From assembly GCF_014274465.1 (NCBI RefSeq), contig NZ_CP060394.1, positions 4,464,001 through 4,528,000 on the forward strand: a DNA stretch of 64,000 bases, in the 5' to 3' direction. The notes under the pieces were generated by a model. That model saw only the letters and a list, made by a program, of their open reading frames with translations. It made no database searches and was not told where the DNA came from. The translations under genes and the position numbers were made by a program. Origin of the DNA: Alloacidobacterium dinghuense. Its GTDB lineage: Bacteria; Acidobacteriota; Terriglobia; Terriglobales; Acidobacteriaceae. Of this stretch, positions 1-64,000 are shown in pieces (position 1 is the first letter of the stretch; each line of letters begins with the position of its first letter).

Positions 1-183
1 GTGATCGACGTACCGAGCCATCTCCTGCGCGCGAATCAGCGTGCATTCAATCTCGCTGTCGTCAATGGAGGGAAAGTAAGAGCGCCCGTTGGCGTAGATG
101 TTCCAGCCCGCGCGCTGGAACAGCGCAATCGTCGCATCCTGCAGGCTGCCTTTGGGAATCCCGAGCTTCAGCTTGTTCGCCAT
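1..183 (-). CDS. hisG: ATP phosphoribosyltransferase, N-terminal part (cut by window edge)
   Basis: First 61 codons of the enzyme that condenses ATP with PRPP, the first committed step of histidine synthesis. The translation begins [18 protein letters not shown] and continues with an FPSIDD stretch and [11 protein letters not shown], typical of the HisG catalytic N-terminus; the rest lies outside the window. Its ATG shares one base with the hisI stop codon (TGATG), so the two genes should be translationally coupled. It belongs to the leftward his operon that starts at the attenuator near 730. Family assignment is by recognition of the N-terminus only; long versus short HisG form cannot be decided from this fragment. 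Confidence 0.88.
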
Positions 184-533
184 CAGCGCACCTCCGCCGT
201 GGCATTAACCGCAATCGGCCGCGTAAAGCAGCTCACCGTGCCTTCGTGGCAGACGAGGCCATCGCCTTCTACCTGCACCCGGTAGAGAACCGTGTCCTGG
301 TCGCAGTCCGTCGAGGCCTCAATCACGCGCAGCCGATTGCCGCTCGTCTCGCCCTTCATCCACAGCTTCTGGCGCGTGCGGCTCCAGAAGGTTACGAAGC
401 CGGTTTCCAGAGTCTTCCTGTAGCTCGCGTCATTCTGGAAGCCAACCATCAGCACCTGACCGGTTGCGGCATCCTGCACAATGGCCGGAACCAGGCCATC
501 CATCTTGGCAAAATCAATTGCTATGTCCGTCAT
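183..533 (-). CDS. hisI: Phosphoribosyl-AMP cyclohydrolase
   Basis: Opens the purine ring of PR-AMP in histidine synthesis. The 116-residue product is a stand-alone HisI without the HisE domain. Metal-site residues are in place: D76, D78 and D80 around C77, then C95 and C102 in the VCHEG and SCFTRP segments, matching the zinc and magnesium ligands known in this family. I chose the ATG at 533 because AAGGA lies six bases upstream; an in-frame ATG at 554 would add seven poor residues. It is the first structural gene after the attenuator and overlaps hisG by one base. Having hisI first is unlike the enteric order but fits scattered his operons of other phyla. Confidence 0.95.
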
Positions 534-588
534 CGCTCGTCCTTCGTTGATCACCCGGTTTCGCGTTTCTCATGCAGACGGTAGATGC

Positions 589-625
589 AAAAAGCCCGCC
601 TGCGCTTAGCGCATCGGCGGGCTTT
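589..625 (-). terminator. Histidine attenuator terminator hairpin
   Basis: Read on the minus strand, AAAGCCCGCC and GGCGGGCTTT form a ten-base-pair stem, with a second short GCGC stem in the loop, followed by a run of five T. It lies between the leader-peptide stop (648) and hisI (533), the position of an attenuator. Formation of this hairpin when the leader is fully translated would stop transcription before hisI. A competing anti-terminator fold was not worked out. Confidence 0.85.
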
Positions 626-647
626 AGGTCCTTTGATCTCTGGCTTT

Positions 648-728
648 TTACTCTAGGCCATAAGGATTCGCCGACACGCTCGTCACGTGATGATGGTGGT
701 GATGACGATGATGGCGGTGAATCTGCAT
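648..728 (-). CDS. hisL: his operon leader peptide (26 aa, nine His)
   Basis: Short ORF ATG CAG ATT CAC CGC CAT CAT CGT followed by six consecutive His codons and then VTSVSANPYGLE and TAA. Nine of the first 14 residues are histidine. A strong intrinsic terminator follows 23 bases later and then hisI-hisG, which is the classical arrangement of histidine-sensing transcription attenuation: ribosome stalling at His codons when charged tRNA-His is scarce would favour read-through. An in-frame TAG directly precedes the ATG, so no longer version exists. No Shine-Dalgarno sequence is visible, and the putative promoter puts the transcript start only a few bases upstream, so it may be translated from a leaderless mRNA. 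The ORF is too short for routine gene calling. Confidence 0.9.
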   Translation of the reverse strand: MQIHRHHRHHHHHHVTSVSANPYGLE

Positions 729-736
729 CTAGGTTG

Positions 737-766
737 ACCATAAGTCGGATCGCCGGATCATGTCAA
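737..766 (-). promoter_or_regulatory. Putative sigma70-type promoter of the his operon
   Basis: On the minus strand TTGACA (766-761, perfect -35) is followed after 18 bases by TATGGT (742-737, 4 of 6 matches to TATAAT). Initiation about seven bases further would fall near 730, two or so bases before the leader-peptide ATG at 728. The position fits, but the assignment is from sequence alone. Confidence 0.6.
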
Positions 767-781
767 CTCTGTCATCAGAAA

Positions 782-1939
782 TTATCCTGCAAATCTCTCA
801 GCGGAAAGGAAATCAATCGGCCATTTCGTCCGGCCTTCGATGGCCAGATCCGCCAACACCTCGCCGATCACCGGCGCGAACTTGAAGCCGTGACCGGAGA
901 AGCCGCATGCCACGCTCACCTGCGCGTAGTCAGGGTGCCGGGAGACGATGAAGTGCTCATCCGGAGTCATGGTGTACATGCAGGTCGCTGCATGCAGCAG
1001 CCTGCCGTTCAGCGCTGGAATGTACGCGGCGAGCTGCTCACGGATCTCGGCGATATCGCGCGCCTGATACTTCCGCTCGATCGTTTCCGCCGTGCAGATA
1101 TCTCCTCCGGAATGCATGGCGGCCTTCACCCCGCAGTGCTCGCAATCGGTCGCCGGAAATCCGTAGAAGACTGTATCGGCGCCGGTCCGCCAGATGTAGA
1201 TCGGAAAGCAGTCGGGCGAGAAGTCGGCGATGCCTTCCGGCGGATCGAACCACGCCATCACATGCCGGCGCACATGCAAGGGCAGAGACAGCTTCAGCAG
1301 GCTCTCTGCCCATGCGCCCGGCGCGATCACCAGATGCCCGGCTTCGTAAGTGCCCTTCGCGGTCGTCACGCGAACTGCGCCGCCGTTTGTGATCTGCCAG
1401 TTGGAAACGGGCTCTTCGAAGTGCAGCGCTGCTCCACCTTGCATTGCCAGTCCCCGTGTTGCTAATCCCAGGTGCGCTGCTACCGCCGCTTCAGGGCGCA
1501 GAAATCCAGCCTGCGTTTCGTACACTGCGCAATCCTCAGCGCGTGGATGGAGGACGGGAAATCTCCGCCGGATTTCTTTTTGGTCAAGCAGCTCATGGGC
1601 GAGATTGTGCTCGCGTGCGCTGCGCAGGCTGCCTTGCACCACGTCGCTGTCTTCGGTGCCGAGATACAATCCTCCGGCTATCGTGAGCAGTTGCGCCTGC
1701 GTATCGCGCTCCAGCTGTTCCCACAGTTCGTAGGAGCGCAACACCAGCGGCACGTAGCCGGGATTCTCGTGGTAGGCCTGCCGGATGATGCGCGAGCTGC
1801 CGTGTGACGAGCCGCGATCATGTGCGGGCGTGAAGCGCTCCAAACCCAGCACACGCTTCCCACGGCGGGCGAGATGATACGCCGCAGCGCTGCCCATTCC
1901 ACCTAGCCCGATGACGATGACGTCGTATGTCTCTGCCAT
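782..1939 (-). CDS. Monomeric sarcosine oxidase / N-methyl-L-tryptophan oxidase family flavoenzyme
   Basis: A 385-residue FAD-dependent amine oxidase that would demethylate an N-methyl amino acid, giving formaldehyde and hydrogen peroxide. The N-terminus has the Rossmann signature VIGLGGMGSAAAYHLARRG and the GSSHGSSR segment of the family. C320, in CMYTMTPDEHF, matches the cysteine that carries covalently bound FAD in monomeric sarcosine oxidase, and CGFSGHGFK follows near the C-terminus. Length is typical. It stands alone upstream of the his promoter in the same orientation, with no pathway partner nearby, so the actual substrate (sarcosine, N-methyltryptophan or pipecolate) cannot be told. 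Confidence 0.9.
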   Translation of the reverse strand: MAETYDVIVIGLGGMGSAAAYHLARRGKRVLGLERFTPAHDRGSSHGSSRIIRQAYHENPGYVPLVLRSYELWEQLERDTQAQLLTIAGGLYLGTEDSDVVQGSLRSAREHNLAHELLDQKEIRRRFPVLHPRAEDCAVYETQAGFLRPEAAVAAHLGLATRGLAMQGGAALHFEEPVSNWQITNGGAVRVTTAKGTYEAGHLVIAPGAWAESLLKLSLPLHVRRHVMAWFDPPEGIADFSPDCFPIYIWRTGADTVFYGFPATDCEHCGVKAAMHSGGDICTAETIERKYQARDIAEIREQLAAYIPALNGRLLHAATCMYTMTPDEHFIVSRHPDYAQVSVACGFSGHGFKFAPVIGEVLADLAIEGRTKWPIDFLSAERFAG

Positions 1940-2046
1940 CTGGGTAGATTATCGTCCCCGATGCCGGACTGAGCTCAGCTGGGAAAGGCGAATCCGAACT
2001 TAGAATGGCGTCCTGCTTTGCGGCCGGGGCCCAGCAATTGGCTTAG

Positions 2047-2736
2047 TTAATCAGCCAGAGCCTGCAGCTTCCTAGCTTCTAATACGTCGGCCTCGAACTC
2101 TTGAAGAAACCTAATGTGAAAATGGGTAGGCAATGGCGCCTCAGAGAAATATTTGTTCTCGGAGAATAGCGTACCGACACGATGCTGGATGACTAGTCCG
2201 GCTATGCCGTTTTTTCTGACGTTAGGGTCGTGGCCAATTGTGAGTGACATTGGTTGATAGTGAAGGCCGTCAAACAAATCACCCATTACCTCCGATGTCT
2301 TTTCTCCAAGTCTCTGCAATGGCGAACTAAAAGAGGCCAATAACGGAAAGTCCGTTTGAAACGTAATGTCGCTAATATAACCCCATTTTCTAAACATTCC
2401 CGGCCGATAAGAAAGTCTAAGGGCATCACGCCCCCACTCCATCATTTCAAGTAGAATCTTCTGAGAATCATCCGTCGAAGACAGAGTATCGACGTAGATC
2501 GCCTGGTCATAAATCACCAAAGAATCGATTAGTAGGCCATTTGCTTTGCCAGACTCAAATTTGACTCCGTTCTTCGTGAAGTCGAAGTCTTCAGGTTTCT
2601 GAGGAAAAACCGCAAACTGGTAACGCTCGACAAGAGGAGCGACACAGTCTAAAAAGCGCACCCTGCCACCCAGATTAAGTTCATCTAGTTCAACCCTAGC
2701 CAGAGCACGCGCCTTAAGAATGGCCGTTATCTCCAT
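2047..2736 (-). CDS. Unknown protein, third gene of a toxin-antitoxin-like operon
   Basis: A 229-residue soluble-looking protein that I do not recognise. It starts MEITAILKARALARVELDEL and has no signal peptide, membrane segment or obvious catalytic motif; acidic and aromatic residues are spread evenly. Its ATG lies ten bases inside the end of the upstream XRE regulator gene, so it is almost certainly translated as part of that operon. Base composition is lower in GC than the housekeeping genes around it, suggesting acquisition. Possible roles are a partner of the toxin/regulator pair or a cargo gene; neither is supported by homology I can see. Confidence 0.7.
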   Translation of the reverse strand: MEITAILKARALARVELDELNLGGRVRFLDCVAPLVERYQFAVFPQKPEDFDFTKNGVKFESGKANGLLIDSLVIYDQAIYVDTLSSTDDSQKILLEMMEWGRDALRLSYRPGMFRKWGYISDITFQTDFPLLASFSSPLQRLGEKTSEVMGDLFDGLHYQPMSLTIGHDPNVRKNGIAGLVIQHRVGTLFSENKYFSEAPLPTHFHIRFLQEFEADVLEARKLQALAD

Positions 2737-3314
2737 ATGCTGTCCTCCGTTGCTAAAATTTGGGGCACTTGGTTTGCTTGCAGATTAATCGCAACTTGAG
2801 GGACTGCGGGCTGCATTGCTGGAGTCTGAGCGAGTTGCTTAGCCAGCTCTCTTTCGGCAGTTTGATCGATTGCCTGTCTTAGATAGAGATCAGCACCGGC
2901 AAAATTTTCTTGACCAGAGGGACGCAAGGGTCGGGTCCAAGTCAGGTCATCTTCCCTGAGACCCAGATCCTCCTCTCTAGGTACCCTTTCTAGTGATTGA
3001 CGACCGAAACGCACAACTTCATTGGGCAATGTCCCAAACGGTTCGAAAGACACCTTGAGCCTTAAATGAAACGCCCTAGCAATCTTGATGAGAGTTCTAA
3101 TGTTCCAAGACGAGTAGTTAGCATTTTCATAGCGAGATACGCCAGCTTGAGTCGTCCCGATGGCTTCTCCCAGGTCTGACTGGGTCATCTCGCGCTGTTC
3201 GCGAATGACCTTGATCTGTGAAGCTATGTAAGTATTTAAAAAGGATTCAGCGTATCCTTCAGAATATTCCGGATCGCGCAACTCACTTCTTAAGGCCGAT
3301 TCAATATCTCTCAT
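2727..3314 (-). CDS. XRE-family helix-turn-helix regulator, antitoxin-like
   Basis: DNA-binding protein with a Cro/CI helix-turn-helix at roughly residues 30-90: the IKVIREQREMTQSDLGEAIG segment followed by TTQAGVSRYEN, then RTLIKIARAF. The remaining 110 residues are Gln- and Pro-rich and not recognised. It follows a RelE/HigB-like gene with an overlap of about 14 bases and overlaps the next gene by ten, the layout of toxin-first (higBA-type) modules, where the XRE protein represses the operon and neutralises the toxin. Start is uncertain: an upstream GTG at 3338 is also possible. Paired repeats at 3691-3750 are candidate operators. Confidence 0.85.
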   Translation of the reverse strand: MRDIESALRSELRDPEYSEGYAESFLNTYIASQIKVIREQREMTQSDLGEAIGTTQAGVSRYENANYSSWNIRTLIKIARAFHLRLKVSFEPFGTLPNEVVRFGRQSLERVPREEDLGLREDDLTWTRPLRPSGQENFAGADLYLRQAIDQTAERELAKQLAQTPAMQPAVPQVAINLQANQVPQILATEDSIWR

Positions 3315-3696
3315 GTCCCGCTCGTCTCCTTTTGTCACTCAAAAGAATCTCCCTATTCCGAGTCGCCTCCGCAGCATCCGGAGTGAGTCTGAAATTGATC
3401 TCGATGGCGCCTAGCAGCAAGGTAAATTCTCCATCCATGTCGAATGGCCCTCTACAGAGCATCGGCCTGAGCATTCTCTGTCCATGAATAATCAGCTTGT
3501 AGATGTGTTTCTGCTTGTTGATCGGCCCAGCCAACAGTTTGGGAGGCAATGCGGTTCCGTGCAATTGCAGCATATCGAGTTTTTGGTTCAACTGCCCAAT
3601 GTCACGTTTCGTTATTCCTTCTTCCACAATCCACGTTTGAACGACGCTTCGATTTCTATTATCGGTGAAATCCCAAAGAACATGAGTCACAAACAT
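3301..3696 (-). CDS. Putative RelE/HigB-like toxin
   Basis: About 131 residues from the ATG at 3696 (an ATG at 3741 would give 146). The pattern LNQKLDMLQLHG-LPPKLLAGPINKQKHIYKLIIHG followed by a beta-rich RPMLCRGPF segment and a terminal charged helix resembles RelE-superfamily ribonucleases, in which a helical N-terminus leads into strands that contact the ribosome. The most convincing support is position: directly upstream of, and overlapping, an XRE regulator. AAGGTG sits very close to the chosen start. GC content is low for this genome. Activity and target are not shown by the sequence; a non-toxic relative is possible. Confidence 0.55.
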   Translation of the reverse strand: MFVTHVLWDFTDNRNRSVVQTWIVEEGITKRDIGQLNQKLDMLQLHGTALPPKLLAGPINKQKHIYKLIIHGQRMLRPMLCRGPFDMDGEFTLLLGAIEINFRLTPDAAEATRNREILLSDKRRRAGHERY

Positions 3697-3750
3697 CACC
3701 TTTTTGTGATTTTCAAGAGGGGAGATGCAAAAACATCGCATTTTTGTGAT
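3691..3750. promoter_or_regulatory. Paired operator-like repeats before the toxin-antitoxin-like operon
   Basis: Two 20-base direct repeats, 3691-3710 and 3731-3750, differ at only two positions and are spaced exactly 40 bases (close to four helical turns). Each contains an inverted repeat, ATCAC-N6-GTGAT in the first and ATCGC-N6-GTGAT in the second. They sit at the start of the toxin-like gene, where an autoregulating XRE protein would bind. Function is inferred from position and symmetry. Confidence 0.5.
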
Positions 3751-3818
3751 TAAAGCAATAGAGTTGATTGGACCTGCTTTGAAAACGCTTCATCGAAATT
3801 TCCCCACAATAATTCTTT

Positions 3819-4004
3819 GTCAAGTCCCTGAGAACTGCATCTTCACGCTAAGTTATTATTTCAAAATGGCTTATGTCACGAATAAAATTTGGCGTACCAT
3901 TTCGCTCAACCTGCTAAAATAGAAATAAGAGCATAAATCAAAAGAAACGCCCGCCAAAAGCGGGCGTTTTTCATTTGCAGGGAAACTGGGACCCTCCCGT
4001 AAGT
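3819..4004 (+). repeat. Composite interspersed repeat, copy 1
   Basis: Begins with TGTCAAGTCCCT, 70 bases before TTGGCGTACC, and from 3886 to 4004 is nearly identical to 4184-4303 (copy 2). It contains TTTCGCTCAACCTGCTAAAAT and an intrinsic terminator. It fills most of the gene-free stretch between the toxin-like operon and 4428. The copy stops within CCCTCCCGTAAGTC and lacks the downstream part found in copy 2. Confidence 0.8.
3946..3971 (+). terminator. Intrinsic terminator inside repeat copy 1
   Basis: AACGCCCGC, loop CAAAA, GCGGGCGTT, then a run of T. A nine-base-pair GC-rich stem with a U-tract is a strong rho-independent terminator for rightward transcription; runs of A on the other side make weak leftward activity possible. 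Confidence 0.75.
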
Positions 4005-4116
4005 CAGTTTTAGACTTCAGTGCGCCAGCAACCAAAACAGTCTCTCTTAATTCCTCATTTTTGGCAGAAATTTGCGCTTAAGGGCCCACAAACAGCAGAA
4101 AATCACACCAAAATGC

Positions 4117-4427
4117 TGTCAAGCCCCCTAGACTTCCAAATTTGACCTAAGTCACACATTTAAAAGGAAATAAATTCTCCGGTAATTTGGCGTACCATTT
4201 CGCTCAACCTGCTAAAATAGAAATAAGAGCATAAATCAAAAACGAACGCCCGCCAAAAGCGGGCGTTTTTCATTTCCAGGAGAATCGGACCCTCCCGTAA
4301 GTCGTTGAAAACACTAGAAACCACTTAACTCAAGCCGAATCATAGGGATAGCAGGGGATGATCCCCCGCTAAGTCGTTGAAAATAAATAAAGCAGCCCAC
4401 CCCATCCGGGGGAGGGGGAGGATACCC
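4117..4427 (+). repeat. Composite interspersed repeat, copy 2 (full length)
   Basis: Starts TGTCAAGCCCCCT, then TTGGCGTACC at 4187, the terminator at 4245-4270, GTAAGTCGTTGAAAACACTAGAA (4298-4320 region), the palindrome-containing GGGATAGCAGGGGATGATCC, a second CGCTAAGTCGTTGAAAAT and a G-rich tract ending in GGATACCC directly before the ATG at 4428. The same ordered blocks recur at 55625-55910 in front of another gene. It shows no coding capacity. I read it as a dispersed non-coding element carrying its own transcription signals; the CTAAGTCGTTGAAAA unit occurs twice per copy. Confidence 0.8.
4245..4270 (+). terminator. Intrinsic terminator inside repeat copy 2
   Basis: Same AACGCCCGC / GCGGGCGTT stem as in copy 1, with five T after it and A-rich sequence before it, so it may work in both directions. 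Confidence 0.75.
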
Positions 4428-4859
4428 ATGCCCGCCAGACAAAGCGCCACCTTCTACGAGTGCCAGCACGTTCGTCCCAGCGGAAAGAAATGCCGCGCCA
4501 TCGCCATCCGCGACCACCGCTTCTGCTACTTCCACCTTCAGTCCCGTCGCGGATACTCGGCCATCACTCCCGCCGCCGCCGTAGCCAACGGAGCCACCGC
4601 GCCCGCGCCCCAGTCCGCAACCATCACCCTGCCCATGCTAGAAGACCGCACCGCCGTTCAGATCGTCCTTACCGACGTCCTTCGTGCGCTCGCCGCCAAC
4701 CAGATCGACTGCAAACGAGCCAGCCTCCTGCTCTACGGCCTCCAGATCGCCTCCTCTAACTGCAGCCGACTCGACGAAATCGGCTATCTCCATCCAGTCC
4801 ACAGCCTCGAACTCACCCCCGAAGGCGAAGAAGTCGGCCCTCTCGTCGAAACCGACTGA
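4428..4859 (+). CDS. Small Cys/His-motif protein next to the composite repeat
   Basis: A 143-residue protein of unknown role. Residues 12-35 contain C12-x-H14, C22, then FCYFH (C32, H35), a spacing that suggests a small zinc-binding knuckle; the rest is an Ala-rich linker and an acidic helical C-terminus. From memory, acidobacterial genomes carry many short proteins of this look (CQH...G..C...A...FCYFH) beside repeats, but this was not checked. I chose ATG 4428, directly after GGATACCC of repeat copy 2, because the motif starts there; an upstream in-frame ATG at 4377 would run through the repeat. No membrane segment or signal peptide is present. Confidence 0.75.
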   Translation: MPARQSATFYECQHVRPSGKKCRAIAIRDHRFCYFHLQSRRGYSAITPAAAVANGATAPAPQSATITLPMLEDRTAVQIVLTDVLRALAANQIDCKRASLLLYGLQIASSNCSRLDEIGYLHPVHSLELTPEGEEVGPLVETD

Positions 4860-4987
4860 CCAGGGATCACCTGGCCTGCGCCCGGGGACTTGTCCTCAGA
4901 AGACTGGCAATTTTGCCAATTCCCGGCGCGCGCGCTTGAGGCTACCATGAATGCCTTGAAACGCGAGTTTGTGATGGGAGCGAAGCT

Positions 4988-5632
4988 ATGTGGATGAAAT
5001 TGCGTTACGGCAGGTTGGTTTGCGGCCTGTTTGTTGGCGCGTCAGCGATGGCGCACGGCCAGCAGAAGGTTCTTGTCATCGATGGACATTCCGGGCAAAT
5101 TCCGGTGATCGCTGCGGGCGGCGGGTCCTGCGTTGGCATTGAACCGCTGGCAAGTCTGATGAACGGTTCTCTGAGTTTCAGTGGAAATCAGATCACGTTA
5201 TCACTGCACGGCGGTTCTGCAAGCCAGCCGGGGAGTCAGGGGTTCACGCAGGGCTTCCTGAGCGCAGCGATTGAAGCTATGTCCGAGATCCGGGAGTGGC
5301 GCAGTGCGCTACAGACTGCTGTGCAATACGGGTTTCCTACGAATAGTGACTGGGTGAATCACTACAGCGGTCCGGCGGCGGCAAGCGTCCGGCAGGCTTC
5401 TGTTGCCGCGACCAGCGAGTCTGATCGACATGCCGCTCAATTGATTGGGAACGAGCTGAACTTTATGCAGCAGTTGAGCGACAAGATGATTTCAGCGAGA
5501 AAGAATCTGAGCTATATTGCCCCCAACGCGCTCGAGACCGATCCGCTGGACAAAAAGATTCTGAATTGCGCGCACTCGCTGGCGGGAATGGAGGCGAGCG
5601 GCCAGTTCCATGACGATGGCTCTTGTCATTGA
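4988..5632 (+). CDS. Hypothetical exported protein
   Basis: A 214-residue protein with a likely Sec signal peptide (basic MWMKLRYGR, hydrophobic LVCGLFVGASAMA, cleavage near AHGQQ). The mature part begins with a Gly-rich strand-like segment and continues into helices with several conserved-looking Cys (C45 and two near the end). GGGAG lies about seven bases before the ATG. No family is recognised. It is followed by a separate small gene at 5746; a shared function is not indicated. Confidence 0.7.
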   Translation: MWMKLRYGRLVCGLFVGASAMAHGQQKVLVIDGHSGQIPVIAAGGGSCVGIEPLASLMNGSLSFSGNQITLSLHGGSASQPGSQGFTQGFLSAAIEAMSEIREWRSALQTAVQYGFPTNSDWVNHYSGPAAASVRQASVAATSESDRHAAQLIGNELNFMQQLSDKMISARKNLSYIAPNALETDPLDKKILNCAHSLAGMEASGQFHDDGSCH

Positions 5633-5745
5633 GAACACAGGGATAAGATTCGGCGAATTGTCCTTGCACAAGTGCGAATGGTATGGTGATTCCGCCTTAG
5701 ATCGAGTGGCAAGTCATTCCCTTAAATCCTTTAAGGAGGTTTGTT

Positions 5746-5925
5746 ATGGGATTGCTCGAAGATGCGGAGAAAATTGCGGGAGCCGTGGTGGCCGTGGAAG
5801 GCGTGAAGAAGCTGGATCCGAATGCATCGATCCTGACCGAAGGCGCGGCGGCCATCGCCGGGTTTGAAGGCGCTGGAGCCATTGCCGAGCACTTTGAAAA
5901 GAAAGAAGACGAGCCTCAGCAGTGA
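5746..5925 (+). CDS. Small 59-residue Ala/Gly-rich protein
   Basis: ATG GGA TTG CTC GAA ... CAG TGA encodes MGLLEDAEKIAGAVVAVEGV and ends with the acidic tail EKKEDEPQQ. A near-perfect Shine-Dalgarno, AAGGAGGT at 5733-5740, precedes the ATG by five bases, which is the best evidence that it is real. The middle is Ala/Gly/Val-rich and could form an amphipathic helix; the protein lacks a clear membrane span. No family is recognised. Nearest neighbours are an exported protein upstream and a thioredoxin-like protein downstream. Confidence 0.75.
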   Translation: MGLLEDAEKIAGAVVAVEGVKKLDPNASILTEGAAAIAGFEGAGAIAEHFEKKEDEPQQ

Positions 5926-6035
5926 TAACTGCGACGAGGGCGAACCGTTTCGGGCGTTTACGGTAGCGAAATCAAATTAGGATCGCCGGTCTCGGCTGTG
6001 GCATCCTATTGATACCTTGGGGAAATCTCCGCGCC

Positions 6036-6506
6036 ATGAACAAACTACGTCACATTGCTGTCGCCGCATTCTTAGCTGCCACTCTCGCCGCAAGTGCGCA
6101 GACGCGCACCATCTACTCGGACACGGCAGATGCGCACCATGACATTACGCAGGCGCTGGTTACGGCGCAGCATGAGCACAAGCGCGTGATTCTGGACTTT
6201 GGCGGGAACTGGTGCGGCGATTGCCAGGTGCTCGATATTTATATGCACCAGCAGCCGAATCTGCAATTGCTGGACAGCAATTTTGTTCTCGTCCACGTGA
6301 ATATCGGTCGCTACGACCGGAATACGGATATCGCGGACAAATATGACGTTCCGCTGAAGCGCGGGGTTCCGGGTCTTGCGGTTCTGGATGCGCACGGCAA
6401 GCTGCTCTACAGCCAGAAAAACGGCGAGTTTGAGGCGATGCGCAAGATGGATCCGGCGTCGGTGACCGAATTTCTGAACCAGTGGAAACCGAAACATAAG
6501 GCCTGA
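6036..6506 (+). CDS. Exported thioredoxin-like protein
   Basis: A 156-residue periplasmic thioredoxin-fold protein. The start at 6036 gives a clean signal peptide (MNKLRHIAVAAFLAATLAASAQ). The redox centre reads NWCGDCQVLD, a WCxDC variant of the CxxC motif, and the cis-proline region is RGVPGLAVLD. Such proteins reduce or isomerise disulfides, or act in cytochrome maturation; which applies here is unknown. The upstream in-frame start at 6009 would add nine residues before the signal peptide. It lies 75 bases before a membrane-protein gene in the same direction. Confidence 0.88.
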   Translation: MNKLRHIAVAAFLAATLAASAQTRTIYSDTADAHHDITQALVTAQHEHKRVILDFGGNWCGDCQVLDIYMHQQPNLQLLDSNFVLVHVNIGRYDRNTDIADKYDVPLKRGVPGLAVLDAHGKLLYSQKNGEFEAMRKMDPASVTEFLNQWKPKHKA

Positions 6507-6581
6507 AGCGGGACTCCGCAGCGGCACGACGCAGGGCTGACACTTCCTCATGGCAGTGCATTGATTTAGTCTCGACAAGGT

Positions 6582-7478
6582 ATGTTGCTGTGGCTGTGGA
6601 CACATCTGAGGCGCGCCGCGTGGAATGCATTTCTCCACAACGCCTTTACCACTGCTAAAGCAGCTGCGTATTCGGGTATTTTGAGCATCTTTCCCGCGAT
6701 TCTGACGGGCACTACGCTTCTGGCGCTGAGTCCGGAGACGGAAACGCTGGGTGATATTCGCTCCGCCTTCTACGACATTCTTCCGCCGGACACGATGGGC
6801 CTGGTGCAGAACTATTTCCAGATGAACCATGCGCGGTCGGTTCGCCTGGTGTGGTCGGCAACGGCGATTGCGATTCTCGCCTCGTCGGGTTTCATGCTGT
6901 CGATTATGGAAGGGTTTCGCCGCGCCTATCGGCTGCCGCGCGGCACATGGAACTTCTGGCGCGAACGCGTGGTGGCCTTCGGTCTGATTCCGATCACGCT
7001 GGTGCCGATGTTCTTTGCGACGCTGCTGATCGTTTTCGGACACCAGATTGAGCGCTGGATGATTGACAACGCCGACCATGCGCTGCGTCTTTACGTCATC
7101 TTTTTCTGGCGGCTCGTGCGATGGATTATTGCCATGCTGACGAGCGTGGCTGTGCTGGCGGTGATCTACCACTTCGGCACGCCGAAGACGCAGGACTGGC
7201 GGCGCGTGGTGCCGGGCGCCCTGCTCGCGACAGGAACGTGGTTCCTGATCACGATTGGGTATGGGTTGTACGTTACGCGCTTTGCCGACTATTCGGTGGT
7301 GTACGGATCGCTGGGCGCGGCTGTGGCTACGCTGGTGTGGCTCTACATGGTCTCGATCAGCATTCTCGTCGGCGCTGAATTCAACGCGCAGATTTTTCCG
7401 CTTCAAGTTTCTCATCCTGCTGCGCATGCGGAGGAGGAAGAAGATGTACTTGAGCACGGGAAAAGACAGACCGCCTAG
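6582..7478 (+). CDS. YihY/virulence factor BrkB family membrane protein
   Basis: A 298-residue inner-membrane protein with about six hydrophobic segments. Family hallmarks include the N-terminal AWNAFLHNAFTTAKAAAYSGILS (the helix that enters the membrane), the DILPPDT loop, and the C-terminal VYGSLGAAVATLVWLYMVS with LVGAEFNAQ. The family was once called ribonuclease BN but is now regarded as a transporter or envelope protein of unknown substrate. The last residues are acidic and cytoplasmic. It ends 60 bases before pyk, in the same orientation; co-transcription is possible but not evident. Confidence 0.9.
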   Translation: MLLWLWTHLRRAAWNAFLHNAFTTAKAAAYSGILSIFPAILTGTTLLALSPETETLGDIRSAFYDILPPDTMGLVQNYFQMNHARSVRLVWSATAIAILASSGFMLSIMEGFRRAYRLPRGTWNFWRERVVAFGLIPITLVPMFFATLLIVFGHQIERWMIDNADHALRLYVIFFWRLVRWIIAMLTSVAVLAVIYHFGTPKTQDWRRVVPGALLATGTWFLITIGYGLYVTRFADYSVVYGSLGAAVATLVWLYMVSISILVGAEFNAQIFPLQVSHPAAHAEEEEDVLEHGKRQTA

Positions 7479-7540
7479 CCGTCTAACCTTTATACGGGCG
7501 AGTTAAAATAAGCTCGACCACTCAAATATCTGGGGGATGG

Positions 7541-9070
7541 ATGAACTTTACGGCTGCCGGCATCGGCAATAACCGCCGCGCCAAGATTGTGGGCACACTG
7601 GGGCCTGCGTCTAGCAATGAAACGACTTTTCGCGAACTGGTACGTGCCGGTCTCGATGTGGCAAGACTGAACTTTTCCCATGGAACCCAGCCGGAGAAAC
7701 TGAAGCTGATTGAAATGGTTCGCCGCGTGGCCGAGGAGGAAGGCAAGCCGATCTGTATTCTGGGCGACCTGCAAGGACCGAAAATCCGCACGGGCCGCCT
7801 GAAGAATCGTATTCCTGTCCAGCTTAAAACAGGGCAGAAACTCACCATTACACCTCGCGACATTCCTGGAACCGCCACCACGATCAGCACTACATTTCCA
7901 ACCCTGGCAGAAAATCTGGAGCCGGGAGCACGCATTCTGCTTTCCGACGGTCTGATCGAACTGCGTGTGCTCGATATTCCCGGCGAGGACGTGGAGTGCG
8001 AGGTCATCAACGGCGGAACGCTTGGCGAGCATAAGGGAATCAATCTTCCGGGGCTCGCGGTGCGTGTGCCTTCGCTTACAGAAAAGGACGAGAACGATCT
8101 TGAATTCGCAATCAAGAATGGCGTGGATGCGATTGCCGTCTCGTTCATTCGCACAGCGGATGATGTGAGTGTGGTGAAGCAGCGGATTGCGGCTCTGGGA
8201 GCGGACACCTGGGTGGTGGCCAAGCTCGAAAAACCACAGGCTATTGATAATCTCGAAAGCATTCTGGACGTGACCGATGGCGTGATGGTGGCGCGCGGCG
8301 ACCTGGGCGTAGAAATGCCGCCAGAGAAGGTTCCTGCGATCCAGAAGCATGTGATTCGGCGCGCCGCGGCGCACCGCAAGCCGGTGATTACCGCGACGCA
8401 GATGCTTGAGTCGATGATCGAGAATCCGCGCCCTACGCGCGCGGAAGCGAGCGACGTGGCCAACGCTGTCTACGACGGCACCGATGCAGTGATGCTTTCG
8501 GCAGAGAGCGCGGCGGGCAAGTATCCGATTGAGGCGGTCAAGATGATGGCCAAGATCGTCCTTGAGACGGAATCGCACAAACCCGAGGTTCCGGTACATA
8601 ACACCCAGCCGAGCCATATACGCCTTTCGATCGCGGAAACGATTTGCGAATCGATGGCGCACGCTGCCGAAGACCTTGATCTTGCCGCTATCGCCGTCTT
8701 TACGGAGACGGGGACGACGGCGCGGCAACTGTCGAAGTATCACCCCACTCCGCCGATCTACGCTTTGTCGAGCGTCGAGCCGGTGATCCATCGCATGAAC
8801 CTGCTGTGGGGTGTGCATCCTGTCCGATGCGAGAAGGCACATACAGCCGAGCAGATGGTCGATATGGCGGAGCAGTTGCTCGAAGAAGGTGGGTATGTTC
8901 GACCGCAGGATATTCTCGGCATTGTAGCGGGAACCCGCACAAAGAGTGGCTCGACGAACTTTCTGCGTCTCCATGTTCTCGGCGACCGCCTGACGGCGCC
9001 TGCGGCGAAGAAGCTGGGCAATTCGCAGACGAAGAAAGCTGCTGCGAAAGGCAAGACTAAGAAGCGCTGA
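7541..9070 (+). CDS. pyk: Pyruvate kinase
   Basis: Final ATP-yielding step of glycolysis, phosphoenolpyruvate plus ADP to pyruvate. The 509-residue product has the substrate/K+ segment ARLNFSHG, the catalytic-domain motif AKLEKPQAIDNLESIL and the Mg2+ site DGVMVARGDLGVE, then ITATQMLESM and DAVMLSAESAAGKYP, and a C-terminal regulatory domain. The tail ends in a lysine-rich stretch (KKAAAKGKTKKR) slightly beyond the usual 470-480 residues. GGGGG precedes the ATG closely. A hairpin terminator follows the gene. Confidence 0.97.
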   Translation: MNFTAAGIGNNRRAKIVGTLGPASSNETTFRELVRAGLDVARLNFSHGTQPEKLKLIEMVRRVAEEEGKPICILGDLQGPKIRTGRLKNRIPVQLKTGQKLTITPRDIPGTATTISTTFPTLAENLEPGARILLSDGLIELRVLDIPGEDVECEVINGGTLGEHKGINLPGLAVRVPSLTEKDENDLEFAIKNGVDAIAVSFIRTADDVSVVKQRIAALGADTWVVAKLEKPQAIDNLESILDVTDGVMVARGDLGVEMPPEKVPAIQKHVIRRAAAHRKPVITATQMLESMIENPRPTRAEASDVANAVYDGTDAVMLSAESAAGKYPIEAVKMMAKIVLETESHKPEVPVHNTQPSHIRLSIAETICESMAHAAEDLDLAAIAVFTETGTTARQLSKYHPTPPIYALSSVEPVIHRMNLLWGVHPVRCEKAHTAEQMVDMAEQLLEEGGYVRPQDILGIVAGTRTKSGSTNFLRLHVLGDRLTAPAAKKLGNSQTKKAAAKGKTKKR

Positions 9071-9083
9071 GTTGCGCCCGCTT

Positions 9084-9126
9084 GGAATGTGGCGGTCCGA
9101 TTTATTTCGGGCCGCCATTCTCTTTT
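9084..9126 (+). terminator. Intrinsic terminator after pyk
   Basis: GAATGTGGCGGTCCGA pairs with TCGGGCCGCCATTC around a short AT-rich loop, then TCTTTTT. It separates pyk from mutL, so mutL should have its own promoter in the 50 bases that follow. Confidence 0.75.
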
Positions 9127-9180
9127 TGCACACAAGGTATGTATTTCGCACGCGGGTCAACCTGCTAAGGTGATTTTCAG

Positions 9181-11133
9181 ATGGGACGCATCCGCATTCT
9201 TTCCGACCAGGTAGCCAACCAGATCGCCGCCGGCGAGGTGGTGGACCGTCCTGCGTCGGTGGTGAAGGAACTGCTCGAAAACGCTCTCGACGCGGGCGCG
9301 ACACGCATTCGCGTTGAGGTGGAAGGCGGCGGACGCAAGCTGATTCGGATTACCGATAACGGCCACGGCATGATGCGCGATGATGCGCTGTTGGCCTTCG
9401 AGCGGCATGCCACGTCGAAGATCCGATCGAGTGATGACCTGCTTTCGATTGCAACGCTTGGTTTTCGCGGCGAGGCTTTGCCGTCGATTGCTTCGATTGC
9501 GCGGCTGGAGATGGAGACGCGAGCAGAGGATGAGGCATCAGGCACGCGCATTGAAATTGTTGGCGGCAAGGTGATGCGCGTGGATGATGCGGGCGTGCCC
9601 TCGGGAACGACTTTCACGATTCGCGACCTGTTCTTCAATACGCCTGCAAGGCGCAAGTTCCTGAAGGCAGAAACAACGGAGCTGTCCCATGTAACTGCGT
9701 TAGTTACACATTATGCGCTTGCGCATCCGGACAAGCATTTTGAGCTGCATTCGGCGACGCACGCGCTTCTGGTTGCGCCTCCCGTGAGAAAGGCAGAGGA
9801 GCGGATCTTTCAGATTTTCGGCCATGAGACGCTGGACCAGTTGCTTTCGATGGCAGCGGAGCGTCCGTTCGATCGCGCCGGATTGCCGGAGCCTCCGCCG
9901 TGGAGGCGGGATGAAGATTATGCGGCGCCGGAGCCTGGTTTTCTGCGTATCAAGGGCTTCATTTCGAAGCCCGAGTTGCAGAAGCTCAATCGGAATTCGA
10001 TCTACATCTTTGTGAACCGCAGGCTGATTCGTGACCGCCTGATTCTTCATGCGGTGAGTGAGGCCTATCGCAATATCCTTCCGCCGACATCGTTTCCCGT
10101 CATCCTCATGTTCATGGAAATGCCGCCGCACGAGGTGGACGTGAATGTGCATCCGGCCAAGACCGAGGTTCGTTTTCGCCAGCAATCCTTGGTGCATGAT
10201 TTTGTCCGTGACAGCATTCGCAACACGCTGATCTCGACACGGCCCGCGGCAGGATTTCTTGCCGCGCTCACGACGAATCCGCATGCAACGCCGTCACTCT
10301 TGCCATCGGTATCGCCGATGCCAGGCGAGCCGGAATCGACGCCGCCGGCGTTGATGCCCGATTCTGAGCCTCCGCTGAACACAGAAGAGGTGGCTGAGTT
10401 TACCCTTACGCCTCCGGCACTTCCTCCGGTTGAAGTGAGATTGCCTTTTGCCGATGCGTTGATGGCGGAAGCCAACGGAACTGGACCAACACCGCAACAT
10501 GCGTGCGAGGCGGACATACCGGTTCAAGGCGAGCAGGCTGCGAGTCTAACTTCGCTGTCGTCGCTCAAGCCTTTGGGGCAATTGCGCGAGTCATTCATTC
10601 TGGCGGTGAACGATGAGGGATTGTGGATCATCGATCAGCACGTTGCGCACGAGCGAGTACTGTTTGAAAAGCTTTTGCGCGAGCGCGATGTGGAGCGGGT
10701 GCAGCACCAGCGCCTGCTGATGCCGTTGCTTGTGGAGCTGCTGCCGCACCAGATGGTCCTGTTTTCACGTATTAACGCAGAGTTGGAGCGCAATGGTTTT
10801 GAGGTAGAGCCCTTTGGGCCGCGAACGATTGCGGTGAAGGCCGCGCCGGTTGGTCTTGAAGGCAAAGAGCTGGAGCGAACGCTGATGGAAGTGCTGGAGC
10901 ACTCCGAGCGGGAGGATCAGGCACAGAATCTTGAAACCCTGCGGACTCGCATCGCCGCTTCGATTGCCTGCCATTCTGCAATCAAGATCAACTTTCCGCT
11001 CGATCCGGTCCGCATGGAGTGGCTGCTGGCGGAGCTGGCAAAAACCGACCATCCCACGAGCTGCCCACACGGGCGTCCTATCGTATTGCGGTATTCTTGG
11101 AAAGACATCCAGCGGGCGTTTCAGCGAATTTGA
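9181..11133 (+). CDS. mutL: DNA mismatch repair protein MutL
   Basis: Couples mismatch recognition by MutS to strand removal. The 650-residue protein has the GHKL ATPase motifs (ELLENALDAGAT, DNGHGM, GFRGEALPSIAS) in the first 110 residues, a Pro/Ala-rich linker near residues 360-450, and a C-terminal dimer and nuclease domain. The endonuclease motif DQHAxxExxxxE is present as DQHVAHERVLFE starting at D485, with Ala to Val at its fourth position; ACHSAIK and CPHGRP (about residue 628) complete the metal site. So this MutL is probably an active nickase, as expected in bacteria without MutH. No mutS lies in the window. Confidence 0.96.
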   Translation: MGRIRILSDQVANQIAAGEVVDRPASVVKELLENALDAGATRIRVEVEGGGRKLIRITDNGHGMMRDDALLAFERHATSKIRSSDDLLSIATLGFRGEALPSIASIARLEMETRAEDEASGTRIEIVGGKVMRVDDAGVPSGTTFTIRDLFFNTPARRKFLKAETTELSHVTALVTHYALAHPDKHFELHSATHALLVAPPVRKAEERIFQIFGHETLDQLLSMAAERPFDRAGLPEPPPWRRDEDYAAPEPGFLRIKGFISKPELQKLNRNSIYIFVNRRLIRDRLILHAVSEAYRNILPPTSFPVILMFMEMPPHEVDVNVHPAKTEVRFRQQSLVHDFVRDSIRNTLISTRPAAGFLAALTTNPHATPSLLPSVSPMPGEPESTPPALMPDSEPPLNTEEVAEFTLTPPALPPVEVRLPFADALMAEANGTGPTPQHACEADIPVQGEQAASLTSLSSLKPLGQLRESFILAVNDEGLWIIDQHVAHERVLFEKLLRERDVERVQHQRLLMPLLVELLPHQMVLFSRINAELERNGFEVEPFGPRTIAVKAAPVGLEGKELERTLMEVLEHSEREDQAQNLETLRTRIAASIACHSAIKINFPLDPVRMEWLLAELAKTDHPTSCPHGRPIVLRYSWKDIQRAFQRI

Positions 11134-11160
11134 ACCGCCGCCCGCAAGAAGAAGGATTCT

Positions 11161-13233
11161 TTGACAACAGAGCAACTCCAGGCAGCGCGCGCCGAAAAAT
11201 GGCGGCAGCAGGCAAATCCTCTCCTCACCAGTGAGGACGCAGAAGCGTGGATCGAGTCCACTGCCGTGAGCCTGTTTCTGCCTCGAAAGACACAATTGCA
11301 GGCGCCCGCACCTTCCTTTGTTGAAGCCGTGCTCGGTGAAACGAATGGCACTCCGGCGCCGACTGCGATACAGAATGCATTTGAAATGGCCACGCGGCTG
11401 TTTGCGGCAGATAAGGCTACGCCGCTCAATTTGCTGGGCGGAGTCTCCGAGCAGCCGGATTTTCTCGTCTCGCCTGAAACCTTGCCCTATGTTTTTGCGT
11501 TACGTGGAGACCGCGACTGGAAGCGTGGCCCGCGCGAGAAGTCTTCTCCGCTGGTGGTTGAATCATGGAAATTGCTCAAGCGCGAAGGAGCGCTCACCGT
11601 GCCAGAGATGCAGGAGCTTCTGGGGCGTGAACTGACGGAAGCCGCTGTGCTTCGCGCACTGTGCGAACTGTGGACGGCGTTGCGGGTGCTGCCGGTTTAT
11701 ACGCCTGGCGAGGCCACCACGTGGGAACTTTTCGAGTCCAGCCATCAGAAGGCGATGCAGGTGGGCGGCGGTATGGCACAGGCCACGGCTCTTTCCGCGC
11801 TGATCTCGCTCTATCTCGACTCGACGATTGCTGCCACTACGGAGGAGATCGAAACATTCCTGTCGCCCCTTGCGCCGCGCTCCCGCATCGGCGAGGTAGT
11901 GCGAGGACTGGCCGCTACGCGCCAGCTATTCACGATCTCTCTCGGCACACAGAGTCTGCTGCACATTGCCGGTGGCTTGCCCGAATTCCCGGTGATTGAG
12001 GCTCCAGCAGAAACTTCCGCAAACGAAACGCTGCCAGAACTGGGTCCGTCAGCGGCGCACGAGCGCCGGCCTTTTGTGCCGCGCAGCACGCCGGGTGGTG
12101 GTCCGCGCCGTGAGCGTCCTCCCTTTAGAGAACGCCCGGCGGCACGCGAAGGAGGCGAGACCTCCGGTAGAGATCGTCCCCGCAGAGAATGGAAGCCGCG
12201 CCCAGATCAACGCTCCTTTGGAACGGGTGAATCTCGTCCACGTCGTGCCGGCGGCGACGAGGGTTTCAAGAAACCCGTCCGTCCACGCACGGGAGAACAA
12301 TCTTCGGGAGCGCCGGAGCGCAGAGAATGGAAGCCACGTCCGCAGCAAGGAGAATTTCGCCCGCGCCGCGAAGGAACGGGCCAGGGCGGATTCAAGAAGC
12401 CGTATCGGAGCCAATCTGGAAGCTCAGGATCGGGAGAAAAATTTCCGCGCCGCGAAGGTGAACAGCCGCGCGAATTCCGTCCACGCCGCACGGAGGGCAG
12501 TGAAGGTTCCGGCAGACCATACCGTGAGCGCACCGCTGGCGATAGACGGCCAGCAGGCAAATTCTCCCCACGCTCGGGCGGCCCGCAGCAACCTCCGCGC
12601 AAAGAGTGGAAACCGCGCCGTGAAGGCGCAGGTGAGGGGCGAATCGAATTCCGCCCTCGCCGTACTGAGGGGAGTGAAGGCTCCAGACCATACCGCGAGC
12701 GCGCCGCTGGCGATAAGCGTTCAGCAGGCAAATTCTTCCCGCGCACGGGAGGTCCGCAAAGACCGCCGCGTAAAGAGTGGAAACCGCGCCGTGAAGGCAG
12801 CGCGGGCGAGGGGCGCAGCGAATTCCGCCCCCGCCGCACAGGCGAACCAACCGAGCGGCGTGAATTCAAACCGCGTTCGTCTGCAGGCGGAGGCTTTCGC
12901 CCTCGCCGCGAAGAAGGTGGCGCTGATCGCCGGTCCAAGCCCACAGGAGAAAGGCGTTTTGGCGCCAAGCGCTCTTCTGAAAACAGAGAAGGCCGCGCAG
13001 GCTTCGACCGCAAGAAGCCGCCGCAGCGAGAGCGACGTGCTGAAGGCGGAGACGCCGAGCGTCCGAGAAAATCTTTTTCTAAGCCAGATTTTAAGGGCGG
13101 CAAAAGCTTCGGAGGACCGAAGAGCGGGGGCAGAAAGCCTTCGTTTGGAGCGAAGCGCCCGAGTCGTCCGGGCGGGAAGCCATCTTTTGGAAAGCGCCCA
13201 AATAACAGGAAAGGGAAAAAATCCGGCGAATGA
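11161..13233 (+). CDS. Protein with helical N-terminal domain and long Arg/Gly-rich repeat tail
   Basis: A 690-residue product in two parts. Residues 1-280 look globular and helical; GALTVPEMQELLG and the following ALCELWTALRVLP vaguely recall winged-helix segments of AlkZ-type DNA glycosylases, but this is weak. From about residue 300 on, the chain is low-complexity and very basic, built on REWKPRR, EFRPRR and KFFPR units, including two tandem 58-residue repeats. Such tails bind nucleic acid or phase-separate. The TTG start at 11161 has AAGGA five bases before it. It lies 27 bases after mutL and overlaps cmk by four bases, so a mutL-this-cmk operon is likely. Function unknown; DNA or RNA binding is an inference. 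Confidence 0.8.
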   Translation: MTTEQLQAARAEKWRQQANPLLTSEDAEAWIESTAVSLFLPRKTQLQAPAPSFVEAVLGETNGTPAPTAIQNAFEMATRLFAADKATPLNLLGGVSEQPDFLVSPETLPYVFALRGDRDWKRGPREKSSPLVVESWKLLKREGALTVPEMQELLGRELTEAAVLRALCELWTALRVLPVYTPGEATTWELFESSHQKAMQVGGGMAQATALSALISLYLDSTIAATTEEIETFLSPLAPRSRIGEVVRGLAATRQLFTISLGTQSLLHIAGGLPEFPVIEAPAETSANETLPELGPSAAHERRPFVPRSTPGGGPRRERPPFRERPAAREGGETSGRDRPRREWKPRPDQRSFGTGESRPRRAGGDEGFKKPVRPRTGEQSSGAPERREWKPRPQQGEFRPRREGTGQGGFKKPYRSQSGSSGSGEKFPRREGEQPREFRPRRTEGSEGSGRPYRERTAGDRRPAGKFSPRSGGPQQPPRKEWKPRREGAGEGRIEFRPRRTEGSEGSRPYRERAAGDKRSAGKFFPRTGGPQRPPRKEWKPRREGSAGEGRSEFRPRRTGEPTERREFKPRSSAGGGFRPRREEGGADRRSKPTGERRFGAKRSSENREGRAGFDRKKPPQRERRAEGGDAERPRKSFSKPDFKGGKSFGGPKSGGRKPSFGAKRPSRPGGKPSFGKRPNNRKGKKSGE
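12475..12822 (+). repeat. Two tandem 174-bp coding repeats
   Basis: In-frame copies start at 12475 and 12649, each encoding FRPRRTEGSEGS...PYRER..GD+R.AGKF.PR.GGPQ.PPRKEWKPRREG; a third, partial copy starts at 12823. The exact 174-base (58-codon) period and high identity suggest recent duplication within the tail of the surrounding gene, and a site prone to length change. Confidence 0.85.
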
Positions 13234-13910
13234 TTGGTCGTCGATTGATTGTGGCCATTGACGGACCCGCTGGCGCAGGCAAGAGCACAGTAGCAGGAAA
13301 GCTGGCCGCGGATTTTGGTCTATTGAACCTTGAGACGGGAGCGATGTACCGCGCCTTTGCGCTCAAAGCCATCGAGAATGGCGTTCCTTCCGACGACGCT
13401 GCGGCGCTTGAAAAGCTTGCTGCCGAGACATCGATCGGACTGGAAGCAACGCCTGCGGGGAATCGCGTGCTGCTGGATGGAAGCGATGTGACCGCACGCG
13501 TGCGTGATGCTGCCGTGACGCAGGCTGCATCGCAGGTCAGCGTACATCCTGCCATTCGCAGCTGGATGGTCGACCTTCAGCGCAAGCTGGGAGAAAAAGG
13601 CGGCGTTGTAATGGAGGGCCGGGACATCGGGACGGTGGTGTTTCCCGATGCCGATATCAAGATTTTTCTCGATGCTTCACCGGAGGCGAGAGGCGAGAGG
13701 CGCTTCGAGCAATCGGGCAAGGTGACGACCCAGGAATCGATTCTCAAAGAGATTCGGGAGCGCGATCAGCGGGACAGGAACCGGGCGCAGTCTCCATTGA
13801 GGCCCGCGCCCGACGCTGTGGTGATTGATTCGACTGACCTGACGCTTGAAGAGGTGGTCAACAAGGTTCAGGACCTCATTACTGCTCGGTTGGTGCTGCA
13901 GGCGCAGTAG
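13230..13910 (+). CDS. cmk: Cytidylate kinase
   Basis: Phosphorylates CMP and dCMP for nucleotide synthesis. The 226-residue protein begins with the P-loop region AIDGPAGAGKST, followed by ETGAMYRAFALKA (CMP site), VVMEGRDIGTVVFPDA and the LID region RRFEQSGK with RDQRDRNR. Its ATG overlaps the stop of the previous gene (ATGA), indicating coupling. The 3' end runs 32 bases into the convergent gene on the other strand. Length and motifs are ordinary for type-1 bacterial Cmk. Confidence 0.96.
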   Translation: MIGRRLIVAIDGPAGAGKSTVAGKLAADFGLLNLETGAMYRAFALKAIENGVPSDDAAALEKLAAETSIGLEATPAGNRVLLDGSDVTARVRDAAVTQAASQVSVHPAIRSWMVDLQRKLGEKGGVVMEGRDIGTVVFPDADIKIFLDASPEARGERRFEQSGKVTTQESILKEIRERDQRDRNRAQSPLRPAPDAVVIDSTDLTLEEVVNKVQDLITARLVLQAQ

Positions 13911-15423
13911 GCTCTTTCGGAGCGCGTAGATGTTTTGCGCCTGCGGGAGGTGTCGGTGGTGGTGGTGGAACTGGCGCCGACGGACTGCCTCTGCGCAATT
14001 GCAGATCGCCGTGGCCGGTTGAGAGTTCGAGGTGTGGGCCGCCGGTTCCGATTTGCCCCTGAGCTGACTTTCGGTCGTCGGAATTGGTCATCGTCAGGGG
14101 GAAGTCTGTGTGCAGGTCTCCATCGGCATTGGACGCTGTTACGGCAAAGCTCGCGTTCTCCGGTACGGTCACCGTAATGTTTCCGGTCCGGTTGCTGACC
14201 TGCAGATTGCCGAGCGGCATGGCAGCCGTGATGTTCACATCGCCATTGTTGTTTTCGATGTGAGCGTCGCCGCTGAGTTGCGACAGATCGATATCCTTGG
14301 AGCGGGTGACGATACGCACAGGGCCCACGGCTTGGCTTACATTCAGGTCGCTCGAATCCATGGTCATGTCGCCTTGCAATCTCTGAATTGCGATGTCGGA
14401 GCGGCTGGAATGAAAGTGCACGGTCGAGCCGATCTGTTCGAGATGCGTGTCGCCGAAGAATTCGCCATCGAGGGTGACATTGCCCTTTATGTCGGACAAG
14501 GTAACATCGCCGGAGTGGCCGTCGACCGTCACATCTCCCGCGATCTGGTGTGCTGAGAGATCACCGTGATCCATGCGCGCGTGAACGGTGCCGCCCATGT
14601 TATCGAATTTCACGTCGCCGTGACTGGCAGATACATCAGAGCCGGTCTTGAGGCCCTCGATGGTGACATCGCCACGTCCGGCGTTAACGACGGTGCTCGC
14701 GGTTGGCGGCAACTCGACGGTGAGATCGACGCGTGAGTTGTTTCTGCCTTCAATGCTCAAGACAACGTTTGAACCGGAGTTGATCACCTTCGGCGTTACT
14801 GCTTCGAAGGTCTTGCGGGCATCATTGTCAGAGGACGTGTGAACGACCTGGTGGGCCTTCAGGTGCATCCTGTCGTCGGAGGAAGCAGTAATGGTCACGT
14901 CGCCGCGCGGGTTCTGGATCTGCACGGATGCGTTTGGAGAGATGGCTTCGTCCTGCTGCACGTCGTTGTCGTGCTCTTCTCCCATCAGCGACCAGAAGTC
15001 ATCACGATTGTCAGAGAATTGGTCGCTCAGCGGCCCCCAGACGTGAGCAGCGTGCGTGCCCCATCCGCCGATGATGAGCAGAATGATGAGGAAGCCAAAG
15101 CCCCCCATCGACCTGCGGCCTGCATACGGGTTGTTGCGGTCGATGAAATATTCGAGGAGCAGAATGAGCCCGATGCCAATGAGAAGCATCGGCCACCATT
15201 GCGCATACCACGACCAGAAACGCGCGGCGTTTAGCCGGCCTGTCTCCATGAGCAGAGCGAGAATGCCGACGGCCAGCAGGATGACGGGCCCGGCAATGGA
15301 GGGCCGATGATAGTAGCGCCAATAGTAGCGGCGTGCGCGCATCGCGTCTTTTTGCGCGCGCTGCCAATCCTTCCATTGCTGACGGCTGTCGCGTGGGCTG
15401 TAGGGAGGAGGTGCTGCGGCCAT
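13879..15423 (-). CDS. DUF4097-type beta-repeat membrane protein, last gene of ECF operon
   Basis: A 514-residue protein with an N-terminal basic cytoplasmic part (QQWKDWQRAQKDAMRARRYYWRYY), three hydrophobic segments around residues 43-60, 75-90 and 105-125 like LiaI/LiaF proteins, then a long exported domain of repeated strands with GDVTI, GDVKF, GDLSA, GDVTL and GDVNI turns, typical of DUF4097 putative adhesin beta-helices. The C-terminus is Pro-rich. It is the last of five tightly packed genes led by an ECF sigma factor and anti-sigma factor, so an envelope-stress or surface role is inferred. It converges with and overlaps cmk by 32 bases. Confidence 0.85.
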   Translation of the reverse strand: MAAAPPPYSPRDSRQQWKDWQRAQKDAMRARRYYWRYYHRPSIAGPVILLAVGILALLMETGRLNAARFWSWYAQWWPMLLIGIGLILLLEYFIDRNNPYAGRRSMGGFGFLIILLIIGGWGTHAAHVWGPLSDQFSDNRDDFWSLMGEEHDNDVQQDEAISPNASVQIQNPRGDVTITASSDDRMHLKAHQVVHTSSDNDARKTFEAVTPKVINSGSNVVLSIEGRNNSRVDLTVELPPTASTVVNAGRGDVTIEGLKTGSDVSASHGDVKFDNMGGTVHARMDHGDLSAHQIAGDVTVDGHSGDVTLSDIKGNVTLDGEFFGDTHLEQIGSTVHFHSSRSDIAIQRLQGDMTMDSSDLNVSQAVGPVRIVTRSKDIDLSQLSGDAHIENNNGDVNITAAMPLGNLQVSNRTGNITVTVPENASFAVTASNADGDLHTDFPLTMTNSDDRKSAQGQIGTGGPHLELSTGHGDLQLRRGSPSAPVPPPPPTPPAGAKHLRAPKEPTAPAAPTEQ

Positions 15424-15426
15424 GGC

Positions 15427-15741
15427 TTACCTCCTGTCCCCGGAGTCGTTGGTCGGCGTAATGCCGGTGTCGGTTGGAACGAGTGCCGTTGATCCTGTCG
15501 CGGGCGCTGGTGTTGGGCCGGCAGCCGGTGGATAACCGGCGTATCCCGGCTGATATTGAGGCGGCTCGGCAGTTGCCAGAGCGGCGCGCTGAGCGAGCTT
15601 TATTACACCCAAGACGATCAGATACAAAGGCCAGCTGCGTCCGAAATTGAGGACGCCCCACTGGTCCATCAGTGCGCATATGCCGAAAGTGAGCAACATG
15701 GCTGGACCGGTAATGCGCTGGAGAAAAATGTACTGATTCAT
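15427..15741 (-). CDS. Small LiaI-like membrane protein
   Basis: A 104-residue protein with two transmembrane segments (ITGPAMLLTFGICALM and WPLYLIVLGVIKLA) separated by a short WGVLNFGRS turn, the pattern of LiaI/LiaF-type (DUF5668) two-helix domains, followed by a Pro/Ala/Thr-rich tail. The same two-helix pattern appears in both flanking genes of the operon. It starts four bases inside the upstream gene and ends three bases before the DUF4097 gene. Probably an inner-membrane component of an envelope stress response. Confidence 0.8.
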   Translation of the reverse strand: MNQYIFLQRITGPAMLLTFGICALMDQWGVLNFGRSWPLYLIVLGVIKLAQRAALATAEPPQYQPGYAGYPPAAGPTPAPATGSTALVPTDTGITPTNDSGDRR

Positions 15742-16580
15742 TGAGCACCTCCACTCGGCGGTGCAGGGGGCGGCGGCACTTCGCGAGTTCTGCGTACGAG
15801 CAGCCAGACGCCTATGACGATCACCAGGACGGGCCAGCCGCGCCCGATCCAGTCAAAGCGGAATATATGCAGTGTGCTGAAGAGAAAGAGCATGCCGACG
15901 ATGATGAGCACGATCGCGCCTACCGGCTCAGGCCGCCGTCCCGGGAGGTCAGGAAGCATGGGCGGAATCGGTGGAATGGGCGGCACCGGCGGCACGGCCG
16001 CATAGGGATCCACAGGCGTATAGGGTTCTCCATATCCTGAGGGCGGCGGTACGGGTGGCGCCTGATATTGACCTTGGGGCGGAACCGCTCCCATGGGCGG
16101 TGCGGCATAGGAACGGTTGGGAACAAGCCGCTGACCCAGTTCGTTCAGTCCAAATGGATCAGGCAAGGGCAATCCGTTACGGCGTGCCTGCGCAGTCTGG
16201 TAGGCGTCGAAGACTTGATAGAAAACCCAGGCTGCGATGAAAATGCCGAACAACGGGTGTTCGTTGGTAATACCGATCAGCACAACGAAAACCAGGACGT
16301 GAATCAGCGCCTTGATGAACTGACCGTTGAACATGGCGCCGACGCCCGGTATGAAGCCGAGAACAAAAGCCAGGGCCGGATTCGGTCCGTCGGATTCTAC
16401 CGGGATCGGAGCGCCGGGCGCCGCGGTGGGCGTCGCTCCGGAAACGCCGAGCTTTGCTGCCAGGCAGGGTTCGCAATAAATTACGCCCGAAATCGAGCGC
16501 ACGCATTGAGTGCAAAGCGGCTTGCCGCAATTTTGGCAGTATGCCGCAACCGGAAGATCAGGATGATTCGCGCAGTTCAT
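15738..16580 (-). CDS. B-box-type zinc finger membrane protein of ECF operon
   Basis: A 280-residue protein with an N-terminal zinc-binding module: MNCANHPDLPVAAYCQNCGKPLCTQC style spacing (C3, H6, C15, C18, C23, C26 and later C36/C39), like B-box zinc fingers. Then two or three membrane segments (LAFVLGFIPGVGAMFNGQF; ALIHVLVFVVLIGI; FGIFIAAWVFYQVF), a long Pro-rich linker, and a C-terminal LiaI-like helical pair (AIVLIIVGMLFLFSTL; WPVLVIVIGVWLLV). It overlaps both neighbours by four bases. In this setting it may sense or relay membrane state; that is inference. Confidence 0.82.
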   Translation of the reverse strand: MNCANHPDLPVAAYCQNCGKPLCTQCVRSISGVIYCEPCLAAKLGVSGATPTAAPGAPIPVESDGPNPALAFVLGFIPGVGAMFNGQFIKALIHVLVFVVLIGITNEHPLFGIFIAAWVFYQVFDAYQTAQARRNGLPLPDPFGLNELGQRLVPNRSYAAPPMGAVPPQGQYQAPPVPPPSGYGEPYTPVDPYAAVPPVPPIPPIPPMLPDLPGRRPEPVGAIVLIIVGMLFLFSTLHIFRFDWIGRGWPVLVIVIGVWLLVRRTREVPPPPAPPSGGAQ

Positions 16581-17422
16581 GCCAAGCTCCTTTCTGCTTG
16601 GTCTGCTGTTCTTTTCACGACCAATTCATTTACCTCTACAACTTCTTCTTTACGCAGATTCTGCGCTTTCTCTGTCTCCGTCTGGTCCAGGTCGGCCAGC
16701 ACTGGCGGGCCCGCAACGACTGGCCCCGGCATTCCAGGGTGATTAGGAGTTGTGAGCTTGCCGCCTGTCTTGTGACCATCGCCCGGCGGATTGCCCGGTT
16801 GCTTTTCGTCCTTGCGCGGCTGCGTGTTCTGGTCTGTCTCGGAATCGCGGCGCAGCTCGCGCATCTTAGATTCGACTTCATACACCAGCCGAATGTTCTC
16901 GTAGTAGCTCACCATCTGCTTCTTCGCGCCGTAGAACTGCCGGGCGATCGTCGTCTGCAATGCCGAAGGCTTCAGGTCGGCCAGGCGCAGCGTATCCAGG
17001 CGGACGCCGAAGAGACTCAGCGAAAGGGCGAGCGAAAAGAAAGCCATGGCGGCGGTCATCAGCATGCGCGCATCGCGGAAGGTGCGCCGCGTGGTGAAAT
17101 GTGCCACCGGCACAGCGACTGGCTGGGCCGGGCCAGCTACGGCCAGCTGCGGCAACGAGGCTCCGCTGGTGCGGCCAAGAATCTTCGAAACCAGATCCCC
17201 AGGAACCGACGGCTCCTCATGCAGATAGGTCATCCACTCCTGCCCCTGCTTTGCCTGCGCCAGCATCTCGGCGCACATGGGGCATTCGCTTCCGTGGGAG
17301 GTGAAAACGGCTTTGTCCTCAGCTTTCAGCGTTCCATCGAGAGCATCCACCAGCAGGGCTTCCCACTCTTCGCACTGCAGAGGGCCCGTCTGATTCTGTT
17401 GAAATGGGTTGCGCTCTGACAT
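16577..17422 (-). CDS. Anti-sigma factor with N-terminal zinc-finger-like domain
   Basis: A 281-residue membrane protein. The N-terminal 70 residues contain CEEWEALLVDALDG and HGSECPMCAEML, the HxxxCxxC signature of zinc-binding anti-sigma domains (zf-HC2). One transmembrane helix follows (about residues 118-138, LMTAAMAFFSLALSLSLFG), then a periplasmic, charged, Pro-rich region. Its ATG abuts the stop of the sigma factor gene (TAGATG), so the two proteins would be made in matched amounts. It would hold the sigma factor inactive until an envelope signal arrives. Confidence 0.88.
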   Translation of the reverse strand: MSERNPFQQNQTGPLQCEEWEALLVDALDGTLKAEDKAVFTSHGSECPMCAEMLAQAKQGQEWMTYLHEEPSVPGDLVSKILGRTSGASLPQLAVAGPAQPVAVPVAHFTTRRTFRDARMLMTAAMAFFSLALSLSLFGVRLDTLRLADLKPSALQTTIARQFYGAKKQMVSYYENIRLVYEVESKMRELRRDSETDQNTQPRKDEKQPGNPPGDGHKTGGKLTTPNHPGMPGPVVAGPPVLADLDQTETEKAQNLRKEEVVEVNELVVKRTADQAERSLA

Positions 17423-18115
17423 CTAAACCACCTGCCTTCCATTACGCTGCAGAAGCCTCGCCAGTTCCGCCCGACCGCGGCTGATGCGCGACTTTACAGT
17501 CCCTTCAGGAATACGTAAAACCTGCGCGATCTCCTTGTAGTCCATGTCTTGCAAGTCGCGCAGAATCACTGCTTCGCGGAGCTCCGGCGACACTTTGGTC
17601 AATGCCGCCTGCACCATCTTTTGCAGTTCTTTTTGTGCCGCATGCTCGTGCGGCGTGGGTCGCGGATCGGAGAGCCGGTCCGCAATCTTTCGCTCTTCGC
17701 TTTCGTCCCATCCGGCATCCATCGAGTCGGTCACACGCTGCTGCTTGGAGCGGCGGAAGTGATCGACTAAAAGGTTCCGGGTGAGGGTTGTGATCCAGGT
17801 CTGAAAGCTGCCTTTAGCGACATCGAATGTCGCCAGGTTGCCGTAGATTTTGAGAAAAACTTCCTGAGCCAGATCTTCGGCGTCGTGCGGCGAACCGGTA
17901 AAACGGTAGCAGAGCCCGTAAACACGCCGATGGTGAGCTTTGACCAGCTCTGTCCATGCTGTTGAGTCGCCGTCGAGACAGCGCGTGACAATCAGTTGCC
18001 AGTCTGCGTCCAAATGCCTTTCCCCTGGTCTGTCTGCTGACCGGCGCGCCCCGCTGCCGACCCCGGCATCCTGAGGCCGCAGCCATGGATCAGGAGATTG
18101 CGGGCGCTTATCCAT
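17423..18115 (-). CDS. ECF-family RNA polymerase sigma factor
   Basis: A 230-residue sigma70 group IV protein. Region 2 is clear (DAEDLAQEVFLKIYGNLATFD, then FQTWITTLTRNLLVDHFRR) and region 4 carries the helix-turn-helix (LREAVILRDLQDMDYKEIAQV, then IPEGTVKSRISRGRAEL). I placed the start at 18115 (MDKRPQ); in-frame starts up to 18313 would add residues with no family match. It is the first gene of the five-gene operon ending at 13879, and such sigma factors usually activate their own operon. Confidence 0.92.
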   Translation of the reverse strand: MDKRPQSPDPWLRPQDAGVGSGARRSADRPGERHLDADWQLIVTRCLDGDSTAWTELVKAHHRRVYGLCYRFTGSPHDAEDLAQEVFLKIYGNLATFDVAKGSFQTWITTLTRNLLVDHFRRSKQQRVTDSMDAGWDESEERKIADRLSDPRPTPHEHAAQKELQKMVQAALTKVSPELREAVILRDLQDMDYKEIAQVLRIPEGTVKSRISRGRAELARLLQRNGRQVV

Positions 18116-18364
18116 GCCCCGCGATACCGTCCTGGCCACGCCCCATCCATTCCACGTTATGGTGCCGGCTGCGCTCATGCAAGAGAATACGAAAGAACAT
18201 AAGATTCGGTTCCCCTCCGCGGTCCAGGAATTGCCCTGCCAGCTTGAAGGCGCTTTTTGGGCGTTGAAGAGCGCGCCAAGGGCAAATATCCTCTCCTTCT
18301 GAAGGACAATCAAAGGACTATGTCTTTGATTTAAGCCTCATATATAACGGGAGATAAGAATTGC

Positions 18365-19984
18365 TTGACAGAAAGTGCAGCCGTGCGCCCGTCGCAACTA
18401 AGTCTGACCGCTATGGGTTGGCATAGGAGTGTCTCCCCAACTTTGGTGAATTGGACGGTGAAGCGGACCCGCATCTTGACCTTTGCCTGGATTGCCGGCA
18501 TTTGCGTGCTCTATGGCATTCACCTTCTTCATTTGCGCGCCGACTTCCCCAACTTCTCGCCTTGGATGGACTACTCCAAGTACACCGACGAGGGATGGTA
18601 TGGCAGCGCTGCCGCGCGCCATTTTCTGAACGGCTCCTGGCGTGTTCCGGGCGATTTCAACCCGGCGGCCGCTTTGCCTGTCTGGCCACTGCTCGAAGGT
18701 ATGGTCTTTCGCTTTACAGGCGTTAGCCTGGCCGCTGCGCGCCTTCTGGTGCTGGCTGTGTTTGCGGGAAACCTGTTGCTGACCTATGCGCTGATTCGCA
18801 CGCAGCAAAAGCAGCCTGTTGCCCTGCTCGGCGTGACCATTGCCGCGGCAAGCGCCTTTCTCTATGCTTTTGGCCGCCTCGCGATCCTTGAGCCGTTGCT
18901 TGTTTTCTGGATGCTGCTCTCATGGCTGCTGGCCTTGCGGCTCTCGCGAGCGTCGTCGAAAGGACAACGCTACGTGCTGCTGGTCGCCATCGGTTTTCTG
19001 GTCTGCCTGCAGATTCTTACCAAGACGACGGCGATTTTCGTGATTCCGGCCACGGTTTACCTGATCTTGCACGCAGCGCAGTATCGGGTGAAGGATTTTG
19101 TCAAAGACGCGGCGATCATGGCCTTCGCTGGCCTTGTTCCCTGGGGTGTCTATTATTTCGTCGTTGTCCGCCCGCGCTTCCTTGCCGATTATCACTATCT
19201 ATTTGACGCAAATAAGTGGGAGCAGCCGACAACGCTCGGCGGCTGGATTGCGACCTTCTGGTACGCGCTTCATGGCGCGTTGTGGATTGACACCATTCTC
19301 TGCCTGCTGGCGGTTGTTTTGCTTGCGCTTTCATTTTTCTGGCTGCGCGGGCTGTGGAGGAATCCTCTGATTGTGGCGTCGCTGTTGGCTGCAGCCGGAT
19401 ACATCTTCTTCACCGGCTGGCATAACAACATGCAGCCGCGCTACTACCAGATCGTCGCCTTTCCGCTGATCATCGTCGTGTGTACTGGAACGGCGGCGTT
19501 GCTCGAGAAGCGTAGATGGATGGGCGTGGCTGCTCTGGCAGTTATCGTCGTCAGCATCGGCTTCAACCTTCGGCTGATCGCACACTTCATGCGCCATACC
19601 GATCACGGCTTCGTCATCGCGGCCAGGCGCCTGACCCGGTACATCGATCAGCATCCGAATGGCAACCGTCTGCTGCTTTCGATCAGTGGAGCCAACATCA
19701 CGCTCATCACGCATCTGCCTTCGATATGTGATGACTTCGGCACGTATGATCTGCCGTATCGCATTCACGCCTATCAGCCCGGCTGGTACGCAGCCTGGAA
19801 CGAAATCGATCCGGGCACGCTCGAAGACCTGAAGACGCAGTATTCCTTGCAGCGGGTGGCTCGCTATCATGCCTTCGACGACGAAGACCGCAACGTGCTG
19901 ATCCTGTACAAGCTCGTTCCTTTGCCGCCAGAAAAACGAACCTACGATGCGGCGGTTGAACTGGCAGCCAATGCTGGGAAGTAA
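18365..19984 (+). CDS. GT39-like (ArnT/PMT-type) membrane glycosyltransferase
   Basis: A 539-residue polytopic protein with about ten to twelve hydrophobic segments and the acidic first-loop motif YTDEGWYGSAAARHFLNG, where GT-C glycosyltransferases keep their catalytic Asp/Glu pair. FGRLAILEPLLVFW is also typical. These enzymes move a sugar from a lipid-phosphate carrier to a lipid or protein outside the membrane; acceptor and donor are unknown. A TTG at 18365 follows CGGGAGATAAG; ATG at 18413 is an alternative start. It is divergent from the sigma operon and convergent with the DUF192 gene. Confidence 0.82.
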   Translation: MTESAAVRPSQLSLTAMGWHRSVSPTLVNWTVKRTRILTFAWIAGICVLYGIHLLHLRADFPNFSPWMDYSKYTDEGWYGSAAARHFLNGSWRVPGDFNPAAALPVWPLLEGMVFRFTGVSLAAARLLVLAVFAGNLLLTYALIRTQQKQPVALLGVTIAAASAFLYAFGRLAILEPLLVFWMLLSWLLALRLSRASSKGQRYVLLVAIGFLVCLQILTKTTAIFVIPATVYLILHAAQYRVKDFVKDAAIMAFAGLVPWGVYYFVVVRPRFLADYHYLFDANKWEQPTTLGGWIATFWYALHGALWIDTILCLLAVVLLALSFFWLRGLWRNPLIVASLLAAAGYIFFTGWHNNMQPRYYQIVAFPLIIVVCTGTAALLEKRRWMGVAALAVIVVSIGFNLRLIAHFMRHTDHGFVIAARRLTRYIDQHPNGNRLLLSISGANITLITHLPSICDDFGTYDLPYRIHAYQPGWYAAWNEIDPGTLEDLKTQYSLQRVARYHAFDDEDRNVLILYKLVPLPPEKRTYDAAVELAANAGK

Positions 19985-19989
19985 CTGAT

Positions 19990-20481
19990 TCAGTTCAGAT
20001 TGAAGTTGACCGTTTGTCCCGTTTCGAGGCCATGCGCCTTGATCGAGCCGACGGGCAATTCAAGCACATAAGTGGCGGTGGCGTGCCCTCCGTAGGAAGG
20101 GCATGTGCTGGACTTGCCCTTGCAGGGTGGGGTGTTCGGCGACATCTCCACGATGCGATGACTTTCATCCATCCAGATGATGTCGAGGCCGATCTTGCAG
20201 TGATACATCCAGTAGCCGTACTGGCCAGGATGCTCGTGGATAAAAAGCATGCCGCGACCTTGCGGGAGACTCGTGCGGCCCATTAACCCGTAGTTGCGCT
20301 CGGCTTCCGTCTTTGCCAATTCGACGTGGACTGTGGAGCCATCCGGCAGCATAACGAGGGTATCGGCTGCGCGCGGCGCAACCTGAGGAATGACCGGCTC
20401 ATTGTCCTGCGCAGGCAGGTTGAGAGCGGTGCCTGAAAGCAGCAACAGCCCAACTGACCAGACTAACCATTTCTTATGCAT
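19990..20481 (-). CDS. DUF192 family exported protein
   Basis: A 163-residue protein with a signal peptide (MHKKWLVWSVGLLLLSGTALNLPAQ). The DUF192 core is plain: VELAKTEAERNYGLMGR, GRGMLFIHE, YWMYHCKIGLDIIWMD, then a C-terminal YVLELPVGS. Residues CKIGLD..W are the family's most conserved patch. An inserted CKGKSSTCPSYGGHA loop with two Cys could form a disulfide. Function of the family is unsettled. It begins ten bases after the stop of the SpoIIE-type phosphatase gene and is probably co-transcribed with it. Confidence 0.88.
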   Translation of the reverse strand: MHKKWLVWSVGLLLLSGTALNLPAQDNEPVIPQVAPRAADTLVMLPDGSTVHVELAKTEAERNYGLMGRTSLPQGRGMLFIHEHPGQYGYWMYHCKIGLDIIWMDESHRIVEMSPNTPPCKGKSSTCPSYGGHATATYVLELPVGSIKAHGLETGQTVNFNLN

Positions 20482-20491
20482 CGTTACGATT

Positions 20492-23077
20492 CTACGGCTC
20501 CAGCTTCAAGATCAGCAGCGTCATGTCGTCATGTTGCGGCGCCCCGGCGGTGAAGACGTCGGCGGCGGCAAAGAGATCGTCGAGCACGTCATTGGCGGGC
20601 TTATGCAGAGAGCGGCGCGCGGCTTCGATCATGCGCTCGTCACCCCACTCCTCATCTTCTTTCGTCATCGCTTCGCTGATGCCATCGGTGTACAGGATGA
20701 GCAGGTCACCTGGCTCAAGAGTCAGCGTTTGCTCGGTATAGGGGGCGAAAGGGAGCAGGCCGACCACCGGACCGTCGGCTTCAAGACGGATGGTCTCGCC
20801 ATTTCGGAGGAGCACGGGCGGATTGTGGCCCGCGTTGACGCATTCGAGTTTGCGTGTTGCCGGGTCGTAGGAGGCGAAGAAGAATGTCGCGTACCGGTTG
20901 GAGGCCGAGGCTTCGTAAACCAGTCGATTGACTTTGTGCATCAGCTTGGCGAAATCGCGGGGACTATCGAGAGTTACGCCGCGGAGCGACGCTCGCAGAC
21001 TGGCCATCAACAATGCCGCGGAGATGCCTTTACCGGACACATCACCGACCGCCAAGCCCACGCGGCCGTCACCAATATCGATCACATCATAGTAGTCTCC
21101 GCCAACGCCAAGCGCGGGACGGCAGTAGCCCGCGATTTTTGCTCCCGGCAGTTCGGGCATTTCCTGCGGGAAGAGCCGTTCCTGCACCTCGCGCGCGATT
21201 TCCATTTCGCGATTGATGCGTTCCCGTTGCGCTGCCTCTGAGGCCAGAGAGCGAGCCAGCTCGCTCACCTCAAGCGCAAGACCGGTCTGCGATGCGAGCG
21301 CCTGAAGCAGCTTCAGGTCCGCCGAAGAATACGCCGCTTCCGATCGCTTCGGGCCGAGCGCCATGACGCCCATCATGCGATTCCTGCCCGGCAGAGGGAG
21401 CAGCAGCTCGGAATTCATTTTGTCGAGCGCGTATCGCTCGGCGGTACCTGCCATCAAGTACCATGCGTCGGGGTCTTCGCGGTACAGACGCGCGGGCTCG
21501 TTCGAATTTGTCAAATAACGCACGGCAGAGGACTGCAGCGGAAGCGTCAGAGTTCTGCCTGCGGCAATGCCGATCGATTGCTGCAGTACGAAATATTCTC
21601 CGCGCCGCAACAGCATGGCGATCTGGTCGACGTGCAAAGTCTCTGCGACGCAGCGGGCCACAGTTTCGAGCAGCGGTTCCGTCTCGGTGTAGCGCCGCAC
21701 CTCCTCAGCGAGTTCATTGAGGACGCGCTCGGCATCGTACGCCTCGCGGAAGAACCTCCGATCCAGCCATTGCTGGATGCGCTTGTGCACGCCCATCCGC
21801 AAAATCATGACGAGCGCGAAGAAGATGAGCGGGCCCAGCAGGTCCGCGAGCTGCGGCTGTTTCTTGCCAAAGATAGGCAGGATGAGTTCGACCGCAACCA
21901 CCGTGAGCAAGGCAATTTGAACTACCCATAGAGTCGCCTTGGCCAGGGCGTAGCGCGCGCCCATCCGAAGCAGGATGCGCACGTCCATGGCACGCTGCAC
22001 CAACACCACGTAGACGAGTGAAAAAGGCGCAAACAGGAATGCTGTGATTCCGGCATAACCAATCCATAAGCGACCCTTTTGAGCGGGAGTGATGCCAAAA
22101 TGCGGCAACACAATGAAGACCAGCAGGAGCGCGGAGAGTCCGATGCTCATGCCGGTTGTCAGAACACGCAGCCTTCGCCGCGCATCTTCAGTAGAGGCTG
22201 AGCGCAGCTTGTCGAGGGTCAGCGCCAGGGAGAGCACCAGGCAGACAAGGTTGAGGAAGTTCGTCGTCTGCTCCGCCCAGTGGCCCGCGCGGACCAGCAT
22301 CGGGCCATTTCCTGCGCCGTAATGCGAGCCATAGATGATCGGCCCGAAAATGACGGCACATAGCAGCAAAGGAATCAAGATTACCCATTTTGCCCACGGA
22401 AACCTGACATTCCAGCGGGACCGCTCAGGGAAATAAATGCCAAAGAGCAGCAGCGCCGGGGAGGCAGCGAACTGCATTGTCTGAAACCAGAATTCCAGAA
22501 AAAGTGCGCCAAGCCCCGTGGCAAAGCCGTGGTGCAAGGAAAAAAGCACGGTGGGGAAGTTCAGCAAGATCAGCAATAGCCATGCGTTGCCGTCTGTCGG
22601 CTTGGCGATCACTACCCAGAAGCCCATCAAGAGACAGCCCAGGGCAACACCGGCGAGAATAATCTCCTGCAACGAGAGAACGAGATAAGGAATGCCTGCA
22701 ATGAGCGGCTTCTGCGGAACAAACGTGATCGTCGCCGTTCCCGTACTTCCATCTTTGCGGGTGAATCCGACATCCATCATGTCGTCGGGATGCGCAGTAT
22801 TCAGGATTTCATCCCACACCCGGGCTGAGTATGGAACGCCGTTCAGGGAATCAAGGTGGGCTCCTTCTGGAACTTTGGCGGCTCTGGCCTCCGGCTGTAG
22901 GGAGCCAATCACGCAAGTGTCATTGTCGTAAACAAATGGCGCCTGGACATGGCGCTCCGGATGAAAGACAGCAGTCCAGTGGTCGAGAGTCGTTGATAAC
23001 CAGTAGCCAACACTGGCCAATACATAAAGCCCCAGGAAAAAGCGCAGCAAATTGGGAGAAACTTTGTTGATCTTCAT
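20492..23077 (-). CDS. Membrane-bound SpoIIE/RsbU-type PP2C phosphatase with GAF domain
   Basis: An 861-residue signalling protein. After an N-terminal anchor (LLRFFLGLYVLASVGYWL) comes an extracytoplasmic PDZ-like stretch (VPEGAHLDSLNGVPYS...), then about seven membrane helices to residue 420, a GAF-like domain (about 440-600) and a C-terminal PP2C domain starting near 640. The phosphatase shows GGDYYDV, AVGDVSGKGISAALLMA, NAGHNPPVLL and LLILYTDGISEA. Relatives dephosphorylate anti-sigma-factor antagonists in partner-switching stress pathways; no antagonist or kinase gene is nearby, so the target is unknown. The DUF192 gene follows in the same operon. Confidence 0.92.
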   Translation of the reverse strand: MKINKVSPNLLRFFLGLYVLASVGYWLSTTLDHWTAVFHPERHVQAPFVYDNDTCVIGSLQPEARAAKVPEGAHLDSLNGVPYSARVWDEILNTAHPDDMMDVGFTRKDGSTGTATITFVPQKPLIAGIPYLVLSLQEIILAGVALGCLLMGFWVVIAKPTDGNAWLLLILLNFPTVLFSLHHGFATGLGALFLEFWFQTMQFAASPALLLFGIYFPERSRWNVRFPWAKWVILIPLLLCAVIFGPIIYGSHYGAGNGPMLVRAGHWAEQTTNFLNLVCLVLSLALTLDKLRSASTEDARRRLRVLTTGMSIGLSALLLVFIVLPHFGITPAQKGRLWIGYAGITAFLFAPFSLVYVVLVQRAMDVRILLRMGARYALAKATLWVVQIALLTVVAVELILPIFGKKQPQLADLLGPLIFFALVMILRMGVHKRIQQWLDRRFFREAYDAERVLNELAEEVRRYTETEPLLETVARCVAETLHVDQIAMLLRRGEYFVLQQSIGIAAGRTLTLPLQSSAVRYLTNSNEPARLYREDPDAWYLMAGTAERYALDKMNSELLLPLPGRNRMMGVMALGPKRSEAAYSSADLKLLQALASQTGLALEVSELARSLASEAAQRERINREMEIAREVQERLFPQEMPELPGAKIAGYCRPALGVGGDYYDVIDIGDGRVGLAVGDVSGKGISAALLMASLRASLRGVTLDSPRDFAKLMHKVNRLVYEASASNRYATFFFASYDPATRKLECVNAGHNPPVLLRNGETIRLEADGPVVGLLPFAPYTEQTLTLEPGDLLILYTDGISEAMTKEDEEWGDERMIEAARRSLHKPANDVLDDLFAAADVFTAGAPQHDDMTLLILKLEP

Positions 23078-23246
23078 TCTCTGGCCACCATAGTATCCGG
23101 CTCCCAGCGCTTTCTACGCAGGGAATCTGTGCGCGGTTCAGATTGTGTTCCGGATCACGACACGGATAGAAGTCGGACGCCGCAGCCGACGCAGGACTTA
23201 ACGAAGAATTGCGCGCAAGCGGGAGGGAATCTGGAAAGGTGAGCTT

Positions 23247-23280
23247 TGGAGCACCAGGCAGGAATTGAACCCTGCGAATA
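23247..23280 (-). other. tRNA 3'-end remnant
   Basis: On the minus strand TTCGCAGGGTTCAATTCCTGC leads into CTGGTGCTCCA, which reads as a T-arm, acceptor strand and CCA end. A full tRNA is not present: no matching 5' acceptor strand GCACCAG lies upstream at the right distance, and the T-loop has one extra base. Such 3' fragments are typical left-overs of integration at tRNA genes. A decayed gene pair lies next to it. Confidence 0.5.
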
Positions 23281-23312
23281 CTGATTTCGCAGGCTGGTCG
23301 ATTTCAGTAAAA

Positions 23313-23910
23313 TCAATAACCTAAGTGGAAAATCCCATACTCAAAAACCCTTGAACTTACTCTCGCGTACTTTCTCAATGAGGTGAAAATGGGGTTTTCG
23401 GCGCCCTGCTTCCGGATGCCGCGGGCTGCGGTCTGCTGTGCTACCGAGGCGTCCAGGTCTGGAGCCGAGATGATCGCCAGCAACTGACCCCTGTGTACCG
23501 TATCCCCCAGGTCCACAAACCGGGCCCTTCAGATACCCGGAGACCCGCGCATAAATGTGCGCGCTCCGGAGTGGGATCACAGTGCCCGGCAAGGTCAATA
23601 CCTGCTCCGAGCTTGCGATGTGCACGGTCTGCACTTCCACGATCGGCCATGCGACATCCTTCAGAACCACCGCGCCATTCACCGTACGAATCGGCAGAGC
23701 GTTCAACTCTGCGATGGTCTCCGCGCTGCTGTTGGTTCCAACCAGGTACTCCCGGTCGCCCATCTTCGCCGTGCCTCACACCCGGTTGAAAATGGGTCTT
23801 GATAACTCCCACGCCGCTGTACGACTGCGATTCCGTGTACTGAATGTTATTCACGGTGGTTGGAAGCGCCCGCTCGCATACCGCGATGATGCGCTTGGAC
23901 ATGTCGGCAG
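23313..23910 (-). pseudogene. Decayed RND permease fused to decayed membrane fusion protein
   Basis: Reading leftward, one frame gives MSKRI and TTVNNIQYTESQSYSGVGVI (the N-terminal porter region of an AcrB-type permease), another gives LVGTNSSAETIAELNALP with IRTVNGAVVLKDVA (a later porter region), running on without a stop into LTLPGTVIPLRSAHIYARVSG, which is membrane-fusion-protein sequence, and a third gives GDTVHRGQLLAIISAPDLD. So the remains carry at least two frameshifts and large deletions, with permease before fusion protein, the same order as the intact operon at 26221-30710. Parallel segments in that operon are ETNSAPGKVAELNDLPIRAV and VSPIYAR-like DSPIYARTDGYL. It cannot make a working pump. 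Confidence 0.85.
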
Positions 23911-23982
23911 GTCATCTCAAACTCTTGCTGGGGTTCGCCACGATACAGCGTCATTTGCAATGGTGAGTCATCGGAGTGGATG

Positions 23983-25392
23983 CTATCGGCCGGAATGATC
24001 GTATGAGCTTGATTCTGCTCCGACAGGAGTAAGGGCCAATGATTTTTCTGGTGGGTGTTGGGCGAAGTGGTTCAGCACACTTTGCATTTCGTTGAGTAGG
24101 TCGTAGGCCATTTTCCGCGTGAAGCCGTGGCGGATGAGGATGCGCTGGATGACAAGATCTTCGCGGTTAGGTGGCATGGAATAGGCAGGAACGAGCCAGC
24201 CGCGCTCGCGCAATCGATCGGCGAAATCGTAAAGGGTAAAGCTTGACGATGCGGGGTCTTTCAGTTCCCAGCAGAGGCCAGGGATTCCGCCGTCGCCGTC
24301 GTAAATGATTTTGAAGGGTCCGAACTCGGCGATCTTTTCTGCGAGAACGCGGCCCAGAGCATAACACTCGGTTTGGATGTCACGGTAGCCCTCTTTGCCG
24401 AGTCGCAGGAAGTTGTAGTACTGGCATATGATTTCACCGCCCGGCCGCGAGAAGTTGAGCGCGAAGGTGGGCATGTTGCCGCCGAGGTAGTTGACGTCAA
24501 AGATCAGTTCTTCGGGAAGGTCGTGTTTCTCCCTCCAGAGCGCCCAGCCGACGCCCAGCGGGGCAAGGCCAAATTTATGGCCGGAAGCATTGATGGATTT
24601 TACGCGGAGCAGGCGGAAGTCCCAGAGAAGGTCCGGCTGGATGAAGGGTGCGAGGAAGGCGCCGCTGGCTCCATCGACGTGGATGGGAATGTCGAGCCCA
24701 GTGTCGGCGTGCAACTGGTCGAGGGCAAGGCTGATCTCATGGACCGGCTCGAACTGAAGAGTGAACGTGACGCCGAGAGTGACGATGACGCCGATGGTGT
24801 TTTCGTCGCAGCGCTTGCGGACTTCTTCCGGGGTGAGCAGGAGGCGCTCGCCTTCCATGGGGACTTCGCGGATTTCGACGTCGAAATAGCGGCAGAACTT
24901 GTGCCAGCAGACCTGGACCGGGCCCATGATGAGGTTTGGAGTATCGGTGGATTTGCCTTGGGCGCGCTGGCGTTTGCGCCAGTTCCACTTGAGGGCCAGG
25001 CCGCCAAGCATGGCTGCTTCGCTGGAGCCAGTGGTCGAGCAGCCGATCGTGCTGCCCGCTTCCGGGGAGTTCCAGAGATCGGCGAGCATGTGAACGCAGC
25101 GCTCTTCGATGGCCGCGGTCTGCGGGTATTCATCCTTGTCGATCATGTTCTTGTCGGCGGACTCGTCCATGATCTGCTTAACCTCGGGTTCGATCCAGGT
25201 GGTGCAGAAGGTGGCGAGATTTTGCTGGGAGTTGCCGTCGAGGATGAGCTGATCGTGGATGGTCTGGTAGACGGTCTGCGGGTCCTGCTTATCCTTGGGG
25301 AACTCGTAGGTCTCAGTCTTGTCGTTCAGGAGATCGGACTCGACTTGACTGGTGGGGGCAGCTTTGAGCTCTTCAGTGTTGTGCAGAGGCAT
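23983..25392 (-). CDS. gadB: Glutamate decarboxylase
   Basis: PLP-dependent enzyme turning glutamate into GABA and CO2 while consuming a proton, usually for acid resistance. At 469 residues it matches GadA/GadB. Seen motifs: [17 protein letters not shown] (cofactor phosphate region), [13 protein letters not shown] and [15 protein letters not shown], whose lysine (about residue 274) would hold PLP. The N-terminal segment has [13 protein letters not shown] and ATFCTTW as in family members. GGAGGAACC precedes the ATG. No glutamate/GABA antiporter is adjacent; downstream lies the RND pseudogene. Acid resistance suits an acidophilic soil bacterium but is inference. Confidence 0.95.
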
Positions 25393-26220
25393 GGGTTCCT
25401 CCTGTTTGTCTGAATTCGAAGTGTATTTGCCGCTAGCCGAAGTGGGGAAGAAAAGATGGTGAATCGGGAGGAGATGAATGAGTTTCAGAAGCGGTACGCG
25501 ACAGGCCTAACAGTTTGAGTGTCGTTCCATCCTTTGATTCTGCAGCGGAAGAGACAAACGGGAAGCATCTGAGTAGCCGATCAGCCAAAGCCTAAACGCA
25601 GTCTCGTAGTGAGTAACGTGCTAGTTCAAGCGAAGGCGAGTGGGTGTTGAGGAAGTCGGTGAGTTCCGGGTCTTGGGTTGGCACGAGGAGGAGATTGTTG
25701 GTATCGATCTATACGTGCCGTTCAATCAGGCGACAGCCTTAGGTTTGTCGTGGGCTCGCGAATCCGATGCCAATTCCTGGTGGCTCCTATTGGTAGGCCG
25801 ATTGCAGACGCCGGGCGGTCCCGGTGGACTGACCACTCGTGTTTTGTTTCTGAATCGAAGCCGGATCCAATGACATCCATATCTATGGATAGATTCAGTT
25901 TGCGACTTTCGGCTTTTTTATCCGTCGAGTCGTCTACCGTAAAATAGAAGTGCTTGCAGGTCTGACCTAATTGGGTCCCGACCAGGCAAGCAGTGACTGA
26001 AATAGAGCGTTCATTCGGCGAATCCCTCTGGCAAGACCCGGTTTCGTTTATTACTTTTTGCGGCTATACCGTTCCCCGCCCGTGTCGACCAGGACGCGAT
26101 TGCTGGTTCTTTTGTGCGTGGACTGGGCAGGTAAACGCTAGAGATTGGTTCCGCAGGTAAACCCACCCTTTCCGGCCGTGCGCAGGTATCGATGCAGGCC
26201 GCAGGAGAGATTGACGAAAT
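25393..26220. other. 828-bp gap without a credible gene
   Basis: Short open frames here (up to 89 codons, 25640-25947) show no family resemblance and conflict with each other. A strong GGGAGGAG at 25467 sits before ATGAATGAGTTTC, but both nearby frames close after 10-14 codons, perhaps the remains of a broken gene. A perfect palindrome lies at 25875-25890. Otherwise I see nothing; regulatory sequence for the RND operon would be expected towards the right end. Confidence 0.6.
25875..25890. promoter_or_regulatory. Perfect palindrome, possible operator
   Basis: ATCCATA-TC-TATGGAT is a seven-base perfect inverted repeat with a two-base spacer, about 330 bases before the RND permease gene. A dimeric regulator could bind it, but no regulator gene is adjacent, so this is only a candidate. 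Confidence 0.3.
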
Positions 26221-29200
26221 ATGTGGATAGTCCGCCTCGCACTGCGCAGGCCTTATACATTTGCTGTATTTGCTCTGCTGTTGCTGATCCTTGGCCCGAT
26301 CTCGATCATGCGGACGCCCACGGATATTTTTCCGAACATCGATATCCCGGTAGTGGCGATGGTTTGGAATTACACCGGACTCTCTCCGGAGCAGATGTCA
26401 CAGCGCATCGTTTTCCAGAGCGAGCGCACCCTGACCACAACCGTCAATGACATTGAGCACATTGAATCGCAATCGCTGAACGGCATCGGTGTAATTAAGA
26501 TCTTCTTTCAGCCAAAAGTGAATATCGCGATGGCGGTCGCGCAGGTAGCTGCTATTGGACAAACACAACTGCGGCAGCTGCCGCAAGGAACCACACCGCC
26601 CCTGATCATTCAGTACAGCGCATCGAGCGTTCCGATTATCCAGCTTGGTCTTTCAGGCGAAGGCTTATCGGAAGCCCAGCTGAACGACTATGGATTGAAC
26701 TTCATCCGTACCCAGCTGGTGACGGTCGATGGCGCCGGCATTCCGTATCCTTACGGCGGAAAACAGCGGCAGGTTCAGGTTGATCTCAACCTGCAGGCTC
26801 TGCAGTCGAAAGGTCTTTCCCCGGCAGATGTTGTCAATACAATTTCTACACAAAACCTGATCCTTCCCTCGGGCACTGCGAAGGTTTCCCAGTTCGAATA
26901 TCAGATCGAGACCAACAGCGCTCCCGGAAAAGTAGCGGAGCTGAACGACCTGCCGATTCGCGCCGTGAACGGAGCGGTCGTGTACATTCGCGACGTTGCC
27001 CATGTACGAGACGGTTTTCCTCCCCAAACGAACATCGTGCGCGTCGATGGGCAGCGCGCATCGCTCCTGAGCATCATCAAAACGGGCGACGCGTCAACGC
27101 TCGACATCGTGCAGGGCATCCGGGCAAAGCTTCCCGGCATCAAGGCGCAACTGTCGCCGGCCTTGCGCATTACGCCGCTTGCGGACCAGTCCATCTTTGT
27201 CCGTGCATCCATTGACGGTGTTGTGCGGGAAGCCGTTATCGCTGCCTGTCTCACGGGAATTATGATTCTTGTCTTTCTCGGGAGTTGGCGCAGCACTCTG
27301 ATCATCGCCGTCTCGATTCCGCTATCCATTCTGTCGTCGCTACTAGTTCTGAGCGCGTTGGGCGAGACGATCAACATCATGACGCTCGGCGGTCTCGCGC
27401 TGGCCGTCGGTATTCTTGTTGATGACGCCACCGTTGAGATCGAGAACATCAACCGCAATATCGAGCTGGGAAAAGCAGTCGAGCAGGCGATTCTCGATGG
27501 TGCGGCGCAGATTGCTATTCCGGCGTTCGTCTCCACGCTCTCCATCTGCATTGTTTTCGTGCCGATGTTCTTCCTCACCGGCGTGGCGAAATTCCTGTTC
27601 GTTCCGCTGGCTGAAGCCGTCGTCTTCGCCATGCTTGCGTCGTATCTCCTTTCGCGGACAGTTGTACCCACCATGGCGAAGTACTTACTGCAGGAGCACG
27701 ACGACGATGCCATGGAACGCAAGCATCAGAGCCGCAATCCTCTTGTGCGCTTTCAGCTTGGCTTTGAGCACAATTTCGAAAAATTTCGCAACGCCTACCG
27801 TGGCCTGCTGCAGATGTGCATCGCTCACTCAGCCATCTTTCTGGCAATGTTCTTCGTTTTCTGTATCGGCTCGGCTGTCCTGCTTTATCCATTTCTTGGG
27901 CAGGACTTCTTCCCGTCGGTCGATGCTGGACAGTTCAAATTGCATCTCCGCGCCCGCACCGGCACACGCATTGAGGAAACTGCGCGACTGTGCGATGAAG
28001 TAGACGACACCATCCGTGAGGTGATCCCAAAGAAAGAACTGGTCACCATCATCGACAACATAGGCCTGCCCTACAGCGGTATCAACACCACATACAGCAA
28101 CTCGGCGCCGATTGGGCCCGCCGACGCGGACATTCAGGTCTCACTGGCAGAAGGTCATCATCCCACCGAGGCCTATGTGCAGAGGTTGCGAAGCACGCTG
28201 GCGCACCGATTTCCCGGTACGATCTTCTACGAACTTCCAGTCGATATGGTGACACAGATCCTGAATTTCGGACTTCCTGCGCCGATTGACATTCAGATCG
28301 TTGGACCGAACCTTCAGGGGAATCGCGACTTTGCCGAGCAACTCCTCAACCGTGTGAAGTATGTTCCCGGCACTGCGGACCTGCGCATCCAGCAGCCCTT
28401 CGACAATCCGCACCTCATGGTTGACGTAGACCGCGCCAAGGCGCAGCAGATCGGTCTCCAGCAGAAGGACGTGGCGCAAAGCCTTCTGATCGCGACAAGC
28501 GGAAGCTTCCAGACGACGCCGAATTTCTGGCTGAATCCGCAAACCGGCGTGAGCTACAGCATTGCCGTGCAGTCGCCGCAATACACTCTGGACACGCTTC
28601 AGGATCTGAGGAACATCCCGGTCACCACCAGCACCGCGGCATCCACCACTCCGGCCTCTGCTGCCAGCAACGGCCCAGGAACACTGGCGACACCCGTGAA
28701 TCTCCCCATGGGCGGGTCGCCAATTCAGATCCTCGGTAACGTAGCCTCGGTATCGCCCGGGGCTGAAATGGGCACTGTGTCTCACTACAACATCGCTCCC
28801 GTGATTGATATCTACGGAAACGTGGTCAACAGCGACCTCGCGAGCGTGTCGAAACAGATTGATAAGATCATTGCCGATTCCAAAGCCAAGTTGCCGCGCG
28901 GGTCGCAAATCGTCGTCCGCGGTCAGGTGCAGACCATGCGAACCTCGTTCGTCGGTCTCATCGGAGGCCTGGTCTTCTCGATCCTGCTGGTCTATCTGTT
29001 AATCGTGGTCAACTTCCAGTCATGGCTTGATCCTTTTATCGTCATTTCCGCGCTGCCCGCGGCGCTATGCGGCATCGTCTGGTTTCTCTTCATCACCCAT
29101 ACGCGGATCAGCGTCCCGGCGCTCACTGGCGCGATCATGTGTATGGGCGTCGCCACATCGAACTCAATTCTCGTAATCAGCTTCGCGCGCGAACAATTGG

Positions 29201-29505
29201 AAGAAAACGTAGGCGATGCACCCGCAGCGGCACTGGTGGCAGGTTTCACTCGCTTCCGCCCCGTCTTGATGACAGCATTGGCGATGATCATCGGCATGGT
29301 GCCCATGGCTCTGGGACTTGGCGATGGCGGCGAGCAGAACGCTCCGCTGGGGCGCGCGGTTATCGGCGGCTTGTTGCTCGCCACTGTGTCAACGCTCTTC
29401 TTCGTCCCGACATTCTTCAGCGTTCTGCACGGACGACGGGAAAAGAAACGCCGCAAGCGGAACGAGCACGCTGAAAACACTCTGCCCGCAAGAGGGGAGA
29501 ACTAA
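26221..29505 (+). CDS. RND multidrug efflux permease (AcrB/HAE1 family)
   Basis: A 1094-residue inner-membrane, proton-driven exporter. It starts MWIVRLALRRPYTFAVFALL and has the usual two halves of six helices with large periplasmic loops (TTTVNDIEHIESQSLNGIGV near the start). The proton-relay aspartates appear as VGILVDDATVEIENINRN, about D401-D402. It is slightly longer than AcrB; a low-complexity TTSTAASTTPASAAS insert lies near residue 805-830 in the second periplasmic loop. It is the first gene of a permease / fusion protein / outer channel operon, two bases before the next gene. Substrates are unknown. Confidence 0.95.
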   Translation: MWIVRLALRRPYTFAVFALLLLILGPISIMRTPTDIFPNIDIPVVAMVWNYTGLSPEQMSQRIVFQSERTLTTTVNDIEHIESQSLNGIGVIKIFFQPKVNIAMAVAQVAAIGQTQLRQLPQGTTPPLIIQYSASSVPIIQLGLSGEGLSEAQLNDYGLNFIRTQLVTVDGAGIPYPYGGKQRQVQVDLNLQALQSKGLSPADVVNTISTQNLILPSGTAKVSQFEYQIETNSAPGKVAELNDLPIRAVNGAVVYIRDVAHVRDGFPPQTNIVRVDGQRASLLSIIKTGDASTLDIVQGIRAKLPGIKAQLSPALRITPLADQSIFVRASIDGVVREAVIAACLTGIMILVFLGSWRSTLIIAVSIPLSILSSLLVLSALGETINIMTLGGLALAVGILVDDATVEIENINRNIELGKAVEQAILDGAAQIAIPAFVSTLSICIVFVPMFFLTGVAKFLFVPLAEAVVFAMLASYLLSRTVVPTMAKYLLQEHDDDAMERKHQSRNPLVRFQLGFEHNFEKFRNAYRGLLQMCIAHSAIFLAMFFVFCIGSAVLLYPFLGQDFFPSVDAGQFKLHLRARTGTRIEETARLCDEVDDTIREVIPKKELVTIIDNIGLPYSGINTTYSNSAPIGPADADIQVSLAEGHHPTEAYVQRLRSTLAHRFPGTIFYELPVDMVTQILNFGLPAPIDIQIVGPNLQGNRDFAEQLLNRVKYVPGTADLRIQQPFDNPHLMVDVDRAKAQQIGLQQKDVAQSLLIATSGSFQTTPNFWLNPQTGVSYSIAVQSPQYTLDTLQDLRNIPVTTSTAASTTPASAASNGPGTLATPVNLPMGGSPIQILGNVASVSPGAEMGTVSHYNIAPVIDIYGNVVNSDLASVSKQIDKIIADSKAKLPRGSQIVVRGQVQTMRTSFVGLIGGLVFSILLVYLLIVVNFQSWLDPFIVISALPAALCGIVWFLFITHTRISVPALTGAIMCMGVATSNSILVISFAREQLEENVGDAPAAALVAGFTRFRPVLMTALAMIIGMVPMALGLGDGGEQNAPLGRAVIGGLLLATVSTLFFVPTFFSVLHGRREKKRRKRNEHAENTLPARGEN

Positions 29506-29507
29506 AT

Positions 29508-30710
29508 ATGAATCGAACACCCGCACCGCATAGCTCTGGCAATCAGACGCCTCGGGCTTCTCGCGCAGGCGCCATCACCTTTCTCATCGTTGTCTTGGTT
29601 GTTGCCGCAATCCTTGCCGTCACCGGCATCATTCCTCGCCTGCGTGCGCGCACCAAGCTGCAGGACGAGACGAACGCGCTCGCCGCACCCGATGTGTTGG
29701 TAGCCAAGCCACAACAAGGCAAGCCGTCGGAAGAAGTCATCCTTCCCGGCAACATTTTCGCGTATGTTGATTCTCCTATCTACGCCCGTACGGATGGCTA
29801 TCTCAGGAAGTGGTATTTCGACATTGGCGCGCATGTGAACAAAGGCCAGTTGCTCGCTGAAATCGAGAGTCCCGAAGTCGATCAGCAACTCGCGCAGGCC
29901 AGGGCCGATCTGCTTACGGCGGAAGCCAACGCGAAATACGCGCTGACCACTTCGTCCCGTTATCAGGACCTGGTGAAGGCCAACGCTGTGTCGCAGCAGG
30001 ACACGGAGAACTTTACAACACAGGCGTCCGCCACAAGCACGCAAGTCAAGTCGGCGCAGGCAAACATGCAACGCCTAGAACAGCTTGTCTCGTTTGAAAA
30101 GATATACGCCCCATTCGACGGAATTGTTACGGCCCGCGGCATTGATGTTGGGCAACTGATCAATTCCGGCGCGTCCAAAGAGATGTTCCACATGGCTGAC
30201 GAGAGAACGCTTCGTGTCTATGTCAACGTCCCGCAGATATACTCGCTGGCCTGCAAGCCCGGCGTCATCGCGGATCTCACATTCGACCAGTATCCAGGAC
30301 GGAAATTTCAGGGGAAGACCGTGCGCACGTCAAAGGCAATCGATCCTACCTCGCGCACGCTGCTGGTCGAAGTGGATGTTGACAATCGCAAGGGAGAACT
30401 CGTCCCCGGCGCCTATGCTCAAGTTCACTTCAAATTAGACAGCACATCGCCTACGCTCATTATTCCTGTGCCTGCCCTCATCTTCCGTTCTGAAGGGCTG
30501 CAGGTTGCAACCGTCATCGACAACAAGGCGAAACTGGTTCCCATCATGATCGGTCGGGATGACGGCCGAGTTGTCGAAGTCTCGCAGGGATTGCAACCCG
30601 ACGATGAGGTGATCCAGAATCCGCCCGATTCAGTCATCGACGGTGAAGTTGTGAACGTCGTGCGCCCGCAGCAGAACCCGCCCACCCAGCCGCAAAAGGG
30701 AGCCGAGTAA
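29508..30710 (+). CDS. RND membrane fusion protein (HlyD/AcrA family)
   Basis: A 400-residue periplasmic adaptor. Residues 20-43 (ITFLIVVLVVAAILAVTGII) form an N-terminal membrane anchor; no lipobox is seen. The lipoyl halves are YARTDGYLRKWYFDIGAHVNKGQLLAEIESPE and YAPFDGIVTARGIDVG in outline, with a coiled-coil hairpin between them, followed by beta-barrel and membrane-proximal domains. It is read immediately after the permease (gap two bases) and before the channel (gap two bases). Confidence 0.95.
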   Translation: MNRTPAPHSSGNQTPRASRAGAITFLIVVLVVAAILAVTGIIPRLRARTKLQDETNALAAPDVLVAKPQQGKPSEEVILPGNIFAYVDSPIYARTDGYLRKWYFDIGAHVNKGQLLAEIESPEVDQQLAQARADLLTAEANAKYALTTSSRYQDLVKANAVSQQDTENFTTQASATSTQVKSAQANMQRLEQLVSFEKIYAPFDGIVTARGIDVGQLINSGASKEMFHMADERTLRVYVNVPQIYSLACKPGVIADLTFDQYPGRKFQGKTVRTSKAIDPTSRTLLVEVDVDNRKGELVPGAYAQVHFKLDSTSPTLIIPVPALIFRSEGLQVATVIDNKAKLVPIMIGRDDGRVVEVSQGLQPDDEVIQNPPDSVIDGEVVNVVRPQQNPPTQPQKGAE

Positions 30711-30712
30711 GC

Positions 30713-32167
30713 ATGATTGCGCTTCGTATCCCAGCTATCGGTGCTGCTGCGCTATGCGCGCTGATCGCAGGCTGCACGGTTGGCCCCAACTACAAGCGGC
30801 CAAGTGCTCCCTCAGCGCCGGCTTTTAAAGAAACTGCTCCGCCCCCGAGCATCCCAAATGGATCGTGGAAACAGGCGCAGCCCAGCGATCAGGTGTTGCG
30901 TGGCAAGTGGTGGGAAATTTATAGCGACCCGCAACTGAACGCGCTCGAAGAAAAAATCGCGATCTCCAACCAGACTTTGAAGGCTGCAACCGAGCAATAC
31001 TTTGCAGCGCGTGCCGCTGTTCAAGTTGCCCGCGCAGCTTACTATCCGACGCTCAGCGCCGGCCCATCAATCAGCCGTCAGCACTTGTCGCAGAACCGCC
31101 CGGTCTCCATTCCGTCATCGCTCTCGCAGTACAACGATTTCGTGCTCGCCGGCCAAGCAAGCTGGGAGCCCGATCTGTGGGGGCAGGTTCGTCGTAGCGT
31201 GGAGTCGGCGCGTGCCTCTGCACAAGCCAGCGCAGCCGATCTGGCCAACGTTGAGTTGAGCGTTCGTTCCGAACTGGCGCAGGATTATTTCGAACTCCGC
31301 GGCCTGGATCTACAGAAACAGTTACTCGATAACACCGTCATCTCTTACACCGACTCTCTGAATCTGACGAAGACGCGATTCAAAGGAGGCGTGGCCACGG
31401 ATTCAGATGTGGCGCTAGCGGAGACGCAACTGAAAAGCACCCAGGCACAGGACATCGATGTAGATGTCGCCCGTGCGCAGTTTGAGCACGCCATCGCGAC
31501 ATTAATTGGTGAGCCAGCTTCGACCTTCAGCCTGACCCAGGCGCCGCTCAATCTGCCGCTTCCGCAGGTTCCGCCCGGCTTGCCGTCGGAACTGCTGGAG
31601 CGCAGGCCCGATGTTGCGGGCATGGAGCGCCGCGCCGATGCTGCCAACGCGCAGATAGGCGTAGCCATCTCAGCCTATTATCCAAACGTTACCCTCACCG
31701 GAACGGGAGGCTTCGAGAGTAAGAATCCGGGCACATGGATTCAGGGCCCGAGCGCTTTGTGGTCTCTGGGCGCTTCTGCTTCGGAGTTGATTTTCGACGC
31801 AGGCCGTCGTCATGCTGTCACCGAACAGGCACGCGACAACTATGAGGTAACCGTCGCCAACTACCGTCAGAGCGTATTGAGTGCCTTCCAGGAGGTTGAG
31901 GACAACCTGGCTGCGCTGCGTATCCTCAACGATGAATCGGTCACGCAGGCAGAGGCAGTCGCAGCGGCTGAACGGTCCTTGCGAATCAGCACCGTCCGAT
32001 ATAAGCAAGGGCTGGACGATTATCTGGTGGTGCTCACTGCCCAGACCGTGTTGTTGACCAACCAGCGCACCCAGGCCGACATCACCACCCGCCAGTTTGC
32101 CGCTAACGTGCTGCTGATCAAGGCGCTCGGCGGCGGTTGGGACACGACCAAGCTCCCTAACCTGTAG
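30713..32167 (+). CDS. Outer-membrane efflux lipoprotein (NodT/OprM family)
   Basis: A 484-residue TolC-like channel. The signal peptide ends in the lipobox LIAGC (C21), followed by TVGPNYKRP, the NodT hallmark. Two repeated halves carry the family patterns WWEIYSDPQLNALEEKIAISN, LPSELLERRPDVAGMERR and the C-terminal SAFQEVEDNLAALR in outline. It completes the tripartite pump and ends the operon at a strong bidirectional terminator. Confidence 0.95.
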   Translation: MIALRIPAIGAAALCALIAGCTVGPNYKRPSAPSAPAFKETAPPPSIPNGSWKQAQPSDQVLRGKWWEIYSDPQLNALEEKIAISNQTLKAATEQYFAARAAVQVARAAYYPTLSAGPSISRQHLSQNRPVSIPSSLSQYNDFVLAGQASWEPDLWGQVRRSVESARASAQASAADLANVELSVRSELAQDYFELRGLDLQKQLLDNTVISYTDSLNLTKTRFKGGVATDSDVALAETQLKSTQAQDIDVDVARAQFEHAIATLIGEPASTFSLTQAPLNLPLPQVPPGLPSELLERRPDVAGMERRADAANAQIGVAISAYYPNVTLTGTGGFESKNPGTWIQGPSALWSLGASASELIFDAGRRHAVTEQARDNYEVTVANYRQSVLSAFQEVEDNLAALRILNDESVTQAEAVAAAERSLRISTVRYKQGLDDYLVVLTAQTVLLTNQRTQADITTRQFAANVLLIKALGGGWDTTKLPNL

Positions 32168-32176
32168 CCTCATCCA

Positions 32177-32209
32177 AATACAGGCCCATTAAGGTAATGG
32201 GCCTGTATT
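32177..32209. terminator. Bidirectional terminator between convergent genes
   Basis: AATACAGGCCCATT and AATGGGCCTGTATT form a perfect 14-base-pair stem around the loop AAGGT. It ends the RND operon from the left and overlaps the last codons and stop (32189-32191) of the leftward gene, so the hairpin is partly coding for that gene. Confidence 0.8.
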
Positions 32210-33757
32210 AAAGGCTTCCAGCACGCGCCCGCTTGAGAGGCGATAGATACCGAAGGACCTTCCCGTCTTTCCACGCTGCTCGAAGATCAATTCCGCGCGT
32301 CCATCCCCATCCGTATCCGCAACGTCGACAAGACGCATGCGTGGAACGATATCCAGCGCCTTATCGCTCGTCAGTTGCTTGAAGATGACATGCGGCGTGC
32401 CATAAAAATCAGGCTGGGCAACCAGCGTAATGTATTTTGCCTCGCCGTCGGCGCCTGTGCTCTTCGCCGTTAAAACCAGTGTCGCGCCGCCATTGTAGGA
32501 AAGCTCGAAGGCATTGAACTTCTCGTCTTCCAGTGTCGGCAGCTGCGGAGGCGGCGCAGCTTTGCGCCGTGTTGCCGTCGTTTTTGTAGCTGTCTTGGTT
32601 ACATTTGCCTGAGGTGTTTGTGTGGTGAAGCCGGCCGCGATTGCTTTCTGCGCCTGCTCTTCCATCGCCGCCTTCATCTTGGCCGCATCCTCTGGATCCG
32701 CCCAGCTATAGGTATACGGATGAAGCTCGGTCGTCTTCACATCCGAGATAGCGGCCATCTGGTTCATATCCATCGGCAGCCCTTCCAGCTTGGTGGGCAC
32801 GACGCTTTCCTCCGGCGTCTGGGGTCGGCCATAACGTAGCTTCGGGCGGTCGGGGTCAGCAGGGAAGCTTACAGTGCCGTCCGCATTGGCGGCGTCCCTG
32901 TGCTTGTGGAGAGTGGGCCGGTCCGGATCGGGAGCAGGAGCATCCTGCGAGTTATCACCCGAATCTTTCCTATGCAGCGTAGGCTTGTCTGACTCATCGG
33001 TTGGCGCATTCGAAGTGCTGGTCGAATCACTGCTCGAACCTGATCCGGAGCTGCTGTCACTCGAATCCCGCCGGTGCAAGGTAGGCTTGTCCGGATCACT
33101 CGAAGGCGTGCCCGAGCCATTACTAGACCCATTACCCGATCCTGTGTTGCTGGCCGTGGTGTTGCTGCCGCCAGTATTGCCGGTCGGAGTATTACCGGAT
33201 GTAGTGTTGCTCGAACCAGAACCGGAACCACTGTCACTGCCGTCCTTCCGATGCAGCGTAGGCCTGTCAGAATCCGTTGTAGCTTCGCTATTGCTTGTGT
33301 CCTTTACCACCTGCGGCGGATGTTTCGACATCGGAGGCTTGGCCTTGACCTTCATTACCTCCGGCTTGACCGACCCAACTGCAATCCACGAACCCTCCAG
33401 GTTCTCCGCGCCATTGACATTGAAAAGTCCCTTCGGCGTGCCTGCCTGCTCCAGTTCATAAACCGTCCCGGTAAGAACTGTCAGCGGTGCCGGCTGCGCC
33501 AGATACAGCCCTCCAGGCTGATACTGCTGGCCATCCCAAACAGTCAGCGGAATTAATCGCCCGGCTTTGGGTTGATCCAGGTCGCCAGTCCACTCAAAAA
33601 CACCCGTAGCCCGCAACGTAGGTGTCGTATCCGCATCTTTCTTAATGTGGCCGGGATACTGCGCATGCGCGGCTGCGCACGTCGCCGCGATCAAAATCGA
33701 CGAGATGAAAAAGGATCTCGAAATTCTAGACTGGAGAAATCTGCCAGGCAGTGACAT
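32189..33757 (-). CDS. Exported protein with DPDRPTLHR repeats and FG-GAP-like C-terminus
   Basis: About 522 residues from the start at 33757, chosen because the signal peptide (SFFISSILIAATCAAAHAQ) then lies near the N-terminus; an upstream start at 33823 would overlap the divergent bcp gene. Residues roughly 150-310 contain five spaced DPDRPTLHR(K/R)D-type units in Ser/Gly/Asn-rich linkers, the last degenerate (DPDRPKLRYGRP). The C-terminus has DVADTDGDGRAELIFEQRG, resembling a calcium-binding FG-GAP/VCBS blade. Looks like a secreted or periplasmic protein with a flexible stalk. Family and role are unknown to me. Confidence 0.78.
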   Translation of the reverse strand: MSLPGRFLQSRISRSFFISSILIAATCAAAHAQYPGHIKKDADTTPTLRATGVFEWTGDLDQPKAGRLIPLTVWDGQQYQPGGLYLAQPAPLTVLTGTVYELEQAGTPKGLFNVNGAENLEGSWIAVGSVKPEVMKVKAKPPMSKHPPQVVKDTSNSEATTDSDRPTLHRKDGSDSGSGSGSSNTTSGNTPTGNTGGSNTTASNTGSGNGSSNGSGTPSSDPDKPTLHRRDSSDSSSGSGSSSDSTSTSNAPTDESDKPTLHRKDSGDNSQDAPAPDPDRPTLHKHRDAANADGTVSFPADPDRPKLRYGRPQTPEESVVPTKLEGLPMDMNQMAAISDVKTTELHPYTYSWADPEDAAKMKAAMEEQAQKAIAAGFTTQTPQANVTKTATKTTATRRKAAPPPQLPTLEDEKFNAFELSYNGGATLVLTAKSTGADGEAKYITLVAQPDFYGTPHVIFKQLTSDKALDIVPRMRLVDVADTDGDGRAELIFEQRGKTGRSFGIYRLSSGRVLEAFNTGPLP

Positions 33758-33821
33758 AGCTACAGGGTCTGCGACACAATCGACTTGACCCATAACTTTA
33801 CGCTTGCGGAAGGACCCATTC

Positions 33822-34286
33822 ATGGAAGTTCACGACAAAGTTGCTGATTTTACCCTCCAGGATGACCAGGAGAATACCGTTCATCTTTCAGATTACGCCG
33901 GAACGCCGGTTGTGCTCTTCTTTTATCCCCGTGCCGATACGCCGGGTTGCACCATCGAGGCCTGCGGCTTCCGCGATGTCTTCAAGAAAATTCAGAAGAC
34001 CGGGGCAGTGGTGCTCGGTATCTCACGCGACACGCCCAAGGCGCAGGCGAAGTTCAAGGCAAAGTATGACCTTCCGTATCCACTCCTTGCTGATGTAGAC
34101 GAAAAAGTCTGTAAACAGTTTGGCGTGTTGAAAGAAAAGAACATGTACGGCAAGAAAGTCATGGGAATCGAACGCACAACTTTCCTCATCGGCCCCGATC
34201 AGACGCTGCTCAAAATCTTCCCGAAGGTTAAGCCGGAAGGCCACGCAGAAGAAGTTTTGGAAGTAATCAAATCTTTGAAAAAGTAG
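33822..34286 (+). CDS. bcp: Peroxiredoxin, bacterioferritin comigratory protein (thioredoxin-dependent)
   Basis: Cytosolic thiol peroxidase that reduces hydroperoxides with electrons from thioredoxin. The 154-residue protein has the signature PGCTIEACGFRD: peroxidatic Cys followed five residues later by the resolving Cys, as in two-Cys BCP/PrxQ. HLSDYAGTPVVLFFYPRADT precedes it. ATG 33822 has GGAAGGA seven bases upstream; the in-frame start at 33804 is less likely. It is divergent from the preceding gene and ends at a hairpin. Confidence 0.96.
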   Translation: MEVHDKVADFTLQDDQENTVHLSDYAGTPVVLFFYPRADTPGCTIEACGFRDVFKKIQKTGAVVLGISRDTPKAQAKFKAKYDLPYPLLADVDEKVCKQFGVLKEKNMYGKKVMGIERTTFLIGPDQTLLKIFPKVKPEGHAEEVLEVIKSLKK

Positions 34287-34299
34287 AAATGCTGGTGCC

Positions 34300-34325
34300 C
34301 CAGGTCTCGATTTTGAGACCTGGGA
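34300..34325. terminator. Hairpin between bcp and convergent gene
   Basis: CCCAGGTCTC-GATTTT-GAGACCTGGG, a perfect ten-base-pair stem, lies between two convergent genes. It is preceded by GGTG and so resembles the GGTGCCCCA palindromes at 36149, 52998 and 54276. No long T-run follows. Confidence 0.55.
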
Positions 34326-34331
34326 GCCCGT

Positions 34332-34892
34332 CTACTGAACCTTAAACGTAAGCGTAGTCTCCGCGTCGATCTTCGCTTCCTTCTTGCCGGTCGCAGCTGC
34401 CCCAACAGTTCCTGCACCCGCACCCGCAGCCGCGCCGATCGCCGCGCCCTTGCCGCCGCCGAAAATTCCACCCAGCAGCGCTCCCACTGCCGTTCCGCCG
34501 CCAATCTTCGCTACGTTGCTTTTGGTGTGACCCTCGCCGTCCACCGCATACATGTCCGTGGTCACAGGAATACCGTTCACGGAAGTCAACTCTAGTGCCA
34601 ATGTGCCCGGCTTGCTCAACCGGCCTGAAGACTCGGCATCGGAAACCGTGCCTCGCACGCGCGATCCTGCGGGAGCCACGACCTCTCCATTCACCGCAAG
34701 GTCGTTGACCAACGTCCCAGACCAACGCTGGCCTGTCGTAGCCGTGCCCGAGCTGAGCGCGTCCGTGTTCCGTACCACAATGGTAGTGCCCCGCGGTATG
34801 CGTTGGGCCTGGGCAGAAATTACGGTTGCAACAAACATCAGTGCCGCAATGGCATATGTGACAATACTCGTGAATCCTGAATGGCGACGCAT
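34332..34892 (-). CDS. Exported glycine-zipper protein
   Basis: A 186-residue protein with a signal peptide (SIVTYAIAALMFVATVISAQAQ). The middle is beta-rich (TTIVVRNTDALSSG, GTLVNDLAVNGEVVAPAGSRVRG) and the last third is a Gly/Ala zipper (GGGTAVGALLGGIFGGGKGAAIGAAAG in outline) of the kind found in outer-membrane or periplasmic two-helix proteins. Common in acidobacterial genomes as a hypothetical; role unknown, possibly envelope integrity. Divergent from the 3-methyladenine glycosylase gene with a 43-base gap. Confidence 0.8.
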   Translation of the reverse strand: MRRHSGFTSIVTYAIAALMFVATVISAQAQRIPRGTTIVVRNTDALSSGTATTGQRWSGTLVNDLAVNGEVVAPAGSRVRGTVSDAESSGRLSKPGTLALELTSVNGIPVTTDMYAVDGEGHTKSNVAKIGGGTAVGALLGGIFGGGKGAAIGAAAGAGAGTVGAAATGKKEAKIDAETTLTFKVQ

Positions 34893-34935
34893 CGTTTTTG
34901 ACGGCTCCTTTTCTCGATTTCTGATTCAACTCCCT

Positions 34936-35565
34936 ATGTCTCGGACGGCGCGCTCTTCCAGCAAAGTTGCTTCAGTGGTCCCGGTTTCGTTCTACGAACG
35001 CGCTCCGGACATTGTCGCACGCGCTCTCCTGGGCAAAATGGTTGTTCGTGATTGGAAAACCGAGCGTCTCATCGGCCGCATCGTCGAAGTCGAAGCGTAC
35101 TTCGGCACGGAAGATCCCGCCGCTCATTCCTACATCGGACGCACCGCGCGCAACGCTGTCCTCTTCGGGCCACCGGGCATCGCATATGTCTACTTCATCT
35201 ATGGAATGTATTACTGCCTGAACGTTTCCTGCGAGCCCGACGGCCAGGCAGGCGGTGTGCTCATTCGCGCGCTCGAACCAGTCGCAGGCCTGGAGACGAT
35301 GGCAAAACTCCGCAAGCTCGCTCCAAATCCAAAGCCGCAGCTGCTTACCTCAGGACCGGGTCGTCTGTGCCAGGCACTCGACATCACCCGCGCCGCTCAC
35401 AATGGCCTGGATGTGACGGACCCTTCATCCTGTCTGCGCATCGAGGACGACAACTACCACCCCGAAGCGATTCAGGTGACGCCGCGCATCGGCATCCGGC
35501 ATGCTGCCGATCTACCCGCCCGCTTTCTTATTGATAAGAATAAATTTGTTTCCGGAAGCCGGTGA
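34936..35565 (+). CDS. mpg: 3-methyladenine DNA glycosylase (AAG/MPG family)
   Basis: Removes alkylated purines in base-excision repair. The 209-residue product carries the AAG family features: FYERAPDIVARALLGKMVV, GRIVEVEAYFG (catalytic Glu), DPAAHSYIGRTARNAVLFGPPG, AYVYFIYGMYYCLNV and GVLIRALEP. I chose ATG 34936; the open frame extends leftward to 34552 but overlaps the glycine-zipper gene and lacks family sequence. Cytoplasmic; no operon partner is evident. Confidence 0.94.
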   Translation: MSRTARSSSKVASVVPVSFYERAPDIVARALLGKMVVRDWKTERLIGRIVEVEAYFGTEDPAAHSYIGRTARNAVLFGPPGIAYVYFIYGMYYCLNVSCEPDGQAGGVLIRALEPVAGLETMAKLRKLAPNPKPQLLTSGPGRLCQALDITRAAHNGLDVTDPSSCLRIEDDNYHPEAIQVTPRIGIRHAADLPARFLIDKNKFVSGSR

Positions 35566-35646
35566 CCTTTTCATCGACTTGCCCGTATACTTGGCAACAC
35601 CATTTGTCGTACCGGCAGCGTCAACAGCAAAAAGGAGCCTCATCGC

Positions 35647-36123
35647 ATGAAACGAGTCAACACGTGCGCTCTGGTCGCAGCCTTTCTCGCCTGCACCAGC
35701 CTCGCCTTGATCGCACAGGATGCGCCAGCGGCCGCCCCTCAAGCACGCCGCCCCATGCCCGCGCCCACAAACCTGCAAGTGTTGCCAAAGGACATTGCCC
35801 CGCAAGACCTGATGAAGATGATGTTCGGATACTCACAGGCTCTTGGTGTGCAATGCCCCTTTTGTCATGAAGTGAATGAGCAGACGCATCAGCCGAACTT
35901 CGCCGCCGATACCAAACCGGACAAGAAGATCGCCCGTACCATGATCGCCATGGTGCAGGACATCAATTCAAAATACATGACGCAGATCGATGATCCGGAC
36001 GCCAAGCCGGCAGACAAAACGGTAACCTGCGGCACATGCCATCGTGGCAACACCATGCCCGCGCAATTCGTGCCCAAGGCCGAAGAACACGGCAATGCCA
36101 TGCAAATGAAAAAACCTGAGTAA
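35647..36123 (+). CDS. Exported diheme c-type cytochrome (CytC_RC-like)
   Basis: A 158-residue periplasmic cytochrome with signal peptide (MKRVNTCALVAAFLACTSLALIAQ). It has two CxxCH heme-binding motifs, CPFCH near residue 75 and CGTCH near residue 123. The FGYSQALGVQCPFCH and IARTMIAMVQDIN contexts resemble the photosynthetic reaction-centre cytochrome c subunit family found in many non-photosynthetic acidobacteria. AAAGGAGCC lies before the ATG. Its electron-transfer partner is unknown, and it stands alone. Confidence 0.9.
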   Translation: MKRVNTCALVAAFLACTSLALIAQDAPAAAPQARRPMPAPTNLQVLPKDIAPQDLMKMMFGYSQALGVQCPFCHEVNEQTHQPNFAADTKPDKKIARTMIAMVQDINSKYMTQIDDPDAKPADKTVTCGTCHRGNTMPAQFVPKAEEHGNAMQMKKPE

Positions 36124-36148
36124 GATTTTCCAGACAGAAGGACGAAAA

Positions 36149-36184
36149 GGGTGCCCCATCCTATCGCGTATGCGATAGGGTGGG
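36149..36184. repeat. Palindromic intergenic repeat (GGTGCCCCA family)
   Basis: GGTGCCCCATCCTATCGC-GTAT-GCGATAGGGTGGG, a 14-base-pair imperfect palindrome between the cytochrome gene and convergent panC. Relatives with different stems but the same GGTGCCCCA...TGGG ends lie at 34295, 52998 and 54276. It could also serve as a terminator. Confidence 0.75.
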
Positions 36185-36202
36185 AAACACAGCCTTCAAC
36201 GG

Positions 36203-37042
36203 TCACAGCACAACATTATCAATAAGCCGGGTAGTTCCGACGAAAGCCGCAACCGCCACCAACGTACCATGGCTCACTTCAGTAACATCTTCAAGCGTGT
36301 CCGGATTCACAATCGCGACGTAATCCACGCGCACACCAGGCTCTTCAGTAAAAACACCACGCGCAATCCGAATCAAGGCCTGTGAAGATGTTTCACCGGA
36401 AGCAACAGCTTCTTTCACTTGTCTGAGCGCACGATGCAGCACCAAAGCCCGCTGGCGCTCTTCTCCCGATAAATATCGATTACGCGAACTCAGCGCCAGG
36501 CCATCAGCCTCGCGCACAATCGGGCAAACAACCATCTGCAGCGGAAAATTCAAGTCGTTCACCATCTTGCGCAGCACCGCCACCTGCGCGGCATCTTTCT
36601 GTCCAAAGAAAGCCTTGTTCGGCCCGATGTTGTGGAACAACTTGCTGACGACCGTCGTGACACCGCGAAAGTGTCCCGGTCGCGAAGCTCCATCCAGCCG
36701 GTCGCTCACGCCTTCGACCAGCACAAACGTGCTCGCGCCTGCGGGATACATTTCGTCCGTAGTCGGAGCGAAGATCAGATCTACACCCTCACGCTCCAGC
36801 AGCGCGCAGTCCTCAGCAAACGTGCGCGGATATTTCGAGAAATCTTCGTTTGGCCCAAACTGCGTAGGGTTCACGAAAATAGAAACAGCCACGGCATCAC
36901 ATGCGGCTTTTGCCGCCCGCACCAGCGACAGATGCCCCTCATGGAGCGCCCCCATCGTTGGCACCAGCCCAAGGACGCGACCGTCACCGCGCAGCCGCGC
37001 GCAAGCAGACTGCGCCTCTGCAATTGTCTTGGCAATCAGCAT
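36203..37042 (-). CDS. panC: Pantothenate synthetase
   Basis: Joins pantoate and beta-alanine using ATP in the coenzyme A pathway. The 279-residue protein has the adenylate-forming HIGH-like motif GALHEGHLSLVRAAK, FVNPTQFGPNEDFSKYPRT in outline, FFGQKDAAQVAVLRKMV and the KMSKS-like SSRNRYLS. Starts five bases after the stop of panB, so the two are an operon. Length is standard. Confidence 0.97.
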   Translation of the reverse strand: MLIAKTIAEAQSACARLRGDGRVLGLVPTMGALHEGHLSLVRAAKAACDAVAVSIFVNPTQFGPNEDFSKYPRTFAEDCALLEREGVDLIFAPTTDEMYPAGASTFVLVEGVSDRLDGASRPGHFRGVTTVVSKLFHNIGPNKAFFGQKDAAQVAVLRKMVNDLNFPLQMVVCPIVREADGLALSSRNRYLSGEERQRALVLHRALRQVKEAVASGETSSQALIRIARGVFTEEPGVRVDYVAIVNPDTLEDVTEVSHGTLVAVAAFVGTTRLIDNVVL

Positions 37043-37047
37043 CGTGA

Positions 37048-37956
37048 CTATGCTTTGCGACGGATAGGCGAAGCAGCTTCGAACGCCGCGCGTGTCTCTT
37101 TCGGCAAGTGATAGCTCTCGCTCTCGTTGGGAAACTCGCGCCGCTCAACATCGTGCAGGTAGCCATCAACCGCCGTGCGGAACAGACTCGCCGCATCGCC
37201 ATATTGCCGCACAAACTTCGCCGGTTTGGAAAAGCTCAGATTCACCAGATCGTGAAAGACGAGAATCTGCCCATCGCAATCAGGGCCTGCTCCAATGCCA
37301 ATCGTGGGAACATTTAGCCTATGCGTGATATGTTGCGCAACCTCGCGCGGCATACCCTCAAGCACAATCGCAACCGCTCCAGCTTCTTCCAGCGCAAGAG
37401 CATCCTTCAACAACACATCAGCAGCAGCCGTGGTTTTTCCCTGCACCTTATAGCCGCCCATGCGGTGAACCGACTGCGGTGTAAGCCCAAGATGTCCAAT
37501 GACCGGAATCTCTGCGTCCGTCAGCCGCTCGACCAGCTGCACGCGATTTGCGCCGCCTTCAATCTTGACTGCCTCCGCGCCGCCTTCTTTCATAAAGCGC
37601 GCTGCATTTGCAACGCCCTCATCCAGCTTCACATGATAGGAACCGTAAGGCATGTCTGCGGCAACAATGGCATGCTTCACCGCACGGCGCACCGCTCGCG
37701 TGTGATGCAGCATTTCATCGACCGTGACCGGAAGCGTCGTGTCATAGCCAAGCACAACCTGCGCCAGCGAATCGCCAACGAGGATCAGGTCGATCCCAGC
37801 CTCGTCCACGAGCCTGGCCGTGGCGTAGTCATAAGCGGTCAATGCCGTGATTGGCCTGCCGCTCTGTTTCTTTTCTTGAAGTGTATGGAAGGTTACCTTG
37901 GCGCGAGCCGCCGAGGCAGTGTGCGCATCCGCGCTACAGAAATTTGTAACACTCAT
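37048..37956 (-). CDS. panB: 3-methyl-2-oxobutanoate hydroxymethyltransferase
   Basis: First step of pantoate synthesis, adding a hydroxymethyl group from methylenetetrahydrofolate to ketoisovalerate. About 302 residues from ATG 37956. Motifs include ITALTAYDYATARLVDEAG, ILVGDSLAQVVLGYD, ADMPYGSY, GGAEAVKIEGG, IPVIGHLGLTPQSV and TIGIGAGPDCDGQILVFHD in outline; Asp and Glu magnesium ligands are in place. An upstream in-frame start at 38001 would add 15 residues with no family match. First gene of panB-panC; panD is not here. Confidence 0.97.
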   Translation of the reverse strand: MSVTNFCSADAHTASAARAKVTFHTLQEKKQSGRPITALTAYDYATARLVDEAGIDLILVGDSLAQVVLGYDTTLPVTVDEMLHHTRAVRRAVKHAIVAADMPYGSYHVKLDEGVANAARFMKEGGAEAVKIEGGANRVQLVERLTDAEIPVIGHLGLTPQSVHRMGGYKVQGKTTAAADVLLKDALALEEAGAVAIVLEGMPREVAQHITHRLNVPTIGIGAGPDCDGQILVFHDLVNLSFSKPAKFVRQYGDAASLFRTAVDGYLHDVERREFPNESESYHLPKETRAAFEAASPIRRKA

Positions 37957-38108
37957 TCTTGTCTCCAGTGCAGCTCCCTGAGGGATGCTACCCGAACCCA
38001 ATCTCTGACTATACGCTTTTGATGCGTTCCGCGTACAGTCGACTCAGGCTAAGCCCCTGTAATTCACAGATTTCAGGCAGAATGAAAGGGGGCTTCTCAT
38101 ACACCCTT

Positions 38109-38834
38109 ATGACGAATCGGTGGTGGTCAGATTCCGTATGGCTGATGCATCAGACGACCTTCCCGCGCCTGTTGCTGGCCTCTTGTCTTGGCGCGGTCAT
38201 TGGCGCTGAACGTCAATGGCGCCAGCGAGCCGCGGGTCTGCGAACGAATACCCTGGTCTGTCTGGGTGCCGCCGCGTTTGTCGACCTCGGCTCCATCGTG
38301 GCCCCATCGTCCACACAGGTCATTGCCTATGTGATTTCGGGCGTCGGTTTTCTGGGGGCGGGCGCCATCATGAAAGACGGTGGCAGCGTTCGCGGGCTGA
38401 ATACCGCCGCTACGCTCTGGTGCTCGGCAGCAGTAGGTGCCTGCGCGGGCTCGGGCGAAATGCTCGACGCCATCTTCGTGACCGCGCTCCTCATCGCCAT
38501 CAACTCGCTGTTGCGCCCGCTTGCACGCTTCATCGACCAGCGCTCCCTCGCGACCTTCCACGCGCATACGCTGTATCGTGTTCGCTTGACCTGTGCGAAA
38601 GAGGATTTGATGGAAGCCGAGATTCATCTCACGCATGCCGTTCAAGCCCGGTCTCTCACGCTCGGCAAAATCAGTACAGAAGAATTGGACGATGCAGAGC
38701 GCAGCATCGTGCAGGCGGTTGTCGAATCAAAGACACGCGACGCCGAAATGATGAACGCTCTGACCGAAGAACTCCGCGCCTTCCCCTGGGCTGAATCTGT
38801 CGACTGGATCGAAACCGAAGGCGAAGCCGAGTAG
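38109..38834 (+). CDS. MgtC/SapB family membrane protein
   Basis: A 241-residue inner-membrane protein. The N-terminal MgtC domain has four to five helices with the conserved GAVIGAERQWRQRAAGLRTNTLVCLGAA and GVGFLGAGAIMKDGGSVRGLNTAATLW in outline. A C-terminal soluble, ACT-like region of about 90 residues follows. MgtC proteins affect ATP synthase and growth in low magnesium; non-virulence members are common in soil bacteria. ATG 38082 is an alternative start. Ends one base before the convergent AhpD-like gene. Confidence 0.92.
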   Translation: MTNRWWSDSVWLMHQTTFPRLLLASCLGAVIGAERQWRQRAAGLRTNTLVCLGAAAFVDLGSIVAPSSTQVIAYVISGVGFLGAGAIMKDGGSVRGLNTAATLWCSAAVGACAGSGEMLDAIFVTALLIAINSLLRPLARFIDQRSLATFHAHTLYRVRLTCAKEDLMEAEIHLTHAVQARSLTLGKISTEELDDAERSIVQAVVESKTRDAEMMNALTEELRAFPWAESVDWIETEGEAE

Positions 38835-38835
38835 C

Positions 38836-39318
38836 TTAGCTCTTGGCAGCCGATGTAGCGGCACGCTGCTGCGGCTGGTAGCCACCCACTTCCGGCCGGA
38901 AAGCGATGGCTATGCGGTTCCAGCTATTGATCTGGGTAATGGCAAACGTCAGCTTTGCCAGCTCTTCTTCGCTGAATTGCAAACGCGCCTCGGCATAAAC
39001 GTCTTCAGACGCGTGTCCATTCTGAATATTCGTAATCGCTTCGGTCCATGCCAGCGCCGCACGTTGCCGCTCCGTGAAAAATGGTCCCTCGCGCCACGCC
39101 GAAAGCGCATAGATGCGCTGCTCGGTTTCGCCATTCGCGCGTGCGTCCTTGGTGTGCATGTCGATGCAGTAGGCGCACCCATTCAACTGGGAGGCGCGAA
39201 TCTTAACAAGCTCGTACAGCGAAGGTTCAATACCACTACGCCGAATGATCGCCTCAAGATGCAGCATCCCCTGCACACCCTCAGGAAATGCCTTCTGATA
39301 ATCCAGACGTGTTTCCAT
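38836..39318 (-). CDS. AhpD-like carboxymuconolactone decarboxylase family protein
   Basis: A 160-residue cytosolic protein with the AhpD redox motif CAYCIDMH (CxxC plus His three residues on) within LVKIRASQLNGCAYC, followed by ALAWTEAIT. Such proteins act as alkylhydroperoxidases or related thiol enzymes. Length is typical for the single-domain family. No ahpC is adjacent. Convergent with the MgtC-like gene at a one-base gap. Confidence 0.92.
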   Translation of the reverse strand: METRLDYQKAFPEGVQGMLHLEAIIRRSGIEPSLYELVKIRASQLNGCAYCIDMHTKDARANGETEQRIYALSAWREGPFFTERQRAALAWTEAITNIQNGHASEDVYAEARLQFSEEELAKLTFAITQINSWNRIAIAFRPEVGGYQPQQRAATSAAKS

Positions 39319-39380
39319 GAAATTCCCTCCACCTAAGCAGAGATGTTCGAGGAGGGAATCCGTTGCATGATGTGAAAAAC

Positions 39381-39860
39381 TTACGGCCCGACGTAAAGCT
39401 CAATCGGAGAGAAACCAATTTGCTTGGTTTTGTCGTCCACGCGGAGAAACAGAGGTGTTTTGCCGCCATTAATGTTGACACCCATCACAGTCCCGTTCCC
39501 CACTGCCTTCGTGATGGCGATCTGATGGCTCCGAATCACTCCATAGTCGCTTGACGGTCCCCAGTCCTTTTGAAACTGGTCGAAATCGTAAAGCTTGTAC
39601 TGTTCGGGATGCTTCTGCCAGTCGGCGTCGTTGTTCCAGAGGCCATAGGCTTTGGTGAAATCCTTGGCTTCCACTGTTTCAAGAAACTTGTTCACCCTGT
39701 GCTCGGCAGGCACCGTGGCGAAGAACCAGCCATGCCCTGTAAGGAATCCCAGAAAGCCGGTAACCGCAACCAGCACCACAACCGCAATAATGGCAATGAT
39801 GATGTTGCGGTTGCGTTTTGCGCGAGCGGCGTTATATATGGGCGCATCGAGCAGAGTCAT
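39381..39860 (-). CDS. Hypothetical single-span membrane protein
   Basis: A 159-residue protein: short cytoplasmic N-terminus (YNAARAKRNRN), one transmembrane helix (IIIAIIAVVVLVAVTGFLGFL), then an extracytoplasmic domain with KFLETVEAKDFTKAYGLWN, reminiscent of NTF2/cystatin-like accumulation domains that begin with a helix and a YxLW core. No enzyme motif is visible. Position between the AhpD-like gene and ddl gives no clue. Confidence 0.75.
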   Translation of the reverse strand: MTLLDAPIYNAARAKRNRNIIIAIIAVVVLVAVTGFLGFLTGHGWFFATVPAEHRVNKFLETVEAKDFTKAYGLWNNDADWQKHPEQYKLYDFDQFQKDWGPSSDYGVIRSHQIAITKAVGNGTVMGVNINGGKTPLFLRVDDKTKQIGFSPIELYVGP

Positions 39861-39957
39861 AAGGAGATGCTACTCCTTTCAATCTGAGGAGACATACCTC
39901 CACGTTTATTCTGACACCACAAACAAAGGCTGAGTTCCACGAAAAAACATTTTGGCT

Positions 39958-41139
39958 TTAACGCGAGTATTGCGTGCGGTCTTTTTCCACCCGCCGTTCC
40001 AGCGCCAGCTGAATCAGACGGTCAATCAGCTCTGCATACTTGACGCCAGACGCTTCCCAAAGTTTCGGATACATGCTGATAGCCGTAAAGCCCGGCAGGG
40101 TGTTGATCTCATTCAAATAAATGCGGCCGGTCTTGCCCGGATCGAGCAGAAAGTCCACGCGCGCAAGACCCGAACAGTCGCAGGCTTTGAACGCAGCAAT
40201 CGCCATCTGCTGCACCTGCCTCGTTTGCTGTCGCGTAAGCTTCGCCGGAATGATCAGGTCCGAGCCCTCGCTCAGGTACTTCGCCTCGTAATCGTAAAAC
40301 TCTTTGATCGGCACAACCTCGCCAACAACTGAAGCCTCAGGATTGTCATTTCCAAGAACGGCAACTTCCAGTTCTCGCGCTTTCCCGCGCTTCCCGCCAA
40401 CCCCTTGCTCGACGACAATCTTGCGGTCAAAACTGGCGGCCATCTCGATCGCTGGCGTCAGTTCCCTGCGGTCATGGGCCTTGCTGATACCAACTGACGA
40501 GCCAAGGTTCGCCGGCTTCACGAACACCGGATACTTGAGCGCAGCTTCAACTCGACTGATAATCTTTTTCGATCCCGCTTCCCACTCGCCGCGCAGAAAC
40601 GTGACATGCTTCGTAATCGGCAGCTTGGCCGACGCGAACAGCCGCTTCATCACATCCTTGTCCATACCGGTAGCCGAGCCCAGCACGCCCGATCCGACAT
40701 AAGCGATACCCGCCAGCTCAAACAGCCCCTGAATCGTCCCATCCTCGCCAAACGTTCCATGTAGAACAGGAAAGATCACATCAACATTGAGCGCCTGATG
40801 CGCCTGGTTCCCATGCGTCTCAAAGGGAACCAGCGACCCGGTCCTGTTCTTCGATGGAACCGGCGGCACAATGATCGCCTCGCCCCTGGCCAGCACCGCA
40901 GCCGGAGCCGTCACGTCCGGATCGCCCGCGCGCAGCTGACGCGGATGCAGCGATTCACCGGCAAGCAATCGCTCGGCATCGGTAGCCGTAACCCACCGGC
41001 CTTCCCTGGTGATGCCGATGGGAATCACTTGGTATTTCTTGGGATCAATCGCTTTCAGAACCGACGCAGCTGACAGCAGCGAAACCTCATGCTCGCCGCT
41101 GCGTCCACCAAATAGAACACCTACACGCAGCTTGGACAT
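39958..41139 (-). CDS. ddl: D-alanine--D-alanine ligase
   Basis: Makes the D-Ala-D-Ala end of peptidoglycan precursors, with ATP. The 393-residue ATP-grasp enzyme shows VGVLFGGRSGEHEVSL, HGTFGEDGTIQGLFELAGIAYVG, FVKPANLGSSVGISK, and the metal-binding CSGLARVDFLLD and INTLPGFTAISMYPKLW. The insert around residues 75-120 is typical of the longer DdlA form. Stands alone, divergent from the DUF1275 gene. Confidence 0.96.
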   Translation of the reverse strand: MSKLRVGVLFGGRSGEHEVSLLSAASVLKAIDPKKYQVIPIGITREGRWVTATDAERLLAGESLHPRQLRAGDPDVTAPAAVLARGEAIIVPPVPSKNRTGSLVPFETHGNQAHQALNVDVIFPVLHGTFGEDGTIQGLFELAGIAYVGSGVLGSATGMDKDVMKRLFASAKLPITKHVTFLRGEWEAGSKKIISRVEAALKYPVFVKPANLGSSVGISKAHDRRELTPAIEMAASFDRKIVVEQGVGGKRGKARELEVAVLGNDNPEASVVGEVVPIKEFYDYEAKYLSEGSDLIIPAKLTRQQTRQVQQMAIAAFKACDCSGLARVDFLLDPGKTGRIYLNEINTLPGFTAISMYPKLWEASGVKYAELIDRLIQLALERRVEKDRTQYSR

Positions 41140-41202
41140 ATCGAACTAAACCGAGTGTAACGCGCCCGCATAGAATGCGAATGTGAACCCCGAGCGAAAG
41201 AA

Positions 41203-41892
41203 ATGACGAAGATGGTTCCTCCGCGACAGCAAAGGGAGACTCACATCTTTTTGCTGATTTCGCTTCTCTGCGCTACAGCCGGAGCTGTTGATCTGTTGGC
41301 ATATTTCCGCCTGGGCCGCGTCTTCGTAGCCAATCTCACCGGCAACACTGTGCTCTTTGCATATCACGCCGTCGCAGGCCACTGGCGGTCCGCTGCCCTT
41401 CGCCTAGGAATAATCGTCAGTTTCTTCGCTGGCGTCGTCACGAATCGTTTTCTGAAACGCTGGATTCAGTCCGAGAGAATCAGGTTCAATCCGGCAGTCG
41501 TGAGCTTGGCCATCGAGTGTGCAATACTCACAGCCGCCGCGTTTCTTATCCTGCACGAACGCCTGCGGATCGCCCTGCTTCTATTGCTGGCGTGGGCAAT
41601 GGGGCTGCAAAACGACGCCTTCCTGCAGATCGGACCAATCAACCTGAACACCACATTCCTGACTGGCGACATAGAAAAGCTGGGCACCGAGGTAGCAACA
41701 CCAGCAACGGATACGGAACAGAAACGTGCACGCACAACACGCATCAAGGCATTTCTGACAGTATGGGTCGCTTATGGAGCTGGCGCCATGCTCGCAGCCA
41801 CCGGCAGCCATTTCTTCGAGATCAGGGCCCTGCTCATTCCCGCTGTGATGGCAGCTCTCGTGATCGTGCTCGAGCTGACCGGCAGGGCGTAA
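41203..41892 (+). CDS. DUF1275 (YoaK-type) membrane protein
   Basis: A 229-residue inner-membrane protein with about six helices. The signature is AGAVDLLAYFRLGRVFVANLTGNTVLFAY in outline, then WAMGLQNDAFLQIGPINLNTTFLTGDIEKLG, which is highly characteristic of this family. Function unknown; a transporter role is often assumed. Divergent from ddl with a 63-base spacer and convergent with arginase at a five-base gap. Confidence 0.92.
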   Translation: MTKMVPPRQQRETHIFLLISLLCATAGAVDLLAYFRLGRVFVANLTGNTVLFAYHAVAGHWRSAALRLGIIVSFFAGVVTNRFLKRWIQSERIRFNPAVVSLAIECAILTAAAFLILHERLRIALLLLLAWAMGLQNDAFLQIGPINLNTTFLTGDIEKLGTEVATPATDTEQKRARTTRIKAFLTVWVAYGAGAMLAATGSHFFEIRALLIPAVMAALVIVLELTGRA

Positions 41893-41897
41893 AGCAC

Positions 41898-42902
41898 CTA
41901 CAGAATCTTCTTCCCAAACGCGGAAGAAATAAGCTCAACCGCCAGATCCGCCGTCCGGTTATGTTCGTCAATCACCGGGTTGACCTCGACGACTTCCAGA
42001 CTCAGCATCCGCCCATGGTCGGCGATGATCTCCATCGCCAGGTGCGCCTCGCGATAGGTAGCCCCGCCACGGACAGGAGTTCCAACCCCCGGAGCATCTT
42101 CCGGATCAATCCAGTCCATATCGAGCGAGACGTGATAGCCGGCGGTCCCGCGCCCGGCAGAGCGCAAGGCTTCTTCCATCACCGTCCGCATGCCGCGCTC
42201 GTCGATGTCGCGCATCGTGTAAACCTCGGTCAGCCCCGTGCGCTTAATGTTTTCCTTCTCTGTCGCGTCGATATCGCGCACGCCAATCAGCACAGTATTC
42301 TCGGGCAGAATCTTCGGCGAAAAGCCGCAGATGTTCGCAAGCGACTCCGGACCGAGGCCAAGCAGTGCCGCCAGCGGCATTCCGTGAACATTGCCGCTCG
42401 GCGAAGTCTCCGGCGTATTCAGATCCGAGTGCGCATCAATCCAGATGAGGCCAATTTTCTGGTTCTGCCTGCGATAGTGTTCCGCAACACCCGAGACGCT
42501 TCCCGCCGCAACCGAGTGATCCCCGCCAAGAATCACCGGCGTCATGCCGTGTTCGAGCGTCTCGATCACCTGGTCCGCTGCCCGCGTGCACGTCTCAGTG
42601 ATCTCTTTCAAATAGCGAGCATGCTCCTCGCCGACGTGCTTCGTCTCCGCGATAGCAACGCTGATGTTTCCGCCATCGGCGACATTATGGCCCAGAGCTT
42701 CGAGGCGCGCTTCAAGCCCGGCCACACGTACCGCCGATGGCCCCATATCCACACCGCGCCGTGATGCGCCAAGATCGAGCGGCACCCCAATGATGCGAAT
42801 CTTGCGCGGCGGAAGAGACTGCACTCCACTCTTGATAGGTCCTACGACAGAACCGGTCACGGCTGCTTTTTCATTCGCGAGCGTCTCGCTGATCTTCGAC
42901 AT
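41898..42902 (-). CDS. rocF: Arginase
   Basis: Hydrolyses arginine to ornithine and urea. The 334-residue protein has the ureohydrolase metal motifs GGDHSVAAG, WIDAHSDLNTP and SLDMDWIDPEDAPG, plus VHGMPLAALLG and the C-terminal SLEVVEVNPVIDEHNRTADLAVEL in outline. An extra N-terminal stretch of about 30 residues precedes the usual start of the fold. Agmatinase or formiminoglutamase is less likely given the bacillus-type NVHGMPLA and EVNP segments. No other arginine genes are adjacent. Confidence 0.94.
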   Translation of the reverse strand: MSKISETLANEKAAVTGSVVGPIKSGVQSLPPRKIRIIGVPLDLGASRRGVDMGPSAVRVAGLEARLEALGHNVADGGNISVAIAETKHVGEEHARYLKEITETCTRAADQVIETLEHGMTPVILGGDHSVAAGSVSGVAEHYRRQNQKIGLIWIDAHSDLNTPETSPSGNVHGMPLAALLGLGPESLANICGFSPKILPENTVLIGVRDIDATEKENIKRTGLTEVYTMRDIDERGMRTVMEEALRSAGRGTAGYHVSLDMDWIDPEDAPGVGTPVRGGATYREAHLAMEIIADHGRMLSLEVVEVNPVIDEHNRTADLAVELISSAFGKKIL

Positions 42903-43014
42903 ACAACGTCCCAGGAACCTCTAGCTATTCACAACAATGCGCGGACCGAAGCCCGCGCCAGTCCACGGTACGCGCGGCACAATCAATGCTAAAGTCCGCA
43001 CGCCCAAGCTCAAA

Positions 43015-44367
43015 TCACGGATAAATGCGGTTCAATGTCCTTGCAAACGGAATCGTCTCCCGCACATGCTCCAGTCCGCAGATCCACGCCACCGCGCGCT
43101 CAATCCCCATCCCAAACCCCGAATGCGGAACCGAGCCATACTGCCGTAGATCGAGATACCACTTGAACGCATCAAGTGGCAAGTTGTGCTCTTCAATCCG
43201 CTTTTTCAGCAGATCATAAGAAGCGATACGCTGCGATCCGCCGATGATCTCGCCATAACCCTCCGGCGCCAGCACATCCACGCAGAGCGCATACTTCGAA
43301 TTCTGCGGATCAGGCTCCATGTAGAAGGCCTTCACCGCCGCCGGGTAGCGATGCACCATCACTGGACTGTCAAACTGCGACGATATGTACGTCTCATCGG
43401 GAGAGCCAAAGTCATTGCCATACTCAAAGGGCTGCTCCAGTAAACCCTTGGCATGCGCGTCATTCAGCATCTGCACGGCTTCGTCGTAACTGACGCGCGG
43501 AAACGGCGCCTTGATCGCCTCCAGCTTCGTCGTGTCGCGCCCTATCACCTTCAGATCAGCAGCACGCCGTGTCAGCGCGCGATCGACGATAAAGCTAATG
43601 AACTGTTCAGCCAGCCCCATCAGATCGTCAAGTCCGGCATACGCCCACTCCGGTTCCACCATCCAGAACTCGGTCAGATGCCGCCGCGTCTTCGACTTTT
43701 CAGCTCGGAATGTCGGTCCAAAGCTGTAAACCTTGCCCAGAGCCAGCGCCGTGCTTTCGATGTAGAGCTGGCCGCTCTGCGTCAGATAAGCCTCGTCGCC
43801 AAAATACTCAACCGGGAACAAAGTGCTCGTGCCCTCGCATGCCGCCGGCGTCAGAATCGGCGGATCGGTCAGCACAAAGCCGTTGTCATCCAGAAAATCC
43901 CGCGCCGCCTTGATGATCTCCGCACGAATGCGCAGAATCGCCGACTGGCGCGGCGTGCGAATCCACAGATGCCGGTGCTCCATCAGGAAGTCGGTGCCAT
44001 GCTCCTTGAGCGAGATGGGAAAGGGATCATCTTCCGGCACCCGCTGCACGACTTCGACATTCTCGACATCCAGTTCATAGCCGCCTGGAGCACGTTTATC
44101 CGCGCGAACCTTGCCCGTAACAATGACGCTCGACTCCTGCGTCAATCCCTTGATCTTGTCAAAAACCTCAGCCGGAACAGCAGCCTTCGGCACAATGCCC
44201 TGAATCGTCCCCGAGCCATCGCGAAAAATAGGAAAGAGCAGCTTGCCGCTCTCGCGCAGGTTATAGAGCCAGCCCTTGAGCATGACGGATTTCCCTTCAT
44301 GCTCGCCAATCCTGGCAATCGTGGTGACGGGTGCTTCGGTTGCGGTAACTACAGTTTCTTCAGACAT
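43015..44367 (-). CDS. asnS: Asparagine--tRNA ligase
   Basis: Class II aminoacyl-tRNA synthetase charging tRNA-Asn. The 450-residue protein has an N-terminal OB-fold anticodon domain ([26 protein letters not shown] in outline), motif 2 [23 protein letters not shown] in outline and motif 3 [25 protein letters not shown]. The ending ARTLNRIYP is typical for AsnRS. It is a monocistronic leftward gene. Confidence 0.96.
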
Positions 44368-44433
44368 ACGATTCCCTAATCAGAAGCGTAAAAGCTTCAA
44401 CTCATCCACCAATCATTGTATTGGTTCAATGTC

Positions 44434-44526
44434 GTCATTCTGACGACCAAAGGGAGGAAGAATCTCAACGATGTAAGGTTCAGCCACTATCGCTGGGCTT
44501 CCTCGGTTGTCTGCTTAGAATGACGT
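44434..44526. repeat. Interspersed intergenic repeat (GTCATTCTGA family), copy 1
   Basis: GTCATTCTGACGACCAAAGGGAGGAAGAATCTCAACGA begins the unit, which closes with TTAGAATGACG, an inverted match to the start. The first 38 bases recur with one difference at 57925-57962. It sits between asnS and the TIM-barrel gene; the whole 183-base spacer otherwise shows nothing. Confidence 0.8.
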
Positions 44527-44550
44527 TCAATGGTTGCGATCGATGATTTC

Positions 44551-45375
44551 CTACAATCCGAACTTCTCAAAAGCAGCCTGCGCCTTCGCCGCCACACTTT
44601 CCGGTGTCTCTTCGAGCGCATAGTGAATTTCCAGCACACCAGCCGGAGTCTGTGGCGCAGACTTCAACTCCCCAATCGCCTCCTCCCACGCAATCGTTCC
44701 ATCGCCCGGCCAGAGATGTTCATCGCGTCCGCCGTTGTTGTCGTGCAGGTGAGAGCTGCGAATCAGCGGACGCAATTCCGCAATCGTCGCCGCCACTCCG
44801 TCTCCAAGATGAGCATGTCCCACATCCAGACACACGCCAATATCCCTGAAATGCCCAACCTGAATAATCTCCAACAAATTCCGAGGCTGCGTAACCTCGT
44901 TCTGAATGTTTTCCACCAGCAGCTTCACGCCCAGCGGATTGGCAAACGCCCGCAAGTGCTCCAGAGCCGTCAGCGCATTCTCCAGCGAGCGTGGACTCCA
45001 GCCATCCTCGCGCTCGCCCAGGTGAACGATCAGGTAACGGAAAGGAATCTGTTCCGCCACCTCCAGCGCGCGCTTGATCTCATCCATCGCGTCAATACGG
45101 CGCGACTTCTCCGGATGAATCACATTCACCGCAGGCGCCCCGCCGCGACCCATTTCGAGATCAGGAAACATCGGCGCATGCATCGAAAAAGCTTCTACCG
45201 GATTGGCCCGAAACCACTCGCCAACCTCGCGGATATGCGCACGGCTGGTGTAATCAAAGTGCTGCCGCGCAGCAAAGAGTTCAACGCCCTGCGCTCCGGC
45301 CTTGGAGAAAACCTCAAGAAGACCGGGATGCAGACGGCTGCGCAAAAATACATGGGTAGAAATGACCTTCAACAT
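44551..45375 (-). CDS. Sugar phosphate isomerase/epimerase family TIM-barrel protein
   Basis: A 274-residue protein of the xylose isomerase-like / AP endonuclease 2 superfamily. Strands end in metal-binding residues: FSMHAPMFP, RYLIVHLGERED, LLVENIQNE, VCLDVGHAHLGDG and SHLHDNNGGRDEHLWPGDG, the last being the strongest family hallmark. Metal-dependent isomerase of an unknown sugar is most likely; an endonuclease IV is possible but the sequence is closer to the isomerase branch. Alone, leftward. Confidence 0.88.
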   Translation of the reverse strand: MLKVISTHVFLRSRLHPGLLEVFSKAGAQGVELFAARQHFDYTSRAHIREVGEWFRANPVEAFSMHAPMFPDLEMGRGGAPAVNVIHPEKSRRIDAMDEIKRALEVAEQIPFRYLIVHLGEREDGWSPRSLENALTALEHLRAFANPLGVKLLVENIQNEVTQPRNLLEIIQVGHFRDIGVCLDVGHAHLGDGVAATIAELRPLIRSSHLHDNNGGRDEHLWPGDGTIAWEEAIGELKSAPQTPAGVLEIHYALEETPESVAAKAQAAFEKFGL

Positions 45376-45468
45376 AGATAAGCAGAACGAGTCCTGCTCT
45401 ATCTTCTCATCCTGCTCTTATGAAATTTTTCTCACTGAACCCAAGCGCTTCGGTTTATAGTTTTGAAT

Positions 45469-45717
45469 ATGCCAACCGTTCTGAGGTTTGGCGGACTGAG
45501 AGTCGTTATTTATCCGAATGATCATCGTCCGGCACACGTGCATGTCATCGGGCACAGTCACGAAGCAGTTTTCACGCTGGGTTGTCCTGCCGGTCCTGTT
45601 ACGCTTCGAGAGAATTACGGCTTTGCGAAGCATGATTTGGCGGGTATTCAAGCCATGCTTATTCACAACCTGACTGTTTTGTGTGCGGCTTGGAAGGAGA
45701 TACATGGAATCGCGTGA
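45469..45717 (+). CDS. DUF4160 domain protein
   Basis: An 82-residue protein with the DUF4160 pattern MPTVLRFGGLRVVIYPNDHRPAHVHV in outline. ATG 45469 is preferred over the TTG six bases earlier because the domain begins there. It overlaps the following DUF2442 gene by 14 bases. DUF4160 and DUF2442 genes are frequent neighbours in bacterial and phage-related loci and have been suggested as a toxin-antitoxin-like pair, but no toxicity is shown by this sequence. Confidence 0.85.
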   Translation: MPTVLRFGGLRVVIYPNDHRPAHVHVIGHSHEAVFTLGCPAGPVTLRENYGFAKHDLAGIQAMLIHNLTVLCAAWKEIHGIA

Positions 45718-46120
45718 TCAATTTGAATCGGCGAATCAAAGAGCACGAAAGATTCAAGCATCGCTCCCAAGAGCGTTAAGCGCCCACTATGATCGCCGCA
45801 TTGGGCGAATCTTTGTTCATCTCAATTCGAAACTCGACATTGCCTTTTCGCCGCATGATGCGGAGGGTCTGGAGAATGCCACCCCCGCGCAGCTCGATAC
45901 AATCGAAGTCACACCTTCCGGCTTCGGTATTCATTTTCCAAAATTAGACGCCGACCTATATCTCCCCGCCCTGCTGGAAGGATTCTTCGGGTCCAAAAAG
46001 TGGATGGCGAGTCGACTCGGGTCCATCGGAGGGAAATCGAGAAGCTCAGCGAAGGTGACGGCGGCAAAGAAGAATGGAAGCCTTGGGGGAAGGCCAAAAA
46101 CGAAGAAGACAGTAGCCTAA
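45704..46120 (+). CDS. DUF2442 family protein, partner of DUF4160
   Basis: A 138-residue protein. The centre, IGRIFVHLNSKLDIAFSPHDAEGL with PAQLDTIEVTPSGFGIHFPKLDADLYLPALLEG in outline, is DUF2442. The C-terminal 40 residues are Lys/Ser-rich and probably disordered or nucleic-acid binding. GGAAGGAGA precedes the ATG at 45704 by a few bases, within the end of the DUF4160 gene. Overlaps the convergent ggt gene by four bases. Confidence 0.85.
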   Translation: MESRDQFESANQRARKIQASLPRALSAHYDRRIGRIFVHLNSKLDIAFSPHDAEGLENATPAQLDTIEVTPSGFGIHFPKLDADLYLPALLEGFFGSKKWMASRLGSIGGKSRSSAKVTAAKKNGSLGGRPKTKKTVA

Positions 46121-47877
46121 TATCCCGCAGCTTTTCCAAAGCTGTGGCGATGATCCTGCCCTCCCTCCAGATCGCCCGTCGCCGGATCCACGGCAATACA
46201 CTCGCCGTCGCTCCAATGGCCTTTCGCAACGTTCACGTGATAACCAAGCGCACGCAGTCCCTCAACGGTCGAATCAGTGAATCCGGGTTCCAGAGACAGC
46301 ACGTCCGGCAGATACTGATGGTGGAATCGTGGCGCATCGACAGCCGCCTGAACATTCATTCCCTGATCCGCGACGCTCAGGAAAATGTTGGCGACCGTCG
46401 TAATAATGCGGCCGCCCCCCGGCGAACCCAGCACCATCGCAACCCTGCCGTCTTTCAGCACAATCGTCGGCGTCATGGCTGACAGCGGCCGCTTGCCCGG
46501 AGCAATCGAGTTCGCCGGCCCTTGAATCAGCCCATACATATTCGGCACGCCTTGCTTCGAGGCAAAGTCGTCCATCTCATCGTTGAGCAGGAAGCCAAGC
46601 TTCTCCGCCGTAACATCCGAGCCAAAGTTGTTATTCAGTGTCGTTGTCACTGCAACAGCATTGCCCTCGGCATCGACCACCGAAAAGTGCGTCGTCTGCG
46701 ATGATTCGTGCCGCACATCGGCCATTGTCGGCGGAGGAGGAATAAAGTCAGCGGGGCGCTTCAGGCTTGCGGATGCCGTAGCCTGTTCCTGCTGAATGCT
46801 GGCCCGCCAGGCCGCCGCATACTTCTTGTCTGTCAGTTGCTCGACGGGAATCTTCACATAGTCCGGATCGCCGAGATAGTCAGTACGGTCCATGTACGCA
46901 CGCCGATAAGCTTCCGTGATCAGGTGAATCTCCGGCAGCGTGCGGTCGCCGAGACGACCCAGGTTGTAGCCCTCAAGAATGTTCAGCGCCTCGATCAGCA
47001 CCACGCCTCCAGACGACGGCGGCGGCGCTGCCACAATCGTATAGTCCTTATACGTGCCCAGCAGCGGCTCCCGCTCTTTCACTTCATACGAGGCAAGATC
47101 TTTTTCCGTGATCAGCCCGTCACCCTTCTGTACATCGGCTGCAAGCTGTTTAGCAATCTTCCCGTGATAAAAATCATCGGGATCCTTCGCGATGCGTCGC
47201 AGCGTTTCCGCCAACTCCGGTTGTTTGAAGGTGTCTCCCGGCTGATAGTAACTCCCGTCGCGCTGGAAAATATGCTTCGTCTCCGGGAACCGCGCCAGAT
47301 CGGAGTCGCGCAGTTCCTTGGCTTCCTCTTCGCTCAGCACAAATCCAGCAGCAGCGAGACGAATCGCAGGCGCCATAACCTTGGCCAGCGTAAGCTTCCC
47401 ATACCTTTTCTCCGCATATGCCATCCCCGCAACCGATCCGGGAACGCCGCTGGCCTTAAATCCCACCAGGCTCGCATTCGGAATGATGTTGCCTTTGTCA
47501 TCGAGATACATGTTGGCCGAGGCAGCCTGCGGAGCCTTCTCGCGGTAATCGATAAAAGTCGACTTGCCCGCGTGCGGCCCAGCATGAAAGTGGATCAGCA
47601 TAAACCCGCCACCGCCAATATTCCCCGCCGCCGGATGCACCACCGCCAGCGCGAACCCCGTAGCCACGGCCGCATCCACCGCATTACCGCCTTCCTTCAA
47701 GACCTCAACCCCGGCATCGGTCGCGAGATAATGAATGCTGACGACCATGGCATGCTTCGTCCGGGCAGGAGTTTCATTTTGAATCGCCAGCGACGGATTA
47801 ACGACCTGTTGCGCCGTCAGATTGAAGCAGGCAGAAAGGCTTAGCGCGGCAGAAAAGCAGAGGAGGCGGTGAGTCAT
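46117..47877 (-). CDS. ggt: Gamma-glutamyltransferase, exported
   Basis: Cleaves gamma-glutamyl bonds of glutathione and transfers the group to amino acids or water in the periplasm. The 586-residue precursor has a signal sequence with LSAC (possible lipobox). The Ntn-hydrolase site is SSQTTHFSVVDAEGNAVAVTTTLN in outline, self-cleavage occurring before the Thr near residue 395 to give two subunits. NIGGGGFMLIH, PPPSSGGVVLIEALN and GSPGGGRIITTV are further family motifs. Confidence 0.95.
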   Translation of the reverse strand: MTHRLLCFSAALSLSACFNLTAQQVVNPSLAIQNETPARTKHAMVVSIHYLATDAGVEVLKEGGNAVDAAVATGFALAVVHPAAGNIGGGGFMLIHFHAGPHAGKSTFIDYREKAPQAASANMYLDDKGNIIPNASLVGFKASGVPGSVAGMAYAEKRYGKLTLAKVMAPAIRLAAAGFVLSEEEAKELRDSDLARFPETKHIFQRDGSYYQPGDTFKQPELAETLRRIAKDPDDFYHGKIAKQLAADVQKGDGLITEKDLASYEVKEREPLLGTYKDYTIVAAPPPSSGGVVLIEALNILEGYNLGRLGDRTLPEIHLITEAYRRAYMDRTDYLGDPDYVKIPVEQLTDKKYAAAWRASIQQEQATASASLKRPADFIPPPPTMADVRHESSQTTHFSVVDAEGNAVAVTTTLNNNFGSDVTAEKLGFLLNDEMDDFASKQGVPNMYGLIQGPANSIAPGKRPLSAMTPTIVLKDGRVAMVLGSPGGGRIITTVANIFLSVADQGMNVQAAVDAPRFHHQYLPDVLSLEPGFTDSTVEGLRALGYHVNVAKGHWSDGECIAVDPATGDLEGGQDHRHSFGKAAGY

Positions 47878-47927
47878 CGTAGCCGGTAGTTTAATCCGAT
47901 TTTTTCAAACCGATACAATCCATCTGG

Positions 47928-48947
47928 ATGTCTACACGAGTTCGTTCCTTTTCAAAAATCAACCTCGGTCTGGCCATCGGTCCATCTCGCCCCGACGGTT
48001 TCCATGCGCTGACGACGCTCTATCAGACGCTCGCCGCCCACGATCTCCTGACCGTCGAAGCCAACAAAACAAAGGCCGGCAAAGGCAGCATCACCCTGAC
48101 CACAAATGACGAACGCGTCCCCACCGACGAGCGAAACACCGTCTGGAAGATGCTCGACCGCGCCCTGCCTGCCCTTAAAGCCCCCGCCGAAGTCCACGTC
48201 CACATAGAAAAACGCCTACCGGTCCAGGGCGGCCTGGGAGCAGGCTCTGCCAACGCCGTAGCCGCGCTGATCGGCCTAGAACACGAGCTGAATCAAGAAC
48301 TTTCCGGTGGAGATCGCCTGAAAATCGCAGCCGAAGTAGGCTCAGATGTCCCGCTCTTCCTCCTAGGCGGTGCCATTCTCGGCGTGGGACGCGGCGAAGA
48401 AGTCTATCCCATGCCCGACCTGCCCGAAACCCACTGCGTCGTGGCTCTCCCAAATGTCGGCGTTTCGACGCCGCAGGCATTCCGCGACTGGGATTCCCGC
48501 CACGCAGAAGGTTTGACCCGCGAGGATTCCTCCGATAGACTGAAAGAGTTGAGTCGAGCTCTCTCTGCGTGTCTTTGCGAGCCGCACTCCTCCGGTGTCT
48601 TCTCCTTGGGAGAAGACCGGCCCGGGAATCCACTTCTCGCGCTTGTCCGAACCGGGATCGAAAACGACTTCGAAGGGGTCGTCTTTCGTCAGCATCCCTC
48701 ACTCGGCGACATCAAGCGCATCTTAGTGTGTTCGGACCAGCCGGAGCAGGCGGCTCTTTACGCTGCGCTCTCAGGTTCCGGGTCGGCCGTCTTCGGCCTC
48801 TACGAAGCCGAATCCGCAGCAAAGGCAGCAGAAGAGCGGTTATCTGCCAGCGGTATCGCGTCCATGCGGACAAAAACCTTGCCCCGCGAAGCATACTGGC
48901 GCACGATGATAGAAGACTCACACACAAAAGGTAGCGTCGGGCTTTAG
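47928..48947 (+). CDS. ispE: 4-diphosphocytidyl-2-C-methyl-D-erythritol kinase
   Basis: GHMP kinase of the non-mevalonate isoprenoid pathway. Features: SFSKINLGLAIGPSRPDGFH at the start, the ATP loop LPVQGGLGAGSANAVAAL, the AAEVGSDVPLFLLGG segment and the C-terminal SGSGSAVFGLYE. At 339 residues it is somewhat longer than the E. coli enzyme. The stop codon TAG lies inside a GGGCTTTAGCCC palindrome, so the repeat has replaced the natural end. Followed by tRNA-Gln and prs, a widely conserved order. Confidence 0.94.
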   Translation: MSTRVRSFSKINLGLAIGPSRPDGFHALTTLYQTLAAHDLLTVEANKTKAGKGSITLTTNDERVPTDERNTVWKMLDRALPALKAPAEVHVHIEKRLPVQGGLGAGSANAVAALIGLEHELNQELSGGDRLKIAAEVGSDVPLFLLGGAILGVGRGEEVYPMPDLPETHCVVALPNVGVSTPQAFRDWDSRHAEGLTREDSSDRLKELSRALSACLCEPHSSGVFSLGEDRPGNPLLALVRTGIENDFEGVVFRQHPSLGDIKRILVCSDQPEQAALYAALSGSGSAVFGLYEAESAAKAAEERLSASGIASMRTKTLPREAYWRTMIEDSHTKGSVGL

Positions 48948-49024
48948 CCCGGCGAAAAGGTAGAAGCACCGGCCTTTAGGCCGGTGAATAAACCGCCAGA
49001 AGATAGGGGCTTTAGCCCCGGGCA
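48934..49024. repeat. Palindromic repeat cluster A (three units)
   Basis: Three palindromes in tandem: CGTCGGGCTTTAGCCCGGCG (48934-48953), TAGAAGCACCGGCCTTTAGGCCGGTGAATA (48961-48990) and GGGGCTTTAGCCCCGGGC (49007-49024). All centre on CTTTAG. They fill the space from the end of ispE to tRNA-Gln. Confidence 0.88.
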
Positions 49025-49029
49025 GTTAC

Positions 49030-49103
49030 TGGGCGATCGACTAACGGTAGGTCAAGTGCCTTTGGAGCACTTTGTCTAGGTTCGAATCCTAGTCGCCCAG
49101 CCA
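49030..49103 (+). tRNA. tRNA-Gln (anticodon TTG)
   Basis: A 74-base cloverleaf: acceptor TGGGCGA pairs with TCGCCCA, anticodon arm AGTGC-CTTTGGA-GCACT gives anticodon TTG, T-arm CTAGG-TTCGAAT-CCTAG, and the 3' CCA is encoded. D-arm GACTAACGGTAGGTC is short but normal for tRNA-Gln. The U at position 1 of the acceptor (U1-A72) is also typical of tRNA-Gln. Between ispE and prs. Confidence 0.96.
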
Positions 49104-49228
49104 GGTTTCAGGCCGAGCCATCAAGGGGTAACCTCTTGCGATGGCCCGGCAATCACAACAGAAGCCGCTGGCCATGCAGTCCGGCCAGCATGAGTGACAA
49201 CCAACGCAAACCAGCTTGGGGGTTTCTT

Positions 49229-50269
49229 ATGAAGACGGAAGTAGCGACGGAAATATTTGTGCCAGAAATGGTGACCGACGGGCGCGGCAAGCCCATGCCC
49301 GAACGCAAACGGCACCAGAAACTGGCCGAGGACAGGCGTTTCAAGATTTTCTCCGGCACGGCAAATCGTGCGCTGTCCGAAGAGATCTGCAAGCACATCG
49401 GCGTGCCGCTGGGGGAAACCAAGACGCAGCGTTTTGCCGATGGCGAAATTTACTTTCAGCTGCTTGAAAACGTTCGCGGAGTCGACGTTTTCATCGTGCA
49501 GCCGACCTGCAATCCGGTAGATCAGCACCTCGTCGAGTTGCTGATCATGATTGACGCGCTGAAGCGCGCATCCGCCGGCAGGATCACTACCGTCGTTCCG
49601 TACTACGGCTATGCGCGGCAGGACAGAAAAGACCGTCCGCGCGTCGCGATATCGTCCAAGCTGGTCGCAGATCTGCTGACCACCGCGGGCGCCAATCGCG
49701 CATTGTTCATGGATTTGCACGCGGCACAGATTCAGGGGTTCTTCAACATCCCGGTGGACCACTTGTTCGCAAGCCCGGTGATGGTGAGCTACTTCAAGGA
49801 GCTGAACCTCCCGAATCTGGTCGTGGTATCACCCGATGCGGGAGGCGTGGAACGCGCGCGCTTCTTCGCAACGAAAATGGGAGTCCCTCTGGCGATCGTC
49901 GACAAGCGCCGGACGGACATCAACGTGACGGAAGTGATGCACGTCATCGGCGATGTGAAGGGCAGTACCTGCCTCATCATCGACGACATCATCGACACCG
50001 CCGGCACGCTGGTCAAAACAGTCGACGCGCTGCTCGAAAAGGGCGCGACCAAAGTTTACGCCGGGGCATCGCATGCGGTGCTCTCCGGTCCGGCAGTAGA
50101 GCGCATCGCGAAGTCGAGATTGGTGGAAGTGGTCGTAACCGACTCCATCCCGCTGAGCGAAGAAGCGCAGGCGCTGCCAAAGATTAAGGTGCGGTCGATT
50201 GCTGGCCTCTTGGGCGCGGCCATCGAAAGCATCCACATGGAGACGAGCGTCAGCACGCTGTTCAGCTGA
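49229..50269 (+). CDS. prs: Ribose-phosphate pyrophosphokinase
   Basis: Makes PRPP from ribose 5-phosphate and ATP, feeding histidine, purine, pyrimidine and NAD synthesis. From ATG 49229 it has 346 residues, about 30 more than usual at the N-terminus; the enzyme proper starts at RRFKIFSGTANRALS. Catalytic and PRPP-loop motifs are VVPYYGYARQDRK, VVSPDAGGVERARFFA and LIIDDIIDTAGTLV. In-frame starts at 49136 and 49190 would extend it further. Followed by rplY and pth. Confidence 0.94.
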   Translation: MKTEVATEIFVPEMVTDGRGKPMPERKRHQKLAEDRRFKIFSGTANRALSEEICKHIGVPLGETKTQRFADGEIYFQLLENVRGVDVFIVQPTCNPVDQHLVELLIMIDALKRASAGRITTVVPYYGYARQDRKDRPRVAISSKLVADLLTTAGANRALFMDLHAAQIQGFFNIPVDHLFASPVMVSYFKELNLPNLVVVSPDAGGVERARFFATKMGVPLAIVDKRRTDINVTEVMHVIGDVKGSTCLIIDDIIDTAGTLVKTVDALLEKGATKVYAGASHAVLSGPAVERIAKSRLVEVVVTDSIPLSEEAQALPKIKVRSIAGLLGAAIESIHMETSVSTLFS

Positions 50270-50360
50270 GCAAGTCTGTTTCGTAAGGTCGCGATTAAGC
50301 CAGCTTGGTCGCCAAGCAAAGGGAGCGGAAACGATTCCGTGCCCGAAGGAAAAGGACAGA

Positions 50361-51041
50361 ATGATTACTCAGGAAGTCGTAGCAGCCACACCCCGCGAGG
50401 GCAAGTTCAACAAGAACGCAGCGCGCCGCGTGCGTGTCAGCGGCAAAATTCCCGCCGTAGTCTATGGCGCGAATGAGCCCTCCGTCGCCGTCGAAGTCGA
50501 TCCCAAGCAGATCCTCCGCATTCTGCACTCGGAATCAGGACACAACTCGATCTTCGATCTCGAAGTCGGCGACGCGAAGGCCAAGGCGATGATCGTTGAC
50601 TGGCAGTACGAGCCGATCAAGGGATCGCTCATGCACATCGACCTCAAGCGCATCGCCCTCGACAAGGCCATCCGCGTCGAAGTGCCGATCCACCTTGTAG
50701 GTGTTCCGGTTGGCGTGAAGACGCAGGGCGGCATCCTCGATCAGGTGCTGCGCGAAGTGGAAATCGAGTGCCTCCCGACTGACATCCCCAGTCACATCGA
50801 CGTCGATGTTTCCGAACTCGCCTTTGGCAACGTTCTGCGCGTCTCCGATCTGCCCCACGGCGGCAAGCTCAAGTTCCTGACCGACGAGAACAGCACCGTT
50901 GCGCACGTTGTTTCCATCAAGGAAGAAGTAGTTGCAACGCCGGATGCTGTGGCGGTTGCGGCTGCTACTCCGGCTGAGCCGGAAGTAGTCAAGAAGGGTA
51001 AGCAAGAGACAGCCGAGGCTGCGGCTCCGGCCAAGAAGTAG
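50361..51041 (+). CDS. rplY: 50S ribosomal protein L25 / general stress protein Ctc
   Basis: Binds 5S rRNA in the large subunit. The 226-residue protein is the long CTC/TL5 form: N-terminal L25 domain (GKIPAVVYGANEPSVAVEVD, DWQYEPIKGSLMHIDLKRI in outline) plus a C-terminal beta domain with TQGGILDQVLREVEIECLPTDIP, and an Ala/Glu/Lys-rich tail. Start ATG at 50361 after AAAGGACAG. Lies between prs and pth, a common order. Confidence 0.95.
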   Translation: MITQEVVAATPREGKFNKNAARRVRVSGKIPAVVYGANEPSVAVEVDPKQILRILHSESGHNSIFDLEVGDAKAKAMIVDWQYEPIKGSLMHIDLKRIALDKAIRVEVPIHLVGVPVGVKTQGGILDQVLREVEIECLPTDIPSHIDVDVSELAFGNVLRVSDLPHGGKLKFLTDENSTVAHVVSIKEEVVATPDAVAVAAATPAEPEVVKKGKQETAEAAAPAKK

Positions 51042-51053
51042 TGGCGAGGGCTG

Positions 51054-51252
51054 GTAGGTGAGGGCTTTAGCCCTCACAAATCCCCGAGCCGGAATCAACG
51101 GGGCTTTATCCCCTGAGGTAACAAAAAGCCTGAGGTAGCAAGGGTAGAAGCACCGGCCTTGATCGGGGTCCCCAGAACGCGCGCGTTCGCGTGCTGGGGT
51201 GATTTAGGCCGGTGAATCAGGGCAGCAATACAAAAGGGCTTTAGCCCTGGTT
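51054..51252. repeat. Palindromic repeat cluster B (four units, one interrupted)
   Basis: Units: TAGGTGAGGGCTTTAGCCCTCAC (51054-51077), AACGGGGCTTTATCCCCTGAGG (51097-51118), an interrupted CACCGGCCTT...TTTAGGCCGGTG (51142-51217) and AAAGGGCTTTAGCCCTGG (51234-51251). They occupy nearly the whole rplY-pth spacer. Confidence 0.88.
51161..51202. mobile_element. Palindromic element inserted into another palindromic repeat
   Basis: A 42-base palindrome, GATCGGGGTCCCCAG-AA-CGCG with the mirror CGCG-TG-CTGGGGTGA, sits in the centre of a CACCGGCCTTTAGGCCGGTG repeat. Removing it together with a duplicated TT restores the standard unit seen at 48961 and, with GGG for GGC, at 53054. This looks like a small non-autonomous insertion with a two-base target duplication. 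No transposase is encoded; a RAYT-type enzyme elsewhere would be needed. Confidence 0.6.
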
Positions 51253-51260
51253 CACAAAGA

Positions 51261-51884
51261 TTGGCAGAAGAAACAAATCGCGGCGTGTTCCTGGTCGTCG
51301 GTCTCGGCAATCCCGGAATCGAATACCAGTTCACGCCGCACAATGCGGGTTTTCTTGCTGTAGATCGAATTGCTGACGACTACGGCGTACAGATCACGAA
51401 CCGCCGCTCGAAAGCAGCGACGGCAACGATCCGCATGGCAGGCCGCGAAGTGGTTCTGGCCAAGCCCGAAACGTACATGAACCTCAGCGGGCTTTCCGTG
51501 GAGGCTCTTGTAAATGAATTCGAGGCCGACCCGGAACGCGACCTGGTGATTTTGTACGACGAGCTGGCCCTGCCGCTGGGCACGCTCCGCGTCAGAACAG
51601 GCGGCAGCGACGGCGGCCATAACGGAGCGAAGTCGATCAATGGCGCGCTGCGGACACAGGAATGGGTACGCATCCGGATCGGCGTAGGACCCGAGCCAGG
51701 CGAGTTGAGCCACCGGCGCGGAAAAGATTATCTGCTGACGCCGATGCGCAAGGCAGATCTGGCCGAACTTGATCCGGTATTGGACAAGGCGGCCAAAGCA
51801 GTCGAGATGATCCTGTCGCAGGGCATTAAGGCTGCCATGAACGAATTCAACCGCCGCGACCAAAACGGCCCGGCGGAAGGGTAG
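51261..51884 (+). CDS. pth: Peptidyl-tRNA hydrolase
   Basis: Releases tRNA from prematurely dropped peptidyl-tRNA. The 207-residue product starts at a TTG and has LVVGLGNPGIEYQFTPHNAGF (with catalytic His), KPETYMNLSG, YDELALPLGTLRVRTGGSDGGHNGAKSI in outline and RIRIGVGP. Its start lies ten bases after repeat cluster B and its stop runs into cluster C, so the repeats tightly bracket the gene. Confidence 0.95.
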   Translation: MAEETNRGVFLVVGLGNPGIEYQFTPHNAGFLAVDRIADDYGVQITNRRSKAATATIRMAGREVVLAKPETYMNLSGLSVEALVNEFEADPERDLVILYDELALPLGTLRVRTGGSDGGHNGAKSINGALRTQEWVRIRIGVGPEPGELSHRRGKDYLLTPMRKADLAELDPVLDKAAKAVEMILSQGIKAAMNEFNRRDQNGPAEG

Positions 51885-51885
51885 A

Positions 51886-52069
51886 AGGGGCCTTTACCCG
51901 AAACGCCACGCCACGCGAGGTGACTTAAGGGTAGGCGAGGGCTTTAGCCCTCGCAATAGAACGATGCGAACGGAGGGGGCTTCAGCCCCTGAGGCACCAA
52001 AGGTTGAAAGCACCGGGCTTTAGCCCGGTGAACAAGGGAATTGAAAAAAGGGGCTTTTAGCCCCGGGAT
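51886..52069. repeat. Palindromic repeat cluster C (at least four units)
   Basis: Units include GGCGAGGGCTTTAGCCCTCGC (51933-51953), GGAGGGGGCTTCAGCCCCTGAGG (51972-51994), GAAAGCACCGGGCTTTAGCCCGGTGAA (52006-52032) and GGGGCTTTTAGCCCCGGG (52050-52067). A weaker AAGGGGCCTTTACCC starts the row. They fill the pth-rpsF spacer. Confidence 0.88.
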
Positions 52070-52075
52070 TTTTCA

Positions 52076-52097
52076 CAGCCACGATAGGCCGTGGCTG
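52076..52097 (+). promoter_or_regulatory. Hairpin before rpsF, possible ribosomal-protein leader
   Basis: CAGCCACG-ATAGGC-CGTGGCTG forms a perfect eight-base-pair stem 19 bases before the rpsF start. It could be a leader recognised by S6:S18, which in many bacteria bind an rpsF leader hairpin, or just another palindrome. The typical bulged CCG arrangement was not confirmed. Confidence 0.35.
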
Positions 52098-52116
52098 CGA
52101 GAGAAGAGAGAAACGA

Positions 52117-52530
52117 ATGGAACGTTTTTACGAAGTAATGTTTATCGTTCGTCCCGACACACAGGACGAAGAAGTCGACAAGCTGATCGCTGGCTTTGAA
52201 GCCACCGTGACCAACGGCAGGGGCGCCGTCCGTTCCACTGAAAAGCTGGGACGCCGTAAGCTCGCCTACACTGTCCGCAAGTTCAACGAAGGCAACTATA
52301 TCCTCATGACCATCGACGCCGATGGCCCACTGGTCCATGAGCTTGAGCGCCGTCTGCGCGTCTCCGAGCCGGTCATCAAGTTCATCACCGTGCGCATGGA
52401 CGAGGAGCAGAAGCGCCTCGACAAGGTCAGGGCCATCCGCGCCACGCGCAAGAAGCTCAGCGCCCAGCCCGTTGCCGCTCCCGTCGAGAGCGCCGAGCCC
52501 CACGTCGAAGCGACCCCCGCAAGCGCATAA
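52117..52530 (+). CDS. rpsF: 30S ribosomal protein S6
   Basis: Small-subunit platform protein that pairs with S18. The 137-residue protein starts MERFYEVMFIVRPDTQDEEV and has GRRKLAYTVRKFNEGNYILM and EPVIKFITVRMDEEQ. A C-terminal Ala/Pro/Glu-rich tail of about 30 residues extends beyond the fold. Precedes rpsR by 51 bases; ssb, found between them in many bacteria, is absent here. Confidence 0.97.
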   Translation: MERFYEVMFIVRPDTQDEEVDKLIAGFEATVTNGRGAVRSTEKLGRRKLAYTVRKFNEGNYILMTIDADGPLVHELERRLRVSEPVIKFITVRMDEEQKRLDKVRAIRATRKKLSAQPVAAPVESAEPHVEATPASA

Positions 52531-52581
52531 CCGAATTCAGATTTACGCCGCTGGCACGATCCTGCGGAGAAGGAAAAAGAG

Positions 52582-52917
52582 ATGGCTGACGAAACAACAA
52601 CGAAGGCGCCCGAAGGCGCAGCTCCCACAAGTGGCCCCGGCGGCCTTGGTGGCCCGCGCGGTCCCCGCAGCGGTGGCCCCGGCGGTCCTGGCGGACGCAA
52701 GTTCTTCCGCCGCAAGAAGGTCTGCAAGTTCTGCACGGAAAAGATCGACGCGATCCCGTACCGCGACGTACGCTTGCTGCAGGGCTTTGTGGCCGAGCGC
52801 GGCAAGATCGTTCCCCGCCGGCTGACGGGCGTCTGCACCACGCACCAGCGCCGTCTGACGAAGGCGATCAAGCAGGCCCGCAACATTGCCCTGCTGCCCT
52901 TCGCCGCCAGGTATTAA
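52582..52917 (+). CDS. rpsR: 30S ribosomal protein S18 with Gly-rich N-terminal extension
   Basis: Partner of S6. The conserved core begins at [11 protein letters not shown] and runs through [23 protein letters not shown] to the C-terminus ([19 protein letters not shown]). Before it are about 45 residues of Gly/Pro-rich sequence ([21 protein letters not shown]), absent from E. coli S18 and probably disordered. CxxC in KVCKFC plus a later Cys may bind zinc, as in Cys-containing S18 forms. Confidence 0.96.
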
Positions 52918-53225
52918 CAACCCGTAAGGGTTGTCATCCTGAGCGGAGCGCTGCGCGCAGTCGAGGGACCTGCTTTTCCAGAGATGCGGCACGAAAATGG
53001 GTGCCCCATCCTGACGAAGTCAGGGTGGGAGAGCAAGGATCAGCGTTTTCGGGTAGAAGCACCGGGCTTTAGCCCGGTGAATAGAGCGCAAAAGATAAGG
53101 GGCTTTTAGCCCCGGGCCTTTCACAGACCTGATAGCAGGCGCAAGCGACTGGCAACGAAGTTAGGTAGGGCAGGGCTTCAGCCCTGCCACAGATCACGGT
53201 TGGGAAAGCGGCTTTAGCCGCTGAG
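52918..53225. repeat. Repeat-filled rpsR-rplI spacer (three repeat families)
   Basis: This 345-base spacer has no gene. From left: a hairpin ACAACCC-GTAA-GGGTTGT (52918-52935), a TCATCCTGAGCGGAGCG...TCGAGGGACC unit (52934-52972), a GGTGCCCCATCCTGACGAAGTCAGGGTGGG palindrome (52998-53030) and cluster D of CTTTAG palindromes: 53054-53083, 53098-53117, 53167-53188 and 53206-53225. The first hairpin may end the rpsF-rpsR transcript. Confidence 0.85.
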
Positions 53226-53262
53226 GCATTCACCAACCCACGCAATATTTGGAGATTGGCAA

Positions 53263-53721
53263 ATGGAAGTCATTCTGAAAGAAGACGTAAACAACCTGGG
53301 CCACCGCGGCGACGTGGTGAAGGTGGCCGACGGCTACGGCCGCAACTACCTTCTGCCTAAAAAGCTTGCCATGGAAGCGAACGCCGCCAACAAGGCCGTC
53401 ATCGAGCAGATGAAGGCATCGGCTGTCCGCCGCTCGGCGAAGGAAAAGGGCGAAGCCGAACAGCTTCTCACCCAGCTCAACGACGTTGCTCTCGTATTCG
53501 AGCGCAAGGTAGGCGAGAACGACCACCTCTTCGGCTCGGTTACCTCCGCCGACATCGCCCATGGACTCGAAACCAAGGGCTTCAACATCGACCGCCGCAA
53601 GGTCCACCTCGACGAGCCCCTGAAGTCTCTCGGCGAGTTCCTCATCCCCGTCAAGCTGCACCGCGAAGTCACCGCCCACATCAAGGTGACTGTAAAGGCC
53701 GAAGAAGCCGCCGCCGAGTAG
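53263..53721 (+). CDS. rplI: 50S ribosomal protein L9
   Basis: Large-subunit protein with two globular domains joined by a long helix. The 152-residue protein has the N-terminal signature MEVILKEDVNNLGHRGDVVKV and GYGRNYLLPKKLA, a central helix (MKASAVRRSAKEKGEAEQLL in outline) and the C-terminal domain ending in ITAHIKVTV-like sequence (REVTAHIKVTVKAEE). GGAGATTGG precedes the ATG. Last gene of the ribosomal block. Confidence 0.97.
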   Translation: MEVILKEDVNNLGHRGDVVKVADGYGRNYLLPKKLAMEANAANKAVIEQMKASAVRRSAKEKGEAEQLLTQLNDVALVFERKVGENDHLFGSVTSADIAHGLETKGFNIDRRKVHLDEPLKSLGEFLIPVKLHREVTAHIKVTVKAEEAAAE

Positions 53722-53832
53722 CATTGCATGCAGCAGGCGCGCGCTCTGCGCGCCATGCGTGCTACGGCAAATAGTGTCTGCTCCGACCCGCTCCTGCTGG
53801 TCGCTTGCATTGTGGTCTATCGGGGTTTCGGG

Positions 53833-53893
53833 TAGAAGCCCCGCGCTTTAGCGCGGGGAATAATAGGACTCAAGTCAGGGCCTTCAGGCCCGG
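53833..53893. repeat. Palindromic repeat cluster E (two units)
   Basis: TAGAAGCCCCGCGCTTTAGCGCGGGGAATA (53833-53862) and TCAGGGCCTTCAGGCCCGG (53875-53893), CTTTAG/CTTCAG-centred palindromes after rplI. Confidence 0.88.
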
Positions 53894-53909
53894 TTTTAAT
53901 GCTCGTAAC

Positions 53910-54263
53910 ATGAAGCACAGTCCGGAGCCTGAAGGCTTCATTTTTGCTCTGAGTCAATTCTGGACTAGGCGGATCGGACCGCGTAAGCTGCACACTGTGT
54001 GGAAACGCGTTGCACTCGCCGGGCTGGCTGGATTCCTAATCTCGATCTTTTGGATGTTTCTCGGATTCGCACTTTTCAATGTCGGAAATGGTCTAATAGC
54101 TGGTCTGTACTATCTTGGTGGCGAAATCGTCTGCCCCTTTTTTCCCGTTAACAGTACGCACGACGTGTACGGTCCTTTCGTAAATGCTGTGCTCTATGCA
54201 TCGTTGGCTTGGATTGTATTGCGGATGATCAAATCTCGAAATATTTCACCCTCGAATGTGTAG
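53910..54263 (+). CDS. Hypothetical small membrane protein
   Basis: 117 residues from ATG 53910 with two hydrophobic segments (VALAGLAGFLISIFWMFLGFALF and FVNAVLYASLAWIVLRMI) and a short loop containing EIVCPFFPVNSTHDVYGP. The open frame extends left to 53805 but that part crosses a repeat. No good ribosome-binding site is visible and no family is recognised; base composition is lower in GC than the ribosomal genes. It ends at another repeat. Confidence 0.6.
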   Translation: MKHSPEPEGFIFALSQFWTRRIGPRKLHTVWKRVALAGLAGFLISIFWMFLGFALFNVGNGLIAGLYYLGGEIVCPFFPVNSTHDVYGPFVNAVLYASLAWIVLRMIKSRNISPSNV

Positions 54264-54275
54264 TCGTCATTTGCC

Positions 54276-54374
54276 GGGTGCCCCACATCTCGAAGAGATG
54301 TGGGATCCTATTTTAGTTCGCCACACTCCCCACCGATGTCATCCTGAGCGAAGCGCAGCGAAGTCGAAGGACCC
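54276..54374. repeat. Two intergenic repeats: GGTGCCCCA palindrome and TCATCCTGAGCG unit
   Basis: GGGTGCCCCACATCTCGAAGAGATGTGGGA (54276-54305) belongs with 36149 and 52998. GTCATCCTGAGCGAAGCGCAGCGAAGTCGAAGGACC (54338-54372) matches the unit at 52934 and, more loosely, TCATCCTGAGGAACGCGAAGGATC at 58026. Confidence 0.82.
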
Positions 54375-54451
54375 GCACCGCAGGTGCGCCTCTCGCCTTG
54401 CGCAGCAAGGCCCGGCTTCAATGGTTGCATATCTGAGAAGAGGTCCATATA

Positions 54452-54826
54452 GTGACTCAAAAGATCAAAGCGAATCGGCCACTAACTCCTGATGAGAAAG
54501 AGCTTCTAGCTCGATTCGTGCGGTTTGAAGTGTCTCTTGATGAAGTTCTAACCCATTTCCAAGATATCTTGGAAATGGATTTTGGCCGCGAGAAGCGTAC
54601 ATTCGTCTCATATTTCCAGTTACCAGTGCCTGGCGTTCGCGTGGAAGTCAGCCACATCAATAGCGCGATAGAGAAGCATAATCAAGGCGAAATCACAGAT
54701 GACGAGACTTATCGCTGGGCGACGTTCCTTCTACTCAATGAGGCGTATGACTGGGAAGGACCTGACGAGGATGAAATCGCAGAGATGTTGAACGAATTAT
54801 CACTCCTTCCTAAGCGGGCGCACTAA
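54452..54826 (+). CDS. Hypothetical acidic protein
   Basis: A 124-residue acidic, helical, soluble protein (GTG start; GAAGAGGTCC upstream). Segments PLTPDEKELLARFVRFEVSLDEVL and EIAEMLNELSLLP suggest two helical ends around a beta core (RTFVSYFQLPVPGVRVEV). I do not recognise the family. It lies in a stretch of small, lower-GC genes between repeats, an area that looks variable. Confidence 0.65.
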   Translation: MTQKIKANRPLTPDEKELLARFVRFEVSLDEVLTHFQDILEMDFGREKRTFVSYFQLPVPGVRVEVSHINSAIEKHNQGEITDDETYRWATFLLLNEAYDWEGPDEDEIAEMLNELSLLPKRAH

Positions 54827-54900
54827 CAATCAGTCGTCAAAGAATGTAAAGCATTAACTCCAAGAAATATATAACGATTGAGGTCAGGTACGCAGGCTTC

Positions 54901-55122
54901 ATGAGGGAGACACGAACCATCCGTCGAATCCAAGACCCGGAACAACAGAGCCGAGAAACCATCCAATACTGGCGCTCTCGTCCAGTAGGCGAGCGACTCT
55001 CAGCGGTATGGGATCTCAGCGAAGCTGCGTATTCGTTTGCAGTATCCTTCAGGGAAGTGCGAACTGATGCTGCCCAAAGACCTCAAAGATCTCTTACTCG
55101 CGTTCAACGACCAGCACGTTAG
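54901..55122 (+). CDS. Small protein upstream of nucleotidyltransferase gene
   Basis: A 73-residue protein with the pattern RRIQDPEQQSRETIQYWRSRPVGERLSAVWDLS. Short proteins with this EYWRSR.P.ERL core commonly precede MNT-type nucleotidyltransferase genes in soil bacteria, judging from family knowledge. Its 3' end overlaps the next gene by 56 bases, supporting a coupled pair. A role as toxin or antitoxin partner is only suggested by this arrangement. Confidence 0.65.
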   Translation: MRETRTIRRIQDPEQQSRETIQYWRSRPVGERLSAVWDLSEAAYSFAVSFREVRTDAAQRPQRSLTRVQRPAR

Positions 55123-55507
55123 ATATCTGATCGTCGGCGGTTACGCATTCGGTGTCCACGCTGAGCCGCGAGCCACGAAGGATCTGGACATCTTCATCAG
55201 CCCCGACGCAGACAACAGCGAATCCGTATTCCGCGCGCTCATGCAATATGGCGCTCCGCTTCAGGGCCTAAGCCCTCAAGATTTCTCGGACGGTAGCACC
55301 TTCCAGATCGGCCAGCCCCCTGCAAGGATCGATCTTCTCCAACATATCGACGGCATCACATTCGAAGAGGCATGGTCCCATCGCATCGAGGGGATGATCG
55401 ACGGAGATATCCCGGCCGCTGTCATCTCCCGGGATGACCTCATCCGAAACAAGCTGGCCAGGGGTAGAGAGCAGGATATGCTCGACGTGAAGAGGCTTCG
55501 AGAATAG
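55067..55507 (+). CDS. MNT/DUF6036-type nucleotidyltransferase-like protein
   Basis: A 146-residue protein with the polymerase-beta-fold signature RYLIVGGYAFGVHAEPRATKDLDIFI: the GG turn followed by D-x-D (DLD) metal ligands, then a third acidic site near ARIDLLQH. RDDLIRNKLARGREQDMLDV closes the domain, as in AbiEii-like and DUF6036 proteins. ATG 55067 is preferred; TTG 55037 would add ten residues. With the small upstream gene it forms a possible toxin-antitoxin-like or tRNA-modifying pair; catalysis is unproven. Confidence 0.82.
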   Translation: MLPKDLKDLLLAFNDQHVRYLIVGGYAFGVHAEPRATKDLDIFISPDADNSESVFRALMQYGAPLQGLSPQDFSDGSTFQIGQPPARIDLLQHIDGITFEEAWSHRIEGMIDGDIPAAVISRDDLIRNKLARGREQDMLDVKRLRE

Positions 55508-55624
55508 CCAGCCGTTAAAACCGCGAAATCAGCACGTTTTGTGCACTTAACTGCCCTTCGGAGCACGAAAAATCACCTTATCATACCGATCGATCCTGCT
55601 ATCAAGCACGGAGCCACAAAGCCT

Positions 55625-55910
55625 TGTCAAGCCCCCTCACCTCAAAAAATTCTTTAACCCCCTCAAAACAAGCCTCTTATAGGCGAGGCAATTTGGCGTA
55701 CTATTTCGCGAAACTTGCTATCCTTGAAATAGGGGCAATGCTTTAGAGGGCGGAAACAGGACCCCCCGCTAAGTGATTGAAAACACTAGAAGCGATATAA
55801 AGTATTTAGAATCATTGGGATAGCAGGGGATGATCCCCTTCTAAGTTGTTGCAAATAAAAGAAAGCAATCGGAAGACCGGGGGGATACCCGGTTCGGGAA
55901 GGAAGTTAGC
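55625..55910 (+). repeat. Composite interspersed repeat, copy 3
   Basis: Fills most of a 403-base gene-free stretch. Blocks in the same order as copy 2: TGTCAAGCCCCCT (55625), TTGGCGTACTATTTCGC (55693), CCCCGCTAAGTGATTGAAAACACTAGAA (about 55766-55793), GGGATAGCAGGGGATGATCCC (55817-55837), CTAAGTTGTTGCAAATAAA and GGGGGGATACCC (55879-55890), then the next gene at 55911. The terminator hairpin of copies 1 and 2 is missing. Spacing between first and second blocks is 68 bases, against 70 in the other copies. Confidence 0.8.
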
Positions 55911-56897
55911 GTGCCAAAGCCCATCGCAATTTTTTACGAACAGCAGCACTGGTTCAAGCCACTCTTCACCGAACTCGATAAGCGAGGCACTGACTACGTA
56001 AAGCTGGACGCGACAGCCCATACTTACGCCATCGAAGAGGACCCCGAGCGAAGCTACTCGCTCGTCGTGAATCGCATGAGCCCCTCAGCCTGGAACCGCG
56101 AACACGGCGACTCCATCTTCTACACGCTCGGCTTCCTCGACCACCTCGAACGGCGCGGCGTCCGCATCATCAACGGCCTCAAAGCCTTCCGGACAGAGTT
56201 ATCAAAGGCAGCCCAGCTCTCGCTCCTCGACGAACTAGGCCTTCCCTACCCGAAAGCCCGTGTCATCCACCGCGCCTCACAGGCACTGGCCGCAACCAAA
56301 GGCCTGCGCTGGCCCATCGTCGTCAAGCCCAACATCGGCGGCTCCGGAGCAGGCGTCAAGCGTTTCGACACGCCCGAATCTCTGCAAGCCGCAGCCGAAG
56401 CCAACGAGCTGGCCTTCGGACTCGACTCGACCGCGCTCGTGCAGGAATTCATCCCCGCACGCGACGCCCACATCGTCCGCTGTGAAGTGCTGAAAGGAAA
56501 GTTCCTCTACGCCATCAAGGTCCACATCACCGGCGAAACCTTCGACCTCTGCCCCGCCGACATCTGCCGCACCACCGGTGGAGTAGACCTGAACCGCGCC
56601 GCCTGCCCGATAGATGCGCCCAAAACTGGCATCAGCGTCGAAGGCTACCACCCGCCGCAGGAAGTCATCGGCGACGTCGAGCGCATCATGCAGGAAGCCG
56701 GAATCGATCTCGGCGGCATCGAGTACATCATCGACGACCGTGATGGCCAACGCCTCTACTACGACATCAACGCCCTCTCCAACTTCGTCGCCGACGGCCC
56801 CCGCGTCATCGGCTTCGACCCCTTCGCGAAGCTGGTCGACTGGCTCGAAGCGGAAGCCGCTAAGGTCAACGAAGCTGAAGCAGTAGGAGCGCGGTAA
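55911..56897 (+). CDS. ATP-grasp (RimK-like) ligase of unknown substrate
   Basis: A 328-residue ATP-dependent carboxylate-amine ligase fold. The GTG start has AAGGAAG eight bases upstream. The ATP-binding core shows WPIVVKPNIGGSGAGVKRF (Gly-rich loop), ALVQEFIPARDAHIVRCEVL and the metal-ligand end GGIEYIIDDRDGQRLYYDINALSNFV. RimK-type enzymes add amino acids to proteins, peptides or cofactors. Its stop overlaps the ATG of a flavin monooxygenase gene (TAATG), so the two probably work together. It follows repeat copy 3 directly. Confidence 0.85.
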   Translation: MPKPIAIFYEQQHWFKPLFTELDKRGTDYVKLDATAHTYAIEEDPERSYSLVVNRMSPSAWNREHGDSIFYTLGFLDHLERRGVRIINGLKAFRTELSKAAQLSLLDELGLPYPKARVIHRASQALAATKGLRWPIVVKPNIGGSGAGVKRFDTPESLQAAAEANELAFGLDSTALVQEFIPARDAHIVRCEVLKGKFLYAIKVHITGETFDLCPADICRTTGGVDLNRAACPIDAPKTGISVEGYHPPQEVIGDVERIMQEAGIDLGGIEYIIDDRDGQRLYYDINALSNFVADGPRVIGFDPFAKLVDWLEAEAAKVNEAEAVGAR

Positions 56898-57934
56898 TGC
56901 GCTACGGCTTCTGGCTGCCGGTTTTCGGTGGATGGCTCCGCAACGTCGAAGACGAAGGCATGAAGCCGACATGGGACTACATCAGCCGCCTCGCGCGCCG
57001 CGCCGAAGAGATCGGCTACGACCTTACCCTGATCGCCGAGCTGAACCTCAACGACATCAAAGGCGTCGAGGCTCCTTCGCTCGACGCCTGGTCCACAACC
57101 GCAGCCCTCGCCGCCGTGACGAAGAAGCTGGAGTTGATGGTCGCCGTCCGCCCCACCTTCCACAATCCGGCGCTCTTAGCCAAGCAGGCCGCAAACATCG
57201 ACCACATCTCCAATGGCCGCCTCACGCTCAACGTCGTCTCCAGCTGGTGGGCAGACGAGGCGACGAAGTACGGCATCCAGTTCGACCAGCACGACGACCG
57301 TTACGCCCGCACCTCCGAGTGGCTCGAAATAGTGAACGGCTGTTGGAACCAGCAGGGCTTCTCCTACCAAGGCAAATACTACCGCGTAGACGACAACGTT
57401 CTCTCACCCAAACCAGTGAGCAAGCCCAGACCAACGCTTTATGCCGGAGGCGAATCCGAGACCGCCAAGAACCTCATCGCCAGCAAATGCGACGCCTACC
57501 TCATGCACGGCGATCCTCCGGAAATCGTCGGGAAGAAGGTTGCTGACATGCGCCGCCGCCGCGAAGCCGCGGGCCTGCCACCGATGACCTACGGCATCGC
57601 CGGATACGCCATCGTTCGCGACTCTGAAGCCGAAGCAAAAGGGGAGGTGGCCCGTATCACCGACGTCCAGCAATCCGCTCGCGGCTACGCCAACTACCAG
57701 CAATGGATCACCGGCTCGAATCTCGAACAGAAAATTTCGTTAGAAGACTACTCCGTTTCGAACCGAGGCCTGAGAAGCGGCTTAGTCGGAACCCCAGAAC
57801 GAGTCTCCGAACGTCTGGAAGAATTCGCGTCAGTCGGCGTCGATCTCGTGCTCTTGCAGAGCAGCCCACAGTTAGAAGAGATGGAGCGGTTCGCGTTGCA
57901 GGTGATCAGCACTCCATTAAAGCCGTCATTCTGA
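56897..57934 (+). CDS. LLM-class flavin-dependent monooxygenase (SsuD/SfnG-like)
   Basis: A 345-residue luciferase-like enzyme that would use reduced FMN and oxygen. N-terminus YGFWLPVFGGWLRNVE, then LARRAEEIGYDLTLIAELNLND, MVAVRPTFHNPALLAKQAANIDHISNGRLTLNVVSSWW in outline and YQGKYYRVDDNVLSPKPVSKPRPTLYAGGES are close to alkanesulfonate and dimethylsulfone monooxygenases. Coupled to the ATP-grasp gene by a one-base overlap. No flavin reductase or sulfonate transporter is adjacent, so sulfur scavenging is unproven. The last codons and stop lie within the repeat at 57925. Confidence 0.88.
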   Translation: MRYGFWLPVFGGWLRNVEDEGMKPTWDYISRLARRAEEIGYDLTLIAELNLNDIKGVEAPSLDAWSTTAALAAVTKKLELMVAVRPTFHNPALLAKQAANIDHISNGRLTLNVVSSWWADEATKYGIQFDQHDDRYARTSEWLEIVNGCWNQQGFSYQGKYYRVDDNVLSPKPVSKPRPTLYAGGESETAKNLIASKCDAYLMHGDPPEIVGKKVADMRRRREAAGLPPMTYGIAGYAIVRDSEAEAKGEVARITDVQQSARGYANYQQWITGSNLEQKISLEDYSVSNRGLRSGLVGTPERVSERLEEFASVGVDLVLLQSSPQLEEMERFALQVISTPLKPSF

Positions 57935-58052
57935 CGACCAAAGGGAGGAAGAATCTCAGCGACGATGGCTCAACTGAATATTGCTGAGGTTCGCTTCGCT
58001 CAGAATGACGTCCTATCTGACGCTGTCATCCTGAGGAACGCGAAGGATCTGT
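57925..58052. repeat. Interspersed intergenic repeats (GTCATTCTGA family, copy 2, and TCATCCTGAG unit)
   Basis: GTCATTCTGACGACCAAAGGGAGGAAGAATCTCAGCGA matches 44434-44471 and ends in an inverted CTCAGAATGACG (57998-58009). A TCATCCTGAGGAACGCGAAGGATCTG unit follows (58026-58051). The first element supplies the stop codon TGA of the monooxygenase gene. Confidence 0.8.
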
Positions 58053-58075
58053 TTTTTCTCAGACGTGGCCGAAAA

Positions 58076-58828
58076 CTACCGCCCATCGCGCAGCCGAGTC
58101 GCTAAGCGATCCGGCAGACCAGCGCGAATAATCCGCATCTGCGCCAGCTTTACGTCATACGGAACACGATAAAACGTCACAATCCGCTGCACATCGTCAT
58201 AAATCGCAAACGCACAACGCCAGTCGCCATCGCGAGGCTGCCCCACCGAACCCGGATTGATCAGATAGCGAACACCTTCGCGTAACTGAATCTCATATTC
58301 CTCTGCTTCGTCGTGCGTCGCATAGTCCGGAACCAGCTTGAACCAGTCATCTCCGTTGGTGGCAAAACCGCCCTGCAGATGCGTATGGCCGAAGAAGTTG
58401 ATCGCAGTCGTAACCTGCTTGAGCGGATGGATCGCATCGCGCATGGAAAGAATGTATTCGTCCTCATCCAGCGGCGATCCATGCGTGCAGCTCACCTGCG
58501 GACCATCCGGCATGATCGGACCATGCGCCAGATGCCGCAGCCACGCAATATGCTCCGCCGAGAGCACGCACTGCGTCCACTTCGCTGCTCGGCTGGCAAT
58601 GGGATTGAAGTCCTCCATGCTGCTCAACCCGCTGCAAACGCGGTCATGATTCCCACGCACAAAGACGCTGCCAATCGAGCGAGCGCGATCGATCACCTCA
58701 TTGGGATTGGCGCCGTAACCGACTACATCGCCAAGGTTCCACACCACATCGTACTCAGGCGCAGCCGCAATCACTGCATCAAGCGCCTCAAGATTTGCGT
58801 GGATATCGGAGAGGACAAGGGCGCGCAT
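58076..58828 (-). CDS. Calcineurin-like metallophosphoesterase
   Basis: A 250-residue cytosolic phosphoesterase (DUF-type YfcE/MJ0936 relatives). Metal-binding motifs: LVLSDIHANLEAL (D-x-H), NLGDVVGYGANP (GD), VRGNHDRVC (GNHD), NFFGHTHLQGG (GH-x-H) and YLINPGSVGQPRDGD. Start at ATG 58828 rather than GTG 58834. Substrate unknown; such proteins act on phosphodiesters or nucleotides. Stands between a repeat and the ABC ATPase gene, both leftward. Confidence 0.92.
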   Translation of the reverse strand: MRALVLSDIHANLEALDAVIAAAPEYDVVWNLGDVVGYGANPNEVIDRARSIGSVFVRGNHDRVCSGLSSMEDFNPIASRAAKWTQCVLSAEHIAWLRHLAHGPIMPDGPQVSCTHGSPLDEDEYILSMRDAIHPLKQVTTAINFFGHTHLQGGFATNGDDWFKLVPDYATHDEAEEYEIQLREGVRYLINPGSVGQPRDGDWRCAFAIYDDVQRIVTFYRVPYDVKLAQMRIIRAGLPDRLATRLRDGR

Positions 58829-58882
58829 GGTCACAAAGCCAACTTCTCACTCTAGTCCCAACGCGCCCGGATTCCAAGTGCC

Positions 58883-59755
58883 CTAGCTTCTCACCCAATG
58901 GCCAGACGCATACTCGCGAAGCTCACCAGCGCTCGCTCCAAGTGCAGATGGCAGCGTCGCAAGTGGCTCATGAATATCCGTCTGCAATGTGGGAATCGCC
59001 CCAAGAAGACTCCGGGTGTACGCATGCTGCGGCGATTGGAAGATGTTCTTCCGAGAGCCTTGCTCCAGAAGCAAGCCATGCCGCATCACAGCCACTCGAT
59101 CTGCAACCTGCGACACTACCGCCAGATCGTGAGAGATGAAGAGCATCGCCAACGAGTAGCGCTCCCTCAAATCAGCCAGCAGATCAAGAATCTGCGCCTG
59201 CACGGTGACATCGAGCGCCGTCGTCGGCTCATCGGCAATCAGCAACCGAGGGCGATTCACAATCGCCATCGCAATGAGAATGCGTTGCCGTTGCCCACCC
59301 GAGAACTGGTGCGGATAGTCATTCATGCGTCGCTCAGGTTCCGGCAACGCAACCGCCTGCATCGCCTCGATCACTGCCTCACGCACCTGTCGCCGGCTTT
59401 GTTCAGGATGATGCGCACGAATCGCTTCGGCAATCTGCGCTCCCACCGGCATCACCGGATTCAGCGCCGTCATCGGCTCCTGAAAGATCATGGATATCTC
59501 GCGTCCACGCGCGCGTCGCATGGCCTCAGTCGGCAATGAAAGCAAATCGCGCCCATCGAAGCGAATCAATCCGGTCGCCTGCGCCGCAGAATCAAGCAGG
59601 CGAAGGATTGCGAGCGCAGTCACAGACTTCCCAGAGCCTGATTCGCCAACAAGCCCGAGCACTTCGCCTTGCGCGATGCTTAGCGTAAGGTTATCGACGG
59701 CGAGACGGCCATTGAAAGCGATCGATAACCGTTCAAGTTCCAGCAAGGAGCCCAC
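58883..59755 (-). CDS. Orphan ABC transporter ATPase (DppD/OppD type)
   Basis: A 290-residue nucleotide-binding subunit. Walker [10 protein letters not shown]-loop [15 protein letters not shown], signature FSGGQRQR, Walker [13 protein letters not shown] and the switch ISHDL are all present. The TALNP and QQ-like [16 protein letters not shown] regions match oligopeptide/dipeptide importers. It is shorter than OppD and lacks the four-Cys C-terminal region some have. No permease or binding-protein gene is adjacent in the window, so its partners must lie elsewhere. Confidence 0.9.
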
Positions 59756-59782
59756 GAAAGCATCATAGCGTGGGGATCGCTG

Positions 59783-62700
59783 TCAGTGCAGGCTCTCCAG
59801 AATCGGAGCGGCCCAGGAGAAGAGATAGCTGCCGATCGCGGGAAAGAGTGTCGCAAGAACTGTGACAATTGGCAGTCCGCCCACAGCCAGCATGTGCTTC
59901 ACAAACGCCATGTACCGAACCTGCCCCGGAGTGCTGTTGCTCATCCGGCTGAGAATGGCATCGCGATCCATCTGCGCCAGCACCGTCCCAACCGTAAAAA
60001 GCAGCGCAGCGAGAGTAAGCGTCGCAGCCCATGCAATGATCTGCGGCCGGTCAAACGGATAGCTGATAGCAGCAAGCAGCGTCAGCAGAAAGCCCAGAGA
60101 CATGAATGTCATCAGGTTCTTCATCTGCAGCGTTACGTAGCGAACATAAGCGCCGACGCGCATCGCGATAAACTCATTGCCAATTTCCACCAGGCAATTG
60201 TCAGGACCGAAGACAGTGCCACATGGTGAAGGAATATCAGCGCGGGACTGCGGACAGTGGGCCTCTTTGTTCTCACCTTCTTCTGACTTCTCAGGCTTGC
60301 ATGTTGATGCACCGGAGATCGAGCAATCAGGACCGCCGCGTTCCCAGCTTGCGCGAATTGCTGGCACCTCCGAGAGCTGAATCGCATATTCGTTCTGTTT
60401 GTGGCTGAAGGTGCAGTAAGTCCTGTTGTCGAGCCATTGGGCATCACGCATTTCCTGAAGGATTGTTCGCAACTCGTGCAGGTTGTCAGTGAGGATCGAC
60501 TGTTTCTCGTCCGCCACTGGTGGAGCAACCTTCAGGTACTCAAACCATCGCATTGGCAATGTGACGACACGGCGCAGCCCGGAATATGACCAGATCGGAT
60601 CGACAGAAAAGATTGATGGAAGACGCGAGAACGCGAAGCGCAATGGAGAACCCTCAAGAGAATCCAAACCACCGCGCAGCACACCCCAAATGCGGGTGAA
60701 ACGCACCCAGAGCCACAGCACAGTCCAGATACTTAGAACAAAGTTAAACGTGTAGAGCCAGCCAATGTACGGCGTGTCAAACGTTGCGAAGAGTTTTTGC
60801 GGATGCAACAGCAGGCAGACCAGGAAAACAACCGCCGCAAGTAATTTACCGTCCATGCCTGGGAGGCCGTACCAGAGTTCTGTGAAACCGGTGAGCCTGA
60901 TTTGCCACGAGGCCAGGTCCAGATAAGGCCAATGAATCAGCGGCAACGCAGGATTGCGCGTCACCGCCATACTCAGAGCATTGAGATTCACAACAGCAGC
61001 AATCAGAAACCCGACCGAAACAAGCAAGAGCGGCAGGATCGGACATACGCCAGAGCTCAGATGTAAGCTACGCGATGCGAAAGCGAATCCGGTCTGCTTG
61101 TCAGCAAGTTGAAGGCAAAAGAGCGTGAGCGAAAGCAAAACCCATAACAAGGAGATGCAGGGGAGCAGGAAGCCCTCGAAGCGATTGAAGAACCCTTTCC
61201 CGAGCTGTTTGCAGCGTCTCGAAAGGAGGAGAAAGAGCGTGCCTGCCATGCAGAACTGCGACATGAGTACGATCAGTGTGAAGCCGGCAAACATAGTCGT
61301 TTGCATGGGGAAGTGCTGAATGCCAGCCAGAACAGAAGTAACGTTCTGTACTTTTGCTTGATAGGCAAGAGCCGGGAACAAAAGATACGAGAGAACAAGA
61401 ACAAGCTGCGTGCTGATATTCAGCAGCCACCAGCATTGTCCGGTAAAGAGACGGGACTGCTCGCAGGTGGCCGATGGAGGAGACAGGTAGTAGCTCAGCA
61501 TCTTATGCAGCGCTATCTTTCTTGCCCAGGCCATTCTGCTGTGCCGCAGCTTGGTGTGCAACGGCATTGCTGCCAGAAAACACAGAAAGTGAACTACAGA
61601 AAAGCCAAGAGTAGCCAACGTAACGAGGGTCCATAAAACGGGAAGCGGCTCCGGCGGAGTGTCCGTAAGCAGCAAAACGTTACCGGGAGCCTTTGTGTTT
61701 TGGCCGACCGGATCCTTGCCGAAGTAAGCGACAGGCCAGAAATCTCCCCCGGAAGCTACGCCAATCCAGGGAGCCATCGCAAAGTGCTGATGACCGAATG
61801 GCGATTGCCGCAGTGGAAGATCGCCAGGTTTGATCTGCAACAGTGCAGCCAGAAAAATAGCCTCTTCCCGGCTGTTCGTGAACGACAGAGAATGACGAGA
61901 CTCTCCACGGAATGGAGTTTGCAAGTACGAATTCTGGAAGAGCGGAAAACGAGTGACGATGAGTGTGCCATCCAGATTGAAGTCACCGCGCAAGCGCGTG
62001 AGAAGGCGCTCTGCATTGAAAAGAACAAGCCTGCTGTCCGGGCATTCCTGACGAAAATAGCGGGCGAGGAAGAGTTGATCCAGCGGATCGCTGGTTCTAA
62101 TCACGATGGCGCGGGCATGCAAATGCTTGATGCTCGAAGCAATCGCCGCGAGCACGCTCTCATTTGATACAGGAGACTGTGGAGCGAATTCGGGCACCTC
62201 ATCCAGGGGGTCTTTCAGTTCGTCTCGAAAACTGAGAGAAACCGTCCCATTCGTTTTGGAACTTTCCTCTTCTTCCGGTTGACTCGCGGCGGTGCTCTTG
62301 AGTGTGCTGCCGTATAGTCGTCGCACATGCGATATGCCGCGCGGAAAGGTGAAGCGTCGCACGAGATTTGTGAATGGGCTGCACGGATTCGTTGGAATCG
62401 TGGGATCAGATATATTTCCGCCGTAGGCAGTCTCATCCTCTTGCAGGACTACCACGGGCTCATCGGAATGCATGCCGGGTCTTGAGGTTTGTCCAAGAAA
62501 CCAGCAGAGAGCGCTCTGATCAAGCTCCGTGAGAGTGGTTTGGGTTCCTCCACCTGCGGACGCCCATCTTCCATCTTGGTCGAGCTTCACCAGAAAAGCA
62601 GTCGCCGAGTTGGTACTGACCGTTCCGCTCAAGACGTCGAAGGACAGGTGTGGCTGTGTCTCCTGCTCCAGCGTTCGTAATCCCGGTGCGGATGCGGAAT

Positions 62701-63478
62701 AACTGGGTCCGATCCAGCGGATGCGGGAGGCATCTTCCGGTGCTCCGGCCGGCGTCGTGCGAAAGCCCTGGCTCAGCAAGGTGCGGACCGCATCCAGAGC
62801 TTCGCGGCCAGCGGTCAGGTTGAGCCCGTAGATCGGTGATTCCGGCACCAGTACAAGAAGGAGCAACGAGTCGGCATCATCAAGACGAACCCTGTCGGCG
62901 CGCGTTCGCTTTCGAAAGAGTATCGCCCCTGGCTCATCTCCAAAGCTCTGGCGATAGCGCTCTACCTCGCGAGCGTCTTTGAAGTCCTTCGGGTCTGACA
63001 AATCGGAGGCTTGCCACGGAGTCGATATTCTCTGAAAGTCATACCCCGCAGTTGAAGCGGCCTCTTGGAGAGCCGCTATATCGCGGTCAAACTGCAGTGC
63101 CTCCGACGATTGCAGCGGATCGGGAACGGTAGCAATCAGCACCTGGCTCTCTTTGGTGTCAATTTGCGGAATGCCCGATGGAAAGGTTGCCGCTAGAGTC
63201 AATGGCGAACAGGTCAGGCTAGATGGAAGACTCTCGTTTAACGGGCTCGCAGCTGGCTTCGATGGCGATCGTACAATACCGGCATAGAGGCGCAGAGCTT
63301 CGAAAACGTAACATGTATGCTCGTCAGCCTCCACAGCAGACGACTCCGTCGAGCTGGTGCTTGGACTGCCCGACTCGCTGTGGACAGCCAGCGTTCCGCG
63401 GCTCGGCCCGACAACGTGTGAAATCGCAGACGTAACCAGCAACAACAAAACTGCCGAACCGCCAAGCTGCCGATACAT
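59783..63478 (-). CDS. Large unknown membrane protein with extracytoplasmic N-terminal domain
   Basis: A 1231-residue protein that I do not recognise. It starts with a signal/anchor sequence (GGSAVLLLLVTSAISHVVG), followed by about 590 residues outside the membrane, including segments such as AIVIRTSDPLDQLFLARYFRQ and LDGTLIVTRFPLF that vaguely recall type-I periplasmic binding proteins. From about residue 613 there are some seven membrane helices, a soluble part at roughly 960-1115 with several Cys (YCTFSHKQ, DCSISGASTC), and three more helices to the C-terminus. It begins 27 bases before the ABC ATPase gene, same direction. A sensor-like or channel-like role is conceivable only. Confidence 0.8.
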   Translation of the reverse strand: MYRQLGGSAVLLLLVTSAISHVVGPSRGTLAVHSESGSPSTSSTESSAVEADEHTCYVFEALRLYAGIVRSPSKPAASPLNESLPSSLTCSPLTLAATFPSGIPQIDTKESQVLIATVPDPLQSSEALQFDRDIAALQEAASTAGYDFQRISTPWQASDLSDPKDFKDAREVERYRQSFGDEPGAILFRKRTRADRVRLDDADSLLLLVLVPESPIYGLNLTAGREALDAVRTLLSQGFRTTPAGAPEDASRIRWIGPSYSASAPGLRTLEQETQPHLSFDVLSGTVSTNSATAFLVKLDQDGRWASAGGGTQTTLTELDQSALCWFLGQTSRPGMHSDEPVVVLQEDETAYGGNISDPTIPTNPCSPFTNLVRRFTFPRGISHVRRLYGSTLKSTAASQPEEEESSKTNGTVSLSFRDELKDPLDEVPEFAPQSPVSNESVLAAIASSIKHLHARAIVIRTSDPLDQLFLARYFRQECPDSRLVLFNAERLLTRLRGDFNLDGTLIVTRFPLFQNSYLQTPFRGESRHSLSFTNSREEAIFLAALLQIKPGDLPLRQSPFGHQHFAMAPWIGVASGGDFWPVAYFGKDPVGQNTKAPGNVLLLTDTPPEPLPVLWTLVTLATLGFSVVHFLCFLAAMPLHTKLRHSRMAWARKIALHKMLSYYLSPPSATCEQSRLFTGQCWWLLNISTQLVLVLSYLLFPALAYQAKVQNVTSVLAGIQHFPMQTTMFAGFTLIVLMSQFCMAGTLFLLLSRRCKQLGKGFFNRFEGFLLPCISLLWVLLSLTLFCLQLADKQTGFAFASRSLHLSSGVCPILPLLLVSVGFLIAAVVNLNALSMAVTRNPALPLIHWPYLDLASWQIRLTGFTELWYGLPGMDGKLLAAVVFLVCLLLHPQKLFATFDTPYIGWLYTFNFVLSIWTVLWLWVRFTRIWGVLRGGLDSLEGSPLRFAFSRLPSIFSVDPIWSYSGLRRVVTLPMRWFEYLKVAPPVADEKQSILTDNLHELRTILQEMRDAQWLDNRTYCTFSHKQNEYAIQLSEVPAIRASWERGGPDCSISGASTCKPEKSEEGENKEAHCPQSRADIPSPCGTVFGPDNCLVEIGNEFIAMRVGAYVRYVTLQMKNLMTFMSLGFLLTLLAAISYPFDRPQIIAWAATLTLAALLFTVGTVLAQMDRDAILSRMSNSTPGQVRYMAFVKHMLAVGGLPIVTVLATLFPAIGSYLFSWAAPILESLH

Positions 63479-63920
63479 AGACGCACTCCCAGAGGCTTCT
63501 GCCTACATGGGGACGTCAGGGCTATCGAGCGTTACGGCAAAAGCATCATGTAAACGTGCCCAATCATAGCGCAGACGTGGTCTCTGTCACGAAAAGACTG
63601 GTGGGCAACGGCAAATTCAATCGAGGAAGACTATTCAGGGTCTTCTGATATGTCTTTGGATTTTACTCGCCGGAGCGGCTGCGATTAGCCAACATGGTGA
63701 GGCGAGTTGATTCGATTTCGAGCAACGGTGACGTGTTTTCTCTTGCCGATCCTTGACACTTGTTATGCGGCAGAGCAAGAATTCTAGTTCTAGGTGGAAT
63801 CGATACCATTCCTTTATGGAAACCATACCACCTGGTTAAGCTCTCATTTTCTTTCTACCGGCGGGCAGGCAAGTGGCTCGACAAGTTTTTATGCATACCT
63901 ATCGTTCGAAAGGTTCACGG
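63479..63920. other. AT-richer gap without a credible gene
   Basis: The 440 bases between the unknown membrane protein and the last ORF have lower GC than the rest. I see no repeat of the families found elsewhere, no terminator with a U-tract, and no coding frame longer than 70 codons with a ribosome-binding site. Promoters for the divergent genes on both sides should lie here. Confidence 0.5.
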
Positions 63921-64000
63921 ATGCAGTCTTTATATTGTCGAAGACTTTTAATACCAGTACTGACTTTATTAGCGTTGGTCTACGTAGGCAGGGCTCTGGC
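63921..64000 (+). CDS. Start of a putative exported protein (cut by window edge)
   Basis: ATG at 63921 opens a frame that stays open to the edge and encodes MQSLYCRRLLIPVLTLLALV followed by YVGRAL, a basic start plus hydrophobic core that looks like a signal peptide. AAAGG lies seven bases upstream. Only 26 codons are visible, so the protein cannot be identified. Confidence 0.5.
   Translation, partial: MQSLYCRRLLIPVLTLLALVYVGRAL

Follow-up and report, generated by a model that had tools for sequence, protein, structure and literature searches.

Organization of the his locus

The window, a stretch of 64,000 nucleotides analysed here, is part of an Acidobacteriaceae genome of 6.27 Mb; among named records, Acidobacteriales bin_2, Acidobacterium sp. 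S8 and Acidipila rosea come closest to it. At one end of the window, on the minus strand, an ORF of 26 codons, nine of which encode His (six of them consecutively), is placed between a promoter (TTGACA-18-TATGGT) and an intrinsic terminator, upstream of a histidine operon (Table 1). The initial annotation of this sequence had listed these elements and all are present. It described them as lying ahead of hisI-hisG: both gene identities were confirmed by curated models, but the operon is longer, with eight genes, hisI-G-D-C-B-H-F-A, and continues beyond the window. While hisI and hisG score above the model cutoffs, the other six his genes were identified by reading the sequences by eye. No hisE was seen in the eight-gene cluster (L005 4320-10554), where hisI has the short monofunctional form.

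Table 1. Features of the attenuator region and its surroundings (positions in the window)
Feature	Position	Strand	Support
Sigma-70-type promoter: TTGACA (766-761), 18 nt spacer, TATGGT (742-737)	737..766	-	Box at a like distance in 126/132 relatives
Predicted +1 (A730, G729 or A728), coinciding with the leader ATG or preceding it by 1-2 nt	726..730	-	Deduced from the usual 7 ± 2 nt between -10 box and +1
Leader peptide ORF, ATG at 728-726, product MQIHRHHRHHHHHHVTSVSANPYGLE and stop, without Shine-Dalgarno sequence	648..728	-	His leader kept in 132/132 family hisI upstream regions
Nine His control codons (4, 6, 7 and 9-14), with the run of six at 704-687	687..719	-	Conserved as a His cluster
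1:2 hairpin (region 1, 723-702, in the His codons; region 2 side, 686-666)	666..723	-	Minimum-energy fold; covariation
Region 2, antiterminator 5′ strand, CGTGTCGGCG (third base of codon S17 to A20)	669..678	-	Uninterrupted 10-bp pairing with 619-610
Region 3, antiterminator 3′ strand, CGCCGATGCG, doubling as terminator 5′ arm	610..619	-	Pairs with region 2
Intrinsic terminator, AAAGCCCGCCGATGCGCTAAGCGCAGGCGGGCTTT plus U-run (GC-rich hairpin 625-591, U-run ending at 589)	589..625	-	Found in 123/132 relatives; covariation
hisI, first structural gene, with its own Shine-Dalgarno sequence (AAGGA, 544-540, 6 nt before the ATG at 533)	183..533	-	NF000768 above cutoff
hisG (start of; hisD-C-B-H-F-A beyond the window)	1..183	-	TIGR00070 above cutoff
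FAD-dependent N-methyl-L-tryptophan oxidase family gene	1939..782	-	
Two overlapping genes	2047..3338	-	
Two 120-nt direct copies	3886..4005 and 4184..4303		80% identical

The oxidase family gene is co-directional with the his promoter, and read-through from it into the attenuator is possible. Of the two overlapping genes, one encodes a helix-turn-helix protein with weak antitoxin-type matches and the other a 229-amino-acid protein without an NCBIfam match; the pair is perhaps a two-gene regulatory or toxin-antitoxin module. A spacing of 298 nt separates the direct copies, and a similar short minus-strand frame is present in each.

Conservation and phylogenetic distribution

The hisI upstream regions of 70 genomes of the family and 80 named records provided 132 distinct loci. 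We scored a short ORF as a His leader when a stretch of eight residues contained four or more His. Every one of these loci has such a leader, and 109 have at least six His; the same criterion retrieved none on the antisense strands and 5 in 660 dinucleotide shuffles. Loss of the His run in relatives, named in the initial annotation as an outcome that would speak against attenuation, did not occur. By a strict rule, a terminator with both hairpin and U-run is found in 123 of the loci. Cultured bacteria that carry the leader include Terriglobus roseus DSM 18391, Acidipila rosea and Edaphobacter modestus.

The wider distribution of the element was searched with a covariance model built from the leader-terminator region, which matches 183 of 250 genomes of the class. 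We read 20 of the class matches from other families: the His leader precedes hisI and the promoter spacing is mostly the same, with one family retaining mainly the -10 box. In a sample of the phylum, 51 of 297 genomes match the model, 21 of them outside the class. A His leader is present in 16 of the 18 distant matches that were read in other classes, and promoter boxes usually lie a short distance upstream of its ATG. The gene that follows these 16 leaders is hisI in ten cases, hisG in one (L260) and hisZ in one (L264), while in four the first listed ORF is in another frame. Distant matches L265 and L269, with no recognisable His leader, were taken as false or degraded.

Secondary matches of the covariance model within one genome were mostly partial or weak, many involving the terminator end only, and were taken as chance; the attenuator seems to be single-copy. 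Across 396 genomes of the phylum, a loose pattern search (promoter, ATG and three His codons) yielded mostly chance matches and was dropped as evidence. When a like pattern was used for Trp-run leaders in this genome, there was no excess over the control (8 matches versus 6).

Promoter spacing and predicted leaderless translation

At sigma-70 promoters, transcription begins about 7 nt (7 ± 2) past the -10 box. Here, the gap between TATGGT and the leader ATG is 8 nt (CAACCTAG), and this arrangement is shared by the family: the distance from the start of TTGAC to the leader ATG is 34 to 45 nt in 126 of 132 loci, with a mode at 38, and the -10 hexamer ends 6 to 12 nt before the ATG in 119 of 130, with a mode at 8. 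Since the -10 box is modally 8 nt from the ATG and the start is expected about 7 nt past this box, the predicted 5′ UTR is only 0-3 nt long. Within the window, a promoter at such a distance precedes 3 of 1981 ATGs, and of these three only the leader ATG has an exact TTGACA.

As initially annotated, the leader has no Shine-Dalgarno sequence in this genome, and none is conserved at the leader across the family. The longest match to the anti-Shine-Dalgarno sequence has a mean of 1.5 nt at the leader, below the background value of 1.9 nt, versus 4.2 nt at hisI. Two marks of a leaderless gene, a -10 box about 7-9 nt before the start codon and no Shine-Dalgarno sequence, are found here. Leaderless translation is plausible, since about 13% of genes were predicted to be leaderless in three acidobacterial genomes (PMC3160421). 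The proposal that the leader may be translated from a leaderless mRNA is supported by the promoter-ATG distance, which is fixed in the family, in the class and in most loci of other classes, and by the absence of a Shine-Dalgarno sequence where hisI has one. We consider that the leader is very probably translated in this way, with a predicted 5′ UTR of 0-3 nt.

Two details of the annotation need to be revised. It regarded a near-zero 5′ UTR as unusual, but the fixed promoter-ATG spacing suggests that such a UTR would be the rule across the phylum. It also drew attention to a TAG directly before the ATG, which is present here but is not conserved in relatives (often CAG or others) and so needs no explanation.

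Could these features instead belong to a conventional His attenuator whose 5′ UTR is of normal length? Transcription would then start further upstream, at a second promoter or by read-through from the oxidase gene, and the leader would be translated by Shine-Dalgarno-independent internal initiation. Only 16 nt separate the end of the oxidase gene from the -35 box, with no strong terminator evident in between, so that some read-through transcripts are likely. However, the spacing between the consensus TTGACA/TAxxxT pair and the ATG is held in nearly all relatives and in other families and classes, and no Shine-Dalgarno sequence is conserved at the leader. An attenuator of this conventional kind appears improbable.

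Whether the leaderless start is itself part of the regulation is a more speculative matter. We see about even chances that, phylum-wide, leaderless initiation is ancestral and under selection in His attenuation, loading of the ribosome at the 5′ end being required and the promoter-ATG distance itself being selected as a component of the switch.

Alternative RNA structures and the conserved peptide tail

The RNA from leader to terminator folds at -54.3 kcal/mol, versus -36.8 kcal/mol for shuffled sequences (z = -5.1). The initial annotation proposed looking for exclusive antiterminator and terminator structures; there are three mutually exclusive helices, 1:2, 2:3 and 3:4, each with compensatory changes. 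Among 54 diverse relatives, the 2:3 helix is 88.8% paired in register versus 26-57% when slid. Relative to shuffles that leave sequence relatedness in, the 2:3 helix has 27 cells changed on both sides versus 11.9 (0 of 500 shuffles as high), and the 1:2 helix 86 versus 58, or 25-45 when slid. The terminator helix 3:4 also covaries. Terminator arms swapped between loci pair worse than the leader and terminator of the same locus (z = -9.7).

The antiterminator strand lies within the leader codons, which bears on the origin of a conserved tail, V-S/P-A, in the peptide. Such a tail might denote a small protein that acts in its own right, for example by binding metal through the His run, and attenuator peptides can indeed gain functions in trans, as did peTrpL of Sinorhizobium (PMC7298713). 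However, substitutions in the tail follow changes in the terminator arm: at codon 19, Ser TCG or TCA goes with CGA or TGA, Pro CCG with CGG and Leu TTG with TAA. Peptide length and C-terminus, on the other hand, vary freely among the family loci, and the downstream gene is a his gene wherever it was identified. From these alignments, the peptide keeps V-S/P-A because the tail codons base-pair with the 5′ arm of the terminator and change in concert with it, and conservation of the tail is a reflection of RNA pairing. We hold an independent small protein to be very unlikely. A histidine-sensing T-box, or another RNA-only switch with an accidental His-rich ORF, is of negligible likelihood and already contradicted. 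In some Actinobacteria, his genes are under T-box control (PMC3896937), but in the 20 loci tested no Rfam family reached its cutoff, the T-box among them, and the transcript, at about 140 nt, is too short to hold one.

In folding simulations with region 1 masked, a mimic of the stalled ribosome, the 2:3 helix forms in 103 of 123 loci, versus 66 of 123 without masking; the complete RNA adopts the terminator in 121 of 123. In this genome, RNA extending up to region 3 favours 2:3 at equilibrium even without a stalled ribosome, before arm 4 exists, so that termination would have to rely on the passing ribosome or on the folding kinetics of 1:2. The leader stop codon is 7 codons past region 2, and a ribosome resting there would therefore scarcely cover region 2. 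The full fold also pairs AUGCA at the 5′ end with UGCAU after the U-run, the latter bases being beyond the termination point.

Proposed mechanism

The locus combines a short His-rich ORF upstream of the operon, an intrinsic terminator, and mutually exclusive, covarying 1:2 and antiterminator helices. The annotation had recognised a classical attenuation layout, and the retention of the His run in 132 of 132 loci and of the terminator in 123, along with the covarying exclusive helices, argues for ribosome-mediated attenuation. As far as comparison of sequences can tell, it is highly likely that this element is a ribosome-mediated transcription attenuator of the his operon, with its leader peptide translated from a leaderless mRNA (5′ UTR of 0-3 nt).

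We infer the following scheme, including the exact start site, the mode of loading and the direction of the response to histidine. RNA polymerase would initiate at the leader AUG or immediately upstream of it, with a ribosome, presumably 70S, loading directly on the 5′ end. With ample charged His-tRNA, the ribosome would pass the His codons and region 2, after which 1:2 and the terminator 3:4 would form and transcription would stop before hisI. With His-tRNA in short supply, it would stall in the His run and cover region 1, leaving region 2 (codons SVSA) free to pair with region 3; the terminator could then not form and hisI-G-D-C-B-H-F-A would be transcribed. Transcripts that are not translated would terminate by default.

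Relation to known attenuators

We found no description of such a His attenuator in Acidobacteria in the open-access literature, and in a 2010 survey almost no attenuator predicted in this phylum had an assigned function (PMC2965389). His attenuators and leaderless attenuators are each known, and it is their phylum-wide combination that appears to be undescribed. This is a sequence-defined regulatory RNA with an obvious ligand readout, found phylum-wide, and no Rfam model covers the leader. The many independent lineages in which it occurs offer a natural test of whether leaderless translation can keep ribosome and RNA polymerase as tightly coupled as attenuation requires. The peptide tail also exemplifies amino-acid conservation that stems from RNA structure in the codons.

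His attenuators are classical in Proteobacteria, and His leaders of hisS and hisZ have been reported in Bacilli (PMC2965389). The enteric his attenuator (hisL; RF00514) resembles the present one in its His-run leader peptide, alternative hairpins, intrinsic terminator and downstream his operon. The two are unrelated in sequence at the Rfam level: membership of RF00514 His_leader was rejected, with 21.3 bits in the window against a gathering cutoff of 49, as was the Thr_leader family (26 bits, below cutoff). The acidobacterial element differs in its layout of three helices, in which leader codons supply the antiterminator strand, in a start predicted to be leaderless where that of hisL is SD-led, and in having hisI instead of hisG as first gene. 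The Bacilli leaders likewise combine a His run with a terminator outside Proteobacteria, and their hisZ target recurs in the acidobacterial locus L264; however, no sequence relation is shown and a leaderless start was not reported there.

Attenuator peptides with leaderless starts have been described in Streptomyces (PMC8079986) and for trpL of Sinorhizobium meliloti (PMC7298713), and Cys-rich leaders were proposed in mycobacteria (PMC4633059). In the actinobacterial cases (leuL, trpL and ilvL of Streptomyces lividans, and the mycobacterial leaders), the leader ORF is at the 5′ end of the transcript, ahead of an amino-acid operon, as here, but the phylum and the amino acids differ, none being histidine, and several lack a clear intrinsic terminator. 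The S. meliloti trpL transcript likewise starts directly at the leader ATG and is subject to classic attenuation; it differs in responding to tryptophan, in belonging to Alphaproteobacteria and in encoding a 14-residue peptide with functions in trans.
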